From assembly GCA_018228705.1 (NCBI GenBank), contig CP073694.1, positions 310,001-374,000 on the forward strand: a stretch of 64,000 bases of DNA, written 5' to 3'. The notes under the pieces were generated by a model. That model saw only the letters and a program-made list of their open reading frames with translations, was not told the origin of the DNA and did no database searches. This stretch comes from Dysosmobacter sp. Marseille-Q4140 (lineage in GTDB: Bacteria; Bacillota; Clostridia; Oscillospirales; Oscillospiraceae). Positions within the stretch are counted from its first letter, which is position 1, and every line of letters starts with the position of its first letter. This document shows positions 1 through 64,000 of the stretch, piece by piece. The position numbers and the translations under genes are program-made.

Positions 1-736
1 AGCCCAGCACCGACGGGGCCAGGCCCGTGGTGTAGGAGTTGATGATGACGAACAGGGGCTTGTCCGACAGCACCCCGGCGCACAGCTTCACGAAGGGATA
101 CAGGTTCTCCTCCAGCTTCCACACCTCGCCGCCGGGGCCCCGACCGTAGCTGGGCGGGTCCATGATGATGGCGTCATAGGTCTTGCCCCGGCGGATCTCC
201 CGCTCCACGAACTTGGCGCAGTCGTCCACGATCCAGCGGATGGGGGCGTCGGAAAGGCCGGACAGCTTGGCGTTGTCCTTGGCCCAGGCCACCATGCCCT
301 TGGCCGCGTCCACATGGCACACGCTGGCCCCCGCCTTGGCGCAGGCCACCGTGGCACCGCCGGTGTAGGCGAAGAGGTTCAGCACACGGATGGGCCGCCC
401 GGCGGAGCGGATCTTCTCCATGGCGAAGTCCCAGTTGACCGCCTGCTCCGGGAAGAGGCCCGTGTGCTTGAAATTCATAGGCTTGACCTGGAAGGTCAGC
501 TCTCCGTAATGGATCTTCCAGCTCTCCGGCAGGGCCTTCTTCTCCCAGTGTCCGCCGCCGGTCTGGCTGCGGAGATACCGGCCGTCCGCCTTGCGCCAGG
601 CGGGGTTGCGCCGGGGGCTCTCCCAGATGGCCTGGGGGTCCGGCCGCACCAGCAGCTGATCGTCCCACCGCTCCAGCTTCTCGCCGCCGCCGCAGTCCAG
701 CAGCTCATAGTCCTGCCATTGATCCGCAATCCACAT
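1..736 (-). CDS. Class I SAM-dependent methyltransferase, RlmI-like (partial)
   Basis: The 3' end of the gene runs off the left edge, so the C-terminus is missing. About 245 residues are visible. A Rossmann motif I (NLFAYTGGATVACAKAGA, near residue 119) is followed by an acidic strand end (CHVDAAKG) and a motif IV DPPSYGRG near residue 192. This DPPS/F arrangement is typical of rRNA base methyltransferases of the RlmI/RlmK group, which use S-adenosylmethionine in the cytoplasm. The usual N-terminal PUA domain is replaced by a short unrelated stretch. ATG at 736 is preceded by GGGAAGGAG. A promoter lies about 60 bp upstream, so the gene is probably monocistronic at its 5' end. The modified base cannot be read from the sequence. 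Confidence 0.85.
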   Translation of the reverse strand, partial: MWIADQWQDYELLDCGGGEKLERWDDQLLVRPDPQAIWESPRRNPAWRKADGRYLRSQTGGGHWEKKALPESWKIHYGELTFQVKPMNFKHTGLFPEQAVNWDFAMEKIRSAGRPIRVLNLFAYTGGATVACAKAGASVCHVDAAKGMVAWAKDNAKLSGLSDAPIRWIVDDCAKFVEREIRRGKTYDAIIMDPPSYGRGPGGEVWKLEENLYPFVKLCAGVLSDKPLFVIINSYTTGLAPSVLG

Positions 737-800
737 ATCGCCGCTCCTTCCCTTCCGCCTCCGCCCAAGCGGAGGAGGCATGTCCATAGCAAATCATGTT

Positions 801-830
801 ATTATACCTCTTTCCCCGCCGGTTCGTCAA
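801..830 (-). promoter_or_regulatory. Sigma-A promoter of the methyltransferase gene
   Basis: On the minus strand, TTGACG (825-830) is separated by 18 bp from TATAAT (801-806). This places the transcript start near 795, about 60 nt before the ATG at 736. Confidence 0.7.
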
Positions 831-875
831 TTCCTTTCGGCTGTCGAAGAGAGGCGAAACCCGGCGCTCCCGGGA

Positions 876-908
876 AAAAACGGCCCCGGCGCAGCGCGCG
901 CCGGGGCC
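876..908 (-). terminator. Intrinsic terminator of the dehydratase/reductase operon
   Basis: An 11-bp GC stem (GGCCCCGGCGC, 882-892, with 898-908) has a 5-nt loop. On the minus strand it is followed by a run of six T. It starts 4 bp past the stop of the reductase gene. Confidence 0.85.
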
Positions 909-912
909 TCGG

Positions 913-1494
913 TCATATTCTCTCCAGCAGCGTCCCGACAAAAGCCCGAACCCGCTCCGCTTTCCCGTCATCCATAAAGGGCACGTCATAGCCCAGGTGC
1001 CGTTCGGCGTGGCTGCCCAGATACCGCAGGCGGGAGTGGGCACAGTAGCGCCGCATCCCCGTCTCGAAGAGGTCACAGCCCTTCTCCGGGCGGTAGCCGC
1101 AACTCAGCAGCAAGGCCACGGCCTTCCCCTCCCACAGGGAGGGGCCCCGGGTCTCGCCGTAGAACTTGTTCATGCCGTACACCAGCCGGTCCAGCAGGGC
1201 CTTCATGGGCGCCGTGCAGTACCAGGAATAGATGGGCGTGGCCAGCACGATCAGATCCGCCGCCAGCACCCGGTCAAAGAGGTCCTGAACGTCGTCCCCC
1301 TGGGGACAGCCGAACACCGTCCAGTCCCGCTGGCAGATCCGGCAGGCCCGGCAGGGCCTGATCTCCCGGTCATAGAGCCACACCGTCTCCGTCTCCGCGC
1401 CGCCCTGCTCCAGCGCCTCGCAGAAGGGCGCCAGCAGCGCGGCGGTGTTTCCCGCCTTCCGGGGGCTGCCCATGAGGATCAGAACGCGCTTCAC
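913..1494 (-). CDS. NAD(P)H-dependent FMN reductase / iron-sulfur flavoprotein-like
   Basis: 193 residues of flavodoxin-like fold. The N-terminal GSPRKAGNT (residues 9-17) is the FMN phosphate-binding loop of the NADPH-dependent FMN reductase family. A cysteine cluster CRACRICQRDWTVFGCPQG follows near residues 48-66. Its spacing resembles the iron-sulfur flavoproteins of anaerobes, so a 4Fe-4S centre is possible. The start overlaps the stop of the upstream dehydratase-like gene by 4 nt (ATGA), so translation is coupled. It is the last gene of the operon. Inference: it supplies or accepts electrons for the ATP-driven activase encoded upstream. A free-standing stress or quinone reductase role cannot be excluded. 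Confidence 0.8.
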   Translation of the reverse strand: MKRVLILMGSPRKAGNTAALLAPFCEALEQGGAETETVWLYDREIRPCRACRICQRDWTVFGCPQGDDVQDLFDRVLAADLIVLATPIYSWYCTAPMKALLDRLVYGMNKFYGETRGPSLWEGKAVALLLSCGYRPEKGCDLFETGMRRYCAHSRLRYLGSHAERHLGYDVPFMDDGKAERVRAFVGTLLERI

Positions 1495-2834
1495 AGGGTC
1501 TCGCCGCCGCAGGCGGTGCAGGAAGCGCAGCTGCCGCAGGCCACGCCGTCCTCCTCGTCAGGCAGGGACGGCGCCTCCCGGCCCGCCAGACGCTCCCGGG
1601 CCACCGCCAGCATCAGCTTGATGCGGTTTTCCTGGTTGACGCGGGTGGCGCTGGGGTCGTAGTCGATGGGAGTGATGTTGGCCTGGGGGTACAGCTCCCG
1701 GATCTTGTTGATCATGCCCTTGCCGCAGATGTGGTTGGGCAGGCAGCCGAAGGGCTGGGCGCAGACGATGTTCTCGTACCCGGCCCGGACCAGCTCGATC
1801 ATCTCGGCGGTCAGGAGCCAGCCCTCCCCCATCTTGTCGCCGGTGGAGATGATGCCGTCGGTCAGCTTCACCAGTTCGTTGAAGGGCAGCGGCGCGTGAT
1901 AGCCGTTGTCCTTGAGGACCTTGATGAGGACCTTCTCCATGCCGGCGATGTACTGGAGGATCACGTCGGACACGTGCTTTTCCAGGAAGGATCCACCGTA
2001 GAGCCGGGCGGTCTCCGAGGGGTTGTAGGCGCAGTACTGCACGAAGCCCATGAGGCCCGGCAGGTTCACCTCGCAGTCCTGGCTGGCCAGGAACTTCTCC
2101 AGGTCGTTGTTGCCCAGAGGGGAGTACTTCACGTAGATCTCCCCCACCACGCCCACCTTGACCTTGGGCACCCGGTGGACGGGGATGGCGGCGAAGTCCG
2201 CGGCGATCTTCGGCATGGCGGCCTTGATCTCCCGGCCGGACCAGCCCTTGTCCTGAAGCACCCAGCCGCAGATGGTGTCAAGCCATTTCTCTTGACAGGC
2301 AGCCGCGTCGCCCTTGTGGGTCTCGTAGGGCTCCGTCTGGGCCTTCAGTGTCACCAGCAGGTCGCCGTAGTAGATGCAAGCCAGGAGCTTGCGCATCAGC
2401 GGCACCGTCATGGGGAAGCCGGAGTCCTTCTCCAAACCGGAGAAGTTCAGGCTCACCACGGGCACCTGGGGATACCCGGCCTTGACCAGGGCCTTGCGCA
2501 GCAGGTGGATGTAATTGGAGGCCCGGCAGCCGCCGCCGGTCTGGGTGATGATGAGGGCGGTGTGGTCCAGGTCGTACTTCCCGGAGCCCAGGGCGTCCAG
2601 GAACTGGCCGATGACCAGCAGGGCCGGATAGCAGGTGTCGTTGTGGACGTACTTGAGGCCCAGCTCACAGACCTGGCTGCCGCAGTTTTCCAGCAGCTCG
2701 CAGGTGTAGCCCGCCTGCTCCATGACGGCGGCCAGGATGCGGAACTGCACCGGGGCCATGTTGGGGATCAGGATTTTATGGGTCTTTTTCATCTCCGGGG
2801 TAAACTTGGGGTAATTCTGAAATTCCAGTTCCAT
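1491..2834 (-). CDS. 2-hydroxyacyl-CoA dehydratase-like subunit (C-terminal half of an activase-related protein)
   Basis: 447 residues matching the dehydratase-like C-terminal part of the large activase-related proteins of Clostridia, which are usually single chains of about 1,400 residues. Visible cysteines include the region near ENCGSQVCELG and YVHNDTCYP, which could ligate iron-sulfur clusters as in HgdB-type subunits. The C-terminus ends with a cysteine-rich tail (CGSCASCTACGG) that could be a metal or redox site. Its ATG lies 3 nt past the stop of the upstream activase, with AAAGGAGG overlapping that stop. The two chains are therefore made together and probably assemble. The true substrate is unknown. 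Such paralogues often lack evidence for a specific hydroxyacyl-CoA. Confidence 0.8.
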   Translation of the reverse strand: MELEFQNYPKFTPEMKKTHKILIPNMAPVQFRILAAVMEQAGYTCELLENCGSQVCELGLKYVHNDTCYPALLVIGQFLDALGSGKYDLDHTALIITQTGGGCRASNYIHLLRKALVKAGYPQVPVVSLNFSGLEKDSGFPMTVPLMRKLLACIYYGDLLVTLKAQTEPYETHKGDAAACQEKWLDTICGWVLQDKGWSGREIKAAMPKIAADFAAIPVHRVPKVKVGVVGEIYVKYSPLGNNDLEKFLASQDCEVNLPGLMGFVQYCAYNPSETARLYGGSFLEKHVSDVILQYIAGMEKVLIKVLKDNGYHAPLPFNELVKLTDGIISTGDKMGEGWLLTAEMIELVRAGYENIVCAQPFGCLPNHICGKGMINKIRELYPQANITPIDYDPSATRVNQENRIKLMLAVARERLAGREAPSLPDEEDGVACGSCASCTACGGETL

Positions 2835-2837
2835 GGC

Positions 2838-5777
2838 TCAGGCCTCCTTTCCTTCCGCACGGCGCTTTTCATCTTGCTCGTCCAGAGCCGCGAACAGGCT
2901 CCGCAGCCGGATGCGCACCGCGCCCAGGTTGGTGATTTCGTCGATCTTCAGCTGGGTGTACAGCTTTCCTCCCGCCTGGAGGATCTCCCGGGTCTCGTCG
3001 GAGGTGATGGCATCCACGCCGCAACCGAAGGAGACCAGGTGCACCAGGTCCATGTCCGGCTGGTCGCAGCAGTACCGGGCGGCGGCGTACAGGCGGGAGT
3101 GGTAGGTCCACTGGTTCAGCACCGTGGTGGGGAATTTCTCCACCCGGTTGGAGATGGAGTCCTCGGTCACCACGGCGGCGCCCGCCCGGGTGATGAGGGT
3201 GTCGATGCCGTGGTTCACCTCCGGGTCCACGTGGTAGGGACGGCCCGCCAGCACGATGATGCGGCGGCCCTCCGCCCGGGCCTGGTCGATGATGCGCTCA
3301 CCCTCCTTGCGGATCTGGGCCATGTGGTGGGCGTACTCGGCATAGGCGGCGTCGGCGGCCTCCTTAATCTCCCCCTTGGTGATGTCCGGGAAATACTTGC
3401 GCAGGATGGTGAAGATCTTCTTGGTGAAGTCCTTGGGCCGGTGGAGGCCCACATAGTCGTAGATGAACTTGGTGTCCTTGATCTCCGGGCAGTTGCCGGC
3501 GATGACCTCCGGATAGTAGGCCACCACGGGGCAGTTGTAGTGGTTGTCGCCCAGGCCCTCGTCGATGTTGTAGGTCATGCAGGGATAGAAGATGGCGTCC
3601 AGCCCCAGCTTGGAGAGGAACTGGATGTGGCCGTGGGCCAGCTTGGCCGGGAAGCAGGCGGTGTCGCTGGGGATGGTGCCCTGGCCCTTGAGGTACAGGT
3701 CCCGGCTGGAGAGGGGGCTGTGGTACACGGCAAAGCCCAGCTTGGTGAAGAAGGTGTGCCAGAAGGGCAGCAGCTCCCAGAAGTTCAGACACAGCGGCAG
3801 ACCGATCTTGCCCCGCTTGCCGGGGACAGGCTTGTAGCCCAGGATCAGCTTGCGCTTGTAGGCGTACAGGTTCCGCTCGCCGGTGTCGGCCTTGCCGGTG
3901 ACGGGCCGGTCGCAGCGATTGCCGCTGATGAAGGTGGACCCGTCGGCAAAGGTGCTGACGGTCATCTGGCAGTTGTTGCCGCACAGGCCGCACAGGCGGC
4001 TCTCCGTCTCCTGGCGGAAGTCCGTCAGCGCCTGCCGGTCCAGAAGGGTGCTGGTCTGCCCCGCGGCGGCCTTGCCCCGGCCGTACAACGCGGCGCCGAA
4101 GGCGCCCATGAGGCCGGCGATGTCCGGGCGGATGACCTCCACCCCCATCTCCTTCTCAAAGGCCCGCAGCACCGCCTCGTTGTAGAAGGTGCCGCCCTGG
4201 ACCACGATGTTCCGGCCCAGCTCCTCGGGAGAGGAGGCCCGGATCACCTTGTAGATGGCGTTTTTCACCACGGAGATGGAGAGGCCCGCGGAGATATTCT
4301 CGATGGTGGCCCCGTCCTTCTGGGCCTGCTTGACGGAGGAGTTCATGAACACCGTGCACCGGCTGCCCAGGTCCACGGGCCGCTCGGCGAACAATCCCAG
4401 CTTGGCAAACTCCTTCACATCGTAGCCCAGAGCCTGGGCAAAGGTCTGGAGGAAGCTGCCGCAGCCGGAGGAACAGGCCTCGTTGAGGAAGATGTTGCTG
4501 ATGGCTCCCTGGTCGATCTTGAAGCACTTCATGTCCTGGCCGCCGATGTCGATGATGAAGTCGACGTTTGGCAGGAAGTGCCGGGCGGCGGTGAAGTGAG
4601 CCACGGTCTCCACCACGCCGTAGTCGGCGTGGAAGGCGGCCTTGGCCAGGTCCTCGCCGTAGCCGGTGGTGGTGACAGAGGCCACATGGAGGGCCGGGTG
4701 CTCGTCGTAGAGCTTCTGGAGCACCTCCCGGATCAGCGGCACGGGGTTGCCGAGGTTCGGCCGGTAGTCGGTGAAGAGGATGCGGGCGTCCTGGTCCATG
4801 ACCACCATCTTGACGGTGGTGGAGCCGGAGTCGATGCCGATGTGGACCGGGGCGGCGTAGTCCGCGCCGAAGGGCACCCGGGGCACCGTGGCCTTGGCAT
4901 GCCGGGCCCGGAAGGCCTCATACTCCTCCTGAGAGGAGAACAATGCCGGCTGGGAGCGGTAGGTCTCGGAGGCGCCGTGCTCCTGAAGCCGATCCGCCAC
5001 CTCCAGAAGATCGAAGGTCTTGTCGGAGTAAAAGGCGGCGCCCAGGGCCACGAACAGAAGGCTGTTCTCCGGGCACAGGCCCGTGACGCCCAGGGTCTTG
5101 TCAAAACTCTCCCGCAGGCACCGGGAGAAGGTCAGGGGACCGCCCAGATACACCACGTTGCCCTTGATGGGCCGGCCCTGGGCCAGGCCCGCGATGGTCT
5201 GGTTCACCACCGCCTGGTAGATGCTGGCGGAGATGTCCTCTGCCCGGGCGCCCTGGTTGATGAGGGGCTGCACGTCGCTCTTGGCGAACACGCCGCAGCG
5301 GGAGGCGATGGTATACGTCTTTTCCGCCTTCTGGGCGGCGGCGTCCATCTCGTCGGCGGTCATCTTCAGCAGCGTCGCCATCTGGTCAATGAAGGCGCCG
5401 GTGCCGCCGGCGCAGGAGCCGTTCATCCGCACCTCCATGCCGCCGGTCAGGAAGAGGATCTTGGCGTCCTCCCCGCCCAGCTCAATGATGCAGTCGGTGC
5501 CGGGGGTCAGGCGGGTGGCCGCCACCCGGGTGGCAAACACCTCCTGGACGAAGGGCACCTCCACGCTCTCCGCCATGCCCATGCCGGCGGAGCCGGAGAT
5601 GGCGAATTCTGCCTTCCCGCCGGGGACATACTGCTCCGCCACCCGGCGCAGCAGCTCTTCGGATTTTTCCAGGATATGGCTGAAATGCCGCTCGTATGTA
5701 CTGTAAATCAGATGGTCCGCGTCGTCCAGCACCACGCATTTGATGGTGGTGGAGCCCACGTCAAGTCCCACTTTCAA
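2838..5777 (-). CDS. Acyl-CoA dehydratase activase-related protein, two BadF/HgdC ATPase domains
   Basis: 979 residues. Two ASKHA-fold ATPase domains lie in tandem. The first begins at GLDVGSTTIKCV (residue 4) with NGSCAGGTGAF. The second begins near residue 315 at GIDSGSTTVKMV with EACSSGCGSFLQ, whose cysteines match those binding the bridging 4Fe-4S cluster in HgdC. A DUF2229-like region with LCGLCGNNCQM follows from about residue 590. The family uses ATP hydrolysis to push a low-potential electron into a dehydratase. Translation starts at TTG (5777), preceded by AAGGAGG with 7-nt spacing. A promoter and an inverted repeat lie just upstream. The gene is first in an operon with the dehydratase-like half and an FMN reductase. 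Confidence 0.88.
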   Translation of the reverse strand: MKVGLDVGSTTIKCVVLDDADHLIYSTYERHFSHILEKSEELLRRVAEQYVPGGKAEFAISGSAGMGMAESVEVPFVQEVFATRVAATRLTPGTDCIIELGGEDAKILFLTGGMEVRMNGSCAGGTGAFIDQMATLLKMTADEMDAAAQKAEKTYTIASRCGVFAKSDVQPLINQGARAEDISASIYQAVVNQTIAGLAQGRPIKGNVVYLGGPLTFSRCLRESFDKTLGVTGLCPENSLLFVALGAAFYSDKTFDLLEVADRLQEHGASETYRSQPALFSSQEEYEAFRARHAKATVPRVPFGADYAAPVHIGIDSGSTTVKMVVMDQDARILFTDYRPNLGNPVPLIREVLQKLYDEHPALHVASVTTTGYGEDLAKAAFHADYGVVETVAHFTAARHFLPNVDFIIDIGGQDMKCFKIDQGAISNIFLNEACSSGCGSFLQTFAQALGYDVKEFAKLGLFAERPVDLGSRCTVFMNSSVKQAQKDGATIENISAGLSISVVKNAIYKVIRASSPEELGRNIVVQGGTFYNEAVLRAFEKEMGVEVIRPDIAGLMGAFGAALYGRGKAAAGQTSTLLDRQALTDFRQETESRLCGLCGNNCQMTVSTFADGSTFISGNRCDRPVTGKADTGERNLYAYKRKLILGYKPVPGKRGKIGLPLCLNFWELLPFWHTFFTKLGFAVYHSPLSSRDLYLKGQGTIPSDTACFPAKLAHGHIQFLSKLGLDAIFYPCMTYNIDEGLGDNHYNCPVVAYYPEVIAGNCPEIKDTKFIYDYVGLHRPKDFTKKIFTILRKYFPDITKGEIKEAADAAYAEYAHHMAQIRKEGERIIDQARAEGRRIIVLAGRPYHVDPEVNHGIDTLITRAGAAVVTEDSISNRVEKFPTTVLNQWTYHSRLYAAARYCCDQPDMDLVHLVSFGCGVDAITSDETREILQAGGKLYTQLKIDEITNLGAVRIRLRSLFAALDEQDEKRRAEGKEA

Positions 5778-5801
5778 GGTTACTGCCTCCTTACAGGTAA
5801 A

Positions 5802-5832
5802 CGGTTACGCCGGGAATTTCACCGCGTAACCG
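5802..5832. repeat. Inverted repeat CGGTTACGC/GCGTAACCG in the activase leader
   Basis: Perfect 9-bp arms (5802-5810 and 5824-5832) are separated by 13 bp, about +15 to +45 from the predicted start of the activase transcript. It could be a repressor operator or an RNA hairpin. There is no T-run, so it is not a terminator. Confidence 0.6.
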
Positions 5833-5853
5833 TACGATTCCACATTAGTTGAT

Positions 5854-5882
5854 ATGATACTCTTTTTCGACAGGATGTTCAA
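5854..5882 (-). promoter_or_regulatory. Sigma-A promoter of the activase operon
   Basis: On the minus strand TTGAAC (5877-5882), 17-bp spacer, TATCAT (5854-5859). The expected transcript start is near 5847. Confidence 0.75.
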
Positions 5883-5940
5883 CTGGAAAAATCACCAGCA
5901 AGTGTGAAGAATTCGTTAAGATTCCTATTTTTCCCGCCTC

Positions 5941-5968
5941 TGGACTTTTCCCGGAAATGTGCTATACT
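5941..5968 (+). promoter_or_regulatory. Promoter of queH
   Basis: TGGACT (5941-5946), 16-bp spacer, TATACT (5963-5968). The start of transcription would be near 5975. This rules out the in-frame ATG at 5957 as the translation start. Confidence 0.7.
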
Positions 5969-6001
5969 GAACAGGACTTTTCAAAAAGCGAGGCGAATTC
6001 C

Positions 6002-6568
6002 ATGGACCGTGTGCTGCTGCACTGCTGCTGCGCCCCCTGCTCTTTAAGCTGCATCGACCCCCTGCGCGCCGAGGGCATCGAGCCGGTGGCCCTGTGGTAC
6101 AACCCCAATATCCATCCCTGGAAGGAGTACCAGGCCCGGCGGGACTGCCTGCTGGAGTATGCCCCCACCATCGGCATGGAGGTGCGGGTGTGGGAGGACT
6201 ACGGCCTGCGGCAGTTCGTAGAACAGGTGGCCGGCAACATCGACGCCCGCTGCGCCTACTGTTACGGCCACCGATTGGAGGGCGCGGCAAAGTACGCCGC
6301 GGAGCATGGCTTTGCGGCCTTCACCTCCACATTGCTCGCCAGCACCTATCAAAATCACGAGGCCATCCGGGCCGCCGCCGAGGCCGCCGCGGCCCGCCAC
6401 GGCGTTACCTTCCTGTACCGGGACTTCCGGCCCAACTTCCGCGCCGGGAACCAGCGGGCCCGGGAACTGGGGTTCTACATGCAGAAGTACTGCGGCTGCG
6501 TCTTTTCCGAGGCGGACCGCTACCAGAAGCAGATCGACCGGGACAAGGCGAAATTTGCCGAGGGCTGA
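6002..6568 (+). CDS. queH: Epoxyqueuosine reductase QueH
   Basis: 188 residues. The N-terminal LLHCCCAPCS is the tandem-cysteine signature of QueH (DUF208). It pairs with later cysteines in DARCAYCYGHRLEGA and KYCGCVFSE, which hold the 4Fe-4S cluster and metal site of this family. QueH reduces epoxyqueuosine to queuosine in tRNA wobble positions in organisms that lack the cobalamin enzyme QueG. ATG 6002 is chosen because a good promoter covers the upstream in-frame ATG. The gene stands alone and is followed by a strong bidirectional terminator. Confidence 0.93.
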   Translation: MDRVLLHCCCAPCSLSCIDPLRAEGIEPVALWYNPNIHPWKEYQARRDCLLEYAPTIGMEVRVWEDYGLRQFVEQVAGNIDARCAYCYGHRLEGAAKYAAEHGFAAFTSTLLASTYQNHEAIRAAAEAAAARHGVTFLYRDFRPNFRAGNQRARELGFYMQKYCGCVFSEADRYQKQIDRDKAKFAEG

Positions 6569-6654
6569 GCAGAGCATACCGCCGCCCTCCCCTGCTGTCC
6601 ACTGGTTCGGGACCATCGGCCCCGGCTGGAAGATGATCGGTACAAAACACAGCA

Positions 6655-6684
6655 AAGAGGACTGCCTGCAGGCAGTCCTCTTTT
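6655..6684 (+). terminator. Terminator of queH, usable from both sides
   Basis: A perfect 24-nt palindrome (6657-6680, GAGGACTGCCTG and its complement) is flanked by AA upstream and TTTT downstream. It sits between convergent queH and the UPF0210 gene, so it can end both transcripts. Confidence 0.88.
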
Positions 6685-6692
6685 GTATGGTC

Positions 6693-8051
6693 TCAGTTTT
6701 TCAGGCTGTGGAGCGGGGCCGGGATGCGGCCGCCCCGGGCGATGAAGTCCGCGCTGGACTCCCGATGGACCGGCATCACCGGGGCGGAGCCCAGAAGTCC
6801 GCCCATCTCGATGGTATCCCCCACGTCCTTGCCGGGGGCCGGCAGGAGCCGCACGGCGGTGGTCTTGTTGTTGACCATGCCGATGGCGGCCTCGTCGGCA
6901 ATGATAGCGGAGATGGTCTCCGCCGGCGTGTCGCCGGGCACGGCGATCATGTCCAGGCCCACGGAGCACACGCAGGTCATGGCCTCCAGCTTGTCCAGGC
7001 AGAGGGTGCCGCCGCGGGCGGCGGCGATCATGCCCTCGTCCTCACTGACGGGGATAAAGGCACCGGAGAGACCGCCCACGGAAGAGGACGCCATGACGCC
7101 GCCCTTCTTCACCGCGTCGTTCAGCAGGGCCAGGGCGGCGGTGGTGCCGTGGGTGCCGCAGACCTCCAGGCCCATCTCCTCCAGGATCCGGGCCACGCTG
7201 TCCCCGATGGCCGGGGTGGGCGCCAGGGAAAGGTCCACGATGCCGAAGGGGGTGTCCAGCCGGGCGCTGGCCTCCCGTGCCACCAGCTGGCCCATGCGGG
7301 TCACCCGGAACGCCGTTTTCTTCACCGTCTCGGCCACCACGTCGAAGGGCTGTCCCTTCACCGACTTGAGGGCGTGGTGGACCACGCCGGGGCCGGAGAC
7401 ACCCACGTTGATGACCTTCTCCGCCTCGCCCACGCCGTGGAAGGCGCCGGCCATGAAGGGGTTGTCCTCCACGGCGTTGCAGAACACCACCAGCTTGGCG
7501 CAGCCCAGCCCGTCCCGGTCGGCGGTAGCGGCGGCGGTGTCCTTGATGATGCGGCCCATGAGGCTGACGGCATCCATATTGATGCCCGCCCGGGTGGAGC
7601 CCACGTTGACGGAGGAGCACACCAGCTCCGTCCGGGACAGCGCCTCCGGAATGGAGCGGATCAGCTTCTCGTCGGCGCGGGTCATGCCCTTCTGCACCAG
7701 GGCGGAGTAGCCGCCGATGAAGTTGACGCCGCAGGTCTTGGCCGCCCGGTCCAGAGCCAGGGCGAAGGGCACGTAGTCCTCCGCCTCGCTGGCGGCGGCC
7801 ACCAGGGCAATGGGGGTCACGGAGATCCGCTTGTTGACGATGGGGATACCGAACTCCCGCTCAATGTCCTCGCCGGTGCGGACCAGGTGTTCCGCGCAGC
7901 GGGTGATCTTATTGTAGATCTTTTCGCAGGCCCGTTTCGGGTCCGGGTCGCAGCAGCTGAGCAAAGAGATGCCCATGGTGATGGTGCGGATGTCCAGGTG
8001 CTGCTGGTCGATCATCTCAATGGTGGATAAAATTTCCTTCTGATTCAGCAT
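6693..8051 (-). CDS. PFL family protein, UPF0210 (DUF711)
   Basis: 452 residues, full length for UPF0210. Family-typical stretches include [14 protein letters not shown] at the N-terminus and glycine-rich segments such as [18 protein letters not shown] near residue 330. The fold is related to glycyl-radical enzymes, but no activating glycyl motif is evident and the biochemical role is not established. In many Bacillota it sits next to an UPF0237 ACT-domain protein, as here, where the partner starts 257 bp upstream. Co-occurrence suggests the ACT protein senses a small ligand and controls this one. The two genes are on the same strand, but a cluster of hairpins lies between them. Confidence 0.88.
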
Positions 8052-8148
8052 AATGGTTCTCCACAGTAAAGTTATTCTCTGAAGTCCAGCTTCCCAGGAA
8101 CATCCGACCTGGAAAGGGGGCCAGGGGAAAACCTGCGATTTTCCCCGG

Positions 8149-8302
8149 TTGATTTGCCAAAAAGCAAATCAAGGAATTTCAATCATTTTCGGCAGGACAT
8201 GCACCTGCCGAAAATACCTTGACCCAGCCGCCCTGGGCGGCGTTCACCAGTGACCGATGTCACTGGTGGTGGGGGGGCCTGCGGGGGGGAGCCTGCTCCC
8301 CC
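8149..8302. repeat. Intergenic element with five consecutive stem-loops
   Basis: Five inverted repeats follow each other: 8149-8157/8164-8172 (TTGATTTGC), 8185-8196/8204-8215 (ATTTTCGGCAGG), 8227-8232/8236-8241 (GCCGCC), 8245-8254/8259-8268 (CACCAGTGAC) and 8285-8291/8296-8302 (GGGGGAG). No open frame crosses them convincingly. The array sits between the UPF0237 and UPF0210 genes. It looks like a composite palindromic repeat (REP/MITE-like) or a structured RNA. Confidence 0.7.
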
Positions 8303-8308
8303 GTACTT

Positions 8309-8578
8309 TCACACTCTGTGCATGGCGTCGAAGATCTCCTCCCGCTGGATGCGGATGGATATCTCCATCTTCTCGCCCAGAGCCTCCAGCAGTCCCCGCA
8401 GCTCGCCCACGGAGGTGCGGGCCTTGCTGACATCCACGGCCATGACCATGGTGAAGGACCCCTGCAAAATGGTCTGGGTGATGTCCAGAATATTGACGTT
8501 GTTTTCGGCCAGCAGGGCGCAGACGGCGGCAATGATGCCCACCTTGTCCTGCCCCACAACGGTGACGATGGCGTTCAT
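8309..8578 (-). CDS. ACT domain protein, UPF0237
   Basis: 89 residues forming a single ACT domain (IVTVVGQDKVGIIAAVCALL at the start, then NVNILDITQTILQGSFTMVM). Such ACT modules bind amino acids or similar ligands and regulate partner proteins. The ATG at 8578 follows GGAGGAG. The gene is the upstream partner of the UPF0210 gene, a pairing seen widely in Bacillota. The ligand is unknown. Confidence 0.88.
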   Translation of the reverse strand: MNAIVTVVGQDKVGIIAAVCALLAENNVNILDITQTILQGSFTMVMAVDVSKARTSVGELRGLLEALGEKMEISIRIQREEIFDAMHRV

Positions 8579-8671
8579 AGTGTCTCCTCCTTGTGGGCCG
8601 GTCCGCCGGACCGGCCTCTCTTTCGCAGCATACCAAAGCATTATAGCATAGCTCCGGCGGCTTGTAAATCG

Positions 8672-9148
8672 TCAACCCGCCGCCAGGCCCTGGAACAACC
8701 CCCACGGCGGGACCAGGAAGGTCAGCAGGACATAGCAGGCCGCCAGCAGCCCGCACAGAACCAGCCAGATCCGGGGGCGCCGGGCGCCGTCGGGGCCGAA
8801 GGCGATCCCTGCCGCCAGGGCGCCCGCCCAGACCGCAAGGCACAGCCGGCCGCTGCCGCCGGCGGCCAATATCGCCCCATTCAGCGCCACGGCTCCCAGG
8901 CTCGCCAGCACAGCCGCCGGCAAATCCCGGACCACAGGTCCCGGCGCCCGCCCCAGGCGGCAAGTCAGAAAGCAGACCCCCAGCATGGGCCAGAATACCA
9001 GCTTGCTCAGTTCCCAGGGACTTGCCCGCTGAGGCACCAGCACCGCCGCCGGACCGCTCCGGACCGTGCCGTGGAGCAGCAGAAGCACCAGTCCCAGCAG
9101 CACCGCGGCCAGATACCGCAGTGCCACCCGATCGATCGTATCTCTCAT
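8672..9148 (-). CDS. Hypothetical integral membrane protein
   Basis: 158 residues with about five hydrophobic segments (residues 10-25, 45-62, 78-95, 102-116 and 124-146 approximately). I do not recognise the family. No conserved catalytic motif is visible. The ATG at 9148 has GAGAGGTGA upstream. It lies between the lysC terminator and the UPF0237 gene on the same strand. No clear promoter was found, so it may be transcribed weakly from its own unrecognised signal. Confidence 0.6.
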   Translation of the reverse strand: MRDTIDRVALRYLAAVLLGLVLLLLHGTVRSGPAAVLVPQRASPWELSKLVFWPMLGVCFLTCRLGRAPGPVVRDLPAAVLASLGAVALNGAILAAGGSGRLCLAVWAGALAAGIAFGPDGARRPRIWLVLCGLLAACYVLLTFLVPPWGLFQGLAAG

Positions 9149-9207
9149 GGTCTCTCACCTCTCTCCACCGTATGCAGCAGCGGGGGCGGAAAGACCGAAG
9201 GACAAAC

Positions 9208-9233
9208 AGGACCGGGCCCGCGGGCCCGGTCCT
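9208..9233 (-). terminator. Terminator of the pheB-hom-lysC operon
   Basis: A perfect 26-nt palindrome (AGGACCGGGCCCG and its complement) lies 23 bp past the lysC stop. On the minus strand it is followed by TGTTTGTCC, a weak T-tract. Confidence 0.75.
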
Positions 9234-9255
9234 CCGGATCGGCAGACGCCGGTCC

Positions 9256-10467
9256 TCAGATCTCGTCAAAGAACTTGGCGTGGATGGCCTTGACGGCCTT
9301 GTTCACATCCTCCTCGTCCAGCAGCACGGAGACCCGGATCTCGGAGGTGTTGATCATCTGGATGTTGATGCCCGCCTCGTACAGGGCCTCAAACATCTTG
9401 GCGGCCACGCCGCAGTTGCTCATGAGCCCGGCGCCCACGATGGAGACCTTGCCGATCTGCTCGTCGGTCTCAATGTGGTCGAAGCGCAGAGCTTCCTTGT
9501 GCTCGCCCAGGATCTGCTCGGCCTCGGCCAGGTCCTTCTTATGTACGGTGAAGGTGATGTCCTTGGTCTCCTCCCGGCCGATGGACTGCAAAATGACGTC
9601 CACGTTGATGTTGTGCTTGCTCAAAAGGTCAAAGACCTGGAAGGCGACGCCGGGGTTGTGCTGCAGTCCGATCAGCGCCACGCGGGCGATGCTGGTGTCC
9701 TTGGCGACACCGGCGATATTGGTTTTTTCCACTTTGGTGACCTCCTTCACTTTCGTACCCGGCTTGCGCTCCAGGCTGGATACGACTTCCAAATTCACTC
9801 TGAACTTCTTGGCCAGCTCCACGCTGCGGTTGTGGAGGACCTGGGCGCCCTGGCTGGCCAGCTCCAGCATCTCGTCATAGGTGATCTCGTCCAGCTTGCG
9901 GGCGTTGGGAACGATGCGGGGATCGGTGGTGTAGACGCCGTCCACGTCGGTATAGATCTGGCACAAATCCGCCCGGAAGGCCGCCGCCAGCGCCACGGCG
10001 CTGGTATCGGATCCGCCGCGGCCCAGGGTGGTGACGTCACCGTTGCGGTCCACGCCCTGGAACCCGGTCACCAGCACGATCCGGTGCTGGTCCAGCTCCG
10101 ACTGGATGCGCTCGGAATCGATCTTCTTGATGCGGGCATCGGAGTGGACGGAAGTGGACTGGATCCCCACCTGCCACGCCGCCAGAGACACGCAGGGCAG
10201 CCCCATGGACTCCAGCGCCATGGCGCACAGGGCCACGGAGATCTGCTCGCCGGTGGACAGCAGCATATCCATCTCCCGCTTGGAGGCGTTGGGGTTGATC
10301 TCCTCCGCCTTGGCAATGAGATCATCGGTGGTATCGCCCTGGGCGGAAAGGACCACGATCACATCGTTGCCCTTGAGGTAAGTTTCTGCGATGATGCCGG
10401 CCACGTTCCGGATGCGCTGGGCATCCTTCACGCTGCTGCCGCCGAATTTCTGTACGATCAAGCTCAT
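9256..10467 (-). CDS. lysC: Aspartate kinase
   Basis: 403 residues, normal for the class II aspartokinases of Bacillota. The N-terminal VQKFGGSSVKD is the family signature. The catalytic domain runs to about residue 245, with GRGGSDTSAVALAAA near residue 150. Two ACT domains follow (about 265-403) and usually give feedback inhibition by lysine or threonine. It makes aspartyl phosphate for lysine, threonine, methionine and diaminopimelate. An alternative internal start for a separate beta subunit was not evident. It is the last gene of an operon with pheB and hom. Confidence 0.96.
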   Translation of the reverse strand: MSLIVQKFGGSSVKDAQRIRNVAGIIAETYLKGNDVIVVLSAQGDTTDDLIAKAEEINPNASKREMDMLLSTGEQISVALCAMALESMGLPCVSLAAWQVGIQSTSVHSDARIKKIDSERIQSELDQHRIVLVTGFQGVDRNGDVTTLGRGGSDTSAVALAAAFRADLCQIYTDVDGVYTTDPRIVPNARKLDEITYDEMLELASQGAQVLHNRSVELAKKFRVNLEVVSSLERKPGTKVKEVTKVEKTNIAGVAKDTSIARVALIGLQHNPGVAFQVFDLLSKHNINVDVILQSIGREETKDITFTVHKKDLAEAEQILGEHKEALRFDHIETDEQIGKVSIVGAGLMSNCGVAAKMFEALYEAGINIQMINTSEIRVSVLLDEEDVNKAVKAIHAKFFDEI

Positions 10468-10539
10468 AGCGTTTCCTCTTTTACCTGAAATTGTTTGCCG
10501 CCGCTACACCAGTATACACACCCGGCGGCGGTTTGGGAA

Positions 10540-11733
10540 TCAGCCCAGCACCCGCATGCAGGCCAGCACGTTCAGGGACTTGGCCCGGCGGGCGGCGTCC
10601 TCGCCGCTGACGGAATCCGTCAGGAAGGCGGTCTCGCCGTCCTCACTGAGAACCTCCACCTGACCGAAGGCCATGGCAGCGTCGGTGAGGCTGCCCTCGA
10701 TGCGGAAATAGTACCGGGTGTGGAGCTCCATGGGGTCGCGGAACCCGGCGGGATCGGCCTCCCAGCCGATCTCCTCCCGGCGGGGACTGGCCTGGAGGGC
10801 CTCCATCACGTCCGCCACGCAGGCGGAGGCGGTGGGCAGTTCTCCGGCACCGCGGCCGTAGAACATGACCTCGCCGGTGGCATTGCCCTTGACCACCACG
10901 GCGTTGTACACATCCTCCACATTGGCCAGGGGGTGCTCCTCCGGAATCAAGTGGGGCGCCACATAGGCGGTACGTCCGCCGCCCGGCAGCCGCAGGCACC
11001 GGCCCAGAAGCTTCACCCGGTAGCCGGCCCGCTGGGCGATGCGCACATCCCGCAGGGACAGCTTGGAGATACCCTCCATAGGCACTGCAGCAGGATCCAC
11101 CTGGCTGCCGAAGGCCAGGTCCGCCAGAATGCAGATCTTGCGGCCGGCATCGATGCCCTCCACGTCGGCAGTGGGGTCCGCCTCGGCATAGCCCTTGGCC
11201 TGGGCCTCCCGCAGGGCATCGGAGAAAAAGGCACCGGTGCGGACCATGCGGGTGAGGATATAGTTGCTGGTGCCGTTCAAAATGCCGTAGATCTCATCGA
11301 TGCGGTTGGCCGCCATACACTGGGTCAACGGGTGCAGCACCGGGATGCCGCCGCCCACGCTGGCCTCGAAGAGGTAGTTGACGTTTTTCTTCCGGGCCAG
11401 CGCCAGCAGTTCCGAGCCCTTTTCCGCCACCAGCTGCTTGTTGGCGGTGACCACGTGCTTGCCGGCGTTCAATGCCCGCCTGGTGTACTCATAGGCCGCC
11501 TCCACACCGCCGATGGTCTCCACCACCACCCGGATGGAGTCGTCCTCCTCGATACGCTTGAAATCATCTGTCATCAGCTGGCGGTAGGGCCCGTCCTGGA
11601 AATGCCGGACCAGGATGGTCTTGACCTGAAGGGGCTCTCCCAGCTTCCGCTCGATCTGCTTGGCATTTTCCGCCACCACCTTGGCAACGCCCGTTCCCAC
11701 GGTGCCAAGGCCCATAATCGCAATCTGTATCAT
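10540..11733 (-). CDS. hom: Homoserine dehydrogenase
   Basis: 397 residues. GLGTVGTGVAKVV (residues 8-20) is the NAD(P)-binding loop. VVTANKQLVAEKG and the catalytic region GILNGTSNYILTRM (near residue 148) and EADPTADVEGIDAG are typical of the family. The C-terminal 80 residues resemble a regulatory ACT domain but are shorter than in B. subtilis Hom. The enzyme reduces aspartate semialdehyde to homoserine. GGAAGGAG precedes the ATG. The gene lies 18 bp downstream of pheB and 72 bp upstream of lysC, so one transcript links the aspartate pathway entry and branch steps. Confidence 0.95.
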   Translation of the reverse strand: MIQIAIMGLGTVGTGVAKVVAENAKQIERKLGEPLQVKTILVRHFQDGPYRQLMTDDFKRIEEDDSIRVVVETIGGVEAAYEYTRRALNAGKHVVTANKQLVAEKGSELLALARKKNVNYLFEASVGGGIPVLHPLTQCMAANRIDEIYGILNGTSNYILTRMVRTGAFFSDALREAQAKGYAEADPTADVEGIDAGRKICILADLAFGSQVDPAAVPMEGISKLSLRDVRIAQRAGYRVKLLGRCLRLPGGGRTAYVAPHLIPEEHPLANVEDVYNAVVVKGNATGEVMFYGRGAGELPTASACVADVMEALQASPRREEIGWEADPAGFRDPMELHTRYYFRIEGSLTDAAMAFGQVEVLSEDGETAFLTDSVSGEDAARRAKSLNVLACMRVLG

Positions 11734-11751
11734 CGCCGTTCTCCTTCCGGT

Positions 11752-12192
11752 TTATCCCGCCAGAACCTCAAACTTCACCACGCCCTCCACTGCGGCCACG
11801 TCCGAGAGCAGCTGCTCCAGCGTCTCGGCCATGCCGCTGGTTTCGGCGGAGATGGTGACAGCGGCGCAGCCGTTGGTGGGAATGGACTGGTTGATGGTCA
11901 GGATGTTGGCACCGGAGGTGGCAAACACCGACAGCACCCGGCTGAGAACGCCAGTGTTGTCCTTGAGCATCCCGTAGAAGGTGATGATATGCTCCGACTT
12001 CATGTCGTTGAAGGGCTGGACCGAGTCCTTGTACTTGTAGAACGCGCTGCGGCTGATGCCCGCCATCCGGGTGGCAGCACCCACAGTGGCCGCCTCGCCG
12101 GTCTGCATCATCCGCTTGGCCTCCGCCACCTTTACAAAAATCTCCGGCAGGGCCTCTGCCGCCACGATGTAATATCGGATCTCTCTCGCCAT
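11752..12192 (-). CDS. pheB: ACT domain-containing protein PheB (UPF0735)
   Basis: 146 residues. The N-terminal part (GAATRMAGISRSAFYKYKDSV region cut here as GISRSAFYKYKD, residues 46-57) looks like a helix-turn-helix. The C-terminal half (from about residue 70) is an ACT domain with DNTGVLSRVLSVFA. This combination defines UPF0735/PheB, found beside hom or pheA in Bacillota and thought to be regulatory. It is the first gene of the operon, with a TTGCAT-17-TAAGAT promoter about 40 bp upstream. GGGAGG precedes the ATG. Confidence 0.9.
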   Translation of the reverse strand: MAREIRYYIVAAEALPEIFVKVAEAKRMMQTGEAATVGAATRMAGISRSAFYKYKDSVQPFNDMKSEHIITFYGMLKDNTGVLSRVLSVFATSGANILTINQSIPTNGCAAVTISAETSGMAETLEQLLSDVAAVEGVVKFEVLAG

Positions 12193-12233
12193 TTCGTCCG
12201 CCTCCCATGGTCAAATGTCTTCCAACGTCGACC

Positions 12234-12262
12234 ATCTTAACATACTTTTGTCGCTGATGCAA
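12234..12262 (-). promoter_or_regulatory. Promoter of pheB-hom-lysC
   Basis: On the minus strand TTGCAT (12257-12262), 17-bp spacer, TAAGAT (12234-12239). The start is expected near 12227, 35 nt before the pheB ATG. Confidence 0.78.
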
Positions 12263-12340
12263 CCGAAACGTCGAAAAATCTTTTGGGGAAAACGGGGAAT
12301 ATCCCCAGGGCTCTGTCCGTCCATGGTGGGCAAAATGCCG

Positions 12341-12378
12341 GGAAAATGGGAGACTGCCCGAAAATGGGCAGTCTCCCA
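12341..12378 (-). terminator. Terminator of the ddl-to-aminopeptidase operon
   Basis: A perfect 13-bp stem (TGGGAGACTGCCC, 12347-12359, with 12366-12378) has a 6-nt loop and is followed on the minus strand by TTTTCC. It lies 30 bp past the aminopeptidase stop. Confidence 0.85.
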
Positions 12379-12407
12379 CAGGTCCACAGTCTGTCTTTGA
12401 GGGGTGA

Positions 12408-13814
12408 TCAGCGCTCCGCCCGGTAGACGGCGGCCATCCCCTTGTAGGTCTCGTAGCAGTCCAGCTTGGACACCACCTCGAAGGGCGCGTGCATGCTCAG
12501 CACCGGAACGCCGGCGTCCAGAGTGGTGATGTTGCGGTTGGCCATATACATAGCCACGGTGCCGCCGCCGCCGGCGTCCACCTTGCCCAGCTCCGCGATC
12601 TGCCAGATCACGCCGGAGCGGTCGAAGAGGCCGCGGACGTAGGCCACGGTCTCGGCGTCGGCGTCGGAGGCCCCGGACTTGCCCCGGGCGCCGGTGTACT
12701 TGCAAAGGCCGATGCCGTAGTTGAGGTAGGCGGCGTTGCGCTTTTCAAAGACCTCGGCGAAGTTGGGGTCGAAGGCGGCGGTCACGTCGGCGCTGAGGCA
12801 GAAAGAGCCCTCGTAGCAGCTGCGCAGGGCCGCGCCCTGGACCTCGCACAGGTCCTCCATAAAGGTGTCGAAAGCGGCGGACTGCATGCCCGTCACGCCG
12901 TCGGAGCCGATCTCCTCCTTGTCCGCCAGGACGCACACGGCAGTGCGCGCCGGGGTCTCCTCCAGGTCCAGCAGGGCCCGCAGGGCGGCGTAGCCGCACA
13001 CCCGGTCGTCGTGGCCGTAGGCGCCGATCATGCTGCGGTCCAGGCCGATGTCGCAGGCGGTCACCGCCGGCACCGCCTCCAGCTCCGCGGAGGTGAAGTC
13101 GTCCTCGGTGATGCCGTACTTCTCGTTGAGCAGCTGCATCACCGCCAGCTTCACCCGGCCGGACTCCTCGCTGTCCCCGATGGGGCGGCTGCCCAGCAGC
13201 AGGTTCAGCGTCTCGCCGGGCACCGCCTCGCCCAGGGGCTTCTTGTTCTGCTCCATGCCCAGGTGGGGCAGCAGATCTGTGATGACCAGCCGGGGATCGC
13301 CGGGGTCCGCGCCGATGTGGACGCGGACACTGGTGCCATCCGCCAGGGCCACCACGCCGTGGAGCTCCAGGGGCACGGTGACCCACTGGTACTTGCGGAT
13401 ACCGCCGTAGTAGTGGGTCTTGAAATAGGCCAGCTCCCCGTCCTCATAGAGGGGGTTGGGCTTGAGGTCCAGACGGGGGGCGTCGATGTGGGCCGCGGCG
13501 ATCTGCACGCCCTGGCTCAGGGGCGCCTTGCCGATGCGGGCCAGCATCACCGCCTTGCCCCGGTTGCAGCGGTACACCTTGTCGCCGGGGGCCAGGGCCT
13601 GGCCCCGCTCATAGGGGCGGTAGCCGGCCTGCTCTGCCAGGCGGATCACCTCCGCGGCGCACAGCCGCTCGGTCTTGCCGGCGTCCAGAAAGGCCTTGTA
13701 ATCGGCGCAGTATGCCTCCATAGCCGCCCGCTCCGCCTCCGGCGCGCGGTCATAGCCGTTCTTCCGCTTGGAAAGCAGCTGCTCCTTCAGCTGCTTGTAC
13801 TCACTCTTTTCCAT
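12408..13814 (-). CDS. M18 family aspartyl aminopeptidase
   Basis: 468 residues, a usual length for M18 metallopeptidases. The zinc ligands sit in AAAHIDAPRLD (near residue 107), DKEEIGSDGVTGM (near residue 300) and YGHDDRVCG (near 265). M18 enzymes remove N-terminal acidic residues from peptides in the cytoplasm and assemble as dodecamers. The start overlaps the end of the TsaC-CoaE fusion gene by 14 nt, with GGAGGAAAAAGCCC ahead of the ATG. It is the last gene of the long leftward operon and a terminator follows. Confidence 0.92.
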   Translation of the reverse strand: MEKSEYKQLKEQLLSKRKNGYDRAPEAERAAMEAYCADYKAFLDAGKTERLCAAEVIRLAEQAGYRPYERGQALAPGDKVYRCNRGKAVMLARIGKAPLSQGVQIAAAHIDAPRLDLKPNPLYEDGELAYFKTHYYGGIRKYQWVTVPLELHGVVALADGTSVRVHIGADPGDPRLVITDLLPHLGMEQNKKPLGEAVPGETLNLLLGSRPIGDSEESGRVKLAVMQLLNEKYGITEDDFTSAELEAVPAVTACDIGLDRSMIGAYGHDDRVCGYAALRALLDLEETPARTAVCVLADKEEIGSDGVTGMQSAAFDTFMEDLCEVQGAALRSCYEGSFCLSADVTAAFDPNFAEVFEKRNAAYLNYGIGLCKYTGARGKSGASDADAETVAYVRGLFDRSGVIWQIAELGKVDAGGGGTVAMYMANRNITTLDAGVPVLSMHAPFEVVSKLDCYETYKGMAAVYRAER

Positions 13815-15471
13815 GGGCTTTTTCCTCCTTGATGGTCTCGATCAGCCGCGCGAAGAAGCGCTTCGCCTCCGCCTCGAAGGCCTCGGCGCTGTCGGCGGCG
13901 TTGTTCAGCTCCAGATCGCACCGCTCCCGGTAGTATTCGTCGGGCTTCTGGGCGGAGATCCGCAGCCGGGCGTATTGCTCGGAGATATTGTCCCGGGCCA
14001 TGATCCGCCGGACCCGCAGCTCCAGCGGCGCCGTCAGGGCGATGGTCCGGTCGCACAGCCGGTCCAGGCCGCCCTCCAGCAGGCTGATGGCGTCGATGGC
14101 CACCAGGCCGCCGGCATTGTCCGCCAGCCGCTGGCGCAGTTCCGGCTCCATATAGCGGAACACGATGGCGTTGAGCCGCTCCAGCCGCTCCTTGCTGGCA
14201 AAGACCTCCTGGCCCAGGCGCTGGCGGTCCAGCCGGCCGTCGGCGGCAAACACGCCTGGGAAGGCGTTGCCGATCTCCTGGCGCAGGTCCTGGTCCGCAT
14301 CCAGCATCTGATGATACAGGGCGTCGCAGTCAATGGTCACCGCGCCCAGGGACTCCAGGGCCCGCAGGGCGCTGGTCTTGCCGGCGCCGGTGCCGCCGGT
14401 GAGGCCCAGCACCACCGGCTCCGCCTCCGCCTCCAGCACGTGGAAGCCGGCGGCCTTTTTCAGCCGGTTACCGATGGCAAGGCCCAGCCCGCGGTTGTCA
14501 GGGCATTGGGCGTAGATCTCCGTGACGGCGGAGCCGTCGAAGAAGCGCAGAGCGTCAAAGACCCGCTGGGCCTGGGACAGCTTGTCGGCAGAGGCGCCCA
14601 GTGTCTGGACCACCTGGTCCGGGAAGAGGTGAGCGTACTCGTCGAAGCAGATGACGCCGGAGGTGGGGCCCACCCGCTGGGCAATGACCTGGGCGGACTT
14701 CTCCGGCTTGCCAGTGACCACGGTGACCGGCGCCTTGGGGGCGTAGTGACGGTACTTCATGCCCGGAGCCCGGGGCTTCTCCCCCTCCGCCAGGGTGCCG
14801 GTGACGGCCTTGTCCACCTCGATCTTGCCGATGAGACGCTCCAGCTCCTCCAGAGGCAGTCCGCCGGGGCGCAGCAGCCGGGGCGGATCGCAGGTCAGAT
14901 CCAGGATCGTGGACTCCACACCCACGGAACAGGGTCCGCCGTCCACCACGCCGGCGATCTTGCCGTCCATATCCTCCAGCACGTCCTGTGCGGTGGTGCA
15001 GCTGGGCCGGCCGGAGGTGTTGGCGCTGGGAGCCGCAATGGGCACCCCTGCCTCCCGGATGATGGCCAGGGTCACTGGGTGGTTGGGGCAGCGGACGCCC
15101 ACGGTGTCCAATCCGGCGGTGGTCTGATCCGGGATGATGGGCTTGCGCTTGAGGATCATGGTCAGCGGGCCGGGCCAGAACTTCCTGGCCAGCACATAGG
15201 CCAGGGGCGGCACGTCGCTGCAATAGCGGGCCAGCCACTGCTGGCCGGTGACGTGGATGATGAGGGGGTTGTCCTGGGGACGGCCCTTTGCCTCGAAGAT
15301 GCGGCGGACCGCATCGGCGTCCAGGGCGTTGGCCCCCAGACCGTACACCGTCTCCGTGGGGATACCCAGGAGGCCGCCCTCCCGCAGGATCTTCGCCGCG
15401 GAGTAGATCTTGTCGTCGATGGCCTTCTGCTGGCCCTTGGTGTCCCGCAGGTCAAAATACAATGTGTGCAT
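13801..15471 (-). CDS. Fusion: threonylcarbamoyl-AMP synthase (TsaC/Sua5) with dephospho-CoA kinase (CoaE)
   Basis: 556 residues in one uninterrupted frame. Residues 1-200 are a YrdC/TsaC domain (GIPTETVYGLGANALDADAV, KGRPQDNPLIIHV, APSANTSGRPS). Residues 210-345 match the Sua5 C-terminal domain (PGMKYRHYAPKAP). From residue 355 on the chain is a P-loop kinase, with GLTGGTGAGKTSALRALE, DCDALYHQML and RVRRIMARD, all CoaE landmarks. TsaC makes the threonylcarbamoyl-AMP used for t6A in tRNA. CoaE phosphorylates dephospho-CoA, the last CoA step. Both halves keep their motifs, so both activities are expected. GAGGCGAAGC precedes the ATG. TsaE and TsaB, which act after TsaC, are encoded 9 kb away in this window. 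Confidence 0.92.
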   Translation of the reverse strand: MHTLYFDLRDTKGQQKAIDDKIYSAAKILREGGLLGIPTETVYGLGANALDADAVRRIFEAKGRPQDNPLIIHVTGQQWLARYCSDVPPLAYVLARKFWPGPLTMILKRKPIIPDQTTAGLDTVGVRCPNHPVTLAIIREAGVPIAAPSANTSGRPSCTTAQDVLEDMDGKIAGVVDGGPCSVGVESTILDLTCDPPRLLRPGGLPLEELERLIGKIEVDKAVTGTLAEGEKPRAPGMKYRHYAPKAPVTVVTGKPEKSAQVIAQRVGPTSGVICFDEYAHLFPDQVVQTLGASADKLSQAQRVFDALRFFDGSAVTEIYAQCPDNRGLGLAIGNRLKKAAGFHVLEAEAEPVVLGLTGGTGAGKTSALRALESLGAVTIDCDALYHQMLDADQDLRQEIGNAFPGVFAADGRLDRQRLGQEVFASKERLERLNAIVFRYMEPELRQRLADNAGGLVAIDAISLLEGGLDRLCDRTIALTAPLELRVRRIMARDNISEQYARLRISAQKPDEYYRERCDLELNNAADSAEAFEAEAKRFFARLIETIKEEKAHGKE

Positions 15472-15534
15472 ATGCTTCGCCTCTATCTCTCTGAACTCCG
15501 GCGGCTGCGTGCCTCCGGTCTTTTCAACGCGTTC

Positions 15535-16602
15535 TCATTCCACCCCGGCGCCGCTTTGCAGCCGCTCCGCCCGGTCGGCGGTGACCAGGGCCTCGATCAG
15601 CTCCTCCAGATCGCCGTCCATGAAGGCGTCCAGTTTGTAGAGCGTCAGTCCGATGCGGTGGTCCGTCACCCGGCCCTGGGGGAAGTTGTAGGTCCGCACC
15701 CGCTGGCTGCGGTCGCCGCTGCCCACCTGGCTGCGGCGCTCGGCGGCGGTGGCCTCGGCCTGCCTCTGCCGCTCCAGGTCGTAGAGCCGGGAGCGCAGGA
15801 CCTTCATGGCCTTGTCCTTGTTCTTGTACTGGCTCCGCTCGTCCTGGCACTCCACCACCAGCCCCGTGGGCAGATGGGTGATACGGATGGCAGACTCGGT
15901 CTTGTTGACATGCTGGCCTCCGGCGCCGGAGGAGCGGTAGGTATCGATCTGCAGGTCCTTGGGGTCGATGGCAACATCCACCTCCTCCGCCTCCCGCAGC
16001 ACCGCCACGGTGGCGGCGCTGGTCTGGATGCGGCCGCTGCTCTCCGTCACCGGCACCCGCTGGACCCGGTGGACACCGGACTCGAACTTCAGCCGGGACC
16101 AGGCGCCCTGGCCCTCGATCATCAGACTGCACTCCTTGACGCCGCCCAACTCTGTGTCGCTGCGGCTCATGACCTCCGCGCTCCAGCCCCGGCGCTGGAC
16201 ATACATGGTGTACATCCGCAGGAGGTCCGCGGCGAACAGAGCCGCCTCCTCCCCGCCGGTGCCCGCCCGGATCTCCAGCAGCACGCCCCGGTCGTCGTCC
16301 GGGTCCTTCGGCAGCAGCAAAAGCCGCAGCTGCTCCTCCAGCCGCCCCAGCTCCTCCTGGGCGGCAGCGAACTCCGCTTTTGCCATCTCCCGCAGGTCCG
16401 GGTCGGCAAGCATCTCCTCTGCCCCGTCCCGGTCGGACTTCGCCCGGCACCAAGCCCTCCAGGCCTCCGCCACCGGCGTCAGCTCCTTCAGCTCCCGGGT
16501 GACGGTCCGTAGTTTCTCTGCGTCGCCGTAGACCGCCGGATCCGCCAGCTGGGCCTCCAGGTCCTCACAGCGCAGGGCAATGGCCTTCACTTTTTCCAGC
16601 AT
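15535..16602 (-). CDS. prfA: Peptide chain release factor 1
   Basis: 355 residues, complete. The stop-codon recognition motif of RF1 is PVT (residues 184-186), so this reads UAA/UAG rather than UGA. The catalytic GGQ is at 228-230 within [16 protein letters not shown] notable difference lies at residue 193: GRIQTS instead of the GRIHTS found in E. coli and B. subtilis RF1, where the His stacks against the stop codon. The codon is CAG, an unambiguous Gln. PrmC, the usual Gln methyltransferase of the GGQ motif, is not next to it here. It lies in the middle of the leftward operon. Confidence 0.95.
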
Positions 16603-16643
16603 GGGACCGCTCCTCTCCTGTGGATTTCACAAAAGGGCGCAGT

Positions 16644-17135
16644 CTACCGCTCCGCCGCCAGCAGCTCCCGGACCTGACGTAAAAACTCCTCCTGCCAGAA
16701 AGCGCTTCCCACGTCTCCGCTGCGCAGAGATACCGCTGCCGTGTGGCCGGCAGGCACATACTGGTCCATCTGGCGGTAGACTTCCGCGTATTTGTTCTTG
16801 CTGCTGCGGGTGATGACATAGGCCGTCTGTGGCAGCTTCTTCCCGTGGGCCTTCAAAAACGCCCGCATGACGGCGCTGCACCGCCCGGCCCACACCGGCG
16901 TGCCCAAAATCACCAGCCGGTATTTGGGCAGTCCCTGCCCGGTCTGGAAGGACAGCAGCGGCTCCGTGGTCCGGCGCATGGCGTCCCGGCCGCAGCGGAT
17001 CCAGCCCCGCAGGCCGCCGCGGTCCACGCCGTCCCGCAGTTCCAGCAGCTCCGCGTCCAGAGCCTCGGCAATCTCCTCCATGGCCTTCTTGGTGTTCCCC
17101 GTCCGGGAGTAATAGATACATAAGATGTCTTTCAT
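16644..17135 (-). CDS. Flavodoxin-like protein
   Basis: 163 residues. The N-terminus ILCIYYSRTGNTKKAME (residues 3-19) is the FMN phosphate-binding loop of flavodoxins. VILGTPVWAGRCSAVMRAFL carries the second FMN contact loop. The start was set at 17135 because GGAGG (17141-17145) lies at correct distance from this ATG, while the ATG four codons earlier overlaps that site. No cysteine cluster is present. It probably carries electrons for a cytoplasmic reductase. It sits between ydcF-like and prfA genes, an uninformative context. Confidence 0.82.
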   Translation of the reverse strand: MKDILCIYYSRTGNTKKAMEEIAEALDAELLELRDGVDRGGLRGWIRCGRDAMRRTTEPLLSFQTGQGLPKYRLVILGTPVWAGRCSAVMRAFLKAHGKKLPQTAYVITRSSKNKYAEVYRQMDQYVPAGHTAAVSLRSGDVGSAFWQEEFLRQVRELLAAER

Positions 17136-17159
17136 GGGTTCCTCCACATAATGAAACGC

Positions 17160-17987
17160 TCAGTCCAGCAGGAAGCTCTTCACCATGGCGAAGGCCTCCC
17201 GCAGGTAGTAGTTGATCTCCAGATGGGCCCAGGGCAGCGCCGCGCCCACGCCCACAGTGTCGCCGTAGCCGTTCCGGGCGGCCAGAAGCCCCGCCCGGGC
17301 CAGGTGGAAGTCATTGGTGACCACCGCCACCGTATCCGCGGCCGGGTCCACCCCCGCCTCCTCCAAAAGGGGCCTGGAGAGGGCGAAATTCTCCGCTGTA
17401 TTGGAGGCGGATTCCTCCAGAATGAGCCGCTCCGCCGCCACGCCCCGGGCCGCCAGGTAGTCGTACATACACTGCGCCTCGGAGATCTCCTCCCCGTAAC
17501 CCCGGCCGCCGGTCAAAACCGCCGGGATATCCGGGTGGGCCGTGAGATAGTCCAGTGCCGCATCCAGCCGGGTCTTGAGGGACAGCGACGGCTCAGTGCC
17601 GTTGACCCCGGCGCCCAGGACGATCACCGCGCCGGCGCTCTCCTCCGGCGGGGCCTTGCACCCCTCATGGATCACAAAGATCTCGATCAGCGCCAGGGGG
17701 ATCAGCACCAGCGCCAAGGCGGCCCGGAAGACCAGCCGGCACCGCCGGCCGGCTCTGGACCGGCGGGCCCAGCGCCGGAGATACTCCCCTGCCGTCAGCG
17801 CCGCCGCCAAGGCCAGCAGCAGGAAGCCGGAAAACCGGATACCCAGGCCGCGCAGCAGCACCAGGGCGAGCCCCACCGCGGCGCATACCACTGCGGCGGT
17901 CAGGACAGTCTGGCCCCGCTGGCGCCGGGCGCCCTTGTAACGGTCATATCTGTACAGGGGTCTGGCTTTATCCCTCTGCCTCCTCAC
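17160..17987 (-). CDS. YdcF family membrane protein (DUF218)
   Basis: 275 residues. Three hydrophobic segments occupy about residues 27-46, 52-66 and 88-107. The DUF218 domain follows outside the membrane: AVIVLGAGVNGTEPS (about residue 119), LTGGRGYGEEISEAQCM (about 158) and ESASNTAENFALS (about 190). These are the landmarks of the SanA/YdcF/ElyC group, which is linked to envelope biogenesis and vancomycin resistance, biochemical reaction unsettled. The likely start is GTG at 17987, with GGGAGC upstream and overlapping the ABC-F gene by 20 nt. Its place right after ddl and murF fits an envelope role. Confidence 0.85.
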   Translation of the reverse strand: MRRQRDKARPLYRYDRYKGARRQRGQTVLTAAVVCAAVGLALVLLRGLGIRFSGFLLLALAAALTAGEYLRRWARRSRAGRRCRLVFRAALALVLIPLALIEIFVIHEGCKAPPEESAGAVIVLGAGVNGTEPSLSLKTRLDAALDYLTAHPDIPAVLTGGRGYGEEISEAQCMYDYLAARGVAAERLILEESASNTAENFALSRPLLEEAGVDPAADTVAVVTNDFHLARAGLLAARNGYGDTVGVGAALPWAHLEINYYLREAFAMVKSFLLD

Positions 17988-19869
17988 TGAGCTGCTCCCA
18001 CCTTTCGTACAGGGCGTCCAGCTCCGTCTGAGCCGCCTCTTTCTCTTGTACCAGTTCGTTCAGCTTCTCATAGTCGCAGGCGGCGGCCTCCATGTCCGCC
18101 TCCAGGGCGGCGATCCGCTCCTCCGCCTTGGCGATGTCCCGCTCGCAGATGGTCAGCTGCCGCCGGGCGGCCTGCTGGGCCTTGTTGCCCCGCTGGGGCC
18201 GCTCTGTGACGGTCTTTTCCTTTACAGGCTTTGCCGTCTCCTGCTTTTCCGCCTCCTCCTGGGCCTTCACCTGCCGGTATTGGGCAAAGCCCATGGGATA
18301 GTCGGTGATGGTGCCGCCGGAGACCTCCCAGATGCGGGTGGCGAAGCGGTTGATGAAATACCGGTCGTGGGAGACGAAGAGCAGTGTGCCGTCGTAAGCC
18401 TCCACCGCCTCCTCGATCCACTCCCGGGAGTCGATGTCCAGATGGTTGGTGGGCTCGTCCAGGATCAAAAAGTTGATCTCGTCGTCCATCAGCATGCACA
18501 GCCGCAGGCGGCTCTGCTCGCCGCCGGAGAGGACGGAGACGGGCTTCATCACATCCTCTCCCCGGAAGTCATAGGCCGCCAGCCGGTTCCGGGCCGACTG
18601 GGCGGAGAGGCCCCGCTTGGCGGCCATCATGTTCTCCACCAGGTTCCAGTCCGGGTGGTCGAACTCCACCACCTGGGGCAGATACGCCTCCTTCACCTGG
18701 GGGCCGGTGCGGATGCGGCCGTCGTCGGGGTACAGCTCCCCCACGATCATCTTGATGAGGGTGGACTTGCCGGTGCCGTTGTCCCCGATGAGGCCGATGC
18801 GCTCGCCGCCCTCCACCCGGAGGGTGATGCCGTCGAAAAGACGCTTGTCCCCGAAGCCCTTGGAGAGGTTCCGGATGGAGAGCACCTCGTCGCCGTGGAA
18901 CTCGGCGGCGTTGAAGCGGGCGTCCATCTTCCGGGCCTTGGTGGGCTTGGAGGTGGTCCGCATCCGCTCGATGCGCCGTTCCATGGAGATGGCCCGGCGG
19001 TAGGTCTTGTCCATGCCCTGGAAGGCCCAGAGGCGCAACTGCTCCGCCGCCTTTTCCAGCTGGGCGATCTTGGCCTGCTCCTTCTCGTACTGCTTCATCC
19101 GCTCCTGGTAGCGGCGCTCCTTCTCCACGGCGTAAAAGCTGTAATTGCCGCTGTAAAACTCCGCTCTGCCGTCCTGGATCTCGATGACCCGGGTGACGGT
19201 GCGGTCGAGAAAATAGCGGTCGTGGGAGATGGTGACCACCGTGCCCCGGAAGGTGCGGATGTACTCCTCCAGCCACTCGGTGGCGTGGAGGTCCAGGTGG
19301 TTGGTGGGCTCGTCCAGCAGGAGGATGTCCGTGTCCTCCAGGATCAGCCGTCCCAGGTTCACCCGGGTCTTTTCCCCGCCGGAGAGGCTGTCGAAGAGCT
19401 GCTGGCGCATCTGCGCGGGAATGGACAATCCGTTTGCGATCTTGTTGACCGCCACGTCGGTATCGTACCCGCCGAAGGCCTCGAACCGCTCGCCCAGGGC
19501 GCCGTAGCGCCGCAGGAGGGCCGCATCGCTCTCCCCCGCCGCCATGCGCCGCTCCAGAGAGCGCATCTCCTCCGCCAGGCTCTCCAGCCGGGAAAAGGCG
19601 GAGCGCAGCACATCCTCCACCGTGTAGCCGGCCGGATACACCGGGATCTGGGAGATCAGTCCCACCCGGCGGCCCTGGCCGATGGTGACGGTGCCCTCGT
19701 CGCTCTCCAGCTCCCCGGTGAGGACCTTGAACAAGGTGGTCTTGCCGGCGCCGTTGCGGCCCAGCAGGCCCACCCGCTCGCCCTGGTCGATCTGGAAGGT
19801 CAGGCCGTCCAGCACGTTGTGGCCCACCTCAAAGGACTTGACCAGGCCGTTTACCTGTATCTCAATCAT
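17968..19869 (-). CDS. ABC-F family ATPase (YdiF/Uup-like)
   Basis: 633 residues with two ATPase domains and no membrane segment. The first has GRNGAGKTTLFK (Walker A), SLSGGEKTRVNLGRL (signature) and DILLLDEPTNHLD (Walker B). The second has GDNGTGKSTLIK, VLSGGEQSRLRL and LILDEPTNHLD. A charged linker lies between them and a coiled coil (about residues 555-633) ends the chain. ABC-F proteins bind ribosomes near the exit site; members act in stalled translation or antibiotic protection. This one looks like the housekeeping YdiF/Uup type. Its ATG overlaps the murF stop by 8 nt (ATGATTGA). Confidence 0.92.
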   Translation of the reverse strand: MIEIQVNGLVKSFEVGHNVLDGLTFQIDQGERVGLLGRNGAGKTTLFKVLTGELESDEGTVTIGQGRRVGLISQIPVYPAGYTVEDVLRSAFSRLESLAEEMRSLERRMAAGESDAALLRRYGALGERFEAFGGYDTDVAVNKIANGLSIPAQMRQQLFDSLSGGEKTRVNLGRLILEDTDILLLDEPTNHLDLHATEWLEEYIRTFRGTVVTISHDRYFLDRTVTRVIEIQDGRAEFYSGNYSFYAVEKERRYQERMKQYEKEQAKIAQLEKAAEQLRLWAFQGMDKTYRRAISMERRIERMRTTSKPTKARKMDARFNAAEFHGDEVLSIRNLSKGFGDKRLFDGITLRVEGGERIGLIGDNGTGKSTLIKMIVGELYPDDGRIRTGPQVKEAYLPQVVEFDHPDWNLVENMMAAKRGLSAQSARNRLAAYDFRGEDVMKPVSVLSGGEQSRLRLCMLMDDEINFLILDEPTNHLDIDSREWIEEAVEAYDGTLLFVSHDRYFINRFATRIWEVSGGTITDYPMGFAQYRQVKAQEEAEKQETAKPVKEKTVTERPQRGNKAQQAARRQLTICERDIAKAEERIAALEADMEAAACDYEKLNELVQEKEAAQTELDALYERWEQLSEEAEG

Positions 19870-21235
19870 ACGTCTTTCGCAGCCGCTCCACCAGCTTCTC
19901 GAAGTGCATGGCATGAGACGCCTTGATCAGCATGGCGGTGTTCTCCTCCAGCTGGCGCGTCAGCTCGTGGACGGCCTCCTCCTTGGTAGCGAAATGCAGC
20001 GTGGTGCCGCCGCTCTGGGCGGCGCCGTCGGCGATCTTGGCGGCCTTTTCCCCGATGGCGGCCACAAAGTCAATGCCCAGCATGGCCGCGAGAGCCCCCA
20101 TGTTGTAGTGGGCCTGGGCGGTCAGGTTCCCCAGCTCGCCCATATCGCCCAGCACGGCCACCTTCCGGTCACACTCGGTCTTGGCAAGGATCTCCAGTGC
20201 CGCGGTGACAGACTGGGGATTGGCATTGTAGCAGTCGTCCAGGATCAGCCGGTTGCCCGGCAGGCGGATCACCCGCATCCGGGACCCGGCGCTCTCATAG
20301 GACGCCACGCCCCGGACAATCTCCTCCCGGCTCAGCCCCAGCTCCTCGGCAATGGCCACCGCCATGGAGGCGGAGTAGGCCATGTGCTCGCCGGGAGCGG
20401 GAATGGTCAGAGCATAGCGGTCCCGGGGAGTGGTGACGGTGCAGGTGATGCCCGCCACGCCGTGGTCCGCGATCTCCGTGATCCGCACGTCGCAGTCCGG
20501 GGTCTGGCCGCAGCGCAGCACGCGGAAGGGCAGCTCCAGGCCCCGCAGCAGGGCGTCGTCTCCATTGAGAACGGCCAGCCCTCCGGGCCGGAGATTTTCA
20601 AAGATCTCGCACTTGGCCTCCAGGATCCCCTGGCGGCTGCCCAGATTTTCGATGTGGGCGTCTCCGATGTTGGAGATGACGGCGATGTCAGGCCGCACCA
20701 TCTCGCCCAGATACCGGATCTCCCCGAAGTGGTTCATGCCGGTCTCGATCACCGCCGCCTGATGCTCCGCCGTCAGGCCCAGCAGGGTCAGGGGGGTGCC
20801 GATGTCGTTGTTGAAGTTCTCCGGCGTTTTCAGCACCCGGAGCTTCGCCCCCAGCACGGCGGCGATCATCTCCTTGGTGGTGGTCTTTCCCACGGAGCCG
20901 GTGATCTGCACAAAGGGGATGGGGAACCGGTCCCGGTAGGCGGAGGCCAGGGCCCGCAGGGCCAGGCGCGTATCCGCCACCTGGATATAAAACTTATCCG
21001 CCCGCAGCCGCTCGGGCACCCGGGCGCACAGGCATCCGGCGGCGCCGGCATCCAGCGCGGCGTCGATGAAGTCGTGGCCGTCGAACCGCTCCCCCACCCA
21101 GGGCAGGAACAGACTGTCCTTGAGGACCTTCCGGCTGTCGGTACACACGGCCCGCACCTGCGGCGCCTGCGGCGCCGGGTTGAGCCACCGGCCCTCCACG
21201 GCGGCGGCGATCTCCTGTACGGTCATAGGCTGCAT
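19862..21235 (-). CDS. murF: UDP-N-acetylmuramoyl-tripeptide--D-alanyl-D-alanine ligase
   Basis: 457 residues. The Mur ligase ATP loop is ITGSVGKTTTKEMIAAVLG (near residue 110). Other family landmarks are KTPENFNNDIGTPLTLL, VIETGMNHFGEI and LDDCYNANPQSV (near residue 340). MurF adds D-Ala-D-Ala to the peptidoglycan precursor in the cytoplasm. Its substrate is made by the ddl gene directly upstream, 4 nt away, so the two steps are co-expressed. ATG 21235 has GAGGAGAGGGTGA upstream. Confidence 0.95.
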   Translation of the reverse strand: MQPMTVQEIAAAVEGRWLNPAPQAPQVRAVCTDSRKVLKDSLFLPWVGERFDGHDFIDAALDAGAAGCLCARVPERLRADKFYIQVADTRLALRALASAYRDRFPIPFVQITGSVGKTTTKEMIAAVLGAKLRVLKTPENFNNDIGTPLTLLGLTAEHQAAVIETGMNHFGEIRYLGEMVRPDIAVISNIGDAHIENLGSRQGILEAKCEIFENLRPGGLAVLNGDDALLRGLELPFRVLRCGQTPDCDVRITEIADHGVAGITCTVTTPRDRYALTIPAPGEHMAYSASMAVAIAEELGLSREEIVRGVASYESAGSRMRVIRLPGNRLILDDCYNANPQSVTAALEILAKTECDRKVAVLGDMGELGNLTAQAHYNMGALAAMLGIDFVAAIGEKAAKIADGAAQSGGTTLHFATKEEAVHELTRQLEENTAMLIKASHAMHFEKLVERLRKTYD

Positions 21236-21239
21236 ACGC

Positions 21240-22295
21240 TCACCCTCTCCTCTTGATCTGCATGGACAGGTCCACGATGCGCTGGCACAGCTGCTCATAG
21301 CTGATGCCAACAGCAGCGGCCTCCTTGGGGACAAAGCTGGTGGGGGTCATGCCCGGCAGGGAGTTGGCCTCCAGCACCCACAGCTTCCCGCTCTCGTCCA
21401 GAATCATGTCAGTGCGGGAGTAGACCTCCAGCCCCAGGCAGCGGTGCACCCGCAATGCCAGGTCACCGGCGGCCTCCATGACCTCCGGCGGCACCTGGGC
21501 AGGACAGGTCTCCAAAGCGGCGCCGGCCTGGTACTTGGCGGCGTAGTCGAACTCCTTTCCGGCGGGCACAGTCTCCACCGCCGGCAGCCACTGATCGCCC
21601 AGCACGGCCACGGTCAGCTCCCGGCCGTAGATCCGCTCCTCCGCCAGGACCTTTCCGCCGAAGCCCAGCACCTCGTTCAGCGCGGTGCGCAGCTGCGCCC
21701 GGTCCTCCGGTAAGTACACGCCCAGGGACGAGCCGCCTCCGATGGTCTTGACCACGCAGGGCATAGGCAGCTCCGCTGCCAGGCTCTCCGCCTCCTCAGG
21801 GCCGTACTCCAGCAGGCGCCACTTGGGCGTGGGGATGCCGGCGGCGTCCATGAGCCGCTTGGCCACGGCCTTGTCCATGGCAGCAGCGGAGGCCAGATGG
21901 CCGGAGCCGGTATAGGGCACGCCCAGCAGGTCCAGGGCGGCCTGGATGCGGCCGTCCTCCCCGTCCATGCCGTGGAGGCCCAGGAACACGATGTCCGCCG
22001 CGGCGCACACCTCCAGCACGTGGGGGCCGATGTGGCTGGGGCTCTGGTCCGGGCGGCTGCGGCGCACTGCCTCCAGGTCCGGCGCCTGGGCGCGGACACG
22101 GACGTCGGCGCACAGGCCGTCCGGCGCGTCAAACAGGGTGTCCAGATCCGCCGGGACCTGCTCCAGCCCCAGGAACAGATCCACCAGGATGGCCCGGTGT
22201 CCGTTTTTCCGCAGAGCCCGGCACACACCGGTACCCGACACCAGGGACACCTCCCGCTCGGTGGAGATGCCACCGGCCAGCACAACAATTTTCAT
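21240..22295 (-). CDS. ddl: D-alanine--D-alanine ligase
   Basis: 351 residues, ATP-grasp fold. The N-terminal GGISTEREVSLVSG (residues 8-21), GLHGMDGEDGRIQ, KTIGGGSSLGVYL and the metal site LWVLEANSLPGMTPTSF are diagnostic. The omega loop reads DYAAKYQAG; the KY pair is typical of D-Ala-D-Ala ligases, whereas D-lactate-using resistance ligases usually have KH. So normal, vancomycin-sensitive precursors are expected. It is the first gene of the leftward operon running to the M18 aminopeptidase. Confidence 0.95.
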   Translation of the reverse strand: MKIVVLAGGISTEREVSLVSGTGVCRALRKNGHRAILVDLFLGLEQVPADLDTLFDAPDGLCADVRVRAQAPDLEAVRRSRPDQSPSHIGPHVLEVCAAADIVFLGLHGMDGEDGRIQAALDLLGVPYTGSGHLASAAAMDKAVAKRLMDAAGIPTPKWRLLEYGPEEAESLAAELPMPCVVKTIGGGSSLGVYLPEDRAQLRTALNEVLGFGGKVLAEERIYGRELTVAVLGDQWLPAVETVPAGKEFDYAAKYQAGAALETCPAQVPPEVMEAAGDLALRVHRCLGLEVYSRTDMILDESGKLWVLEANSLPGMTPTSFVPKEAAAVGISYEQLCQRIVDLSMQIKRRG

Positions 22296-22346
22296 AGCTC
22301 TCTCATATCCTTCCGCAGCAGCAGGGCGTCAGCCCATACTGATAGC

Positions 22347-22352
22347 ATTATA
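22347..22352 (-). promoter_or_regulatory. Probable -10 box for the ddl operon
   Basis: TATAAT on the minus strand, about 50 bp before the ddl ATG and in an AT-rich stretch. No good -35 match lies at 16-18 bp, so it could be an extended or activator-dependent promoter. Confidence 0.5.
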
Positions 22353-22471
22353 CTATTTGAATTCTATTTAGTTTAGCACAAAGCGCCTGTGAATACAACC
22401 GCAAAAAACGCCAGTACAGCAAGCGGAAGACCATGGGAGTCCGTCGCTTTCCCCAACGTGGGAGGCAGAAA

Positions 22472-22497
22472 AAGGGCCGCCCGAAGGCGGCCCCTTT
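22472..22497 (-). terminator. Terminator of the SLH-domain gene
   Basis: Stem GGGCCGCC with GGCGGCCC (22474-22481/22486-22493), a TTCG tetraloop on the minus strand, then TTTTTC. Confidence 0.88.
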
Positions 22498-22514
22498 CTG
22501 CGCGTATTTTCCGG

Positions 22515-23498
22515 TCAGCCCAGCCAACCCAGAGGGCCGGAGGAGTCTCCCTCCAGCAGCGTGGCGGCGGCGGAGAGCATCTGTGCCGCGTCCGCCCGGG
22601 TGACGGCGCTGTCCAGGCCGTCGCTGCCGAAGCTGCCGGCGGAGAGAACACTGACAGCCTCCATGTTGCCCACCGCCTGGGCCGCCCAGGAGGGCACCGC
22701 CTCCCGGTCCGCGTACCACACGTCCAGCTCCACATCCGCCACGTCAAGCGCGCGGTTGAGGACCGTGGCGGCCTCGTTGAAGGTGATGGGGTCCTCCCCC
22801 CGGAAGGCGGCGCCGTCCGCTGTGGACACGCCCTGGACGATGCCCTCCGCCACGCCGGCGGCGGCGTAGGCCTTGGCCCAGGTGGGGATGGCGTCGTCGT
22901 CAGAGAAGCCGGTCATGGTGACGGCCGTCACCTTCCGGCCCGTGGTCTCCAGCACCATGGCCAGGAACTCCCCCCGGGTGACGGTCTTGTCCGGCTCAAA
23001 GTAGTACTGGTCCCCGATCTTCACGCCGGTGAAGATCCCAGCCTCCGCCAGGTCCTGGGCGGCCGCCGCCGCGGCGGTGCCGGCGGTGTCGGCGTAGGTG
23101 ACGCCGGAGCGGGGCTTTTGGATCTCCACGGTCACCGTGGCCGGGGCGGAGACCCGGCCCTGGGCGTCGGCGGCGGTGTAGGTGAAGCTGTCGGAGCCGG
23201 TGACACCCTCATCGGGGGCGTAGGTGAAGCGGTCCCCCTCCACCACCACGGTGCCCTTTCGGGGCTGGTCCGCCACGGCGAAGGTCAGGGTCTCTCCCTC
23301 TCCGCCGGAGGCCAGGAACTGGGCCTCATAGGGGATATCCCGGTAGGTGGCGATCTCCAGATCCCGGACCTCCGGCGCCCCCTCCTGGGGCTGCGTGTCC
23401 TTTTTGCCCAGACCGAACAGAGCCTGGGTCCCCACCGTCAGGGTCAGCGCCGCCGCCAGGGCCAGTACGGGGATGCGTTTGAGCAGATTGTGTTTCAA
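22515..23498 (-). CDS. Secreted SLH-domain protein with an Ig/cadherin-like domain
   Basis: 327 residues. A signal peptide (LALAAALTLTVGTQALFG) occupies the first 30 residues. Residues 45-130 form a tandem-repeat-like beta domain (FTYAPDEGVTGSDSFTYTA), the cadherin/Big type seen in surface proteins. From about residue 140 there are three SLH-like repeats (ITFNEAATVLNRAL and SAVTRADAAQMLSAA close the second and third; TVTRGEFLAMVLE the first). SLH domains bind secondary cell wall polymers, so the protein should be displayed on the wall. Translation starts at TTG 23498 with AGGAGG 11 nt upstream. It lies downstream of a RodA/FtsW gene on the same strand. Confidence 0.82.
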   Translation of the reverse strand: MKHNLLKRIPVLALAAALTLTVGTQALFGLGKKDTQPQEGAPEVRDLEIATYRDIPYEAQFLASGGEGETLTFAVADQPRKGTVVVEGDRFTYAPDEGVTGSDSFTYTAADAQGRVSAPATVTVEIQKPRSGVTYADTAGTAAAAAAQDLAEAGIFTGVKIGDQYYFEPDKTVTRGEFLAMVLETTGRKVTAVTMTGFSDDDAIPTWAKAYAAAGVAEGIVQGVSTADGAAFRGEDPITFNEAATVLNRALDVADVELDVWYADREAVPSWAAQAVGNMEAVSVLSAGSFGSDGLDSAVTRADAAQMLSAAATLLEGDSSGPLGWLG

Positions 23499-23568
23499 AG
23501 CTGATCGAACCTCCTGTCCATAAAATCGTGACAGGACTAGTCTCCGCCCAGAGGCTTCGAAATATGCG

Positions 23569-23596
23569 CGGAGGCCGGGGTCATCCCCGGCCTCCG
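23569..23596. terminator. GC-rich hairpin after the RodA/FtsW gene
   Basis: A perfect 12-bp stem (CGGAGGCCGGGG) with loop TCAT lies 22 bp past the stop of the leftward gene. The T-rich tail (TTTCCTCTTTTTTT) is on the plus-strand side, not on the side of that gene. It may slow rather than end leftward transcription. Confidence 0.5.
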
Positions 23597-23617
23597 TTTC
23601 CTCTTTTTTTCACCGTG

Positions 23618-24796
23618 TCAACGCTGGCGCCTCGGCCGCCACAGGGCCGGTGAGCGCTTCTTGATGCCGGATACCACGCCCATGGCCGCAAACAGCGTCA
23701 GCACCGAGGACCCGCCGTAGCTGAAAAAGGGCAAGGTCACGCCGATGGTGGGCATGACGAACAGGCACATGCCGATGTTGACAACGGTCTGGTAGATCAG
23801 CATGGCCGCCATACCTACGCAGATATAGCAGTGGAAGGGCGTCTGGGCGTTCCTTGCCACCCGCAGTACCCGGAAAATGATGACCGCCAGCAGCGTGATC
23901 ACCGCAAGACATCCCACCAGGCCCAGCTCCTCTCCGCAGACGGAGAAGATGAAGTCCGTCCAGCGGTTGGGCAGGGACTGAGGAAAGCTGCTCTGGGTCT
24001 GGGTGCCGTTCATGTATCCCTGGCCAAACAGGCCGCCGGAGCCGATGGCCATGAGGCTGCGGGTCTGCTGCCAGCCGGTATCCAGGGCGTCATAGGAATG
24101 GTCAAACAGGACCCGGAACCGGTCCATCATATACCCGGGGATCAGCTCCAGCACCCACGCCGCCGCGAAACCGATCCCGCAGCCCGCAAACAGCAGGGCG
24201 AACCACCGCAGGGCGAAGCCTGCGGCAAAGGCCATGCACAAAAAGATGAAAAAAAAGGTCAGGGCATTGCCCATGTCGCCGGAGATCACCACATACCAGC
24301 CCATCAGCGCCAGGGTATGACCCGCCACCTGGGCGGCAGCCGGAAAGGACCGCAGGTCCCGCTTCTCCTCCCGAAGCCAGGCCAGCTGCTTGGCCAGCAG
24401 CAGGGTGAAGGTGATCTTCACCACCTCCGCCGGTCCGATCTGGAAGGGGATGCCGGGAAACTTCAGCCAGGCCTGGTTGCCGGTACTGGCACCCCCCACG
24501 CCGAAGGGGGTCTTCAGCAGTCCGATGAACACCAGGTTGAACAGCACCAGCCACTTCCATTTTTTCAGCACGATCTCGATGTCCACCATGGACATGAATA
24601 CGTAGACGCAAAAGCCCAGCAGCATGGCCACGCCCTGGACGCCCACGTACCGCAGCATCTTCGCCGCGTCCATATAGTGGGTGGCGCTGGCAATGAGCAC
24701 CATGCCGAACACCGTAGCGGCGCAGCAAAGCCCCAGCAACACCAGATCGGCCTGCTGGAAAAAGTCCGCGAGAATGGCTTTCAGTCGGTTCCACAT
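23618..24796 (-). CDS. FtsW/RodA/SpoVE family peptidoglycan polymerase (SEDS)
   Basis: 392 residues with about ten membrane segments. The SEDS landmarks are the QIGPAEVVKITF loop, WQQTRSLMAIGSGGLFGQGY, and RWTDFIFSVCGEELGLVG, whose Asp corresponds to the essential Asp of RodA. The GGSSVLTLFAAMGVVSGI end is also typical. The segment before TDFIF reads LPNRW where most family members have LPE-x-H. These proteins polymerise lipid II with a partner class B PBP, absent here. Whether it serves elongation, division or sporulation cannot be told from sequence alone. Its promoter is back to back with that of tsaE. Confidence 0.88.
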   Translation of the reverse strand: MWNRLKAILADFFQQADLVLLGLCCAATVFGMVLIASATHYMDAAKMLRYVGVQGVAMLLGFCVYVFMSMVDIEIVLKKWKWLVLFNLVFIGLLKTPFGVGGASTGNQAWLKFPGIPFQIGPAEVVKITFTLLLAKQLAWLREEKRDLRSFPAAAQVAGHTLALMGWYVVISGDMGNALTFFFIFLCMAFAAGFALRWFALLFAGCGIGFAAAWVLELIPGYMMDRFRVLFDHSYDALDTGWQQTRSLMAIGSGGLFGQGYMNGTQTQSSFPQSLPNRWTDFIFSVCGEELGLVGCLAVITLLAVIIFRVLRVARNAQTPFHCYICVGMAAMLIYQTVVNIGMCLFVMPTIGVTLPFFSYGGSSVLTLFAAMGVVSGIKKRSPALWRPRRQR

Positions 24797-24836
24797 GTGG
24801 TGTTTTCCTCTCTTCGGGGCAAAATTTGTCAGTTGG

Positions 24837-24865
24837 AGTATACCACAAACCGGCGGGGGTGTAAA
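24837..24865 (-). promoter_or_regulatory. Promoter of the RodA/FtsW gene
   Basis: Minus strand TTTACA (24860-24865), 17-bp spacer, TATACT (24837-24842). Both hexamers and the spacing are identical to those of the divergent tsaE promoter. Confidence 0.8.
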
Positions 24866-24880
24866 CGATGCAAAAATCTT

Positions 24881-24909
24881 TTTACACTCCGTTCAAAATA
24901 TGATATACT
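24881..24909 (+). promoter_or_regulatory. Promoter of tsaE-tsaB-upp
   Basis: TTTACA (24881-24886), 17-bp spacer, TATACT (24904-24909). The start is expected near 24916, 36 nt before the tsaE ATG. Confidence 0.82.
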
Positions 24910-24951
24910 AAGTTGATTTTTGGGAAACACCCGTGAAAGGAGGCGGAGATC

Positions 24952-25383
24952 ATGGAATTCCACACCCGCTGCGAGGCGGAGACCGAGGCCCTGGGCGCCC
25001 GTCTGGCCGCCGTGCTGTCCCCAGGCGCGGTGGTGGCCTACCGGGGGGGCCTGGGCATGGGCAAGACCGCCTTCACCCGGGGCCTGGCCCGTGGTCTTGG
25101 GTACAAGGGCCGGGTCACCAGCCCCACCTTCACCATCGTCAACGAGTACGAGGGGGGCCGTCTGCCCCTGTTCCACTTTGATATGTACCGCCTGGAGGGG
25201 GCCGACGCTCTGTTCGACATCGGCTGGGAGGACTACCTGGACCGGGGCGGCGTTTGCGCCGTGGAGTGGAGCGAGCTGGCGGAGGCGGCCCTGCCGCCGG
25301 AGACGGTGTTCGTCACCATCGCCCGGAGCCCGGAGGATGACGCCGCCCGGGACATCACCATCGAAGGAGTGGAGCTGCCATGA
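24952..25383 (+). CDS. tsaE: tRNA t6A ATPase TsaE
   Basis: 143 residues. The P-loop YRGGLGMGKTAFTRGLARGL (residues 30-49), SPTFTIVNEYEG and FHFDMYRLEG are family signatures. TsaE is the ATPase of the TsaBDE complex that attaches threonylcarbamoyl to A37 of ANN-decoding tRNAs. AAAGGAGG precedes the ATG. The stop overlaps the tsaB start by 4 nt. TsaC, which makes the activated donor, is fused to CoaE elsewhere in the window. Confidence 0.95.
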   Translation: MEFHTRCEAETEALGARLAAVLSPGAVVAYRGGLGMGKTAFTRGLARGLGYKGRVTSPTFTIVNEYEGGRLPLFHFDMYRLEGADALFDIGWEDYLDRGGVCAVEWSELAEAALPPETVFVTIARSPEDDAARDITIEGVELP

Positions 25384-26075
25384 AGATCCTGGCTCTGGAG
25401 ACCTCCGCCAAGGCGGTCTCCGCCGCCGTGACGGAGGACGGCAAGGTCCTTTGCAGCGGCTATCAGGACACCGGCCTGACCCACAGCCGCACCCTGATGC
25501 CCATTGTGGAGGGTATTTTGAAAAACACCGGCCTGACGGTCCGGGACTGCGACGCCATCGCCGTGTCCGTGGGTCCCGGGTCCTTTACCGGCATCCGCAT
25601 CGGCGTAGCGGCCGCCAAGGGGCTGGCCTTTGCCGCGGAGAAGCCCACTGTGGCCGTCTCCACCCTGGAGGCCATGGCACGGAACGTAGCCCACATGGAG
25701 GGGCTCATCATCTGCGCCATGGACGCCCGGCGCAATCAGGTCTACAACGCCCTCTTCCGCTCCCGCGGCACCGGCTCTCCGGAACGGCTGACCGAGGACC
25801 GGGCCATCGGCCTTGCCGACCTGGCGGAGGAGGTCTCTGCCATGGAGGGCCCCCGGATCGTGCTGGGAGACGGCGCCCCCCTGTGCCTCAAGGCACTGGC
25901 GGAGCGGGACATCCCATGCGTGGCCGCGCCGCCCCAGCTCATTATGCAGAATGCCGTGTCCGTGGCCCTGTGCGCCGGAGAGGCTGCCCTGCGGGGCGGA
26001 CTGATCGATCCCCAGGCCCTGGCGCCGGTGTATCTGCGGCCGCCCCAGGCGCTGCCCCTGCGGGACCGGCAGTGA
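25380..26075 (+). CDS. tsaB: tRNA t6A protein TsaB
   Basis: 231 residues, ASKHA fold without the metal site. The N-terminus ILALETSAKAVSAAV and the motif VSVGPGSFTGIRIGVAAAKG (near residue 63) define TsaB. It scaffolds TsaD and TsaE in the t6A complex. TsaD is not encoded in this window. The gene overlaps tsaE by 4 nt, and upp follows after 38 bp. Confidence 0.95.
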   Translation: MKILALETSAKAVSAAVTEDGKVLCSGYQDTGLTHSRTLMPIVEGILKNTGLTVRDCDAIAVSVGPGSFTGIRIGVAAAKGLAFAAEKPTVAVSTLEAMARNVAHMEGLIICAMDARRNQVYNALFRSRGTGSPERLTEDRAIGLADLAEEVSAMEGPRIVLGDGAPLCLKALAERDIPCVAAPPQLIMQNAVSVALCAGEAALRGGLIDPQALAPVYLRPPQALPLRDRQ

Positions 26076-26113
26076 TCTTGTTTTCAATTTTTTTGAGATA
26101 AAGGAGCGCATTT

Positions 26114-26746
26114 ATGAACGGGAAAGTACATGTGATGGACCATCCCCTGGTGGCGCACAAGCTGACCATCATGCGGGACAAGAACACCAGCGTCAAGGAT
26201 TTCCGGGAGCTGGTCAGCGAGATCGGCATGCTGATCACCTACGAGGCCACCCGTGACCTGCCCCTGACGGAAAAAGAGGTGGAGACCCCCATCTGCAAGA
26301 CCACCGCTCCCACCCTCAAGGGCAAAAAGTTCGCCATCGTCCCCATCCTGCGGGCGGGCCTGGGCCTGGTGGACGGCGTGCTGCGGATGGTACCCTCCGC
26401 CCGGGTGGGCCACATCGGCATGTACCGGGACGAGGAGACCCTGGAGCCCCACGTCTATTTCTGCAAGATGCCCAAGGACATCGCCGACCGGGACATCCTG
26501 ATCGTGGACCCCATGCTGGCCACCGGCGGCAGCGCCGAGGCCGCCATCGATGAGATGAAGAAGCGGGGCTGCAAGAACATCAAGCTCATGGTGCTGCTGG
26601 CCGCGCCGGAGGGCATTGAGCGGCTCCAGAAGTCCCACCCGGACGTGGACATCTACTGCGGCGCCGTGGACGATCATCTCAACGAGCACGGCTATATCGT
26701 CCCCGGCCTGGGCGACGCCGGCGACCGGATCTTCGGCACGAAGTAA
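26114..26746 (+). CDS. upp: Uracil phosphoribosyltransferase
   Basis: 210 residues, standard length. The PRPP-binding loop is [20 protein letters not shown] (near residue 127), preceded by [13 protein letters not shown]. The C-terminal [12 protein letters not shown] holds the uracil-binding loop. It salvages uracil to UMP. AAAGGAG lies ahead of the ATG. It is the last gene of the tsaE-tsaB-upp transcript and is followed by a strong terminator. Confidence 0.97.
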
Positions 26747-26776
26747 CCGCCCCTCTGCGGAACGCCTCTGGATATG

Positions 26777-26810
26777 AAAAAGGAAAGGACCGGATGGTCC
26801 TTTCCTTTTT
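26777..26810 (+). terminator. Bidirectional terminator between upp and the hemolysin-III gene
   Basis: A perfect 15-bp stem (AAAAAGGAAAGGACC, 26777-26791, with 26796-26810), loop GGAT, with T-runs on both strands. It serves two convergent genes. Confidence 0.92.
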
Positions 26811-26824
26811 GTTTCCTTGCAGCA

Positions 26825-27484
26825 TCACACCACGTAGAAGTACACCGCCAGGTAGTGGAACAGCGACCCCGCCAGGATCAGCAGATGGAAGATCTCGTGG
26901 AAGGTCCACTCCGCGGAGAGATTGGGGCGCCTGACGGCGTAGAACACCGCTCCCACGGAGTAGCACACCCCGCCCAGGGCCACCAGGGTCAGGCAGGGCT
27001 GGCCCAAGGCTGCGAAGTCCCCGGCCAGGAACACCACCGCCCAGCCCATGACCAGGTACACGGCGGTGGAGAGTACCCGGGGCGCGTTGATCCACAGCAG
27101 CTTTGCCAGGATCCCGGCCAGGGCCACACCCCAGAGGATCAGGCAGAAATTCCTCCCCTTGGGCTGGGGCAGCAACACCAGGCAGAAAGGCGTGTAGCTG
27201 CCGGCGATGAGCACATAGATCATACCGTGGTCCATCTTCCGTAGCAGCTTCTTCACGCCGCCGCTGGTGACATCGCCGGGATAGTAATGGTAAACAGCAC
27301 TGGCGGTGTAAAGCGCCACCATGGACGCACAGAAGCACAAAGCCGCCCCCAGAGCCACCCCCGGCGTATGGAGCCGCAATCCCCGCAGCAGCAGCCACAG
27401 CCCGCCCCCCAGTGCTGCCGCCGCTCCGGCGGCGTGGGTCCAGCAGCTGACAGGGTCCTGTGCATGGGTAAATAATTTTCGCAT
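26825..27484 (-). CDS. Hemolysin III / PAQR family membrane protein
   Basis: 219 residues and seven predicted membrane helices. The conserved residues of the family are visible: SAVYHYYP (first His), KKLLRKMDHGMIYVLIAGSYTPF (Asp-His in helix 3; quoted as RKMDHGMIYVLIAGSYTPF) and FHEIFHLLILAGSLFHYLA (two His near the C-terminus). In the related adiponectin receptors these residues bind zinc. The bacterial members' reaction is unclear. ATG 27484 is chosen because AGGAGG lies 7 nt upstream. The leader contains repeated TGTAATA motifs over the promoter. Confidence 0.88.
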   Translation of the reverse strand: MRKLFTHAQDPVSCWTHAAGAAAALGGGLWLLLRGLRLHTPGVALGAALCFCASMVALYTASAVYHYYPGDVTSGGVKKLLRKMDHGMIYVLIAGSYTPFCLVLLPQPKGRNFCLILWGVALAGILAKLLWINAPRVLSTAVYLVMGWAVVFLAGDFAALGQPCLTLVALGGVCYSVGAVFYAVRRPNLSAEWTFHEIFHLLILAGSLFHYLAVYFYVV

Positions 27485-27507
27485 CGTCAAGCCTCCTATT
27501 CCAGGCA

Positions 27508-27558
27508 TATGTAATAGCCATCAATATTATGTAATATGTTTTTTAATATTATATTACA
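27508..27558. promoter_or_regulatory. Repeated TGTAATA motifs around the hemolysin-III promoter
   Basis: ATGTAATA occurs at 27509-27516 and 27529-27536, 20 bp (two helical turns) apart. An inverted copy, ATATTACA, covers the -10 box (27551-27558). The 27530-27537 and 27551-27558 arms form an 8-bp inverted repeat with a 13-bp gap. The arrangement suggests a repressor operator. Confidence 0.55.
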
Positions 27559-27579
27559 CGATATATCTAATAATTGCAA
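27551..27579 (-). promoter_or_regulatory. Promoter of the hemolysin-III gene
   Basis: Minus strand TTGCAA (27574-27579), 17-bp spacer, TAATAT (27551-27556). The leader is about 60 nt. Confidence 0.72.
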
Positions 27580-27618
27580 GTAGTTTATGATCGTGACTCA
27601 AAAATTATGCGTGGGAGC

Positions 27619-27661
27619 AAAAAAAGACAGCGGAGGACATCTGTCCTCCGCTGTCTTTTTT
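27619..27661 (-). terminator. Terminator of the alanine/glycine symporter gene
   Basis: A nearly perfect long stem (AAAAAAGACAGCGGAGGACA and its complement) overlaps the last base of the stop codon. T-runs lie on both strands. Confidence 0.9.
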
Positions 27662-29064
27662 CAATTCCAGCACGCTGTCTTTCCGCCCAGGCCCGCAGTC
27701 TCCGCCCGGAAGGCCGGGTCCTTTCCGGTCCGGCGCTGGGCGGTGTAATCCGCCAGGGCCGCCCGCACCGGCGGGAACAGCAGCACGATCACCGGCAGGT
27801 TGATCAGGGCCATGACACCCATCAGCACGTCCGCCAGGTTCCACACCAGGTTGATCTCCATGCCGGAACCCAGAAAAATCAGCGCCATGGCGTCGATCCG
27901 AAAGAGGACCATGAACTCCCTGGCCGGGATCTTGCCCACGATGTAGCTCAGGCAGTTGTCCACATAGTAGAGGTTGCCGATCAGGGTGGTGAAGGCAAAG
28001 AGCACCATGGCCGCCGTGATAAAGATGGGCCCGGCGGCGCCGAACTCATTCTCCAGGGCCAGCTGCACATAGGGCGCGCCCTTGAGGGCCTCTGCCGGTT
28101 CCACGCCGGAGCACAGCAGCATGAAGGCCGTGGCGGAGCAGACCAGCAGGGTGTCGATGAACACGGAGAGCATCTGGACCAGCCCCTGCTTCACGGGATG
28201 GCTGACCTCGGCGGAGGCGGCGGCGTTGGGGGCGGAGCCCACGCCGGCCTCGTTGGAGAAGAGGCCCCGCTTGATGCCGTACATGACGGCGGAGCCGGTA
28301 AAGCCGCCAAAGATGGCCCGGAAATCAAAGGCGCCGGAGAAGATGGCGCCGAACACCTGGGGCAGGAGCCGCCAGTTCATGGCGATCACCACCACGGCCG
28401 CCAGCACGTACAGCCCGCCCATGACCGGCACCAGGGTGGAGGTGAAGCGGATGATGCGTTTTCCGCCGCCCATGACGCAGTAGCCCACCACCGCCGCCAG
28501 CACGGCGCCGATGACCCAGGGAGTGACGGCGGGATCGTAGAAATCATAGGCAGAGAAGGTGGACTGGAGGTTGTAGGACGCCAGCATGTTGAAGCCGCCG
28601 GCATAGGTCAGCACCAGCGTCACGGCAAATACCACCGCCAGGGGACGGCTGCGCAGAGCCGCCTCGATGTAGTAGGCAGGGCCGCCGTAGCAGCTGCCGT
28701 CCGGGGCCCGGCGCTTGTAGATCTGGGCCAGGGTAGACTCCACGAAGGCCGTGGCGCCGCCCACCAGGGCGATGACCCACATCCAGAACACCGCCCCGGC
28801 GCCTCCGCAGCAGATGGCCGTGGAGATGCCCACGATGTTGCCGGTGCCCACCCGGGAGGCGGTGGAGACCATCAGGGCCTGGAAGGAGGACACGGCGCCC
28901 GCCTCCCGGGGCCGCTCTCCCACCACCCGGATGGACTCCCGGAACAGCCGCAGCTGCACGAACTTCGTCCGCAGGGTAAAATACAGTCCCGCCGCGATCA
29001 GCAGGATCACCAGAAGGTAGGTATAGAGCCAGTCGCTCAGGGTGCCGATCAAGGTTCCCAGCAT
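27661..29064 (-). CDS. Alanine/glycine:cation symporter (AgcS family)
   Basis: 467 residues with 10-11 membrane segments. Family signatures are ASRVGTGNIVGISTAI (near residue 68), FWMWVIALVGGATAFVESTL and GLFSNEAGVGSAPNAAASA (near residue 270). AgcS proteins take up alanine or glycine with sodium or protons. ATG 29064 was chosen since ACGGAG lies 8 nt upstream and the first helix follows directly. The promoter TTGACA-18-TATTCT is about 40 bp upstream. The gene is monocistronic, with a strong terminator touching its stop codon. Confidence 0.93.
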   Translation of the reverse strand: MLGTLIGTLSDWLYTYLLVILLIAAGLYFTLRTKFVQLRLFRESIRVVGERPREAGAVSSFQALMVSTASRVGTGNIVGISTAICCGGAGAVFWMWVIALVGGATAFVESTLAQIYKRRAPDGSCYGGPAYYIEAALRSRPLAVVFAVTLVLTYAGGFNMLASYNLQSTFSAYDFYDPAVTPWVIGAVLAAVVGYCVMGGGKRIIRFTSTLVPVMGGLYVLAAVVVIAMNWRLLPQVFGAIFSGAFDFRAIFGGFTGSAVMYGIKRGLFSNEAGVGSAPNAAASAEVSHPVKQGLVQMLSVFIDTLLVCSATAFMLLCSGVEPAEALKGAPYVQLALENEFGAAGPIFITAAMVLFAFTTLIGNLYYVDNCLSYIVGKIPAREFMVLFRIDAMALIFLGSGMEINLVWNLADVLMGVMALINLPVIVLLFPPVRAALADYTAQRRTGKDPAFRAETAGLGGKTACWN

Positions 29065-29103
29065 GGATCGATTCTCCGTTCTTTTTCTGAAAATTCGCTT
29101 TTC

Positions 29104-29133
29104 AGAATACCAGAAGGTCCTTGTTTTTGTCAA
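29104..29133 (-). promoter_or_regulatory. Promoter of the alanine/glycine symporter
   Basis: Minus strand TTGACA (29128-29133), 18-bp spacer, TATTCT (29104-29109). Confidence 0.75.
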
Positions 29134-29152
29134 TTTATATTTTGCGCTATGC

Positions 29153-29187
29153 AAAAAACAGGAACCGGTTCTCCGGTCCCTGTTTTT
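29153..29187 (-). terminator. Terminator of the lipoprotein gene
   Basis: Stem AAAAACAGG(G)ACCGG with one mismatch, 4-nt loop, and a T6 tail on the minus strand, 25 bp past the stop. Confidence 0.85.
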
Positions 29188-29212
29188 GCCATGCTCAATC
29201 TCGCGCGTCTTT

Positions 29213-30394
29213 TTACGTCAGTGTCTCCGTCTCCGGGTCGAAGGTCAGGCGGCTGGTGCCGCCGTCGGCGGTCTCGCATTTCAACGTCAGCTTGCCGTCC
29301 TCCCGCCAGGCGAGGCCGGTGATGGCAGTCTCCAGGCCGTCCCAGTCCGCAAGGTCGTAGGTACTGCTGCCGGAGCCCTCGCCGGGCTTCTGCCAGCTGA
29401 CGGAAAAGGCCGTGGGCTCCTCCCACAGGGCGGCGCACCAGACCCCGTCGGCGGACCGGAGCTGGTAGCGGGTGACGTTCCACGCCAGGCGGTCCGCCGT
29501 CATGGCCGCCACATCGGGCACCCATTCCGTCCCCTGGAGGGGCGGCACCAGAAAGACCCGCTGGTCACCATACCGCTCCCCGGCGTCCCAGTCGGCGCCG
29601 TCGGAGAGATAGAGGTCCGTGCCGTCAGTGACGATGTAGGAAAGCCGCCGCTCCGCCACCTCCGTGCCGCCGCTGCGCATCCGCCAGAGGAAACCGTCGT
29701 TTTCGCAGATCACATCGATGACCATAGGGGTGCTCTCTCCGTGGTCCTGGACGGTCCTCAGCTGGCAGGGGATCCCCAGGGATGCCTTCTCCAGGAACGT
29801 TCCCACCGCCTCCGCGTTTTCCGTGCCCGCGTCGGTGAAGATCACCGCGCCGGTCCCGGCGGCGTCGGCGGCGCCGTACCGCTCCGGCAGGTCCTCCAGG
29901 GGGCCGAAGCCGTAAGGGGTCTGCGCTGTGTAGGGACTCTCCCCCAGGGAGAATTCCGCGGTCAGCAGGGCGCCGTCCACCTCCTTCACCAGCCGGTACT
30001 CCCCGGCGGCAGGCGCCTCCTCATAGAGCCAGAAGCCGCAGCTCAAGGCCATGGTCTGGCCCGGCTCCAGCGTGTAGCCGATATCGTCCCAGCCCACGCC
30101 GTCCTTCATGGTCAGATCCGTCCAGCCGCCGCCGTCTTTTCTCTGGATGGCGTATGAGGCGCCGAACACCCCTGTGGGCTGATCGGTGTCATTGTGAACG
30201 AAATAGGTATAGCTGGTCAGGGACGGATCGTAGACGTCGTGCTCCAGCTCCATAGTCAGCCCCTCCGGGGCTGGCCCCAACTCCTCTGCCGGAGCGGTCT
30301 GCTCCGGCTCCTCCGCCTGTTCCGCCGTTTGTCCTCCGCCGCAGCCGCTGAGCAGCAAAACCGCCGCCAGCATCCAAAGATATGTCCGTTTCAA
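29213..30394 (-). CDS. Putative lipoprotein, function unknown
   Basis: 393 residues. The signal peptide ends in the lipobox LLLSGC with lipidated Cys at residue 18, followed by a Glu/Ala/Pro-rich linker. Residues about 35-130 (LTMELEHDVYDPS, TQPTGVF-like, GYTLEPGQTMALSCGF) look like an Ig-like beta domain. The remainder has no motif I recognise. The start is TTG at 30394, which has GGGAGG at good distance; the upstream GTG overlaps that site. It is expected on the outer face of the membrane. It is monocistronic and divergent from the ssnA operon. Confidence 0.72.
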   Translation of the reverse strand: MKRTYLWMLAAVLLLSGCGGGQTAEQAEEPEQTAPAEELGPAPEGLTMELEHDVYDPSLTSYTYFVHNDTDQPTGVFGASYAIQRKDGGGWTDLTMKDGVGWDDIGYTLEPGQTMALSCGFWLYEEAPAAGEYRLVKEVDGALLTAEFSLGESPYTAQTPYGFGPLEDLPERYGAADAAGTGAVIFTDAGTENAEAVGTFLEKASLGIPCQLRTVQDHGESTPMVIDVICENDGFLWRMRSGGTEVAERRLSYIVTDGTDLYLSDGADWDAGERYGDQRVFLVPPLQGTEWVPDVAAMTADRLAWNVTRYQLRSADGVWCAALWEEPTAFSVSWQKPGEGSGSSTYDLADWDGLETAITGLAWREDGKLTLKCETADGGTSRLTFDPETETLT

Positions 30395-30506
30395 GGGGGC
30401 CACCTCCCGTTTTTTCTATGGATATAGACGAACCTTTTTGCAAAAGGTTCCATACATTTCCGGCAAACTACACAAAATATGCCTAAAAAATTTTTAGCTC
30501 GCCTTC
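30395..30506. other. Divergent region between the lipoprotein gene and the ssnA promoter
   Basis: Together with the ssnA promoter and leader this forms a 311-bp gap without a gene. It holds a 9-bp hairpin GAACCTTTT-TGC-AAAAGGTTC (30430-30450) in the lipoprotein 5' region and AT-rich sequence. No convincing promoter for the lipoprotein gene was identified. Confidence 0.5.
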
Positions 30507-30535
30507 TTGCATTTTAGCCTGTTCTCCGGTAAAAT
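30507..30535 (+). promoter_or_regulatory. Promoter of the ssnA operon
   Basis: TTGCAT (30507-30512), 17-bp spacer, TAAAAT (30530-30535). Transcription would start near 30542, exactly where the structured leader begins. Confidence 0.78.
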
Positions 30536-30542
30536 ACAAGCA

Positions 30543-30660
30543 TAAGGGAAGAATGATAGCTGCAACGAAGTGCTGCGCGCACGGGCTGACACCTATCATT
30601 CCGCTTTTTTTGATAGGTGTTTCGACCCAAGCATGGGATCGAAGCGCCTTTTTCTTTTAT
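30543..30660 (+). promoter_or_regulatory. Candidate riboswitch/attenuator leader of the ssnA operon
   Basis: Three helices exclude one another. Helix P1: GAATGATAG (30551-30559) with CTATCATTC (30593-30601), enclosing a 33-nt domain with hairpin GTGC/GCAC. Antiterminator: ACACCTATCA (30589/30591 region to 30598) with TGATAGGTGT (30611-30620). Terminator: AGGTGTTTCGACCC (30615-30628) with GGG-A-TCGAAGCGCCT (30635-30649, two GU pairs, one bulge), followed by TTTTTCTTTT. P1 blocks the antiterminator, so a ligand stabilising P1 would cause termination. It does not match the canonical purine aptamer that I know. Confidence 0.72.
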
Positions 30661-30705
30661 TCAGTTTACATTTCACCGAGGGAATTTTGAAGGAGGTACA
30701 ACTTT

Positions 30706-32049
30706 ATGATCTTACTGGCAAACGGCAAAGTCATTACCAGAGACCCCAACGGCACCGGCTACTACCCCGACGGCGGCGTGGTCACGGACGGCGGCAAAAT
30801 CGTGGAAGTCGGCACCACCGCCGACCTCAAGGCCAAATACCCCCAGGCGGAATTCGTGGATGCCAAGGGCGGCGTCATCATGCCGGGCCTCATCAACGCC
30901 CATACCCACATCTACTCCGCCCTGGCCCGGGGCCTCTCCATCAACGGCTACAACCCCACCAACTTCTACGAGGTGCTGGACGGCCAGTGGTGGTACATCG
31001 ACCGGAACCTGGATCTGGAGGCCACCCGCGCCAGCGCCCAGGCCCTGGTGATCGACTCCATCAAGCAGGGCGTCACCACCATCTTCGACCATCACGCCTC
31101 CTTCTGCGAGATCCCCGGCTCCCTGATGAAGATCGCCGAGGTCACCAAGGAGTTCGGCATGCGTGCCTGCCTTTGCTACGAGGTCAGCGACCGGGACGGC
31201 GAGGAGAAGTCCATCCAGTCCGTCCAGGAGAACAAGGACTTCATCGACTACTGCGAGAAGAATCCCTCCGACATGCTCAAGGCCATGTTCGGCGGCCACG
31301 CCCTGTTCACCATCTCCGACAAGACCTTCGACCGGATGCAGGCCGCCAACAACGGTCGGGTGGGCTACCACATCCATGTCTCCGAGGGCATGAACGACGT
31401 GTACGACAGCCTCCAGAACTACGGCCGCCGTCCCGTCCAGCGGCTCCAGGACCACGGCATCCTGGGCGAAAAGACCATTCTGGGCCACTGCATCCACGTG
31501 AACACCGCCGAAATGGACATCATCAAGGCCACGGACACCATGTGCGTCAACAACCCCGAGTCCAACATGGGCAACGCCGTGGGCTGCTCCCCCATCCTCC
31601 AGCTCTACAAGAAGGGCATTCTGGTGGGCCTGGGTACCGACGCCTACACCAACGACATGCTGGAGAGCATCAAGGTGGCCCTGACCATCCAGCGTCACAA
31701 CGCCTGCATGCCCAATGTGGGCTGGTGCGAGGTGACGGACATGCTCTTCAAGAACAACGCCAAGATGGCGGCGCGCACCGGCTTCCCCACCCTGGGCATC
31801 CTGGCCCCCGGCGCGGCGGCGGACGTCATCGTCATGGACTACAAGCCCTTCACCCCCTTCTCCGACGCCAACATCGACGGCCACATGCTCTTCGGCATGA
31901 CCGGCCGCCAGTGCCAGACCACCATGATCAACGGCAAGATCCTGATGAAGGACCGGGTCCTCACCGAGATCGACGAGGAGGCCGTCAACGCCAAGATCCT
32001 GGAAACCTCCAAGAAGCTCTGGGGCAAGCTGAACCACTGCGAGTACTGA
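30706..32049 (+). CDS. ssnA: Putative aminohydrolase SsnA
   Basis: 447 residues, amidohydrolase superfamily. Metal ligands are seen in INAHTHIYSAL (HxH near residue 64), YHIHVSEG (near 223), LGHCIHVNTAEM (near 259) and GLGTDAYTN (near 308). SsnA is related to guanine and chlorohydrolase-type deaminases and belongs to the anaerobic purine-catabolism gene set (ygeW, ygeX, ygeY, hyuA, ssnA, ygfK, xdh genes) of gut bacteria. AAGGAGGT precedes the ATG. It is the first gene after the attenuator-like leader and is followed at 1 nt by the deaminase gene. The substrate is not proven for this family. Confidence 0.9.
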   Translation: MILLANGKVITRDPNGTGYYPDGGVVTDGGKIVEVGTTADLKAKYPQAEFVDAKGGVIMPGLINAHTHIYSALARGLSINGYNPTNFYEVLDGQWWYIDRNLDLEATRASAQALVIDSIKQGVTTIFDHHASFCEIPGSLMKIAEVTKEFGMRACLCYEVSDRDGEEKSIQSVQENKDFIDYCEKNPSDMLKAMFGGHALFTISDKTFDRMQAANNGRVGYHIHVSEGMNDVYDSLQNYGRRPVQRLQDHGILGEKTILGHCIHVNTAEMDIIKATDTMCVNNPESNMGNAVGCSPILQLYKKGILVGLGTDAYTNDMLESIKVALTIQRHNACMPNVGWCEVTDMLFKNNAKMAARTGFPTLGILAPGAAADVIVMDYKPFTPFSDANIDGHMLFGMTGRQCQTTMINGKILMKDRVLTEIDEEAVNAKILETSKKLWGKLNHCEY

Positions 32050-32050
32050 G

Positions 32051-32518
32051 ATGACCCAGGACGAACAGTTCATGGCGGAGGCCATCCGCCTGTCCGCCCT
32101 GGCGGTGGAGCACGGCAACGAGCCCTTCGGCGCGGTGCTGGTGAAGGACGGCGAGATCGTCTATACCAATGAAAACCAGATCTACACCGCTGCCGACCCC
32201 ACCTTCCACGCCGAGGCCGGGCTCCTGCGCCGGTTCTTCGCCGAGACCCACATCACCGATCTGAGCGGCTATACCCTGTACTCCAGCTGCGAGCCCTGCT
32301 TCATGTGCAGCGGCGCTCTGGTATGGGCAAAGCTGGGGCGGCTGGTCTACGGCGCCAGCGACACCGACCTGGGCGCCCTGCTGGGCGAGACCGGCAGCGC
32401 GTGCAGCGACATGGTGTTCCGCAACTCCCCCCACCGCCCCGCCGTCACGGCCGGTGTGCTGCGGGAGGAGAGCCTGGAGGTGCTCCGGGCCTATTTCGAG
32501 AACCATCAAAAGGGATAA
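32051..32518 (+). CDS. Nucleoside/nucleobase deaminase, guanine deaminase-like
   Basis: 155 residues, cytidine-deaminase fold. The zinc site consists of FHAEAG (His/Glu near residue 53) and SSCEPCFMCSGALVWA (two Cys near residue 81). The EPFGAVLVKDG segment and C-terminal AYFENHQKG-like end resemble the small guanine deaminase GuaD and the TadA group. Given ssnA on one side and ygfK on the other, purine deamination (guanine to xanthine or similar) is the natural reading. TadA-type tRNA editing is less likely in this context. It starts 1 nt after the ssnA stop. Confidence 0.88.
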   Translation: MTQDEQFMAEAIRLSALAVEHGNEPFGAVLVKDGEIVYTNENQIYTAADPTFHAEAGLLRRFFAETHITDLSGYTLYSSCEPCFMCSGALVWAKLGRLVYGASDTDLGALLGETGSACSDMVFRNSPHRPAVTAGVLREESLEVLRAYFENHQKG

Positions 32519-32555
32519 GTGATTTCTTTTTAGGATTTGAGGAGGAAAAAAGCGT

Positions 32556-35507
32556 ATGTCTGAACTGATGATCCCCATTCCCTTCCGGGAACTGATGACC
32601 TGGGTCACCGCCGAGTACCAGCGTGACGGCTCCGTCTTCGGCGTCCACAAGCCCTACAAGGCCGGCGTGAAGAAGCTGCCCATCTTCGGCGAGACCATCG
32701 AGACCGCCTTCGGCCCCGCCGCCGGCCCCAACACCCAGCTGGCTCAGAACATCATCGCCAGCTACTTCGGCGGTGCCCGGTTCTTTGAGCTGAAGACCGT
32801 CCAGAAGATGGACGGCGCGGAGCTGTCCGCCTGCGTCAACCGCCCCTGCATCCTGGCGGAGGACGAGTGCTACAACTGCGAGTGGTCCACGGAGCTGTAC
32901 GTGCCCCAGGCCTTTGAGGAGTATGTGAAGGCCTGGTGCGCCTGCAAGATCATGGCCAAGGTGTACGGTCTGGGCGACCCCAACGGGTTCGTGTTCAACA
33001 TGTCCGTGGGCTACGACCTGGCGGGCATCCAGGGCGAGAAGGTGGACACCTTCCTCAATGGCATGGTGGATGCCTCCCAGACCCCCATCTTCCAGGAGTG
33101 CATCGCCGTTCTGAAGGAGTTCTTCCCCGGCGAGGCCGACTTCATCGACACCATCACCCCCCACGTCTCCGGGTCCGTCACCGTCTCCACCCTCCACGGC
33201 TGCCCGCCGGACGAGATCGAGCGCATCGCCAGCTACCTGATCGAGAAGAAGCACCTGCACACCTTCGTCAAGTGCAACCCCACCATCCTGGGCTATGAGA
33301 CCGCCCGGTCCATTCTGGACGGCATGGGCTACGACTACATCGCCTTTGACGACCACCACTTCAAGGAGGACCTGCAGTACAGCGACGCCGTGCCCATGTT
33401 CCACCGGCTCCAGGCTCTGGCCGACCAGCACGGTCTGGAATTCGGATTGAAGCTCTCCAACACCTTCCCCGTGGACGTGAAGGCCGGGGAGCTGCCCAGC
33501 GAGGAGATGTACATGGCGGGCAAGTCCCTGTTCCCGCTGACCACCACCATGGCCGCCATGATGGCCAAGGAGTTCGGCGGCAAGCTGCGCCTTTCCTACG
33601 CCGGCGGCGCCGACGCCTTCAACATCGACAAGCTCTTCGCCTGCGGCATTTGGCCCATCACCATGGCCACCACAGAGCTCAAGCCCGGCGGCTACCAGCG
33701 CTTCACCCAGATCGGCGACAAGCTGGATGCCATGGACTTCAAGCCCTTCACCGGCGTGGACGTGACCGCCATCGAGGCTCTGAGCCTGGCGGCCCGGTCC
33801 GACAAGTACCATGTCAAGGCCATCAAGCCCCTGCCCCGCCGCAAGCTCTACGAAAAGGTCCCCCTGATGGACTGCTTCACCGCGCCCTGCAAGGGCGGCT
33901 GCCCCATCGGCCAGGACATCCCGGAGTATATTGAGCTCTGCCGCAAGGGCGAGTACGCCTCCGCCCTGCGCCTGATCACCGAGAAGAACCCGCTGCCCTT
34001 CGTTACCGGCACCATCTGCGCCCACAACTGCATGACCAAGTGCATGCGCAACTACTACGACCAGCCGGTAAACATCCGGGCCACCAAGCTGGTGGCCGCC
34101 GAGCGCGGCTACGACGCCTACATGGCCAAGATCAAGGCACCCGCTCCCGCGGCGACCTCCGCCAAGGTGGCCGTCATTGGCGGCGGCCCCACCGGTATGG
34201 CGGCAGCCTACTTCGTGGGCCGGGCCGGCATCCCCGTCACCATCTTCGAGCGCTCCTCCGCCCTGGGCGGCGTGGTCCGGCAGGTGATCCCCGCCTGGCG
34301 CATCTCCGACGCGGCCATCGACAAGGACGTGGCATTGATGGAGAAGATGGGCGCGGAGGTCAAGCTGAACACTGAGGCCCCCTCCGTGGCCGAGCTGAAG
34401 GCCATGGGCTACACCCATATCTTCTTCGCCGTGGGCGCCTGGAAGGCCGGCAAGCTGGACATCCCCGGCAACGTGGTGCCCGTCATCGGCTGGCTGAAGG
34501 ACATGAAGGCCGGCAAGGAAGTGCCTCTGGGCCACGTGGCCGTGGTCGGCGGCGGCAACACTGCCATGGACGCCGCCCGGGCCGCCCTGCGCGCCGGTGC
34601 GAAGTCCTCCACCCTGGTCTACCGCCGCACCAAGAAGTACATGCCCGCCGACGCCGAGGAGCTGGAGCTGGCCATCGCCGACGGCGTGGAGTTCCTGGAG
34701 CTGGTGGCTCCCGTGGAGCAGAAGGACGGCAAGCTGGTCTGCGAGAAGATGAAGCTGGGCGAGCCCGACGAGAAGGGCCGCCGCAAGCCCGTCCCCACCG
34801 GCGAGATGGTGGAGATTCCCTGCGACACGGTCATCTCCGCCGTGGGCGAGAAGGTGGACAGCGAGATCTTTACGAAGAACGGCATCGAGGTGGACGCCAA
34901 GGGCATCCCCGCCTTCAAGACCAACATTGAAGGTGTCTACGCCGGCGGCGACGCCATGCGCGGCCCCGCCACCGTGGTGGAGGGCATCGCCGACGCCCAG
35001 TACTTCGCCAACGCCGTCATCGGCGAGGCCCACAAGTTCGCCATCCCCGCCAAGGCCGTGGCCACCCGGGCCGAGGCCATCGCCAAGAAGGGCATCCTGT
35101 GCGAGTCCGCCAAGTGCGAGGGCGACCGGTGCCTCACCTGCAACGTGGTGTGCCAGGTCTGCGCCGACGTGTGCCCCAACCGGGCCAACGTGGTCGTCGA
35201 GCTGCCGGACGGCCGCCATCAGATCCTCCACGTGGACCGGATGTGCAACGAGTGCGGCAACTGTGCCATTTTCTGCCCCTACGACTCCGCTCCCTATCGT
35301 GACAAGTTCACCCTGTTCCACGACCGCGCCGGCTTCGACGAGAGCGTGAACAACTCCGGCTTCCTGCCCCTGGGCGGCAAGAAGGTCCTGGTCCGGCTGG
35401 AGGGCAAGGTGTTCGAGGCGGACCTCGACAGCAAGAACGATCTCCCCGCCGACATCGAGGTGTTCATCTACACTGTGCTGACCAAGTACAACTATCTGCT
35501 TGGCTGA
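32556..35507 (+). CDS. ygfK: YgfK family oxidoreductase (putative selenate reductase subunit)
   Basis: 983 residues. The N-terminal 430 residues form a dihydroorotate-dehydrogenase-like domain (HGCPPDEIERIASYLI, CNPTILGYE). A GltD-like module follows: cluster-binding APCKGGCPIGQDIPEY (near residue 443), FAD loop VAVIGGGPTGMAAAYFVGR (near 542) and NAD(P) loop VAVVGGGNTAMDAARAAL (near 664). Cysteine motifs CLTCNVVCQVCADVCP (near 855) and CNECGNCAIFCP (near 897) bind 4Fe-4S clusters. In E. coli it is called a putative selenate reductase subunit. In gut anaerobes it is required for purine breakdown. It is the last gene of the operon; AGGAGG lies upstream and a terminator downstream. Confidence 0.93.
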   Translation: MSELMIPIPFRELMTWVTAEYQRDGSVFGVHKPYKAGVKKLPIFGETIETAFGPAAGPNTQLAQNIIASYFGGARFFELKTVQKMDGAELSACVNRPCILAEDECYNCEWSTELYVPQAFEEYVKAWCACKIMAKVYGLGDPNGFVFNMSVGYDLAGIQGEKVDTFLNGMVDASQTPIFQECIAVLKEFFPGEADFIDTITPHVSGSVTVSTLHGCPPDEIERIASYLIEKKHLHTFVKCNPTILGYETARSILDGMGYDYIAFDDHHFKEDLQYSDAVPMFHRLQALADQHGLEFGLKLSNTFPVDVKAGELPSEEMYMAGKSLFPLTTTMAAMMAKEFGGKLRLSYAGGADAFNIDKLFACGIWPITMATTELKPGGYQRFTQIGDKLDAMDFKPFTGVDVTAIEALSLAARSDKYHVKAIKPLPRRKLYEKVPLMDCFTAPCKGGCPIGQDIPEYIELCRKGEYASALRLITEKNPLPFVTGTICAHNCMTKCMRNYYDQPVNIRATKLVAAERGYDAYMAKIKAPAPAATSAKVAVIGGGPTGMAAAYFVGRAGIPVTIFERSSALGGVVRQVIPAWRISDAAIDKDVALMEKMGAEVKLNTEAPSVAELKAMGYTHIFFAVGAWKAGKLDIPGNVVPVIGWLKDMKAGKEVPLGHVAVVGGGNTAMDAARAALRAGAKSSTLVYRRTKKYMPADAEELELAIADGVEFLELVAPVEQKDGKLVCEKMKLGEPDEKGRRKPVPTGEMVEIPCDTVISAVGEKVDSEIFTKNGIEVDAKGIPAFKTNIEGVYAGGDAMRGPATVVEGIADAQYFANAVIGEAHKFAIPAKAVATRAEAIAKKGILCESAKCEGDRCLTCNVVCQVCADVCPNRANVVVELPDGRHQILHVDRMCNECGNCAIFCPYDSAPYRDKFTLFHDRAGFDESVNNSGFLPLGGKKVLVRLEGKVFEADLDSKNDLPADIEVFIYTVLTKYNYLLG

Positions 35508-35516
35508 TAACCCGCC

Positions 35517-35553
35517 AAAAAGGTCCGGGGCCGCAACGGCCCCGGACCTTTTC
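35517..35553 (+). terminator. Terminator of the ssnA-ygfK operon
   Basis: Stem AAAAGGTCCGGGGCCG with CGGCCCCGGACCTTTT, loop CAA, 10 bp past the ygfK stop. It can also act for the convergent XRE gene. Confidence 0.9.
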
Positions 35554-35566
35554 TGTCTGCCGGCGT

Positions 35567-36457
35567 CTATTTTTTCCTGCCGAAGCGGCGGCCCATGTAC
35601 CGGGGATTGACCCACTGGACGTAGAACAGGCACAGGATCAGATTCAACGCCAGCCCAACCAGGCCAATGCCCCCATCCGCCGTCAGCAATCCGATGCACA
35701 GCTGCCCAGTGCAGTAGCCCAGCTCGATCAGGCTGTTCCTCCGCCGCCGGACCGGATCCTTTTCCTTCATCAGGTTCCAGGCCATCCAGGCAGAGGCCAG
35801 CACCAGCGGCACCAGGGAAAACCAGAAGGCGCCCCGGTAGTCCTCCCGCCCCTGGCGTATCCACCACAGGCACTGGGCAGTGCTGTACACCAGCCCCGCC
35901 TGGGCGGCGATGGGCAGCAGTGTGAGATTGCTCTGCAAAACCGGGTTCTTTTCCACAGCCCGCCGCAGCCGGGACCGCAGGATCATCCACAGTCCCACCG
36001 CCGCCGTCACCAGACACAGGGCAAACAGCCACTCCAGACGGTGGACCTTCAGGAATCCAGACAGGCCCGCGTAGGACCGGACCCAGGCCGCCCCCAGGGG
36101 GGCCTCGGTGTACACCGCCGGGAACACGGAGCTGAGAATGCCCATCAGCAGCAGTCCCAGCAGGGACAGCCCCGCCAACGCACCTCCGCCGATGATCCAG
36201 GCCAGGGACCGGGCCTTTCCCGCGGCGGCCGGGGCCGGGCCCGCCTGGGCCTCCCAGTCCTGCTCCTCATCCAGCAGCCAGTCCACGCTGACGCCGAAGT
36301 ACCGGGCGCAGGGCAGGAGCTTGGCCCCATCCGGCAGGGCGGTCCCCTGCTCCCAGCGGCTCACCGCCTGGCGGCTCACGCCCAGCGCCTCCGCCAGGGC
36401 CTCCTGGCTCAATCCCTCCCGCTTGCGCAGGCGGATCAGCTTCTCGGAAAACGTCAT
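35567..36457 (-). CDS. XRE family regulator with a C-terminal membrane domain
   Basis: 296 residues. The HTH is at residues 5-60 (LRKREGLSQEALAEALGVSR, QAVSRWEQGTALPD). From about residue 84 on there are six to seven hydrophobic segments. The domain arrangement is common in Clostridia. These proteins may respond to membrane stress or antimicrobial peptides, but none of this class is well understood. The gene converges with ygfK and is divergent from a sigma factor gene 174 bp away, so control of that pair is possible. Confidence 0.82.
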   Translation of the reverse strand: MTFSEKLIRLRKREGLSQEALAEALGVSRQAVSRWEQGTALPDGAKLLPCARYFGVSVDWLLDEEQDWEAQAGPAPAAAGKARSLAWIIGGGALAGLSLLGLLLMGILSSVFPAVYTEAPLGAAWVRSYAGLSGFLKVHRLEWLFALCLVTAAVGLWMILRSRLRRAVEKNPVLQSNLTLLPIAAQAGLVYSTAQCLWWIRQGREDYRGAFWFSLVPLVLASAWMAWNLMKEKDPVRRRRNSLIELGYCTGQLCIGLLTADGGIGLVGLALNLILCLFYVQWVNPRYMGRRFGRKK

Positions 36458-36631
36458 GTCGTATCCTCCTTTTCGCCTCCCATCCTAGCAGAAACCGCCG
36501 GGAAAGTCCACCGCGCGGTCCTGACACGGCCGCAACCAAACGCAACATCGCCGCTCTTTCTGAAATTTTCTGTCCCCTCTTGCAGCATTTTCCGCCTCTC
36601 CGGGGTATTCTCCACAGAAGGATGTGATCAC

Positions 36632-37090
36632 ATGCCCGATACCACCGGCGCGGTGGACCGCTGGGGCCCGGCGGTCTACCGCCTGGCCTGCGCCGTCACC
36701 GGCAGCCGCAGCGACGCCGACGACGTGTTCCAGGAGGTCTTTCTCCGCTATCACCGCGCCGCCCCGGACTTTGAGAGCGAGACCCACGAAAAGGCCTGGC
36801 TGCTGCGGGTCACCGTCAACCGCTGCAAGAGCCTGCTGGCCTCCCCCTGGCGAAAACGCAGCATACCGCTGGAGGACGTATACGCCTGCCCGGGGCCGGA
36901 GGCGTCCGCAGTGGCGGAGGCCCTGGCGGCTCTGCCGCCAGGGGACCGGACGCTGCTGCACCTCTACTACTACGAGGGCTACCGGACGGAAGAGATCGCC
37001 CGGCTGTTGGGCCGGAACGGCGCCACCGTCCGCAGCCAGCTGACCCGGGCCCGGCAGAAGCTGGGCCGTCTGCTGAAGGAGGAACCATGA
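36632..37090 (+). CDS. RNA polymerase sigma factor, ECF type
   Basis: 152 residues. Region 2 covers residues about 10-70 (AVTGSRSDADDVFQEVFLRY, EKAWLLRVTVNRCKS). Region 4 covers about 100-150 (ALPPGDRTLLHLYYYEGY, RTEEIARLLGRNGATVRSQL, TRARQKL). It is a short two-domain sigma-70 relative. ATG 36632 follows AAGGATG. The next gene overlaps by 4 nt and looks like its membrane anti-sigma partner. The regulon is unknown. Confidence 0.88.
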   Translation: MPDTTGAVDRWGPAVYRLACAVTGSRSDADDVFQEVFLRYHRAAPDFESETHEKAWLLRVTVNRCKSLLASPWRKRSIPLEDVYACPGPEASAVAEALAALPPGDRTLLHLYYYEGYRTEEIARLLGRNGATVRSQLTRARQKLGRLLKEEP

Positions 37091-38112
37091 ATTTTTCAGA
37101 AGTCTATACCCACATGAATGAGCCGCTCCTCCCCTCCCCCGCCCTGGTGGAGCGGACCCTGGCGAAGGTGCAGCGGCGCCGCCGTCCCTGGCGGCGGGCG
37201 GCCGCGGCGGCTCTGGCCGCCGCTTTGCTCCTGGTCACCCCCACTCTGGCAGTGCGGACGGAGGGAGGCTACGAGCTGCTCTATCAGCTCTCTCCTGCCA
37301 TGGCACAGTTTTTCCAGCCGGTGCAAAAGAGCTGTACCGACCGGGGCGTCACCATAGAGGTGGCCGCCGTCCGGGTGGAGGGCGACACAGCCCAGGCGTA
37401 TATCACTCTCACCGGCGGACCCGTGGACGAGACCACGGACCTCTTCGACAGCTGGTCCTTTCACCTGCCCTTTGACCAGAGCGGCCGGTGCGAGCGCCTG
37501 AGCTGGGACCCGGAGACCGGTACGATCACCTTTCTCTGCACCGTTCAGACCCTGGATGGATCCCCCATTCCCACCGGCGAAAAAATGACCTTCTCGGTCC
37601 GGCAGCTGCTGACCGGGAAGGAGACCCTGGAAAACGCGGCGGTGGAACTGGAACTTGCAGCGTTCACTGCGGAGGCGGAGACGGTCCCCGTGGGCGGACC
37701 GGAGAATGCCTATTTCTGCACCGGCGGAAGCGGCGAGGCGGGTATGACGGACAGCGCGCCCATGCTGCTTCCGGGCCCGGCGCTGGCGGAGCCCGCCCCG
37801 GGTCTGACCATCACCGCCGCCGGATATTCTCAAGGGCAGTTCCACGTTCAGCTGTGCCGGGGCAATGCTGCCCGGCTGGACAACCACGCCTGGCTGTGGC
37901 TGGAAGCGGAGGACGGCACCCGGCTGGAGCCTCTGTACAGCGCTTCTTTCGCAGCTCCCAGTCCGGCGCAGCGGCAGGATTACACCCAGTTTATCTTTGA
38001 CGTTTCACCGGAAGAACTGGCGCAGTACACCCTCCGCGGCGACTTCCATACCGCCTCCGCCCTGACCGAGGGCCTCTGGCAGGTGACCTTTCCCCTGGAG
38101 GATAAATCTTAA
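37087..38112 (+). CDS. Putative membrane anti-sigma factor
   Basis: 341 residues. A short cytoplasmic N-terminus (about 1-38, with arginine-rich QRRRRPWRRAAA just before the membrane) is followed by one hydrophobic segment (AAAALAAALLLVTPTLAV, about 38-55) and a large external beta-rich domain of about 280 residues. The layout matches the DUF4179-type anti-sigma proteins encoded next to ECF genes in Bacillota. Its start overlaps the sigma factor gene (ATGA). Inferred role: it holds the sigma factor at the membrane until a surface signal releases it. Confidence 0.72.
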   Translation: MNFSEVYTHMNEPLLPSPALVERTLAKVQRRRRPWRRAAAAALAAALLLVTPTLAVRTEGGYELLYQLSPAMAQFFQPVQKSCTDRGVTIEVAAVRVEGDTAQAYITLTGGPVDETTDLFDSWSFHLPFDQSGRCERLSWDPETGTITFLCTVQTLDGSPIPTGEKMTFSVRQLLTGKETLENAAVELELAAFTAEAETVPVGGPENAYFCTGGSGEAGMTDSAPMLLPGPALAEPAPGLTITAAGYSQGQFHVQLCRGNAARLDNHAWLWLEAEDGTRLEPLYSASFAAPSPAQRQDYTQFIFDVSPEELAQYTLRGDFHTASALTEGLWQVTFPLEDKS

Positions 38113-38128
38113 CAGTTTTTAACAAAAA

Positions 38129-38157
38129 AAGCGCCCGGAGAGTTTCTCCGGGCGCTT
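38129..38157 (+). terminator. Hairpin after the sigma/anti-sigma operon
   Basis: A perfect 13-bp stem (AAGCGCCCGGAGA) with loop GTT. The tail is GCCATTTT, so termination may be partial. It overlaps the -35 of the next promoter. Confidence 0.65.
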
Positions 38158-38183
38158 GCCATTTTCCGGAATGGTGGTATGAT
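38156..38183 (+). promoter_or_regulatory. Promoter of the MoxR-VWA operon
   Basis: TTGCCA (38156-38161), 16-bp spacer, TATGAT (38178-38183), about 33 bp before the MoxR ATG. Confidence 0.6.
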
Positions 38184-38215
38184 GTTAGGCAGTACGAACA
38201 ACGGAGGTATCCATC

Positions 38216-39136
38216 ATGCTGGATATGCTGGAATTTTTGAAAAATGAGGGTGTGGACGCCGGGCTCATCGAGCAGGTGGCGGCCTTCCGGGCCCAGTTCC
38301 CGCCGGAGGAAAGCCTGCGGCGCCGGGTGCCGGATCCCCGGTATCTCTATTACGGCAAGGACATCTGGGAGGAGGCCATCACCGCGCTGCTGTGCGGGGA
38401 GAACCTGCTGCTGGTGGGCCCCAAGGCCACCGGCAAGAACGTGCTGGCCGAAAACCTGGCCGCCGCCTTCGGCCGCCCCAGCTGGGACGTGTCCCTGTAC
38501 ATCAACACCGACGCCGCCACCCTGCTGGGCACCGATACCTTCGAGGCCGGTCAGGTGAAGCTGCGCAAGGGTCCCATTTACCAGTGCGCGGAAAAGGGCG
38601 GCTTCGGTGTCCTGGATGAGATCAACATGGCCAAGAACGAGTCCCTGGCGGTGCTCCACGCCACTTTGGACTTCCGCCGCAGCATCGATATGCCCGGCTA
38701 CGACCGTATCCCCCTTCACGACGCCACCCGCTTCATCGCCACCATGAATTACGGCTACGCCGGCACCCGGGAGCTCAACGAGGCCCTGACCTCCCGCTTC
38801 GTGGTGATCGATATGCCCGCCATCTCGGAGGACGGCCTCCAGAAGCTGCTGACCCGGGAGTTCCCCCGGCTCAAGAGCGACTATGCCCTGCAATTTGCCG
38901 GGCTGTTCCGGGACATCCAGAAAAAGTGCGACGGCGGCGAGCTGTCCACCAAGCCCCTGGATCTGCGGGGCCTCATGGCCTCCGTGCACCTCATGGCCGC
39001 GGGCCTCACCGCCGGCCGGGCGCTGGAGCTGGGCCTGGTGAACAAGTCCTTCGACGACTTTGAGCGCCAGCTGGTCCAGGATGTGATCCGCACCCGCCTG
39101 CCTGACGACCTCTCTGCCAAGGACGTGTTCAACTGA
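38216..39136 (+). CDS. MoxR-type AAA+ ATPase
   Basis: 306 residues. Walker A is LLVGPKATGKNVLAENL (near residue 65) and Walker B is GGFGVLDEINMAKNE (near residue 130). FIATMNYGYAGTRELNEAL contains sensor 1 and LTSRFVVIDMP the arginine-finger region. It resembles NorQ/CbbQ chaperones, which use ATP to remodel or activate a partner enzyme with a VWA protein. The VWA partner is encoded 1 nt downstream. No obvious client enzyme sits next to the pair. Confidence 0.88.
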   Translation: MLDMLEFLKNEGVDAGLIEQVAAFRAQFPPEESLRRRVPDPRYLYYGKDIWEEAITALLCGENLLLVGPKATGKNVLAENLAAAFGRPSWDVSLYINTDAATLLGTDTFEAGQVKLRKGPIYQCAEKGGFGVLDEINMAKNESLAVLHATLDFRRSIDMPGYDRIPLHDATRFIATMNYGYAGTRELNEALTSRFVVIDMPAISEDGLQKLLTREFPRLKSDYALQFAGLFRDIQKKCDGGELSTKPLDLRGLMASVHLMAAGLTAGRALELGLVNKSFDDFERQLVQDVIRTRLPDDLSAKDVFN

Positions 39137-39137
39137 C

Positions 39138-40859
39138 ATGGACATTCGGGACAGCGAAAAGCGGCGGGCCAGGAACCTCATCTGGAACGCCGCCGAGGAG
39201 TATGGCTACGAGCCGGACTTCAAGGCCTACGACCGGGAGGGCCGGGCGGACCTGTACTGGAACAGCATCATCGGCGCCGTCCGGAAGAACTACGGGGCGG
39301 AGGCCATGGAGCGGCTGTTCGCCGCCTTCCACGGGTGTGAGAAAGAGGGACTGTACGAGCAGCTGGTGTGGCTGGGCCTGGAGAACGCCGCCTTTGCCCG
39401 GGAGGCCCCCAACCGCCCCGCCCTGCCCTATCTGCGGCGGCGCCACGCCCGGGAGGTGCTGGGCCTGAAGGTGACGGAGCAGGACGACTGGCTGCTGGCC
39501 ACGGTGGAACGGGCCCACTTCCAGCGAGTCCTGGGAGAGGAGCCCCGGCTGGGCGGCCGGGAGCTGGAGATCCTCAACGCCCTGGAGTTCCCCGGTGACG
39601 AGGACGGCGACGCCCTGGCGGACCGGGCACTGGGCTTTCTGCGGGACTACTTCGGCTTCGTCCCCGGCGAGGCCAAGGAGGAGGAAGCGGCCCGGAAAAA
39701 GCGCCGCCATCACTTCCTCTTCGGGCGGCGGGAGGCCGCCAAGAGCCAGCTGACCCCGGTGCGGCAGTTCGGCTTCGGCTACGGCGAACACCTGGCGGAG
39801 GAGAACGCTGGCGACACCCAGGAGATCCAGACCTATCTCAACTGGTCGGGCCTCTCCTCCACGGACCAGAACGCTCTGAAAAAATACATCCGCACCTACT
39901 TCGGCCAGCCTCTGTACGACGAGCATAAAACCAAGCTTCTGGAGCAGGAACTGTGCATAGACGAGCACAGCGGCTGCCACCTGTACTACTCCCGGGGCAG
40001 CAACGTCCTGGAAAAGGGCACCAAGGGCTATGTGGGCGCTCAGCGCAAGGCTGCGCTGAAGCAGATGGAGAAGAACCGGGCCTTCTACTACGCCGACATC
40101 ATCCGCAACCGCAACAGCGTCAACCGGCTCACCGCCCGGATCTACAACGCCCTGCTGACCCATCTGGAGCCGGTGACGGTCCGCTCCGCCACCGGGACCC
40201 TGGACGCCGGACGGCTGTGGCGGGGGCTGTATCTGGACGATGACAAGGTCTTTACCCGGGTGCTGCGGACCGACCCCGGTGATCTCAGTGTGGACATCCT
40301 GCTGGACGCCTCCAACTCCCAGGTCAACCGCCAGCAGATCGTGGCGGCCCAGGGCTACATGATCGCCGAGAGCCTGACCCGCTGCGGCATCCCGGTGCGG
40401 GTATCCGCCTTCTGCTCCCTCAGCGGCTACACGATCCTGACCCGCTACCGGGACTACCGGGAGACCGACAAAAACGAGCGGATCTTCCGCTACTTCACCA
40501 CCGGCTGCAACCGGGACGGCCTGGCCATCCGGATCCTTGGCAAGGAGATGGAGGACTCCCCCTGCGAGCACCGCATGGTGATCCTCCTGTCCGACGCCAA
40601 GCCCCATGACATCCGCAAGCTGAAGCTGCCGGAGGGCGACGCCGACTACTGCGACAGCGCCGGCGTCACCAACACCGCCGCCGAGGTCCGTTCCCTGCTG
40701 CACCGGGACATCTCCGTTCTGTGCGTATTCACCGGAGATGACGGGGACATCCCCGCCGCCCACACCATCTACGGCAGGGACTTCGCCCGCATCCGCTCCC
40801 TGGATCAGTTCGCCGACACGGTGGGCACTCTGATTCAGAACCAGATCCGCAGTCTGTAA
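39138..40859 (+). CDS. VWA-domain protein, NorD/CobT-like
   Basis: 573 residues. A long helical N-terminal part is followed by a von Willebrand A domain from about residue 375, with the metal-binding DILLDASNSQVNRQQ (DxSxS at about 385-389) and VILLSDAKPHDIRKL. This is the usual partner of MoxR/NorQ ATPases, acting as an adaptor between ATPase and client. It starts 1 nt past the MoxR stop. The client is unknown; NorD-type systems activate nitric oxide reductase or other metal enzymes, but none is encoded here. Confidence 0.85.
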   Translation: MDIRDSEKRRARNLIWNAAEEYGYEPDFKAYDREGRADLYWNSIIGAVRKNYGAEAMERLFAAFHGCEKEGLYEQLVWLGLENAAFAREAPNRPALPYLRRRHAREVLGLKVTEQDDWLLATVERAHFQRVLGEEPRLGGRELEILNALEFPGDEDGDALADRALGFLRDYFGFVPGEAKEEEAARKKRRHHFLFGRREAAKSQLTPVRQFGFGYGEHLAEENAGDTQEIQTYLNWSGLSSTDQNALKKYIRTYFGQPLYDEHKTKLLEQELCIDEHSGCHLYYSRGSNVLEKGTKGYVGAQRKAALKQMEKNRAFYYADIIRNRNSVNRLTARIYNALLTHLEPVTVRSATGTLDAGRLWRGLYLDDDKVFTRVLRTDPGDLSVDILLDASNSQVNRQQIVAAQGYMIAESLTRCGIPVRVSAFCSLSGYTILTRYRDYRETDKNERIFRYFTTGCNRDGLAIRILGKEMEDSPCEHRMVILLSDAKPHDIRKLKLPEGDADYCDSAGVTNTAAEVRSLLHRDISVLCVFTGDDGDIPAAHTIYGRDFARIRSLDQFADTVGTLIQNQIRSL

Positions 40860-40863
40860 CGGT

Positions 40864-40896
40864 CCCCCGGCAGCTTCCGCTGCCGGGGGCATTTTT
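40864..40896 (+). terminator. Terminator of the MoxR-VWA operon
   Basis: Stem CCCCCGGCAGC/GCTGCCGGGGG, loop TTCC, then CATTTTTG. Confidence 0.9.
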
Positions 40897-40988
40897 GTTT
40901 GCATCCTGCCGTTCCCTCTCAGACCTAAAATCCATTTTGAATTGGGGAAAGCTGGTTGCCCAATTGCTGCTAAGCATCCGTTAATAAT

Positions 40989-41000
40989 GCAAACGTTTGA
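40989..41000. promoter_or_regulatory. LacI-type operator upstream of the PiT promoters
   Basis: GCAAACGTTTGA matches 11 of 12 bases of the palindrome GCAAACGTTTGC found at the lacI-linked operons. It lies about 45 bp upstream of the first -35 box. Confidence 0.6.
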
Positions 41001-41040
41001 GTTTTATATCGTAAATTTTTACAGCGCCCGCCTTTATTAG

Positions 41041-41070
41041 TTGACGCTTTTATAAAAGTTGCCATATAAT
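41041..41070 (+). promoter_or_regulatory. PiT promoter 1
   Basis: TTGACG (41041-41046), 18-bp spacer, TATAAT (41065-41070). Confidence 0.65.
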
Positions 41071-41082
41071 TTCAAGTTCATA

Positions 41083-41111
41083 TTGACATAATTCACACTA
41101 ATATTCATAAT
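41083..41111 (+). promoter_or_regulatory. PiT promoter 2
   Basis: TTGACA (41083-41088), 17-bp spacer, CATAAT (41106-41111). It lies 42 bp downstream of promoter 1. Confidence 0.68.
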
Positions 41112-41190
41112 AAAATAAGTAAACGCAAGGCAGATCCCTAAAATAAATTTGAAATCGTTTGCGCTATTTGCGGGAAAGGAAGTGCCTACC

Positions 41191-42210
41191 GTGCCGTCGG
41201 AGATCTCCTTTATTCTGCTGACCGGAATGATTTTCGTCTTTACCTATGTCAACGGATTCCATGACGGCTGCAATGTGGTGGCCACGCTGATCGCAAGCCG
41301 CTCCATGCGCCCTAACCCCGCTCTGGCCTGGGCCGCAGTGGTGGAATTTCTCTCTCCCTTTGCCATTCTGGTTGTCGGCTCCAGTGTCTCCAACACCATT
41401 CAGAAACTGGTGGGCGAAGCCTTCTACACCGACGCCGGCAGCAGAGACACCGCCCTGGCATTCATCACGGCGGGCATCCTGGCGGCGATCCTCTGGAATC
41501 TGACCACCTGGCGCTTCGGCATCCCCGCGTCCTCATCCCACGCGCTGATCGGCGGTGTGGTGGGCGCCGGTATCGCCGCTTTCGGCACCGGCGCCATCTC
41601 CTGGTCCTATTTCTGGGGGAAGGTCGTTCTGATGATCTTCCTGACCCCTGCGGTCAGCTTCGTGCTGGGGTTTTTGATTTTGAAGCTGCTGCTGGCCCTG
41701 ACCCTTCACGCGGGAGTTGGCGTCAACAAATTCTTTACATACGCACAGTGGCTGAACATGACCTTTCTGGCCTTTAACCACTCCTTCAACGACTCTCAAA
41801 AATCCATCGGCATCGTGCTGATCCTCATGGGGATCTACGGCGGTGCGGAGGCCAGTATTCCCATTTGGGCCATTGTCTGTGCGGCTCTGTGCCTGTCCTG
41901 CGGAATCGCCTTCGGCGGTTTCAAGATCATTAAGACGGTGGGCACCGGTATCTATAAGGTCCAGCCCATCCACTCCTTTGCCTCGCAGCTGACGGCCGGT
42001 ACCGTAATCCTGACCTCCTCCCTGCTGGGCGCGCCGGTATCCGCCAGCCAGATCGTCTCCTCCTCCATCATGGGCGTGGGCGCGGCGGAGCGCTACAAGG
42101 CCGTCCGCTGGAACGTGGCCGGCAAGATCCTGCTGTCCTGGTTCATCACTATCCCCATCGCCGGCTCTCTGGGCGCGTTACTGTTTTTCCTGTTCTCTGT
42201 GATTTACTGA
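41191..42210 (+). CDS. PiT family inorganic phosphate transporter
   Basis: 339 residues with about ten membrane segments. The two inverted PiT signatures are YVNGFHDGCNVVATLI (near residue 19) and FLAFNHSFNDSQKSIGIV (near residue 190), and a SSSHALIGGVVGAG repeat is present. PiT proteins move phosphate, usually as a metal-phosphate complex, with protons or sodium. The start was placed at GTG 41191, preceded by GGAAAGGAAG; longer frames would add hydrophilic residues not usual in the family. The DUF47 partner gene follows at 19 bp. A LacI-type operator upstream links it to the adjacent phosphate-compound locus. Confidence 0.9.
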   Translation: MPSEISFILLTGMIFVFTYVNGFHDGCNVVATLIASRSMRPNPALAWAAVVEFLSPFAILVVGSSVSNTIQKLVGEAFYTDAGSRDTALAFITAGILAAILWNLTTWRFGIPASSSHALIGGVVGAGIAAFGTGAISWSYFWGKVVLMIFLTPAVSFVLGFLILKLLLALTLHAGVGVNKFFTYAQWLNMTFLAFNHSFNDSQKSIGIVLILMGIYGGAEASIPIWAIVCAALCLSCGIAFGGFKIIKTVGTGIYKVQPIHSFASQLTAGTVILTSSLLGAPVSASQIVSSSIMGVGAAERYKAVRWNVAGKILLSWFITIPIAGSLGALLFFLFSVIY

Positions 42211-42229
42211 TCGAAGGAGGTCTCCCCGT

Positions 42230-42829
42230 ATGTTCAAACGGAAAGAAAGTCTCAACTTTTATCATCTGCTGATCCAGCAGGTCACCGTCATCCGGGACGC
42301 AGTGGCGGCTCTGTGCCGCTATTGTGAGGACCCCACTCAGGAAAACGGCGACTTCGTGAAAGTGAAGGAGAAAGAAGCCGATGCCATTCGCCGGGAGCTG
42401 GTTGAGGACATCAATCGCACCTTCATCACCCCCATCGACCGGGAGGACCTGTTCCGGCTGTCCTCCTCCGCCGACGATCTGGCCGACTACGCCTGGACCA
42501 CGGTGAAGGAATTGCGGATCTATGAGATTCCGCCTGACGAACACCTGATCACCATGTCCAATACCCTGCTGCAGATGGCGGATGGACTTCTGCTGTGCGT
42601 GCAGAATCTGGAGAAGGACCACGCCAAAGTCTACCAGGAAGCCACACGGGTCAAGAAGCTGGAAAACACGCTTAACGTCCAGTTCCACAAATCCATGACG
42701 GAGCTGTTTGCCGGGGACGATTTCCGCCGCATCCTGAAATACCGGGAGATATACAGCCACCTCAACCACGCCTCCGACAAGGGCGACGCCAGCGCCGATA
42801 TCCTGCTGGATATCATTGTGAAACTTTGA
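42230..42829 (+). CDS. DUF47 (PhoU-like) partner of the PiT transporter
   Basis: 199 residues, all helical, with clusters of acidic residues (KEKEADAIRRELVEDIN, EDLFRLSSSADDLADYA) typical of PhoU-like proteins that bind metal clusters. DUF47 genes are commonly paired with PiT genes and are thought to control the transporter. GAAGGAGG precedes the ATG. A strong bidirectional terminator follows. Confidence 0.9.
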   Translation: MFKRKESLNFYHLLIQQVTVIRDAVAALCRYCEDPTQENGDFVKVKEKEADAIRRELVEDINRTFITPIDREDLFRLSSSADDLADYAWTTVKELRIYEIPPDEHLITMSNTLLQMADGLLLCVQNLEKDHAKVYQEATRVKKLENTLNVQFHKSMTELFAGDDFRRILKYREIYSHLNHASDKGDASADILLDIIVKL

Positions 42830-42870
42830 TTCTTCCATTTCTTTTCTCCTAACCCCGACGGCTCTGCCGC

Positions 42871-42906
42871 CGCAAAAAAGCACCGCGTAAGCGGTGCTTT
42901 TTTGCG
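42871..42906 (+). terminator. Bidirectional terminator between the DUF47 and lacI-type genes
   Basis: A perfect 16-bp stem (CGCAAAAAAGCACCGC, 42871-42886, with 42891-42906), loop GTAA, with T-runs on both strands. Confidence 0.93.
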
Positions 42907-42923
42907 ATATTATGAAGAAATTT

Positions 42924-43928
42924 TTACTGCAGCGAGCGGCAGGTGCCCCGTTTGACAAGACTGGGTGTCATAATCTGATGGACATATCCCTGGGTCCCCC
43001 GCTCGATTTTGTCCAGCAGCATATCCACCGCCTGAACCGCCATGGCCCGCATGGGCTGCTCAATAGTGGTCAAATCAATCCGGGGCAAAGCCGTGGCGGG
43101 AATATTATCGAAGCCAATCAGGCTCAGCCGCTCAGGAATGGCAATATGCAGCTCGTCCGCAGCCTTCAGAAGGCCCAGGGCGTTGGAATCTGTGGAGGCA
43201 AAAATGGCGGTATAGTCAATGGGTTGGGAGAACAGCTCCTTGGCCATTTGATAGCCATTTTCGATCGAGGAACGGGAATACTCGCTGTTGAAAAACCGCT
43301 GCTTGAGTCCCATCTCCTGACAGGCGCGGATATACCCTTCCGCCCGCAGCTGATGCGTGGTGGAGTGGCGGCGGCCAAAGTACAGAATATCCCGATGCCC
43401 CAGGGAATAGAGGTATTCCATCCCAAGAAAGGTGCCAAGACTATTGTCCACGGATACATAACTTTGGGGCTGGTCCCGCAGGTTCTCGCTGAGAAACACT
43501 GTAGGGACCTGGTCGGTATAGGCCTGGATGTTCTCGTAGGTCTTGGGGCTCTGGGGCACGATCAGGATGCCGTCCACCTTCCGGCCCAGCAGCAGCTTCA
43601 CCACCGTCTTTTCCTGTTTGAGATCCGGACCGGAGTTGCACAGCATGATGTTGTATCCGTGGGTACGGGCGCTCATCTCCGCATAGTGGGCCAACTGAGA
43701 CATGAATTCATTGTCGATGGACGGCATTACCAGGCCGATCAGGTCCGTTTTCTTCATCACCATGGACCGGGCCACATAGTTGGTGGTATAGCCCATCTCA
43801 TCGCACAGCTTGATGATTCGTTCCCGGGTATCACTTCCGATCTGCGAACTGCCGGACAGCGCCCTGGATACCGTGGCATAGGAGACTCCGGCAGCCCTGG
43901 CCACGTCCTTCAAAGTCACACTTTTCAT
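42924..43928 (-). CDS. LacI family transcriptional regulator
   Basis: 334 residues. The HTH is residues 3-25 (TLKDVARAAGVSYATVSRAL), and the hinge region YTTNYVARSMVMKKT follows. The effector domain (from about residue 60) has the periplasmic-binding-protein fold, with TDLIGLVMPSIDN, KVDGILIVPQSP and FASTDSNALGLLKAAD. ATG 43928 was chosen because the HTH starts directly there; the upstream extension has no conserved residues. GCAAACGTTT-type sites lie in its own leader and in front of the two flanking operons, so it is the likely repressor of the 44-54 kb locus. The inducer is presumably a sugar or sugar phosphate. Confidence 0.92.
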   Translation of the reverse strand: MKSVTLKDVARAAGVSYATVSRALSGSSQIGSDTRERIIKLCDEMGYTTNYVARSMVMKKTDLIGLVMPSIDNEFMSQLAHYAEMSARTHGYNIMLCNSGPDLKQEKTVVKLLLGRKVDGILIVPQSPKTYENIQAYTDQVPTVFLSENLRDQPQSYVSVDNSLGTFLGMEYLYSLGHRDILYFGRRHSTTHQLRAEGYIRACQEMGLKQRFFNSEYSRSSIENGYQMAKELFSQPIDYTAIFASTDSNALGLLKAADELHIAIPERLSLIGFDNIPATALPRIDLTTIEQPMRAMAVQAVDMLLDKIERGTQGYVHQIMTPSLVKRGTCRSLQ

Positions 43929-43968
43929 CGCCCATCGTCCTTTTCGAAGCGGCTGCGGTGCAATCGGC

Positions 43969-43981
43969 CGCAAACGTTTCC
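43969..43981. promoter_or_regulatory. LacI-type operator in the regulator's own leader
   Basis: CGCAAACGTTTCC matches the palindrome with one base changed in the right half. It lies about 45 bp upstream of the lacI-type ATG and downstream of its promoter, which would give autoregulation. Confidence 0.65.
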
Positions 43982-44036
43982 AGCTGTTTTCTTCAGCCAG
44001 GTCCGAAACCGCTCTTTTACGTTTTTTCTATACAAA

Positions 44037-44065
44037 AGCATATATAATTTCTCTGTCAATGTCAA
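44037..44065 (-). promoter_or_regulatory. Promoter of the lacI-type gene
   Basis: Minus strand TTGACA (44060-44065), 17-bp spacer, TATGCT (44037-44042). A second TTGACA is immediately downstream in the spacer. Confidence 0.72.
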
Positions 44066-44136
44066 CATCATTCTGCTTTTTTTGAACTATTGGTCATAAA
44101 ACCGAAAAATGCTCTCACACTTTGGCATTTGCTATA

Positions 44137-44166
44137 TTGACAAAGCGGGGCAGTTTAGCCTAAAAT
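44137..44166 (+). promoter_or_regulatory. Promoter of the HAD-mutase operon
   Basis: TTGACA (44137-44142), 18-bp spacer, TAAAAT (44161-44166). The operator centre is 21.5 bp past the end of the -10 box. Confidence 0.8.
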
Positions 44167-44181
44167 GAAGTTGTAAAGAGC

Positions 44182-44193
44182 GCAAACGTTTGC
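44182..44193. promoter_or_regulatory. LacI-type operator of the HAD-mutase operon
   Basis: Perfect palindrome GCAAACGTTTGC, at about +9 to +20 of the predicted transcript, suited to repression. Confidence 0.78.
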
Positions 44194-44414
44194 AAACTCT
44201 CCGGAAAGTGCTATCCCGGAACGCCCGTGCGGACCCTCCCCAAGGTCTGCAACCGGCGGCTCCTTCTTTCCGCGGCGGCACCTGCCATCCCCTCCGGAGA
44301 CATCCTGCACACTCCTGCGCCGCGGCGGTCTGCCCGCCGGGGCGTGGGCTGCTCATGGAGCGCGGACCGGAGGTCTGGACCGCCGCTCAAATATCAAAAT
44401 AGGAGGAGACTGTC

Positions 44415-45149
44415 ATGACACCCGATATCACGACCATCTTTTTTGACGTTGGCAATACCCTTCGTATCGTTCTGAAGGACCAGGCGTTCATCGACAAGGC
44501 GGAAGCGGACCTGATGGAGCTGATCCAGACCAAGGAGACCCACGACGAGCTCTTCGCCAAGTTGGAGGAGCGGTGGAAGGCCTACCGCAAGCTATCCAAG
44601 TCCACACTGCTGGACGCCTCCGAGGGCGAGCTGTGGACCCAGTACATGCTGCCGGACTACGACACCAACATGATCTTCGCCAACGCGCCCCGGCTGACCC
44701 GCCTGTGGCGGGACCACGATGGCCGCCGGGTGGCCCGGCCCGACGCCGTGGCGACCCTGAAGGAGCTGTGCGCCAGAGGCTACACCCTGGGCATTATCGC
44801 CAACACCGTCACCGAGACCGAGATCCCCGACTGGATGGCCGCCGACGGCGTGGCCCAGTACTTCAAAACCACCATCCTCTCCTCCAAGGTCCGCCTGCGC
44901 AAGCCGGATCCGGCCATCTATCACCTGGCCTGCCGCTGTATCGGCTCCCCCGAGGCCCAGTGCGCCTATGTGGGCGATAACCCGGTCCGTGACGTGGAGG
45001 GCACCCAGGCCGCGGGCTTCGCCATGATGATCCGCATCGATGAGCCGGATACTCTGAACATGGAGAAGGCCACCGGTAAGGAGTTCACCCCCGACCATGT
45101 GATCACCAGTCTGAGCCAGCTGCTGGATATCTTTCCTGCCAGAAATTGA
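44415..45149 (+). CDS. HAD family hydrolase 1 of the locus
   Basis: 244 residues, HAD fold with a helical cap inserted after motif I. Motif I is FFDVGNTLRI: the nucleophile Asp is present but the usual second Asp (D-x-D) is Gly. Motif II lies in LGIIANT, motif III Lys in RLRKPDPAIYH and motif IV in YVGDNPVRDVEG. HADs with a D-x-G loop include active sugar phosphatases such as YihX, so loss of activity should not be assumed. AGGAGGAG precedes the ATG. It shares a 36-nt identical stretch with the third HAD gene, suggesting recent duplication or conversion. It opens the operon with two more HADs and a permuted mutase. Confidence 0.88.
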   Translation: MTPDITTIFFDVGNTLRIVLKDQAFIDKAEADLMELIQTKETHDELFAKLEERWKAYRKLSKSTLLDASEGELWTQYMLPDYDTNMIFANAPRLTRLWRDHDGRRVARPDAVATLKELCARGYTLGIIANTVTETEIPDWMAADGVAQYFKTTILSSKVRLRKPDPAIYHLACRCIGSPEAQCAYVGDNPVRDVEGTQAAGFAMMIRIDEPDTLNMEKATGKEFTPDHVITSLSQLLDIFPARN

Positions 45150-45163
45150 GGAGGCGTCCTGAT

Positions 45164-45901
45164 ATGGAACTGAAGAAGCGTTACAAGGCGGTATTTTTTG
45201 ACCTGGGCGGCACGCTGCGCATCGCCCTCAACGACGAGCCCTACATGCGCCACGCCCGCCGCAAAATGGCGGAGATCGCCGGCACGGACCTGCCCTATGA
45301 GGAGTTCTACCAGCTGGTGGAGGAGCGCTACGAGCCCTACCGCAAGTGGGCGCTGGGCGAATTCAAGGAGTCCGGCGACGAGGAGCTGTGGTGCAAGTGG
45401 CTGCTTCCGGACTATGACCCGGTCCGCATCGCCCAGGTCTGTCACGAGCTGTCCTTCCAGTACCGGCAGACCAAGGGCCGCCGGGTGGTAGTGGACGGCG
45501 GTGAGGAGGTCCTCCGTACCCTCCATGAGCGGGGTTACCGCCTGGGCATCATCTCCAACCTGATCGGCGAGAACGAGGTGCCCGACTGGCTGGAGGAGGA
45601 CGGTCTGGACCAGTACTTCTCCAGCGTGGTTCTCTCCTCCGTGTGCCATCTGCGCAAGCCGGGCGCCGAGATCTACCGCATCGCTTCCCGGGAGCTGGGC
45701 GTGGATCTGGCGGACTGCGTGTCCGTGGCCGACAATGTCAAGCGGGACCTGACCGGCGCCGTGGAGGCCGGTGTGGGCTGCAACATCATCTTCCGCTCGC
45801 CCGAGAAGAAGCATCCGGTGGATGTCGGCGGACCCGTCCGCCCCGACGCGGTGATCTCCGATTTCCGGGAGATCCTGGATCTTCTGCCCGCCTTGAACTG
45901 A
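45164..45901 (+). CDS. HAD family hydrolase 2 of the locus
   Basis: 245 residues, paralogous to its neighbours. Motif I is FFDLGGTLRI, motif II LGIISNL, motif III LRKPGAEIY and motif IV VSVADNVKRDLTGA. In motif IV, Gly of GDN is replaced by Ala (ADN), a mild change. The cap contains FQYRQTKGRRVVVDGG, shared with HAD 3. The start is at 45164, since GAGGAGG overlaps the stop of HAD 1 at proper spacing. A 13-bp hairpin and two smaller ones follow before HAD 3. Confidence 0.87.
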   Translation: MELKKRYKAVFFDLGGTLRIALNDEPYMRHARRKMAEIAGTDLPYEEFYQLVEERYEPYRKWALGEFKESGDEELWCKWLLPDYDPVRIAQVCHELSFQYRQTKGRRVVVDGGEEVLRTLHERGYRLGIISNLIGENEVPDWLEEDGLDQYFSSVVLSSVCHLRKPGAEIYRIASRELGVDLADCVSVADNVKRDLTGAVEAGVGCNIIFRSPEKKHPVDVGGPVRPDAVISDFREILDLLPALN

Positions 45902-45907
45902 GACGGT

Positions 45908-45940
45908 TCAGCCTGCCGAAGCGCTTTTTCGGCAGGCTGA
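45908..45940 (+). terminator. Intra-operon hairpin between HAD 2 and HAD 3
   Basis: A perfect 13-bp stem (TCAGCCTGCCGAA, 45908-45920, with 45928-45940) lacks a T-run after it. It more likely stabilises upstream mRNA or lowers downstream expression than ends transcription. A smaller CCTCCC/GGGAGG-type hairpin lies near 45990-46010. Confidence 0.6.
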
Positions 45941-46056
45941 GCAAGCTTTCAGCGCTTCTTGGTTTCTGAAACCGCGATCTTTTGCCCCTCCCGCCGGAGG
46001 GAGCCCGGCCTGCCGCCCGCCGAAAAGGGACGGCATCAGCAAAGGAGGCTGGAGCT

Positions 46057-46833
46057 ATGAATACTGATATCCGCTTCATCTTTTTCGACCTGGGCGGCAC
46101 CTTCCGGGTCATCAAGGAGGACCCCGCCTATCTGGCCGCCGCCAAGACCAAAATCGCGGAGCTGTGCGGCGTGCAGGTAGAGGACCCCTGCGCCTGGTTC
46201 GACACCGTGATCGACAAGCGCTACGACAAGTACCGGGAGTGGGCCCTGAAATTCATGTGCGAGGCGCCGGAGGAGGTCCTTTGGACCCGCTGGCTGGCCT
46301 ACGACTGCGACCGGGACCTGATCTTGAAAAACGCCGGGGAGCTGACCTATCAGTACCGCCAGACCAAGGGCATCCGCACCGTGGTGGACGGCGGCGCCGA
46401 GACCGTGAAGGAGCTGTGCGCCAGAGGCTACACCCTGGGCATCATCTCTGACCTGGTGGGCCGCCGGGAGGTGAACGAGTGGCTGGACGCCGACGGCCTG
46501 CGGCCCTACTTTAAGACCGTCCAGCAGTCCTCCATCACCTACGTCCGCAAGCCCGGGCCCGCCATCTACTACTATGCCATGGATGAGGTCCAGGCCCAGC
46601 CGGAAAACTGCTGCTACGTGGGCGACAACCTGAACCGGGACATCGTGGGCGCCAAGGCCTGCGCCTTCGGCATGACCGTGACGGTGCAGTACGACCCCAA
46701 GAAGCCCCTGAAGCTGACGGAGGAAAACATGCCCGACGCCAAGGTCTACACCTTCCCGCAGCTGCTGGACATCTTCCCCGCCCGGGGCCATGTGGCCGTC
46801 GACAAGCTGGTCCTTCCCACCGACGGGCAGTAA
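46057..46833 (+). CDS. HAD family hydrolase 3 of the locus
   Basis: 258 residues. Motif I is FFDLGGTFRV (D-x-G variant), motif II LGIISDL, motif III YVRKPGPAIYYY and motif IV YVGDNLNRDIVGA. ATG 46057 follows AAAGGAGG at 8 nt; no start further upstream has a ribosome site. The sequence is closest to HAD 1 and HAD 2 in the window. A divergent fourth copy lies at 48605-49375 on the other strand. Substrate unknown; a phosphomonoesterase acting on an imported or mutase-derived phosphate ester is the working guess. Confidence 0.87.
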   Translation: MNTDIRFIFFDLGGTFRVIKEDPAYLAAAKTKIAELCGVQVEDPCAWFDTVIDKRYDKYREWALKFMCEAPEEVLWTRWLAYDCDRDLILKNAGELTYQYRQTKGIRTVVDGGAETVKELCARGYTLGIISDLVGRREVNEWLDADGLRPYFKTVQQSSITYVRKPGPAIYYYAMDEVQAQPENCCYVGDNLNRDIVGAKACAFGMTVTVQYDPKKPLKLTEENMPDAKVYTFPQLLDIFPARGHVAVDKLVLPTDGQ

Positions 46834-46872
46834 AGCCCTTTGACTTCACATCTATATCAAGGAGGTACACCC

Positions 46873-48441
46873 ATGTCTCAGATCAACCATGGCGGCGCCC
46901 AGCTGGCGGAGGCCGTCAAGCGGGCATATGAACTGGGCCAGGACGACTATCATCTGGAGCCCATGGTCCTGACGGAGAACGGCGTCCCTGTGGGCCGCAT
47001 CCAGGACAACGACGCTGTCATCTTCTGCTGCCGCCGGGGCGAGCGGGAGATCGAGCTGACGGAGATGTTCACCGACAAGGACTTCAGCGCCGTGGACATC
47101 CACAAGCTCAACAACCTGGATTTCTCCATTCTGACCCTGTATCACGACAAGTTCAAGGACCTGCCCATCGCCTTTGCGCCGGAGCACGTGGAAAAGCCCC
47201 TGGCCCAGGTCCTCTCCGAGGCCGGCAAGACCCAGCTTCACTGCGCCGAGTCCGAGAAGTTCGCCCATGTGACCTTCTTCTTCAACGGCGGCGAGAACAA
47301 CCCCTTCCCCGGTGAGGACGACATCTGCATCCCTTCCCCCAAGGGCATCGACTTTGACCAGCAGCCGGAGCTGTCCCTGCCCAAGGTCACCGACACCCTG
47401 ACCGACGCCCTGGGCAAGTATGACTTCATCGTCACCAACTTCGCCAACGGCGACGTCATCGGCCACACCCAGAACACCGCCGCTAAGCTGGAGGCCTGCG
47501 CCCATGTGAGCCGGGCCCTGGAAAAGGTGGTGGGCGACGCCCTGTCCAAGGGCTATGTGGTGGCTGTCACCGCCGATCACGGCAACATCGAAAAGCTCTA
47601 TACTGCCGCAGGCAAGCCCGACGGCGCCCACACCACCAACCTGGTGGCCTTCGTCATGATGGACCCCGCCGATCCCACGCCCATCCAGCTGCGGGACGGC
47701 GCCCTCAGCGACGTGGCCCCCACGGTGCTGGACGTCATGGGCATCCCCCAGCCTGCTGTCATGACCGGCAAGTCCCTGGCGGAGGGCCGTGACTGGGGCA
47801 AGGACCGCAAGATGCTCCTCATCATCTGCGACGGCTGGGGCCTGGGCCCCGGCGACGAGGGCGACGCCATCCACATCTCCGACACACCCTACTGGGACAG
47901 CCTGCTGGCGGGTCAGTCCTGGTCCAAGCTGCACGCCTCCGGTGAGCACGTGGGCCTGGGCGCCGGAAAGGCCGGCAACTCCGAGGCGGGCCACTCCAAC
48001 CTGGGCGCCGGCCGCTGCGTCATGCAGGACGACGTCCGCCTGGACGCCGCCGTCAAGGACGGCAGCTTCCAGCGCAACCCGGTGTTCCTGGAGGCCGTGG
48101 AGCACGTGAAGAAGAACCACTCCTCCCTGCACCTGCTGGCTTACCTCACCTACAAGTCCTCCCACGGCTGCATCGACTATCCCCTGTCCATCTGCGCCAT
48201 GGCCAAGGAGCAGGGCCTGGAGCAGGTCTACTTCCACATCATCTTCGACGGCCGCTCCACGGAGCCCGGCTCCGCTCCCAAGCTGCTGGGCGAGCTGGAC
48301 CAGAAGCTGGAGGAGATCGGCCTGGGCCTGGTGGTGGACGGCGCCGGCCGCGGCGTGGTCCTGGACCGGGACAAGAATTACGACAAGGTCAAGCGGGGCT
48401 ACGACGCCATGGTGGACGGCACCGGCACGCAGTACGCATAA
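46873..48441 (+). CDS. Circularly permuted cofactor-independent phosphoglycerate mutase-like protein
   Basis: 522 residues. The order of blocks is rotated relative to GpmI. Residues 1-305 match the GpmI C-terminal part: R55/R58 (canonical R261/R264) in CRRGERE, K129 (K336), D194/H198 in NGDVIGHT, D235/H236 in TADHGN, H253 in AHTTN. After a short linker, residues 315-522 match the GpmI N-terminus: D320 in ICDGWG, nucleophile S370 in GNSEAGH, H431, R461, R493 and R499. Nearly all metal and substrate ligands remain; canonical D154 is Ser462 (DGRS). It ends in YDAMVDGTGTQYA, the sequence that precedes residue 1 in the canonical order. AAGGAGG precedes ATG 46873. It is the last gene of the operon with three HADs. 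Activity could be true mutase or a related phosphotransfer. Confidence 0.9.
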   Translation: MSQINHGGAQLAEAVKRAYELGQDDYHLEPMVLTENGVPVGRIQDNDAVIFCCRRGEREIELTEMFTDKDFSAVDIHKLNNLDFSILTLYHDKFKDLPIAFAPEHVEKPLAQVLSEAGKTQLHCAESEKFAHVTFFFNGGENNPFPGEDDICIPSPKGIDFDQQPELSLPKVTDTLTDALGKYDFIVTNFANGDVIGHTQNTAAKLEACAHVSRALEKVVGDALSKGYVVAVTADHGNIEKLYTAAGKPDGAHTTNLVAFVMMDPADPTPIQLRDGALSDVAPTVLDVMGIPQPAVMTGKSLAEGRDWGKDRKMLLIICDGWGLGPGDEGDAIHISDTPYWDSLLAGQSWSKLHASGEHVGLGAGKAGNSEAGHSNLGAGRCVMQDDVRLDAAVKDGSFQRNPVFLEAVEHVKKNHSSLHLLAYLTYKSSHGCIDYPLSICAMAKEQGLEQVYFHIIFDGRSTEPGSAPKLLGELDQKLEEIGLGLVVDGAGRGVVLDRDKNYDKVKRGYDAMVDGTGTQYA

Positions 48442-48471
48442 TGAATGGATAGTTTCCTTCCCTTCCTGAAC

Positions 48472-48530
48472 ACAGCAGAACCCCGGAGGAGCCACAGCTC
48501 CTCCGGGGTTCTGCTGTTCCCGTTTTTTCT
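48472..48530 (+). terminator. Terminator of the HAD-mutase operon
   Basis: A perfect 21-bp stem (ACAGCAGAACCCCGGAGGAG plus one, 48472-48492, with 48497-48517), loop CACA, then TCCCGTTTTTT. Confidence 0.93.
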
Positions 48531-48544
48531 CCGGACAGCGGAAA

Positions 48545-48571
48545 GCGGGAGCCGGCACTGCCGGCTCCCGC
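48545..48571 (-). terminator. Terminator of the ABC transporter-HAD operon
   Basis: An 11-bp GC stem (GCGGGAGCCGG) with a 5-nt loop, then CTTTCC on the minus strand, 34 bp past the stop of HAD 4. Confidence 0.72.
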
Positions 48572-48604
48572 AGATCATTCAGATTCAAAGGCCGCCTGCT
48601 CGCA

Positions 48605-49375
48605 TCAGGCCGGGCGGACACCCTCTCCCTGCTTGAGATCCCGCAGGATGGTATAGACCTCATAGATGTCCTGGATGGAATAGGTGGGCTTCACCGTGTC
48701 GGGGATGTCCGTATCCCGGGAAGCCGTCAGGAAGGAGTGGATGTGGAAGGTCATCCCAAAGCCCATGTTCTGGGGGCCGATCACATCCCGGGAGAAGGTG
48801 TCGCCCACATAGGCGCACTCCGCCGGGTCGGACTGGACCTGGTACAGGGAGACCTTGAAGATGTTGGGGTCAGGCTTACGGTAGCCGGTCACGGAGGAGA
48901 GGGTCACATCCTGGAAATACTCCCGGATACCGTATTCCTTCAGGATCTCGTAGACCTGATACAAGCTGGCGGTGTTGCTGATGACGCCCAGCTTCATGCC
49001 CAGGCCCTTCAATCCCTCCAGCATCTCCTTGACCCGGGGCCGCAGGCTCCGGTAATAGTGGGTCACTTCCCACATATGGGCCAGCTCCTCTGCGAAGGGC
49101 TGGACCGTCTCGAAATCCAGGCCGAAGTCCGTCAGCACATAATCGCCCCAGATCTCCTCCGGCTTCAGCTCCCGCTGAGAGGGATTGCGGTACGCGGCGT
49201 ACCGGTCCCAGCCCTCGGTCAGCATCCGGAGAGCGGTGTCCTCGTCCACCCGGACGTCCACACCGTGGCTGCGCAGGATCCGGAGGACGCCCTGGGCCGC
49301 GGCCATCTTGCTCGCCGCGTCGGAGTAGATATCCTCCAGGGTCCCTCCCATATCAAACAATACGGTGTTGATCAT
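48605..49375 (-). CDS. HAD family hydrolase 4 of the locus
   Basis: 256 residues. Motif I is VLFDMGGTLED, again D-x-G; motif II LGVISNTASL, motif III GYRKPDPNIFK, motif IV YVGDTFSRDVIG (GDT rather than GDN). It is more distant from HAD 1-3 than they are from each other. The start overlaps the preceding membrane-protein gene by 4 nt (ATGA). It is the last gene of the leftward transporter operon, so an uptake system and a hydrolase are made from one transcript. Confidence 0.88.
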   Translation of the reverse strand: MINTVLFDMGGTLEDIYSDAASKMAAAQGVLRILRSHGVDVRVDEDTALRMLTEGWDRYAAYRNPSQRELKPEEIWGDYVLTDFGLDFETVQPFAEELAHMWEVTHYYRSLRPRVKEMLEGLKGLGMKLGVISNTASLYQVYEILKEYGIREYFQDVTLSSVTGYRKPDPNIFKVSLYQVQSDPAECAYVGDTFSRDVIGPQNMGFGMTFHIHSFLTASRDTDIPDTVKPTYSIQDIYEVYTILRDLKQGEGVRPA

Positions 49376-49923
49376 TGTCTCACAGTCCTTTCGATTCTCC
49401 TGTTGTCAAGGATGGGCCTGCGCCGCTGATACCGGCGGTACAGCCACAGCGACAGTCCCCCTCCCAGGAGGATGGGTGCCGGTACGAACAGCCCAAAGAA
49501 CTGCAGGAACAGCATTTGCGCCTGGAAATCTCCGCCCAGGATGATCAGCATAGCCACGAGACACGCAACAGCCAGTGCCGCCAGCCACAGGTAAGCAGAC
49601 AGAAGCATCCGCTTTTCCGGGAGGAACCAGGCAAAACAACACACAGCCGTCCCCACCAGGGTAGGTACGGCCGCCTCCACGAAGTTAATCCATGCCGTAG
49701 GGGCCCCTTCCAGCATCGGATGAAGGAGGTTGATCAAGCTCACATAGGCTGCGGCGTAAATCACCACAAACACCATGCTCAGGCAGAAGGAATACAACAG
49801 CAGCGTACTTTTCACTTTGCCGTCCTTGGTGAACAGGAACGCACCCCAAAAGCGGTCTCCTCGCTCCTTCCAGACTCTGTTTCGCTCCTCCTGCCGCAGC
49901 TGTTCCAGTTTTCGATTCTGCAC
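49372..49923 (-). CDS. Small membrane protein in the transporter operon, unknown function
   Basis: 183 residues. A charged N-terminus (about 1-35) is followed by four hydrophobic segments (about 40-62, 80-98, 106-128 and 134-160) and a basic C-terminal tail (RRYQRRRPILDNRR). I do not recognise the family. It lies between the binding-protein gene and HAD 4, with coupled translation to HAD 4, and may help the importer or the hydrolase at the membrane. Confidence 0.65.
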   Translation of the reverse strand: MQNRKLEQLRQEERNRVWKERGDRFWGAFLFTKDGKVKSTLLLYSFCLSMVFVVIYAAAYVSLINLLHPMLEGAPTAWINFVEAAVPTLVGTAVCCFAWFLPEKRMLLSAYLWLAALAVACLVAMLIILGGDFQAQMLFLQFFGLFVPAPILLGGGLSLWLYRRYQRRRPILDNRRIERTVRQ

Positions 49924-49949
49924 GGCGGTCGCCTCCTTCTATTGACTGT

Positions 49950-49977
49950 GCGGGGGCGGGCGTATGCCCGCCCCCGC
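49950..49977 (-). terminator. Hairpin between the binding-protein and membrane-protein genes
   Basis: A 12-bp GC stem (GCGGGGGCGGGC with complement), loop ATAC on the minus strand, no T-run. It probably protects the binding-protein mRNA or partly ends transcription, raising the ratio of binding protein to later genes. Confidence 0.6.
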
Positions 49978-50014
49978 AGTTTCCTTGGTCACACAGCAGC
50001 CGCCGTGGGACGAA

Positions 50015-51313
50015 TTACATATTGGGATTCTGGTTCAGCCAGCTGGTCCACATATCCTGGCAATCGGCGAAGATCTCATAGATGGCGCCGAAGTCGTTCT
50101 CGATGGCACCCAGCTCATCCAACTGAGCGGGGTTCTTCTCGTTGACCATGTCGTCGCGGACGGGCCAGTTGCCTTCCTTCATGAAGGGAGCGAAACCATC
50201 AGCAGTACCATCAGCGCCGCCCAGGACGTAGCGGATGAACAGACGGGCACCGGCGGGGTTGTCGCAGCCGGAGGCCACGAACAGGGACTCGCAGTTCAGC
50301 AGAGCGGTGTAGGGAGTCAGGTTGATGCACCAGGCGATGTCATAACCGGACTCGTCGCGGTTGGTGATCTTGCCGGCAGAGGCCAGAGCCAGAGCGGGAT
50401 CGTCAGCGGTGGAGTTGTGGACAGCCAGGGCCAGTTCGTCGCCGTCGTCGATGAAGGTCATCTTCATCTGGCTGAACCGCCACATGTACTCCACGCCGGC
50501 GTTGTTCTCGGGCACCTCGAAAGCGAAGTCGGAGGCGTCGTAGGTGTACTCCAGAGGCTCGCCGTAGATATCCTCATAGGCCTGCTCCATCTGGTCGGCG
50601 TTGACGATGAAGCTGGCAAACAGGGACAGGTACGCGGTCTCAGTGCCGATCTCCTTGCAGAAGATGCGGTACTTCTGGCTGCCGTCCTCGTTCTTCTCAA
50701 TGATGTTCCACCAGCTGTCGATGGGCTGGCCATCGGGGAACGCAGCGGTATTATAATACCAGAAAGCCTGAGAGCTGTACAGAGGCAGGCTGTACTTCAG
50801 CAGGTCCTCATCGATGTGAGAACAGATGTCGGAGGGATAGTAGGGCGTGAAGATGCCGGTCTGATAGTGCTCATAGAACACGGCGCCGTTGACGTCCTTG
50901 GTCTGCAGCACGTCGGCGGTAACGTTGCCGCTGGAGTACTCCATCTCAGCCTTGCTCAGAACTTCGTCGGAGTCCAGGTCCATCACGTCCAGCTCCAGGC
51001 CGGGATAGTCTTCCATGAAGGCTTCCACCATGTTCAGCATCTTGGAGGTGGTGGCGTAGACCTCGATGGTGCCGCCCTCTTCCTTAGCCATCTCGTAGAG
51101 CTCGTCGTCGGTCTTATCGCTCCACTCGTCATAAACAGGGCCGAAATGCTCGGTATCCGTGGCAAAATCATAACCCAGGGTCAGCTCGGACGCCGCAGCA
51201 TCCTCGCCGCCGTCGCCAGTACCGGCAGCAGTGTCGTTCCCTCCGCCGCAGGCAACCAGGCTCAGAACCATAGCCGCTGTCAGCAGCAACGCAAAGAGTT
51301 TCTTCATCTTCAT
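50015..51313 (-). CDS. ABC transporter substrate-binding lipoprotein
   Basis: 432 residues. The lipobox LSLVAC puts the lipid on Cys22, followed by a Gly/Asp/Ala linker. The mature part has the type II binding fold (EGGTIEVYATTSKMLNMVEA, DSDEVLSKAEMEYSSGNV, TADVLQTKDVNGAVF). The family includes ferric-ion, thiamine, 2-aminoethylphosphonate and sugar-phosphate (AfuA, PgtC) binders. No Tyr-Tyr ferric site typical of FbpA is evident. The start at 51313 has AAAGGAG upstream. Context (HAD hydrolases, mutase, PiT) favours a phosphorylated organic ligand. That is an inference. Confidence 0.87.
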   Translation of the reverse strand: MKMKKLFALLLTAAMVLSLVACGGGNDTAAGTGDGGEDAAASELTLGYDFATDTEHFGPVYDEWSDKTDDELYEMAKEEGGTIEVYATTSKMLNMVEAFMEDYPGLELDVMDLDSDEVLSKAEMEYSSGNVTADVLQTKDVNGAVFYEHYQTGIFTPYYPSDICSHIDEDLLKYSLPLYSSQAFWYYNTAAFPDGQPIDSWWNIIEKNEDGSQKYRIFCKEIGTETAYLSLFASFIVNADQMEQAYEDIYGEPLEYTYDASDFAFEVPENNAGVEYMWRFSQMKMTFIDDGDELALAVHNSTADDPALALASAGKITNRDESGYDIAWCINLTPYTALLNCESLFVASGCDNPAGARLFIRYVLGGADGTADGFAPFMKEGNWPVRDDMVNEKNPAQLDELGAIENDFGAIYEIFADCQDMWTSWLNQNPNM

Positions 51314-51382
51314 CTCAATGTGCTCCTTTCGCATATTTGTTGTTGGGTGTCTGGCTGAAACTCGCGATCCATAAACTCGCGG

Positions 51383-52504
51383 TCACACCGCGCGCTTAAT
51401 GAGACGGGTGGTTGCCTTGTTGTAAATGTTGATCTTGTCCTGGTCAATGATGGCCCAGACTTTCTGATCCAACTCGTAGTGAGCCTGGCCGATCTCCTTG
51501 GACAGGAATTCATCCTGTCCGGCCACCAGCGTAACGATGGTCTCGGAACCAGCGGGCTGGCTGGCGTAGACAGTGACGGGAATGGCGCCGTCCACCGGCT
51601 CCCGGGAGATGATGACCTGTTCAGGCCGGATAGCCAGCACGCAGTCGAACTCGCCGCTCTTGGGGAACTCCTCATTGGTCAAATCCTTACCCGGGAAGGT
51701 ATGGCCGCCCAGGTCGCTCTTGACCACCAGCTGGCCGTTCTTCATCTCGGCCTTCCCGTCCAGCAGGTTGATGCGGGGGTTGCCGATGAAGTCGGCAGCC
51801 TCCAGGTCGATGGGGTTGTTGTACAGCTCCAGAGGCGTTGCCACCTGGTTCAGAGCGCCTTCCTTGAACAGGGCGATCTTGGTGGACATGGTCAGAGCCT
51901 CGACCTGGTCGTGGGTGACGTAGATGATGGTTGTGCCCAGTTCCTTGTGCAGGCGCTGCAGCTCGGCGCGCATGTCCAGACGGAGCCTAGCATCCAGGTT
52001 GGACAACGGCTCATCCAGCAGCAGCAGCTTGGGGCTGGAGGCCACAGCACGTGCAATGGCCACGCGCTGCTGCTGGCCGCCGGACAGCTCAGTGGGATAG
52101 CGGTCCTTGTACTGCTCAATCCGCATCATCCGCAGAGAGTCCATCACCCGCTTGTCGATCTCTTCCTTGGCCATCTTCTGGATCTTCAGGCCGAAGGCAA
52201 TGTTGTTGTAGACCGTCATGTGGGGCCACAGGGCGTAGGACTGGAACACCAGGTTCAGTCCACGCTTGCTGGGCTCGGCATAGTAGGCGTCATCGGCGTT
52301 GATCATCTCCACGCCGTCGATGGTCATGATGCCGTTCTGGGGGCGCTCCAGACCGGACACCACGCGCAGCGTAGTGGTCTTGCCGCAGCCGGAGGGGCCC
52401 AGCAGCGTCATGAAGTCGCCGTCCTCAATGGTCAGGTTGATGTCCCGCAGGACGTGGTTATCGCCATAAAATTTATCAATATGTTTTAATTCAATACGAC
52501 TCAT
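51383..52504 (-). CDS. ABC transporter ATP-binding protein
   Basis: 373 residues. Walker A is LLGPSGCGKTTTLRVVSG (near residue 34), signature TELSGGQQQRVAIARAV, Walker B LLLLDEPLSNLDARLRLD, switch His in YVTHDQVEALT. The C-terminal 130 residues form a TOBE-like regulatory domain with CVLAIRPEQVII. The type matches ATPases of ferric/sugar-phosphate (AfuC) and CUT1 importers. GGATAAGGCG precedes the ATG. It lies between the permease and binding-protein genes. Confidence 0.93.
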   Translation of the reverse strand: MSRIELKHIDKFYGDNHVLRDINLTIEDGDFMTLLGPSGCGKTTTLRVVSGLERPQNGIMTIDGVEMINADDAYYAEPSKRGLNLVFQSYALWPHMTVYNNIAFGLKIQKMAKEEIDKRVMDSLRMMRIEQYKDRYPTELSGGQQQRVAIARAVASSPKLLLLDEPLSNLDARLRLDMRAELQRLHKELGTTIIYVTHDQVEALTMSTKIALFKEGALNQVATPLELYNNPIDLEAADFIGNPRINLLDGKAEMKNGQLVVKSDLGGHTFPGKDLTNEEFPKSGEFDCVLAIRPEQVIISREPVDGAIPVTVYASQPAGSETIVTLVAGQDEFLSKEIGQAHYELDQKVWAIIDQDKINIYNKATTRLIKRAV

Positions 52505-52563
52505 ATGGTTCGCCTTATCCTTTCTGTTCTGTCATAAAACGGTCAGGGTCCGGGTACCTGGGA

Positions 52564-54399
52564 TCAGCCCCAGCTCTTGCCGATATCGGCGCCGAACCGG
52601 TTGGCGATGATATAGCACACCAGGATGAACAGCAGCACAACGACGGAAATGGCGTCGGCCATCTGGTTGTAACCGTCCTGGGAATACGTGAAGGCCAGGT
52701 AGGACATGGTCCGGGTAGTGGGAGTCATCATGATGATGATCAGGTCCAGCTCCTTGGCAATGGAGATGAAGGTCAGCATGAAGCCGGAGATGAAGCCGTT
52801 CTTCGCCAGAGGCACGATAATGGAGGCCATCCGTTTCCAGAAGCTGGCACCGGCAATGTCTGCTGCCTCCTCCAGCTCCACACTGATGGACAACATGTTG
52901 GCCGTACCGGATTTACTGGCAAAGGGGAAGTGCTTGACCACGGAGGTCAGAACGATCAGGGTAAAGGTGCCGTACAGGGAGGGGATCAGGCCGCCGAAAT
53001 GAGGCACGGAGAACATGGCGAAGTACATGGTGGAGAAGGCGATGCCGCTCATCAGGTAGGGCACGAACACCAACTGCTCCGTCAGGTTGCCGTACCACTT
53101 GCCGCGGCCGCGGGAACTGATGTAGCCCAGGAACTGGCCGCAAATGGCGGTGATGATAGAGGCGATCAGGGTCAGGCGGACCGTGTTCCACAGAGCGCTC
53201 AGGAACTCCTTGCTGCGGAAGATGCCGGGCAGGTTGATGTACTTGTCAGCCTCGCCCACGGTGCCGATCCAGTTGTAAAGCGTCAGGTTGTCGAGGCCGT
53301 AGCCGTTGCCGGTGGTAACCTGGAAGGTCTCCATGATCAGCACGAACATGGGCATTACCATGGCCAGGAACAGGAACACCACCAGGAAGGCCATCAGGGG
53401 AGTCTTGGCCTTGCCCAGAGGCATCAGGGTGTGCCGGCCGCCCTTGCCGCCCACGGTGGCATAGGACTTGCGGACGCCCACCACTCTCTGGTTGGAGAAG
53501 ATGATGGCCGCAGCCAGGCCCACCAGCACCAGGCTCATGGCATAGCCGACGCCCTGGGGACCCTGGTCGATGAACACACGCATCTTGGTGGCCAGGGTGT
53601 AGAAACCGATGCGGTTGCCCAGGTTGGCCGCCACACCGTATGTACCGATGGACTTACTGATGGTCATGATCATGGCCGACAGGATGGACGGCATGATCAG
53701 GGGCAGGGTGATGTGGCGCAGGATCTGGGGCTTGCTGGCGCCCTGGATCTCGCCCATCTCCTCCAGCTCGGAGTTGATGGAGCGAAGCGCGCCGGAAACC
53801 ATGATATAGGAAAATGCGTAGTAGTGCATGGACATGCAGAGGATGATGGCGATGGGTCCATAGGCCAGCCAGTCAGGGATGGGGAGTCCCATGCCGGCCA
53901 GGAATCCATCGGCGCCGCTGGTGGCATTGCGGAACACGGCCAGCCAGCTCAAAGCCTTGGTCCAGGAGGGGATCATGTAGGGGATGATCACCAGCATGCT
54001 CAGGGCCTTCTTGCCGGGGATGTCGGTACGGACCATCAGCCATGCCAGAACGGAGCCCAGCGGCACAGAGATGACCACCACGCACGCGCCGATGATCAGC
54101 GAGTTGAGCAGAGGCTCCCACAAAACGGCCTTTGACATGTTGCTGGCCAGCATGTACGTCCAGTAGTAAAGGGTGAAGTCGCCCACCTGGGCGCCTTCAA
54201 TTCTCCGCCGCATGACCTCGGCCTGGGCCGCGGTGAACGTGGTGGAGATCATGGTCAGCAGGGGGATGATGATCAGGCAGAACAAGATCACCAGGCTCAC
54301 CAGCACGACCATGTTGAACGGGTTCGTCACCACGTTCAAGATCAGGTTCTTCAGCCGCTTCTTGGTCAGCGGCTTTTTGGGGAGGGCTTTCTTTGACAC
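52564..54399 (-). CDS. ABC transporter permease, two fused permease domains
   Basis: 611 residues, about twelve membrane segments. Two EAA loops, which contact the ATPase, are visible: EEMGEIQGASKPQILRHITL (near residue 240) and LEEAADIAGASFWKRMASII (near residue 515). Such fused permeases occur in ThiP, FbpB, AfuB and phosphonate importers. Translation starts at GTG 54399 after AAAGAGGTG. It is the first gene of a leftward operon (permease, ATPase, binding protein, membrane protein, HAD 4) behind a perfect LacI-type operator. Confidence 0.92.
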   Translation of the reverse strand: MSKKALPKKPLTKKRLKNLILNVVTNPFNMVVLVSLVILFCLIIIPLLTMISTTFTAAQAEVMRRRIEGAQVGDFTLYYWTYMLASNMSKAVLWEPLLNSLIIGACVVVISVPLGSVLAWLMVRTDIPGKKALSMLVIIPYMIPSWTKALSWLAVFRNATSGADGFLAGMGLPIPDWLAYGPIAIILCMSMHYYAFSYIMVSGALRSINSELEEMGEIQGASKPQILRHITLPLIMPSILSAMIMTISKSIGTYGVAANLGNRIGFYTLATKMRVFIDQGPQGVGYAMSLVLVGLAAAIIFSNQRVVGVRKSYATVGGKGGRHTLMPLGKAKTPLMAFLVVFLFLAMVMPMFVLIMETFQVTTGNGYGLDNLTLYNWIGTVGEADKYINLPGIFRSKEFLSALWNTVRLTLIASIITAICGQFLGYISSRGRGKWYGNLTEQLVFVPYLMSGIAFSTMYFAMFSVPHFGGLIPSLYGTFTLIVLTSVVKHFPFASKSGTANMLSISVELEEAADIAGASFWKRMASIIVPLAKNGFISGFMLTFISIAKELDLIIIMMTPTTRTMSYLAFTYSQDGYNQMADAISVVVLLFILVCYIIANRFGADIGKSWG

Positions 54400-54518
54400 G
54401 ATAACACCTCTTTCTGATTACTGCCGGATGTCCGACGGGGGCTTTTTTCCTCTTTCTTTTCTCTCTCACATCCATTTTTTCAAATTTTGCGGTCCCCGTT
54501 TGCAGAAAAACCAATATT

Positions 54519-54532
54519 CGCAAACGTTTGCG
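54519..54532. promoter_or_regulatory. LacI-type operator of the transporter operon
   Basis: A perfect 14-bp palindrome CGCAAACGTTTGCG. Its centre lies 21.5 bp past the end of the -10 box, the same as at the HAD-mutase operon. Confidence 0.8.
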
Positions 54533-54546
54533 CTCCTTCTACAACT

Positions 54547-54575
54547 ATTATCAGTTCTTTTCAAGGATTTGTCAA
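54547..54575 (-). promoter_or_regulatory. Promoter of the transporter operon
   Basis: Minus strand TTGACA (54570-54575), 17-bp spacer, GATAAT (54547-54552). Confidence 0.78.
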
Positions 54576-54734
54576 TTCGTATTTTTGCTATTTTGTTTAC
54601 AAAATTTTTATGGATTTTAACAATTTTCATATAAAAAGCATAAATGAGTTCTACGCTTTTTATGCACTTTTTTTGAGTTCAATTTTCACTTCACTTGTAA
54701 ACTTTGTCAAAATCGAATACGTTTTCGTGAAAAG

Positions 54735-56471
54735 TTACGATGAAAACTGCGCTTTATACAGCTTTGCGTAAATTCCTCCCTGCTTCAGCAGCTGATCATG
54801 GGTCCCCTGCTCCGCCACGCGGCCGCCGTCCAGCACCAGGATCTGATCCGCCTTGCGGACCGTCACCAGCCGGTGGGCGATGACAAAGCAGGTTCTCCCC
54901 TGCCGCAGCCGCTCCAGCGCGGCGCGGATCTGCTCCTCCGTCTCCGTGTCCACGTCGGAGGTAGCCTCGTCCATAATGACCACATCGGCGTTGGAGAGGA
55001 AGCACCGGGCGATGGCCAGCAGCTGCCGCTGGCCCTTGGAGATGCCGGCACCCTCGTCGGTTAGGACAGTATCGTAGCCGTCCGGCAGGGACATGAGAAA
55101 CCGATGGATACAGGCGGCCTTGGCAGCCTCCACGATCTGCTCCCGGGTGGCGCCCGGCGTGCCGTAGGCGATGTTCTCGGCAATGGTGCCGCCGAAGAGC
55201 CAGGTGTCCTGGAGCACCATGGCCAGGCGGCGGCGCAGGCCGTCCCGGGCGTAGGATTCCAGCGGCCGGCCGTCCACGGTGATATCGCCTCCCTGCCGCT
55301 GGTAGAATCGCAGCAGCAGCGACACCAGGGTGGTCTTGCCCGCCCCGGTGGTACCCACCACCGCCACCATGCTGCCGGCAGGGACGTCGGCGGTGAAATC
55401 CCGCAGCACCGGCCGGTCCGGGTCGTAGCCGAACTCCACGTGCCGGAAGGAAATGGCTCCCTCCAGATGCGCCGGGTCCAGAGCCCCCGGCGGATCCGCC
55501 GGCTCCGGCTCCTGGTCCAGCAGGTCCAGCACCCGCTCCGCCGCCGCCACGGAGGCCTGGAGGTCGCTGAGCAGGTTGGCGGCCTCCCGGATGGGACCGG
55601 AGAACTTCCGGGAGTACAGCACAAAGGAAGTGAGGCTGCCGATGGAGATGCCCCCTCCGATGAACAGCAGTCCGCCGAACACACTGATGGCCGCCAGGGA
55701 CAGGTTGTTGATGAAGTTGACGGAGGGGCCCAGGGAGGCGCTGGCACAGTCCGCCCGGTAGTAGGCCCGGGAGGCCTCGTCGTTGCGTTCCTCGAACTGA
55801 CGCAGGTCCTCGGCCTCCACGCCATAGGCGCGGATGGCCCGCTGGCGGCCGATGCGCTCCTCAGCAAAGCCATTGAGCGCGCCCAACTCCCTGGACCGCA
55901 GCCGGAACAGGGGGTGGATCCGCCGCATCTGGAGCCGGGTCAGCACTGCGGACAGCGGCACCGTCACGAAGAACACCACCGCCAGCCGGGGCGAGAGCAC
56001 CAGAAGCATCACAAAGGACCCAGCCACCGTCAGCAGGCTGGTGCAGATCTGCAAAAGGTCTGTGGAGAGGGTGGCGTTGACCGTGTCTACATCGTAGCAG
56101 ATGCGGCTGATGAGATCCCCGGCGGGGTGGGTGTCGAAATACTGGACCGGCAGTTCGCTCATCCGGTGGAAGGCGGCCTTCCGCAGGTCGTAGGACACGG
56201 CCTGGCCCACCTGGATCAGCTTGGCGGAGACCAGATAGTTCAGCCCCGCCGCCAGGGCGCAGCAGACCAGCATCCCGGCGCAGTTGCGCAGCACAGTGGG
56301 AAAGTCCACGCCTCCCGGCTCCGTACCCACGGCGTCCAGCGCCCAGCCGGACAGCAGCGGCACCGTCAGCGTCAGCAGGTTGGCGCACACCATCAGCACC
56401 GTGATGCCCGCAAGGGTCAGAAGGTAGGGGCGCAGAAAGCGGCCCAGCCGCAGCAGCAGATGCTTTTTCAT
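54735..56471 (-). CDS. ABC exporter subunit B (intact Walker B)
   Basis: 578 residues: six membrane helices (1-310) then an ATPase domain. Walker A is VGTTGAGKTTLVSLLL, Walker B VVIMDEATSDVDTET with the catalytic Glu, and the switch His is in FVIAHRLVTV. The signature, however, is degenerate (ISKGQRQ rather than LSGGQ). This pairs with the upstream subunit, which has the opposite defects. The 4-nt overlap (ATGA) with that gene supports a heterodimer of the BmrCD/LmrCD type. Likely export of drugs, lipids or peptides. Confidence 0.92.
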   Translation of the reverse strand: MKKHLLLRLGRFLRPYLLTLAGITVLMVCANLLTLTVPLLSGWALDAVGTEPGGVDFPTVLRNCAGMLVCCALAAGLNYLVSAKLIQVGQAVSYDLRKAAFHRMSELPVQYFDTHPAGDLISRICYDVDTVNATLSTDLLQICTSLLTVAGSFVMLLVLSPRLAVVFFVTVPLSAVLTRLQMRRIHPLFRLRSRELGALNGFAEERIGRQRAIRAYGVEAEDLRQFEERNDEASRAYYRADCASASLGPSVNFINNLSLAAISVFGGLLFIGGGISIGSLTSFVLYSRKFSGPIREAANLLSDLQASVAAAERVLDLLDQEPEPADPPGALDPAHLEGAISFRHVEFGYDPDRPVLRDFTADVPAGSMVAVVGTTGAGKTTLVSLLLRFYQRQGGDITVDGRPLESYARDGLRRRLAMVLQDTWLFGGTIAENIAYGTPGATREQIVEAAKAACIHRFLMSLPDGYDTVLTDEGAGISKGQRQLLAIARCFLSNADVVIMDEATSDVDTETEEQIRAALERLRQGRTCFVIAHRLVTVRKADQILVLDGGRVAEQGTHDQLLKQGGIYAKLYKAQFSS

Positions 56472-58183
56472 ACCGCTCCCTCCCCCATCTGCAGCTCCGC
56501 CATCTGGCGGTAGCGCGCGCAGGTCTCCAGCAGCTCACGGTGGCTGCCCTGGGCGTCGATGCGTCCGCTCTCCAGCACCAGGATGCGGTCCGCCTCCCGG
56601 ACGGAGGAGACCCGCTCGGAGATCACCACCAGCGTCACGCCCGGCAGGTCCCGGCGCAGCGCCGCCCGCAGGGCCGCCGCCGTCCGGTAGTCCAGGGCGC
56701 TGTCGGCGCTGTCCAGAATCAGAATCTCCGGATCACCCGCCAGGGCCCGGGCAATCAGCAGCCGCTGCCGCTGGCCGCCGGAGAGGTTGGCGCCCCGCAG
56801 GTCCACGCGGGTGTCCAGCCCCTGGGGCAGCGTCTCGATGAACTCCCAGGCCTGGGCGGTGCGGGCCGCGGCCTCCACCGCCTCCCGGCTGAGGCCCCGC
56901 AGGAAGGAGATGTTCTCATACACGCTGCCGGCGATCAGGGTGTCCCCCTGGAACGCCACGCCGAAGCGCGTCTGCAATTCCCGGCGTTCCTGGGTCCGGA
57001 CATCCTTTCCGCCGACCCAGACCACGCCGCCGTCGGCGTCGTACAGCCGCAGCAGCAGAGAGATCAGGGTGGTCTTGCCGCTGCCGGTGGGCCCCAGGAT
57101 GCCCAGCATCTGTCCCTTCTCCAGGGTGAAGGACGCCTGCTCCAGGTCCGGCTCCACGCCCAGGTAGGAGAAGGTGGCGTTCTCCATGCCCAGGATGCCG
57201 GGCCGCACCTCCTCCGCCTCCGCAGGCTCCACCGTCTGTTCCAGAGGGGCCTGGAGGATCTCCCGGATGCGGCGGGCGGAGGCGGCGCCCTTGCTGATGC
57301 GCACAAAGACCTTGGCGATGCCCAGCGTGGCGCTCTGGATCAGAGTGAAATAGGTCAAAAAGGCCACGATCTGGCCCCGCTGCATCCGTCCGGCGTCCAC
57401 CCACAAAGCGCCCACCAGCACCACCAGCGTCAGTCCCGTGTTCAGCAGGAAGTCCGTGATGGGATTGGTCATGGCCATGACCCAGCCAGCCTGCTCCTCC
57501 GCCCGGCGGGAGGCATGGTTGGCGGTCTCGAACCGCTCCCGCTCTCGGCCCTGGCAGGCCAGGGCCTTGATGACCCGGACGCCGGAGGCATTCTCCCGCA
57601 GGATGCGGACCACCGTGTCCACCGCCTGCTGGGCCTGGGTGTAGAAGGGGATGCCCCGGCGGGTCACCAGGGTGATGGTCAGGAAGGTCAGCAGGCTCAC
57701 CGCCAGCTGGACCAAGGCCAGCACCGGCTGCTGGAGGAAGGTCAGCACCAGTCCGCCCAGCACCAGCATGGGCGCCCGGATGCCGCCCCGCTGGACCTTG
57801 TCGAACATCTGGTGGACGTTGTAGGTGTCGTTGGTCAGCCGGGACACCATGGAGGAGGCGGAGAACCGGTCCATCTGGGCGCAGGAAAGGGCCTGTACCC
57901 GGCGGTACAGATCCCGGCGCAGCTCCCGGGTCACCTCCATGGAGACCCAGGCGGCCATGCGGTTGGCGGTGATGTTGCAGGCGGCGGCAGCAAAGGCCAG
58001 CACGCCCATCAGAGCGCCGGTCCGCCAGATGGCCGGCAGATCCCGGGCAGGCACCAGGTCATCGATGACCGCGGCCAGCAGCAGCGGCAGCACCAGCTCT
58101 AAGATCGCGGCGGTGAACTTGATGGTGCCCCCCACGGCCACCCGGCCCGTATAGGGCTTCAGATACCCCAAAACCACTTTCAC
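56468..58183 (-). CDS. ABC exporter subunit A (degenerate ATP site)
   Basis: 571 residues: six helices then an ATPase domain. Walker A GPTGSGKTTLISLLL and signature NLSGGQRQRLLIARAL are normal. The Walker B end reads LILDSADSALD, with Ser in place of the catalytic Glu, and the switch loop reads VISERVSSV, with Glu in place of His. So its own ATP site cannot hydrolyse, while its signature completes the partner's site. The GTG start at 58183 has a weak ribosome site. A CAAACGTTTACG site lies in its leader, close to the LacI-type operator. Confidence 0.92.
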   Translation of the reverse strand: MKVVLGYLKPYTGRVAVGGTIKFTAAILELVLPLLLAAVIDDLVPARDLPAIWRTGALMGVLAFAAAACNITANRMAAWVSMEVTRELRRDLYRRVQALSCAQMDRFSASSMVSRLTNDTYNVHQMFDKVQRGGIRAPMLVLGGLVLTFLQQPVLALVQLAVSLLTFLTITLVTRRGIPFYTQAQQAVDTVVRILRENASGVRVIKALACQGRERERFETANHASRRAEEQAGWVMAMTNPITDFLLNTGLTLVVLVGALWVDAGRMQRGQIVAFLTYFTLIQSATLGIAKVFVRISKGAASARRIREILQAPLEQTVEPAEAEEVRPGILGMENATFSYLGVEPDLEQASFTLEKGQMLGILGPTGSGKTTLISLLLRLYDADGGVVWVGGKDVRTQERRELQTRFGVAFQGDTLIAGSVYENISFLRGLSREAVEAAARTAQAWEFIETLPQGLDTRVDLRGANLSGGQRQRLLIARALAGDPEILILDSADSALDYRTAAALRAALRRDLPGVTLVVISERVSSVREADRILVLESGRIDAQGSHRELLETCARYRQMAELQMGEGAV

Positions 58184-58201
58184 GGCAGCATCCCATTCTT
58201 T

Positions 58202-58215
58202 CTCAAACGTTTACG
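58202..58215. promoter_or_regulatory. Degenerate LacI-type site at the exporter operon
   Basis: CTCAAACGTTTACG keeps the CAAACGTTT core. Its centre is about 19.5 bp past the predicted -10 box, near the geometry of the two strong sites. Confidence 0.45.
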
Positions 58216-58227
58216 CCATTTTATATA

Positions 58228-58255
58228 AGCATACCATACAGCATCCGGAAATCAA
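58228..58255 (-). promoter_or_regulatory. Promoter of the exporter operon
   Basis: Minus strand TTGATT (58250-58255), 16-bp spacer, TATGCT (58228-58233). Confidence 0.55.
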
Positions 58256-58316
58256 TTCGCATTTTGTTGCAAATCACAAGGAAACTTTTGGAGCGTCTTT
58301 CTCCGGGGGACGGCGC

Positions 58317-58352
58317 AAAAAGGCGGCCCCGGCTTGCGCCGGAGCCGCCTTC
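58317..58352 (-). terminator. Terminator of the GntR-ABC operon
   Basis: Stem AAGGCGGC-CCGGC with loop GCAA and TTTTTG on the minus strand, 16 bp past the last stop. Confidence 0.85.
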
Positions 58353-58367
58353 TGGGTTGTTTTCCGC

Positions 58368-59750
58368 CTATGGCAGGCGGACGGTCAGCGGGTCCGTCTC
58401 CTCCATCCAACAGCTGTTTTCCCGGTCCTGGCCGAGGGTGTAAGTGCCCAGATATTCCAGTCCATCCCCGCCGTACAGCGCCAGGAAGCTGGCGCAGCTC
58501 CAGCCGATCTGCCCAGCGAGGGCCAGACGCTCCCCGTCGTAGTCCATGGTGGTCTCTCCGTAAGTGAAGTCGAGCCCCGCCTCCTGCAGCTGCCGGAAGC
58601 TGCCCTCCAGGTCCGGCCGGAAGGTCTGGTCCGCCGTCTCCACCACCCGGAAGCGGTCTCCCGCCTTCACCACCAGGTAGTCCTCCCGGATCCAGACCCG
58701 GTCCGGTCCCGTCTCCGCCCCCTCCAGCACCGGAAAATCCGCCAGGACGGCGCCCGTCCCGTCCAGCACCGTCAGGGTCAGGGTGCCCTCCTGCCGGGTG
58801 AAGAGGAACAGTTCGCCCTCCTCGCCGCCCCAGAGGCTGACCTGGGCGGCGGCCGCCGGGTCCACGGGGCAGACCCGGACCGGGTCGCCCAGCCGGACCA
58901 CATAGGTGTCCTTCCCATAGTCCTCTCCGGCGCTCTCCAGTTCCACGGGCAGGAAATAGACCCCGTAGCCCAGGGGGAACAAACTGGTGTCCAGAGGCGT
59001 CTCTCCCTGGCTTCCGCTGAGGAGGAAGTAGACGCCGCCCTCCCGGACCACGGAGAATGTGGTGAGGTCGGGGAGCTGTTCGAAGCCAGCGCTGCCGAAG
59101 CTCTGTACGTTCCCCTTGGCGTCCTTGCCAATGCTGATCGTCAGCAGGGCATCCTCCGGCACCGGAATGGGAAAGTACGTCCGCATCAGCTCCTGGAGCT
59201 GCTGCTCCGGCCACTCGGCCCCCTCCTCGATCACAAAGCTGTACGACTCCGCCGCCGGCAGCAGATCGACGATGCTGTCCTGTAGAAAGAGGGGATACGT
59301 CTCGTAGTAGTCCCGCAGATGCACGGTCTCCGTGTAGTCCGTGGTCCCGGCGGGACAGCGGGAGGCCACGTCGTTGAACGGCTTCTCCATCCCGGCCTGG
59401 TCCTCGACCTCGTCATCCCGGTCCGTCGGGCCGAAATTGCCCCAGATGTCCAGATAGATCCCGTCCGGCTGCCGGAGGCTCTCAGGCAGCCGCTCCCGGT
59501 AGCTGAAGGTGTACGCCGTGTCACTGACGGTCTCCGCGCCGGCAGTGATCTCCGTCTCCCAGAACAGGTGCCGGTCCAGGGTGGTCCGCACCTCCAGCGT
59601 CACGCCCTCTGCCCGGGCGGGATCCCCCGCAAGCACCTGCCGCTCCGCCGTCACCGCCTCCCGCCGGGCGTAAACGGCTCCGTGGGCCCAGGCGGTGACG
59701 CCCACGGACAGGGCCGCCAGCACCGCCAGTATACAAAATCGGATCCGCAT
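58368..59750 (-). CDS. Hypothetical membrane-anchored protein of the GntR-ABC operon
   Basis: 460 residues. An N-terminal hydrophobic segment (FCILAVLAALSVGVTAWA, residues 5-22) is a signal or anchor. The rest is soluble and beta-rich, with no motif I recognise. ATG 59750 follows GGGAGG. It is the last gene of an operon with a GntR regulator, two membrane proteins and an ABC ATPase, as in YtrABCDEF-like loci. A role outside the membrane alongside the transporter is plausible. Confidence 0.72.
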   Translation of the reverse strand: MRIRFCILAVLAALSVGVTAWAHGAVYARREAVTAERQVLAGDPARAEGVTLEVRTTLDRHLFWETEITAGAETVSDTAYTFSYRERLPESLRQPDGIYLDIWGNFGPTDRDDEVEDQAGMEKPFNDVASRCPAGTTDYTETVHLRDYYETYPLFLQDSIVDLLPAAESYSFVIEEGAEWPEQQLQELMRTYFPIPVPEDALLTISIGKDAKGNVQSFGSAGFEQLPDLTTFSVVREGGVYFLLSGSQGETPLDTSLFPLGYGVYFLPVELESAGEDYGKDTYVVRLGDPVRVCPVDPAAAAQVSLWGGEEGELFLFTRQEGTLTLTVLDGTGAVLADFPVLEGAETGPDRVWIREDYLVVKAGDRFRVVETADQTFRPDLEGSFRQLQEAGLDFTYGETTMDYDGERLALAGQIGWSCASFLALYGGDGLEYLGTYTLGQDRENSCWMEETDPLTVRLP

Positions 59751-59761
59751 GGCTGCCTCCC

Positions 59762-60487
59762 TCACTCCGTCAGGTCCGACAGGGCACGGCTCACCCGGTC
59801 GGGCCGGTAGTGGTACGTCTCCTTCACATAGGTCATCAGGTCCCGGCCGGAGTCCTCCAGGGCCTCCATGCTGGTGTCCCCCACGATCTTCCCCCGGCGG
59901 ATCAGCACCGCCCGGCCGATGAAGTTCTGGACCTCCTCCAGCAGGTGGGTGGAGAGGATCACCGTCTCCGTGGGCTCCAGGATGCCCAGCAGCACCTTGT
60001 AGAAGTCCTCCCGGTTGAACACGTCGTTTCCGGCGAAGGGCTCGTCCATGAGGATGTAGTCGGCCCCCTGGCTCAGGGCCAGAATGACCTCGAACTGGTT
60101 CTTCTGGCCGGTGGAGAAGTGCCGCAGGAGCTTGCCGGACGGCAGCTCGAAAAACTCCATCAGCGCCCGGAACCGCTTGTCCCGGAAGGCCGGGAAGTGC
60201 GCCTGATAGAATACCCGGTGGTCCTCCGCGGTCAGCCCGGGGAAAAAGGAGTGCTCGCAGGTGGCAAAGGACAGCCGGGCGATGTTCTTCCCGGTGATGG
60301 GCTCGCCGTCCAGGGTGACGGTCCCCCGATGGCGCAGCAGGCCCAGAATGCACTTGAGCAGGGTGGTCTTGCCGGCGCCGTTCTCTCCGAACAGTCCCAC
60401 GATCTCCCCCTGGGGGATCGTCAGGGACACGCCGTCCAGGGCCCGCTTGGCGCCGTAGCTTTTGACGACTTCCTTCAATTCGATCAT
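59762..60487 (-). CDS. ABC transporter ATP-binding protein of the GntR operon
   Basis: 241 residues. Walker A is LFGENGAGKTTLLKCILG, Walker B YILMDEPFAGND, and switch His in ILSTHLLEEVQ. The signature is unusual (HFSTGQKNQFEV instead of LSGGQ). GGAGGG precedes ATG 60487. The start overlaps the stop of the upstream membrane-protein gene. The type fits YtrB-like ATPases of small efflux or bacitracin/cell-wall stress transporters. Confidence 0.9.
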   Translation of the reverse strand: MIELKEVVKSYGAKRALDGVSLTIPQGEIVGLFGENGAGKTTLLKCILGLLRHRGTVTLDGEPITGKNIARLSFATCEHSFFPGLTAEDHRVFYQAHFPAFRDKRFRALMEFFELPSGKLLRHFSTGQKNQFEVILALSQGADYILMDEPFAGNDVFNREDFYKVLLGILEPTETVILSTHLLEEVQNFIGRAVLIRRGKIVGDTSMEALEDSGRDLMTYVKETYHYRPDRVSRALSDLTE

Positions 60488-60990
60488 AGCACCCTCCAAA
60501 TCTCCGCCCATTGCCCCGGGACGACGCACGCCGCCGGGGTGAACAGCATATAGGCCCCATAGAACAGCGCCAGAGACCCCGCCAGCAGCACCGCTGTGGC
60601 AGCGACTGTGGCCGCCGGGATGGCCAGGCACCGGCGGTGGTACTCCCACCGGTCCGGCAGCCGCCGCATCAGGTACACCGGCCGGCTCCCCTCCCGGTAG
60701 TGGTCCGCGTAATGGCGGGCCGCCGTGACCGCCGCCAAGCCGATCTGTATCCAAAAGACCAGGGGGATAACGCCGATGATCTCACGGAGATCCTGCATCT
60801 TCACCCCGGTCCGCAGGACCCGGGCACCGTTTTCCCAGAGGAACAGCCGCTCCCAGGCGCTCATATAGCGGATCGCAAACAGGATCCACGCCAGCAGCGT
60901 GACCATAGCCAGACAACCAAGGGCATTCACAGCCTCTCCCCGGGCGTCCCGTCCCGGCGGCGCCCAGTTTCTCCAGTCAATCCTCGCCAC
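60484..60990 (-). CDS. Membrane protein of the GntR-ABC operon
   Basis: 168 residues. Three hydrophobic segments are visible (AVNALGCLAMVTLLAWILFA, IIGVIPLVFWIQIGLAAV, and ATVAATAVLLAGSLALFYGA). The start is GTG 60990, given by AAGGAGGTG 8 nt upstream. It overlaps the upstream membrane-protein gene by 14 nt and the ATPase gene by 4. Together these two membrane proteins probably form the transmembrane part. Confidence 0.78.
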   Translation of the reverse strand: MARIDWRNWAPPGRDARGEAVNALGCLAMVTLLAWILFAIRYMSAWERLFLWENGARVLRTGVKMQDLREIIGVIPLVFWIQIGLAAVTAARHYADHYREGSRPVYLMRRLPDRWEYHRRCLAIPAATVAATAVLLAGSLALFYGAYMLFTPAACVVPGQWAEIWRVL

Positions 60991-61693
60991 GGCGCACCTC
61001 CTTCCACACCGGCACCAGCGCTCCCAGGGCAACGGCCAGCGCCACCAGACCCAGTACCAGTCCCCCGCTCTCACTGCCGATCCCGGAGGGGAAGGTGATC
61101 GCCGCCAGGGCGGCGACGCCGTACAGGGCCCATCCCCAGCCGCTCCGGCGGCTCCAGAAGGACCACATGGAGCAGCACAGGCCCAGAGACAGGGCGTACA
61201 TCCCGTTGCGGACGTAAAGGCCCCAGTCCTCCAGGGGCAGCAGGGCGTGGAACAGCGGGTCGGCGTAGGCGGCCAGAAACAGGGACTGGGGGCCGGCCGT
61301 GCCGCTGCCTGCCGCCAGATACCACCGGCTCACCGCCAACAGGCAGACCAGCTGGAACCCCATCAGGATCAAAAAGGCCAGGGCGTAACAAAGACCCCAC
61401 AGCACCACCACGGTCAGCTCCCCCACCCGCAGCCGCTCCAGCGTGTACCGGCAGCGGACGCCGCCCAGCAGATCGCTGCCCCAGAGGCAGCAGATCACCG
61501 CCAGGGCCAGCAGCGCCGCCCGGAAAGCGTAGGACAGGCAGCTGCCTTGCAGCAGGTTGCTCAGGCAGGCGGCAGGCAGACCCCGCAGCGCCACCAGTAC
61601 CGCCTCCGACGCTGCCAGGACCGCCAGCAGCGCCAGCAGCTTTCCGCACACGCCCCGGGCGCCCAGCAGCATCACCGACCAATACCGTCTCAT
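60977..61693 (-). CDS. Membrane protein of the GntR-ABC operon
   Basis: 238 residues with about six hydrophobic segments. No motif I can name. ATG 61693 follows GAGGAGG. It overlaps the gntR-type gene by 4 nt (ATGA). Likely a permease-like subunit, similar in size to YtrC/YtrD-type proteins. Confidence 0.75.
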   Translation of the reverse strand: MRRYWSVMLLGARGVCGKLLALLAVLAASEAVLVALRGLPAACLSNLLQGSCLSYAFRAALLALAVICCLWGSDLLGGVRCRYTLERLRVGELTVVVLWGLCYALAFLILMGFQLVCLLAVSRWYLAAGSGTAGPQSLFLAAYADPLFHALLPLEDWGLYVRNGMYALSLGLCCSMWSFWSRRSGWGWALYGVAALAAITFPSGIGSESGGLVLGLVALAVALGALVPVWKEVRRGED

Positions 61694-62088
61694 GGTTCCG
61701 CCTCCTCTCCTGTCTCCGGCGCGTCCCACAGCCGCCGAATCTCCGCCAGGGCCTCCTCACGGGAGACCCCCATCTGCCGCATGGCCCGGACCAGGGTCCC
61801 GGCCTCCTCCGCCAGCAGTTCCCGGCGGACCCGCTCCACGGTCTCTCCGTCTGCCGTCACCAGGCTCTTGGCGCCGGTGTGGGAGGCGATGATCCCCTCC
61901 TCCTCCAGGATCCGGTAGGCCTTCTGGACGGTGTTGGGGTTCACCCCCAGCAGGGCCGACAGCGTGCGGCGGGAGGGCAGTTCGTCCCCGAAGCGGATGG
62001 TGCCCGCCGCCAGTCCCCGCTGGATGTGGCGGATGATCTGCCGGTACAGAGGACTGCCCTCCACCGGCACGAAGCCGTCAAAGATCAC
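61690..62088 (-). CDS. GntR family regulator, YtrA type
   Basis: 132 residues. The winged HTH occupies residues 12-78 (SPLYRQIIRHIQRGLAAGTI, FGDELPSRRTLSALLGVNPN, TVQKAYRILEEEGII). The C-terminal tail is short (about 50 residues), as in the YtrA subfamily that controls ABC transporter operons. It starts at GTG 62088 and leads the operon. An inverted repeat AAACCGTAT/ATACGGTTT brackets its consensus promoter. Confidence 0.9.
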   Translation of the reverse strand: MIFDGFVPVEGSPLYRQIIRHIQRGLAAGTIRFGDELPSRRTLSALLGVNPNTVQKAYRILEEEGIIASHTGAKSLVTADGETVERVRRELLAEEAGTLVRAMRQMGVSREEALAEIRRLWDAPETGEEAEP

Positions 62089-62109
62089 GCTGTCTCACCG
62101 CCCTTTTCA

Positions 62110-62166
62110 AAACCGTATTATTTAAGTAGTACACTTTCTAACTGTATTATAGCAATGATACGGTTT
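62110..62166. promoter_or_regulatory. Inverted repeat around the GntR promoter
   Basis: AAACCGTAT (62110-62118) and ATACGGTTT (62158-62166) are 9-bp arms 39 bp apart. One arm lies in the spacer of the promoter, the other in the leader, a layout that fits autoregulation by the GntR protein. Confidence 0.6.
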
Positions 62167-62174
62167 GCTGTCAA
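62146..62174 (-). promoter_or_regulatory. Consensus promoter of the GntR-ABC operon
   Basis: Minus strand TTGACA (62169-62174), 17-bp spacer, TATAAT (62146-62151). Perfect sigma-A consensus. Confidence 0.88.
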
Positions 62175-62216
62175 CCAAACAAACTGCCCCGGATCGCTTT
62201 TTTCCGGCGGTCCGGG

Positions 62217-62256
62217 GCGCAAAAAAACACCGCGCCGAACGGCACGGTGTTTTTTC
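62217..62256 (-). terminator. Terminator of rpsU
   Basis: Stem CACCG(T/C)GCCG with GGC(G)CGGTG flanked by A and T runs; T7 on the minus strand, 6 bp past the rpsU stop. Confidence 0.9.
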
Positions 62257-62261
62257 GGTTC

Positions 62262-62444
62262 TTAGTAGAAGCGCTTCTTGTTCTTGCGAGCGGCCTCAGA
62301 CTTCTTCCGGCGCTTGACGCTGGGGCTCTCATAGTGCTCTCTCTTACGGACCTCAGCAATCACGCCAGCCTTGGCGCAGCTGCGCTTGAAACGCTTGAGC
62401 GCGCTGTCGATGGACTCGTTTTCCCGCACGTGGATCTCAGACAT
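62262..62444 (-). CDS. rpsU: 30S ribosomal protein S21
   Basis: 60 residues. [20 protein letters not shown] is the S21 signature, followed by a Lys/Arg-rich C-terminus ([17 protein letters not shown]). S21 binds near the 3' end of 16S rRNA and aids initiation. GGGAGGG precedes the ATG. A consensus promoter lies about 75 bp upstream. Confidence 0.97.
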
Positions 62445-62522
62445 CTATATTTCCCTCCCTCCGAGGTATCCGGCTCAATCCAGGATACTTTAAGGGCCAT
62501 AAACTATGGCTTTAACAAAGCT

Positions 62523-62551
62523 ATTATACGGACCTTGCCGGCCGTTGTCAA
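62523..62551 (-). promoter_or_regulatory. Consensus promoter of rpsU
   Basis: Minus strand TTGACA (62546-62551), 17-bp spacer, TATAAT (62523-62528), expected start near 62516. Confidence 0.88.
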
Positions 62552-62603
62552 GGGATTTTGTTGAAAATTTGCGGAATCCCCGTGTCCGTCCGCCCGCGGC
62601 TCT

Positions 62604-64000
62604 TTACTGGGGCTTGACGATCAGGTTCACCAGACGGTCCTTGACCAGGATGGTCTTGACGATCTTCATGCCCTCGGTGGCCTTCTGGACCTTCTCCACA
62701 GCCATGGCGGCGGCCACCACGGCGGCCTCGTTGCTGCCGGCGGGCATGGTGATGGTGCCCTTGAGCTTGCCGTTCACCTGGACGGCCATGTCCACGGTAG
62801 AGGCCACGGTCTTGCTCTCGTCATAGACGGGCCACTGGGCCTGGCAGCACATCTTGCCGGTCTGGCTGGCAAAGCCCAGCATCTCCCACAGCTCCTCGGT
62901 AATGTGGGGGGCGAAGGGGTTGAGCAGCAGCAGCAGATACTTCACATCGCCCCGGGTGCAGCCGTTGGCGCCCAGCTCGTTGACCATGGTCATCATGGCG
63001 GCGATGGCGGTGTTCATCTTCAGGGAGTCGATGTCCTCGGTGACCTTCTTGATGGTCTTGTGGATGATGGCCTCGTTGGCGGGAGTGACGTCGTAGCTGT
63101 CGGAGGCGGCCTCTGCCAGGTTCCACACGCGGTCCAGGAAGCGCTTGGAGCCCTTCACCGCGTCGTTGGACCAGGTGGCGGCCTTCTCGAAGTCGCCGAT
63201 GAACATGATATACAGGCGCATGGTGTCGGCACCGTACTGGTCCACGATGTCGTTGGGGTTGACCACGTTGCCGCGGGACTTGGACATCTTCTCGCCGCCC
63301 TCGCCCAGGATCATACCGTGGCTGGTGCGCTTGGCATAGGGCTCCTTGGTGGGCACCACGCCGATGTCATAGAGGAACTTGTGCCAGAAGCGGCTGTACA
63401 GCAGGTGCAGCGTGGTGTGCTCCATGCCGCCGTTGTACCAGTCCACGGGAGACCAGTAGTCCAGAGCCTCCTTGCTGGCCAGAGCCTTGTCGTTGTGGGG
63501 GTCCATATACCGCAGGAAGTACCAGCTGGAGCCGGCCCACTGGGGCATGGTGTCGGTCTCCCGCTGGGCGGGGCCGCCGCACTGGGGGCAGGTGGTGTTG
63601 ACCCAGTCGGTCATCTTGGACAGCGGAGACTCGCCGGTGTCGGTGACCTCGTAGGAGTCCACCTCCGGCAGCAGCAGGGGCAGCTGATCCTCCGGCAGGG
63701 GCACCCAGCCGCACTTGGGGCAGTTCACCAGGGGGATGGGCTCGCCCCAGTAGCGCTGGCGGCTGAACACCCAGTCGCGCAGCTTGAAGTTGGTCTTGGG
63801 ATGGCCGATGCCCTGCTCCGTGACCCACTTCTTCATGGCGGGGATGGCCTCCTTGACGGTCATGCCATCCAGGAAGCCGGAGTTGACCATGATGCCGGTG
63901 TCGTCCTTGAGGGTGAAGGCCTCCTTGGTGATGTCGCCGCCCTTGACCACCTCGATGATGGGCAGGCCGAACTTGGTGGCGAACTCCCAGTCGCGCTGGT
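62604..64000 (-). CDS. leuS: Leucyl-tRNA synthetase (partial, C-terminal part)
   Basis: The 5' part lies beyond the right edge; 465 codons are visible. They begin in the editing domain ([20 protein letters not shown]), then the catalytic landmarks [20 protein letters not shown] and [16 protein letters not shown] with the KMSKS loop. The anticodon-binding and C-terminal domains follow to the stop at 62604. A zinc-knuckle-like CPKCGWVP lies between. The gene is upstream of rpsU on the same strand, but rpsU has its own promoter. Confidence 0.97.

What the first reader, a model, noticed from the sequence alone, without database searches (positions are those of the whole stretch)
46873..48441. Circularly permuted phosphoglycerate mutase
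The protein carries every block of the 510-residue cofactor-independent mutase but in rotated order: canonical residues from about 210 to the end come first, then a ten-residue linker, then canonical residues 1 to about 210. The cut falls in the linker before the AVKRAYELGQ-like segment inside the transferase domain, and the protein ends in YDAMVDGTGTQYA, which normally leads into that segment. The metal ligands and phosphoserine nucleophile (S370) are all present. Of the substrate contacts, only the canonical Asp154 is changed (Ser462). I know of no described permuted GpmI. It sits in a regulated operon with three HAD hydrolases, so its substrate may not be 3-phosphoglycerate.
Basis: partly seen in the sequence, partly recalled or inferred. 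Interest (0 to 1): 0.93.

Follow-up and report, generated by a model that had tools for sequence, protein, structure and literature searches.

The report
Rotated phosphoglycerate mutase relative in bacteria
A well-known sugar-burning enzyme exists here with its two halves swapped end to end, in a whole family of bacterial relatives with an altered active site, sitting beside import and phosphate-removal genes, so it has probably taken on a new job with phosphorylated nutrients.

Summary
The gene at 46873-48441 encodes a circularly permuted GpmI: canonical residues 218-508 first, a ten-residue linker, then canonical 5-213. It is no assembly error: 49 of 57 fetched loci have this order, one in a closed chromosome. 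The permuted proteins put in trees form one side of a supported branch, with a group A (the window's) and a group B (Chloroflexota where named).

Metal ligands, Ser nucleophile and eight of nine known substrate contacts are invariant in group A. Asp154 is lost (Ser in A, Gly in B) and the neighbourhood is remodelled. Twelve of twelve hosts tested keep another phosphoglycerate mutase.

AAACGTTT occurs five times in the window against 0.18 expected, before this operon, an ABC importer, a phosphate transporter and an exporter-like pair. Best reading: a Mn-dependent phosphatase or phosphotransferase for an imported phosphorylated compound. Inositol phosphates are the best single guess (iol genes in 14 loci's operons), but five held-out loci lack them. 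Searches listed no published permuted GpmI.

The parts
46873..48441 (+). circularly permuted GpmI paralogue (group A), 522 aa
46909..47778 (+). residues 13-302 = canonical GpmI 218-508 (rest of transferase domain and C-terminal phosphatase part)
   Evidence: alignment to 1EJJ
47779..47808 (+). ten-residue linker (303-312) joining old C-terminus to old N-terminus
   Evidence: gap between the two aligned stretches
47809..48435 (+). residues 313-521 = canonical GpmI 5-213 (N-terminal phosphatase part and first part of transferase domain)
   Evidence: alignment to 1EJJ
47980..47982 (+). codon of Ser370 = canonical Ser62 nucleophile
   Evidence: invariant in 50 of 50 permuted and 66 of 66 canonical proteins
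48256..48258 (+). codon of Ser462 = canonical Asp154 position
   Evidence: Ser in 50 of 50 group A; Asp in 66 of 66 canonical
46859..46866 (+). ribosome binding site AAGGAGGT in front of ATG 46873
   Evidence: read
44415..45149 (+). HAD hydrolase 1 of the operon
   Evidence: PF00702
45146..45901 (+). HAD hydrolase 2 of the operon
   Evidence: PF00702
45982..46833 (+). HAD hydrolase 3 of the operon (start may lie further in)
   Evidence: PF00702
48605..49375 (-). HAD hydrolase 4, convergent, last ORF of the importer run
   Evidence: PF00702; order
42924..43973 (-). LacI-family regulator, divergent
   Evidence: PF00356 and PF13377
44137..44166 (+). promoter-like TTGACA-18-TAAAAT (11 of 12)
   Evidence: 4 such sites found, 0.9 expected; consensus match only
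43972..43979 (.). AAACGTTT operator-like site 1 of the pair before LacI/HAD
44184..44191 (.). AAACGTTT site 2 (core of perfect GCAAACGTTTGC) behind the promoter
48472..48517 (+). intrinsic-terminator-like hairpin after the permuted gene (20 pairs counted)
   Evidence: the scan as a whole found no more such sites than shuffles do (3 against 3.4), the stem length is what marks this one
40991..40998 (.). AAACGTTT site 158 bases before the phosphate transporter gene
41149..42210 (+). Pit/PHO4 phosphate transporter
   Evidence: PF01384
42230..42829 (+). PhoU_div (DUF47) partner
   Evidence: PF01865
54522..54529 (.). AAACGTTT site (core of GCAAACGTTTGC) 123 bases before the importer permease gene
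52564..54399 (-). ABC importer permease (611 aa)
   Evidence: tblastn 40% to the L039 permease, which is PF00528
51383..52504 (-). ABC importer ATPase
   Evidence: tblastn 47% to the L039 ATPase, which is PF00005
50015..51334 (-). solute-binding lipoprotein of the importer
   Evidence: PF01547 at 28 bits, cut-off 26
49372..49923 (-). 183-aa ORF of the importer run, no Pfam family at E 0.001
58205..58212 (.). AAACGTTT site 22 bases before the ABC exporter-like pair
54735..58183 (-). two ABC-exporter-like ORFs (578 and 571 aa)
   Evidence: ORFs, grouped with ABC ATPases; not searched against family models

Best explanation
A GpmI gene underwent one ancient circular permutation (supported: same cut point, one branch; trees unrooted). 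The chain now starts inside the transferase domain, runs through the phosphatase domain in one piece, and ends in the transferase domain, so the split and the uninterrupted domain have changed roles (inferred from the alignment to 1EJJ). The bimetal site and Ser370 are kept, so the enzyme should still form a phosphoserine with Mn2+ (inferred from conservation). Asp154 is lost and three basic residues are fixed next to active-site residues in the sequence, so it most likely no longer interconverts 2- and 3-phosphoglycerate (inferred). It dephosphorylates, or moves a phosphate on, a different, bulkier or more anionic compound that the neighbouring ABC importer brings in and that the co-operonic HADs also process; the released phosphate is handled by the co-regulated Pit transporter (inferred). 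A LacI-type repressor senses the compound or its product (inferred). Inositol phosphates are my best single guess for the substrate, at about 0.3.
For: Order and homology. Same order in 49 of 57 loci; 3 more are fragments, 5 are canonical. One branch: 50 permuted against 66 canonical, SH-aLRT 100; 53 (23 A, 30 B) against 35, 100; 53 against 44, 98. Catalytic residues 50 of 50; Asp154 0 of 50 against 66 of 66; R54, K366, K428 fixed. Confident model matching 1o98. Separate PGM in 12 of 12 hosts: canonical GpmI in 8, GpmA in the other 4. Recurring neighbours LacI, HAD, permease, ATPase, SBP. Operator-like site 5 times against 0.18 expected, 0 of 100 shuffles as many, recurring at the same genes in relatives. 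Inositol: iol genes divergent in 6 Anaerolineae loci, IolG within a UxaE-type gene run in 2 more, IolG directly downstream in 6 Oscillospiraceae loci.
Against: No activity, ligand or binding was measured. Eight of nine substrate contacts are kept, four of them arginines R185, R191, R261, R264 (said to hold the carboxylate; recalled), so a phosphoglycerate-like substrate is not excluded. Inositol: 5 of 5 further group-A loci have the core operon without iol genes within about 8-10 kb, apart from a 29% partial IolG-like hit at the contig start of L162; IolG is not clearly commoner in group-A genomes (6 of 9) than in group B (9 of 14) or others (19 of 40); G003 (C. asparagiforme) and G009 gave no IolE (E 1e-15) or IolG (E 1e-40) match. 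Group B has the permutation without the operon in the 6 loci looked at. The HADs have Gly for the second Asp of motif I (116 of 117, one gap), so their activity is uncertain.
Confidence: 0.68

Rival explanations
1. It is an inositol-phosphate enzyme: the operon imports inositol (poly)phosphates such as phytate breakdown products, HADs and the permuted GpmI strip or move phosphates, and the iol genes burn the inositol.
For: Iol genes divergent in 6 Anaerolineae loci; a second gene set with UxaE in 4 loci, with IolG in the same run in the 2 that I extended; IolG over its curated cut-off directly behind the permuted gene in Oscillospiraceae, 3 of 3 tested by model, 6 by tblastn; a HAD fused to an AP_endonuc_2 barrel; several HADs per operon; phosphate transporter with the same operator-like site; added basic residues.
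Against: Held-out loci without iol genes, no clear genome-level enrichment, hosts without IolE/IolG. Searches listed no paper on a bacterial transporter for inositol phosphates, and the passages seen of PMC12482443 and PMC7618129 name none.
Confidence: 0.3
2. It is still a phosphoglycerate mutase, or a phosphoglycerate phosphatase, used in a special setting, and the permutation is neutral.
For: Ser62, H123, R153, R185, R191, R261, R264 and K336 equivalents kept in 50 of 50; TIGR01307 over cut-off.
Against: Asp154 absent in the permuted proteins read at that position; NF003897 scores 363.6 against a cut-off of 862; hosts have another PGM; operon context.
Confidence: 0.15
3. It handles another imported sugar-phosphate or sugar-acid phosphate (AfuABC-like diet).
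For: The binding protein of the Erysipelotrichaceae locus L025 matches 4r72 (AfuA by recall; E 3.7e-14) and a pyridoxal-phosphate binder (6wce), though its best matches are 6hhb and 6fjl, titled Fe3+ transport; hexonate-type genes in some loci.
Against: The L039 binding protein has only weak matches, to iron binders at best; the window's was not searched against structures.
Confidence: 0.25
4. It is a phosphonate-type transferase, like PhpG.
For: The importer permease hits 2-aminoethylphosphonate permease models; the neighbouring ApgM-like protein hits the PhpG model.
Against: The PhpG hit is far below cut-off (185 against 545) and ApgM models score much higher; the permease hits are below cut-offs.
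Confidence: 0.05
5. Assembly error or chimera.
For: Some long metagenome proteins do look like joined canonical and permuted pieces.
Against: 49 loci including a closed chromosome with two copies; one branch.
Confidence: 0.01

Closest known systems
Cofactor-independent phosphoglycerate mutase GpmI (TIGR01307; structures 1EJJ, 1O98)
   Same: Both domains, all metal ligands, Ser nucleophile and eight of nine substrate contacts; 32-45% identity per half between the window's protein and 68 canonical ones
   Different: Halves in rotated order; Asp154 lost; fixed changes next to contact residues; accessory paralogue in an import regulon
ApgM / archaeal-type iPGM (TIGR00306, PRK04135)
   Same: Same alkaline phosphatase superfamily (recalled); an ApgM-like gene lies beside the permuted gene in many Anaerolineae loci
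   Different: ApgM lacks the rotated order; weak similarity to the window's protein (24.8 bits)
AfuABC sugar-phosphate importer (PMC4546632; passages including parts of the abstract seen)
   Same: An importer first annotated as iron-binding that takes up phosphorylated compounds; the binding protein of L025 matches 4r72
   Different: The window's binding protein was not shown to belong to AfuA; no HAD or GpmI partner known to me in Afu systems (recalled)
Gut phytate use by Mitsuokella (PMC7618129; passages seen)
   Same: Inositol from phosphorylated inositol as food
   Different: There a periplasmic phytase acts before uptake; here phosphatases would act inside after import (hypothesis)

Membership tests
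GpmI (cofactor-independent phosphoglycerate mutase) | Binuclear metal site (Asp12, Asp403, His407, Asp444, His445, His462; this numbering recalled, the C. elegans set of the same residue types seen) | tested here: met
   50 of 50 permuted, 66 of 66 canonical
GpmI (cofactor-independent phosphoglycerate mutase) | Phosphoserine nucleophile Ser62 | tested here: met
   Ser370, 50 of 50
GpmI (cofactor-independent phosphoglycerate mutase) | All nine substrate contacts S62, H123, R153, D154, R185, R191, R261, R264, K336 (list from a passage of PMC3886921) | tested here: not met
   Eight kept, D154 is Ser in 50 of 50 group A and Gly in the group B proteins aligned
GpmI (cofactor-independent phosphoglycerate mutase) | Domain order: phosphatase N-part, inserted transferase domain, phosphatase C-part | tested here: not met
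   Rotated
GpmI (cofactor-independent phosphoglycerate mutase) | NCBIfam equivalog cut-offs | tested here: inconclusive
   TIGR01307 460 against 330.65: over; NF003897 363.6 against 862: under
GpmI (cofactor-independent phosphoglycerate mutase) | Serves as the cell's phosphoglycerate mutase | tested here: inconclusive
   12 of 12 host genomes hold another GpmI or GpmA over cut-off, which makes it unlikely; which one does the work needs an experiment
GpmI (cofactor-independent phosphoglycerate mutase) | 2-PG/3-PG interconversion | not testable with these tools
   needs an assay
GpmI fold | Two GpmI domains in a confident model | tested here: met
AfuA sugar-phosphate binding protein | Sequence relation of the operon's binding protein | tested here: inconclusive
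   L025 binder matches 4r72 among others; L039 binder matches iron binders weakly; window binder not searched against structures
Inositol catabolic operon | iol genes in the same or the divergent gene run | tested here: inconclusive
   14 loci yes (6), 2 more with UxaE-type genes only in the stretch held; 5 of 5 held-out loci no

The most novel reading that the evidence does not exclude
A circularly permuted GpmI has become an intracellular inositol-polyphosphate phosphatase or phosphomutase. It works in a LacI-controlled system that imports inositol phosphates whole through an ABC transporter, strips them inside the cell with several position-specific HADs plus the permuted enzyme, disposes of the phosphate through a co-regulated Pit transporter, and feeds inositol into iol pathways in gut Oscillospiraceae and in Anaerolineae. 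A mutase step could move the phosphate that ordinary phytases leave behind.
Probability: 0.22. Interest if true: 0.88.

Novelty: new variant of a known kind. Interest (0 to 1): 0.76.

Why it matters
GpmI is a textbook glycolytic enzyme. A conserved permuted family tied to the loss of one active-site residue gives a natural case of permutation that goes with a change of function, and suggests that automatic annotation (some of these proteins are named phosphoglycerate mutase) misleads pathway models of gut and environmental bacteria. If the substrate is an inositol phosphate, it would reveal an import-first route for phytate-derived food.

Tried and rejected
Assembly error: rejected by the closed chromosome and 49 loci. 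Five homologues of 719-727 aa (P0049, P0050, P0053, P0080, P0083) looked like fusion intermediates. I read three of them and the 629-aa P0086: each begins as canonical GpmI and switches in a conserved stretch into a permuted sequence, nearly the same one in P0049, P0053 and P0080 but with different canonical starts, each on one contig of 3.4-8.4 kb. I take them for assembly chimeras, not ancestors; real recombination is not excluded.

Genome-level link to inositol: tested, no clear enrichment. Held-out neighbourhood test of the inositol link: negative in 5 of 5, one with a weak partial hit. Rumen-type Chloroflexota loci (L026, L027, L029, L031, L032) have no iol hits but for 23-25% hits of the IolG query in two, though genome G008 holds IolE and IolG elsewhere. 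Phosphonate reading: models below cut-off. Folding the second half alone gave a poor model (pLDDT 58.2, 15 sequences), so I ran no fold search on it. Gene cluster 7 proved to be antisense to genes that look by eye like transketolase halves and an alcohol dehydrogenase; cluster 8 I take for antisense of HADs (inferred). Plasmid search: 44 records, all under 60% identity, five rows seen, order not checked. No permuted GpmI in print was found by searches (4 listed; 1; 15 of 30 listed; 12); I saw listings, plus passages of PMC2876114, PMC6957218 and PMC2964296, none on a permuted GpmI; most subscription papers are not in that library. Rows dropped before trees: a truncated and a duplicate canonical row (68 to 66) and one of ten extra canonical stretches in which the script found no ORF. 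Trees are of the quick kind (SH-aLRT only) and unrooted, so whether the permuted branch lies inside GpmI or beside it is open. In the samples a few genomes show GpmI only as pieces on different contigs; their order is unknown.

Full report
CHECK. The ORF starts at ATG 46873 behind a good ribosome site and gives 522 aa. Against 1EJJ the protein aligns as 313-521 to 5-213 and 13-302 to 218-508 with i-Evalues 1.6e-42 and 6.2e-63; the ten residues 303-312 lie between. TIGR01307 scores 460 bits over two stretches, cut-off 330.65. Pfam's best stretches place Metalloenzyme before iPGM_N. The claim is exact.

A FAMILY. The search for related loci returned 57 loci from genome contigs; 49 are permuted by separate search of both halves, 3 are fragments at contig ends and 5 are canonical. 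Record titles of the permuted ones include Oscillibacter, Dysosmobacter and other Oscillospiraceae, Clostridium asparagiforme (complete chromosome), an Erysipelotrichaceae bin, Firmicutes and Clostridia bins, and Flexilinea and other Anaerolineaceae or Chloroflexi bins. A genome drawn from the phylum of G005 held a further permuted protein 40% identical to the window's; a search with it brought a second group B, whose named members are Chloroflexota. In trees on rotated sequences all permuted rows are one side of a branch: 50 against 66 (SH-aLRT 100), 53 against 35 (100), 53 against 44 after adding nine further canonical rows (98). Both groups share the cut point, SSH in place of GVH, RGER, and the loss of Asp154. 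One permutation is the simplest reading; trees are unrooted.

RARE. In the class of G005, 24 of 298 gave a match; 23 are permuted by their marks, 9 of group A and 14 of group B (one of the 14, G433, in two contig pieces, so its order is not seen directly), and one is canonical.

ACTIVE SITE. The nine substrate contacts of the B. stearothermophilus enzyme are listed in PMC3886921 (passage seen). Eight are kept in 50 of 50 group-A proteins; Asp154 is Ser in 50 of 50 against Asp in 66 of 66 canonical, and Gly in the group B proteins aligned. Fixed differences next to contacts: R54 for Phe260, C53 for Asn259, E57 for Asp263, K366 four residues before the nucleophile, K428-S429-S430 before His431, G494 for Tyr186; N502 for Arg194 in 49 of 50. 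Three new basic residues and a lost tyrosine suggest a larger, more anionic ligand; I had no coordinates to confirm that they face the pocket.

NOT THE GLYCOLYTIC ENZYME, most likely. Of 12 host genomes, 8 also hold a canonical GpmI over cut-off, and the other 4, those of Anaerolineae-type loci, hold GpmA over cut-off. C. asparagiforme has two permuted copies.

NEIGHBOURS. Clustering of ORFs in 58 sequences (57 loci and the window, short and canonical ones included) puts HADs in 43, a LacI regulator in 39, and the ATPase, permease and binding protein of an ABC importer in 25, 22 and 17 (the ATPase cluster also holds exporters). Family searches name them. Anaerolineae loci add an ApgM-like protein, RpiR, a uridine-kinase-like protein and a HAD fused to an AP_endonuc_2 barrel. 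The HADs keep the Asp nucleophile (115 of 117, two gaps) but have Gly for the second Asp of motif I in 116 of 117 (one gap).

REGULON. In the window AAACGTTT occurs five times; 100 shuffles give 0.18 on average and never five. The sites lie 158 bases before Pit, at the start of lacI, between lacI and the HAD-GpmI operon just behind a promoter-like sequence, 123 bases before the importer permease, and 22 bases before an exporter-like pair. In L001-L051 plus the window I found 101 such sites; counting up to three near genes per site, 52 entries are LacI, 33 HAD, 9 Pit, 6 permease, 6 the permuted gene and 5 an ATPase or exporter; no chance level was computed there. The perfect 12-mer GCAAACGTTTGC is in only 4 of 177 loci, so the shorter core is what recurs. 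A strong hairpin follows the gene (48472-48517). So importer, phosphatases, permuted enzyme and phosphate transporter are probably co-regulated; binding was not tested.

INOSITOL, FOR AND AGAINST. For: six Anaerolineae loci have LacI with iolB, a transaldolase-like gene, iolD and IolG on the other strand, divergent from the HAD-GpmI operon; iolE lies within the fetched stretch in four. Four more have UxaE, an oxidoreductase and a LarA-like gene there; in the two that I extended IolG lies in the same run of genes, the other two were not extended. I recall a Thermotoga route from inositol through tagaturonate that would fit. In six Oscillospiraceae loci IolG follows directly (three tested against the model, all over cut-off). 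Against: none in five held-out group-A loci but for one weak partial hit; none beside the permuted gene in the rumen-type Chloroflexota, C. asparagiforme or Erysipelotrichaceae loci at more than 25% identity, with genomes G003 and G009 giving no match at all at E 1e-15 and 1e-40; and no clear genome-level enrichment: group A 6 of 9, group B 9 of 14, others 19 of 40. The core of the operon therefore does not need iol genes beside it; inositol phosphates are one candidate.

VERDICT. A real, conserved, apparently undescribed permuted relative of GpmI with a changed active site. It should work like a metal-dependent phosphoserine enzyme but fails two tested defining features of GpmI, domain order and the full contact set. 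Function is inferred at the level of an imported phosphorylated compound; the exact substrate is open.

Noticed in passing
L131:3205-4830 (-), and P0123-P0242: Second group (B) of permuted GpmI, Chloroflexota where named, with Gly at the Asp154 position; in the one locus read it lies beside what look like SecA, a histidine phosphatase and a branched-chain aminotransferase (by eye), and five more loci (L163-L167) gave no hit of the importer, HAD or iol queries. Function unknown.
   Followed up: partly
window 40991, 43972, 44184, 54522, 58205: Five AAACGTTT operator-like sites in 64 kb, all before genes of one likely LacI regulon; a pair about 210 bases apart recurs in many Oscillospiraceae loci.
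   Followed up: yes
L039:11557-12762 and L158-L162: An ApgM-like second phosphomutase (2 of the 5 loci L158-L162) and a uridine-kinase-like protein (5 of 5) ride with the permuted gene in Anaerolineae.
   Followed up: partly
window 44415-46833 and 48605-49375, and relatives: HADs of the system have Gly in place of the second Asp of motif I (116 of 117, one gap).
   Followed up: partly
P0049, P0053, P0080, P0086: Metagenome proteins that start as canonical GpmI and continue as permuted GpmI at differing switch points; probably assembly chimeras.
   Followed up: partly
L039:19630-21336: HAD domain fused to a xylose-isomerase-like TIM barrel.
   Followed up: no
window 54735-58183: ABC-exporter-like pair with an operator-like site; in L015, L016 and L022 ORFs of the same cluster lie right behind the permuted gene.
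   Followed up: no
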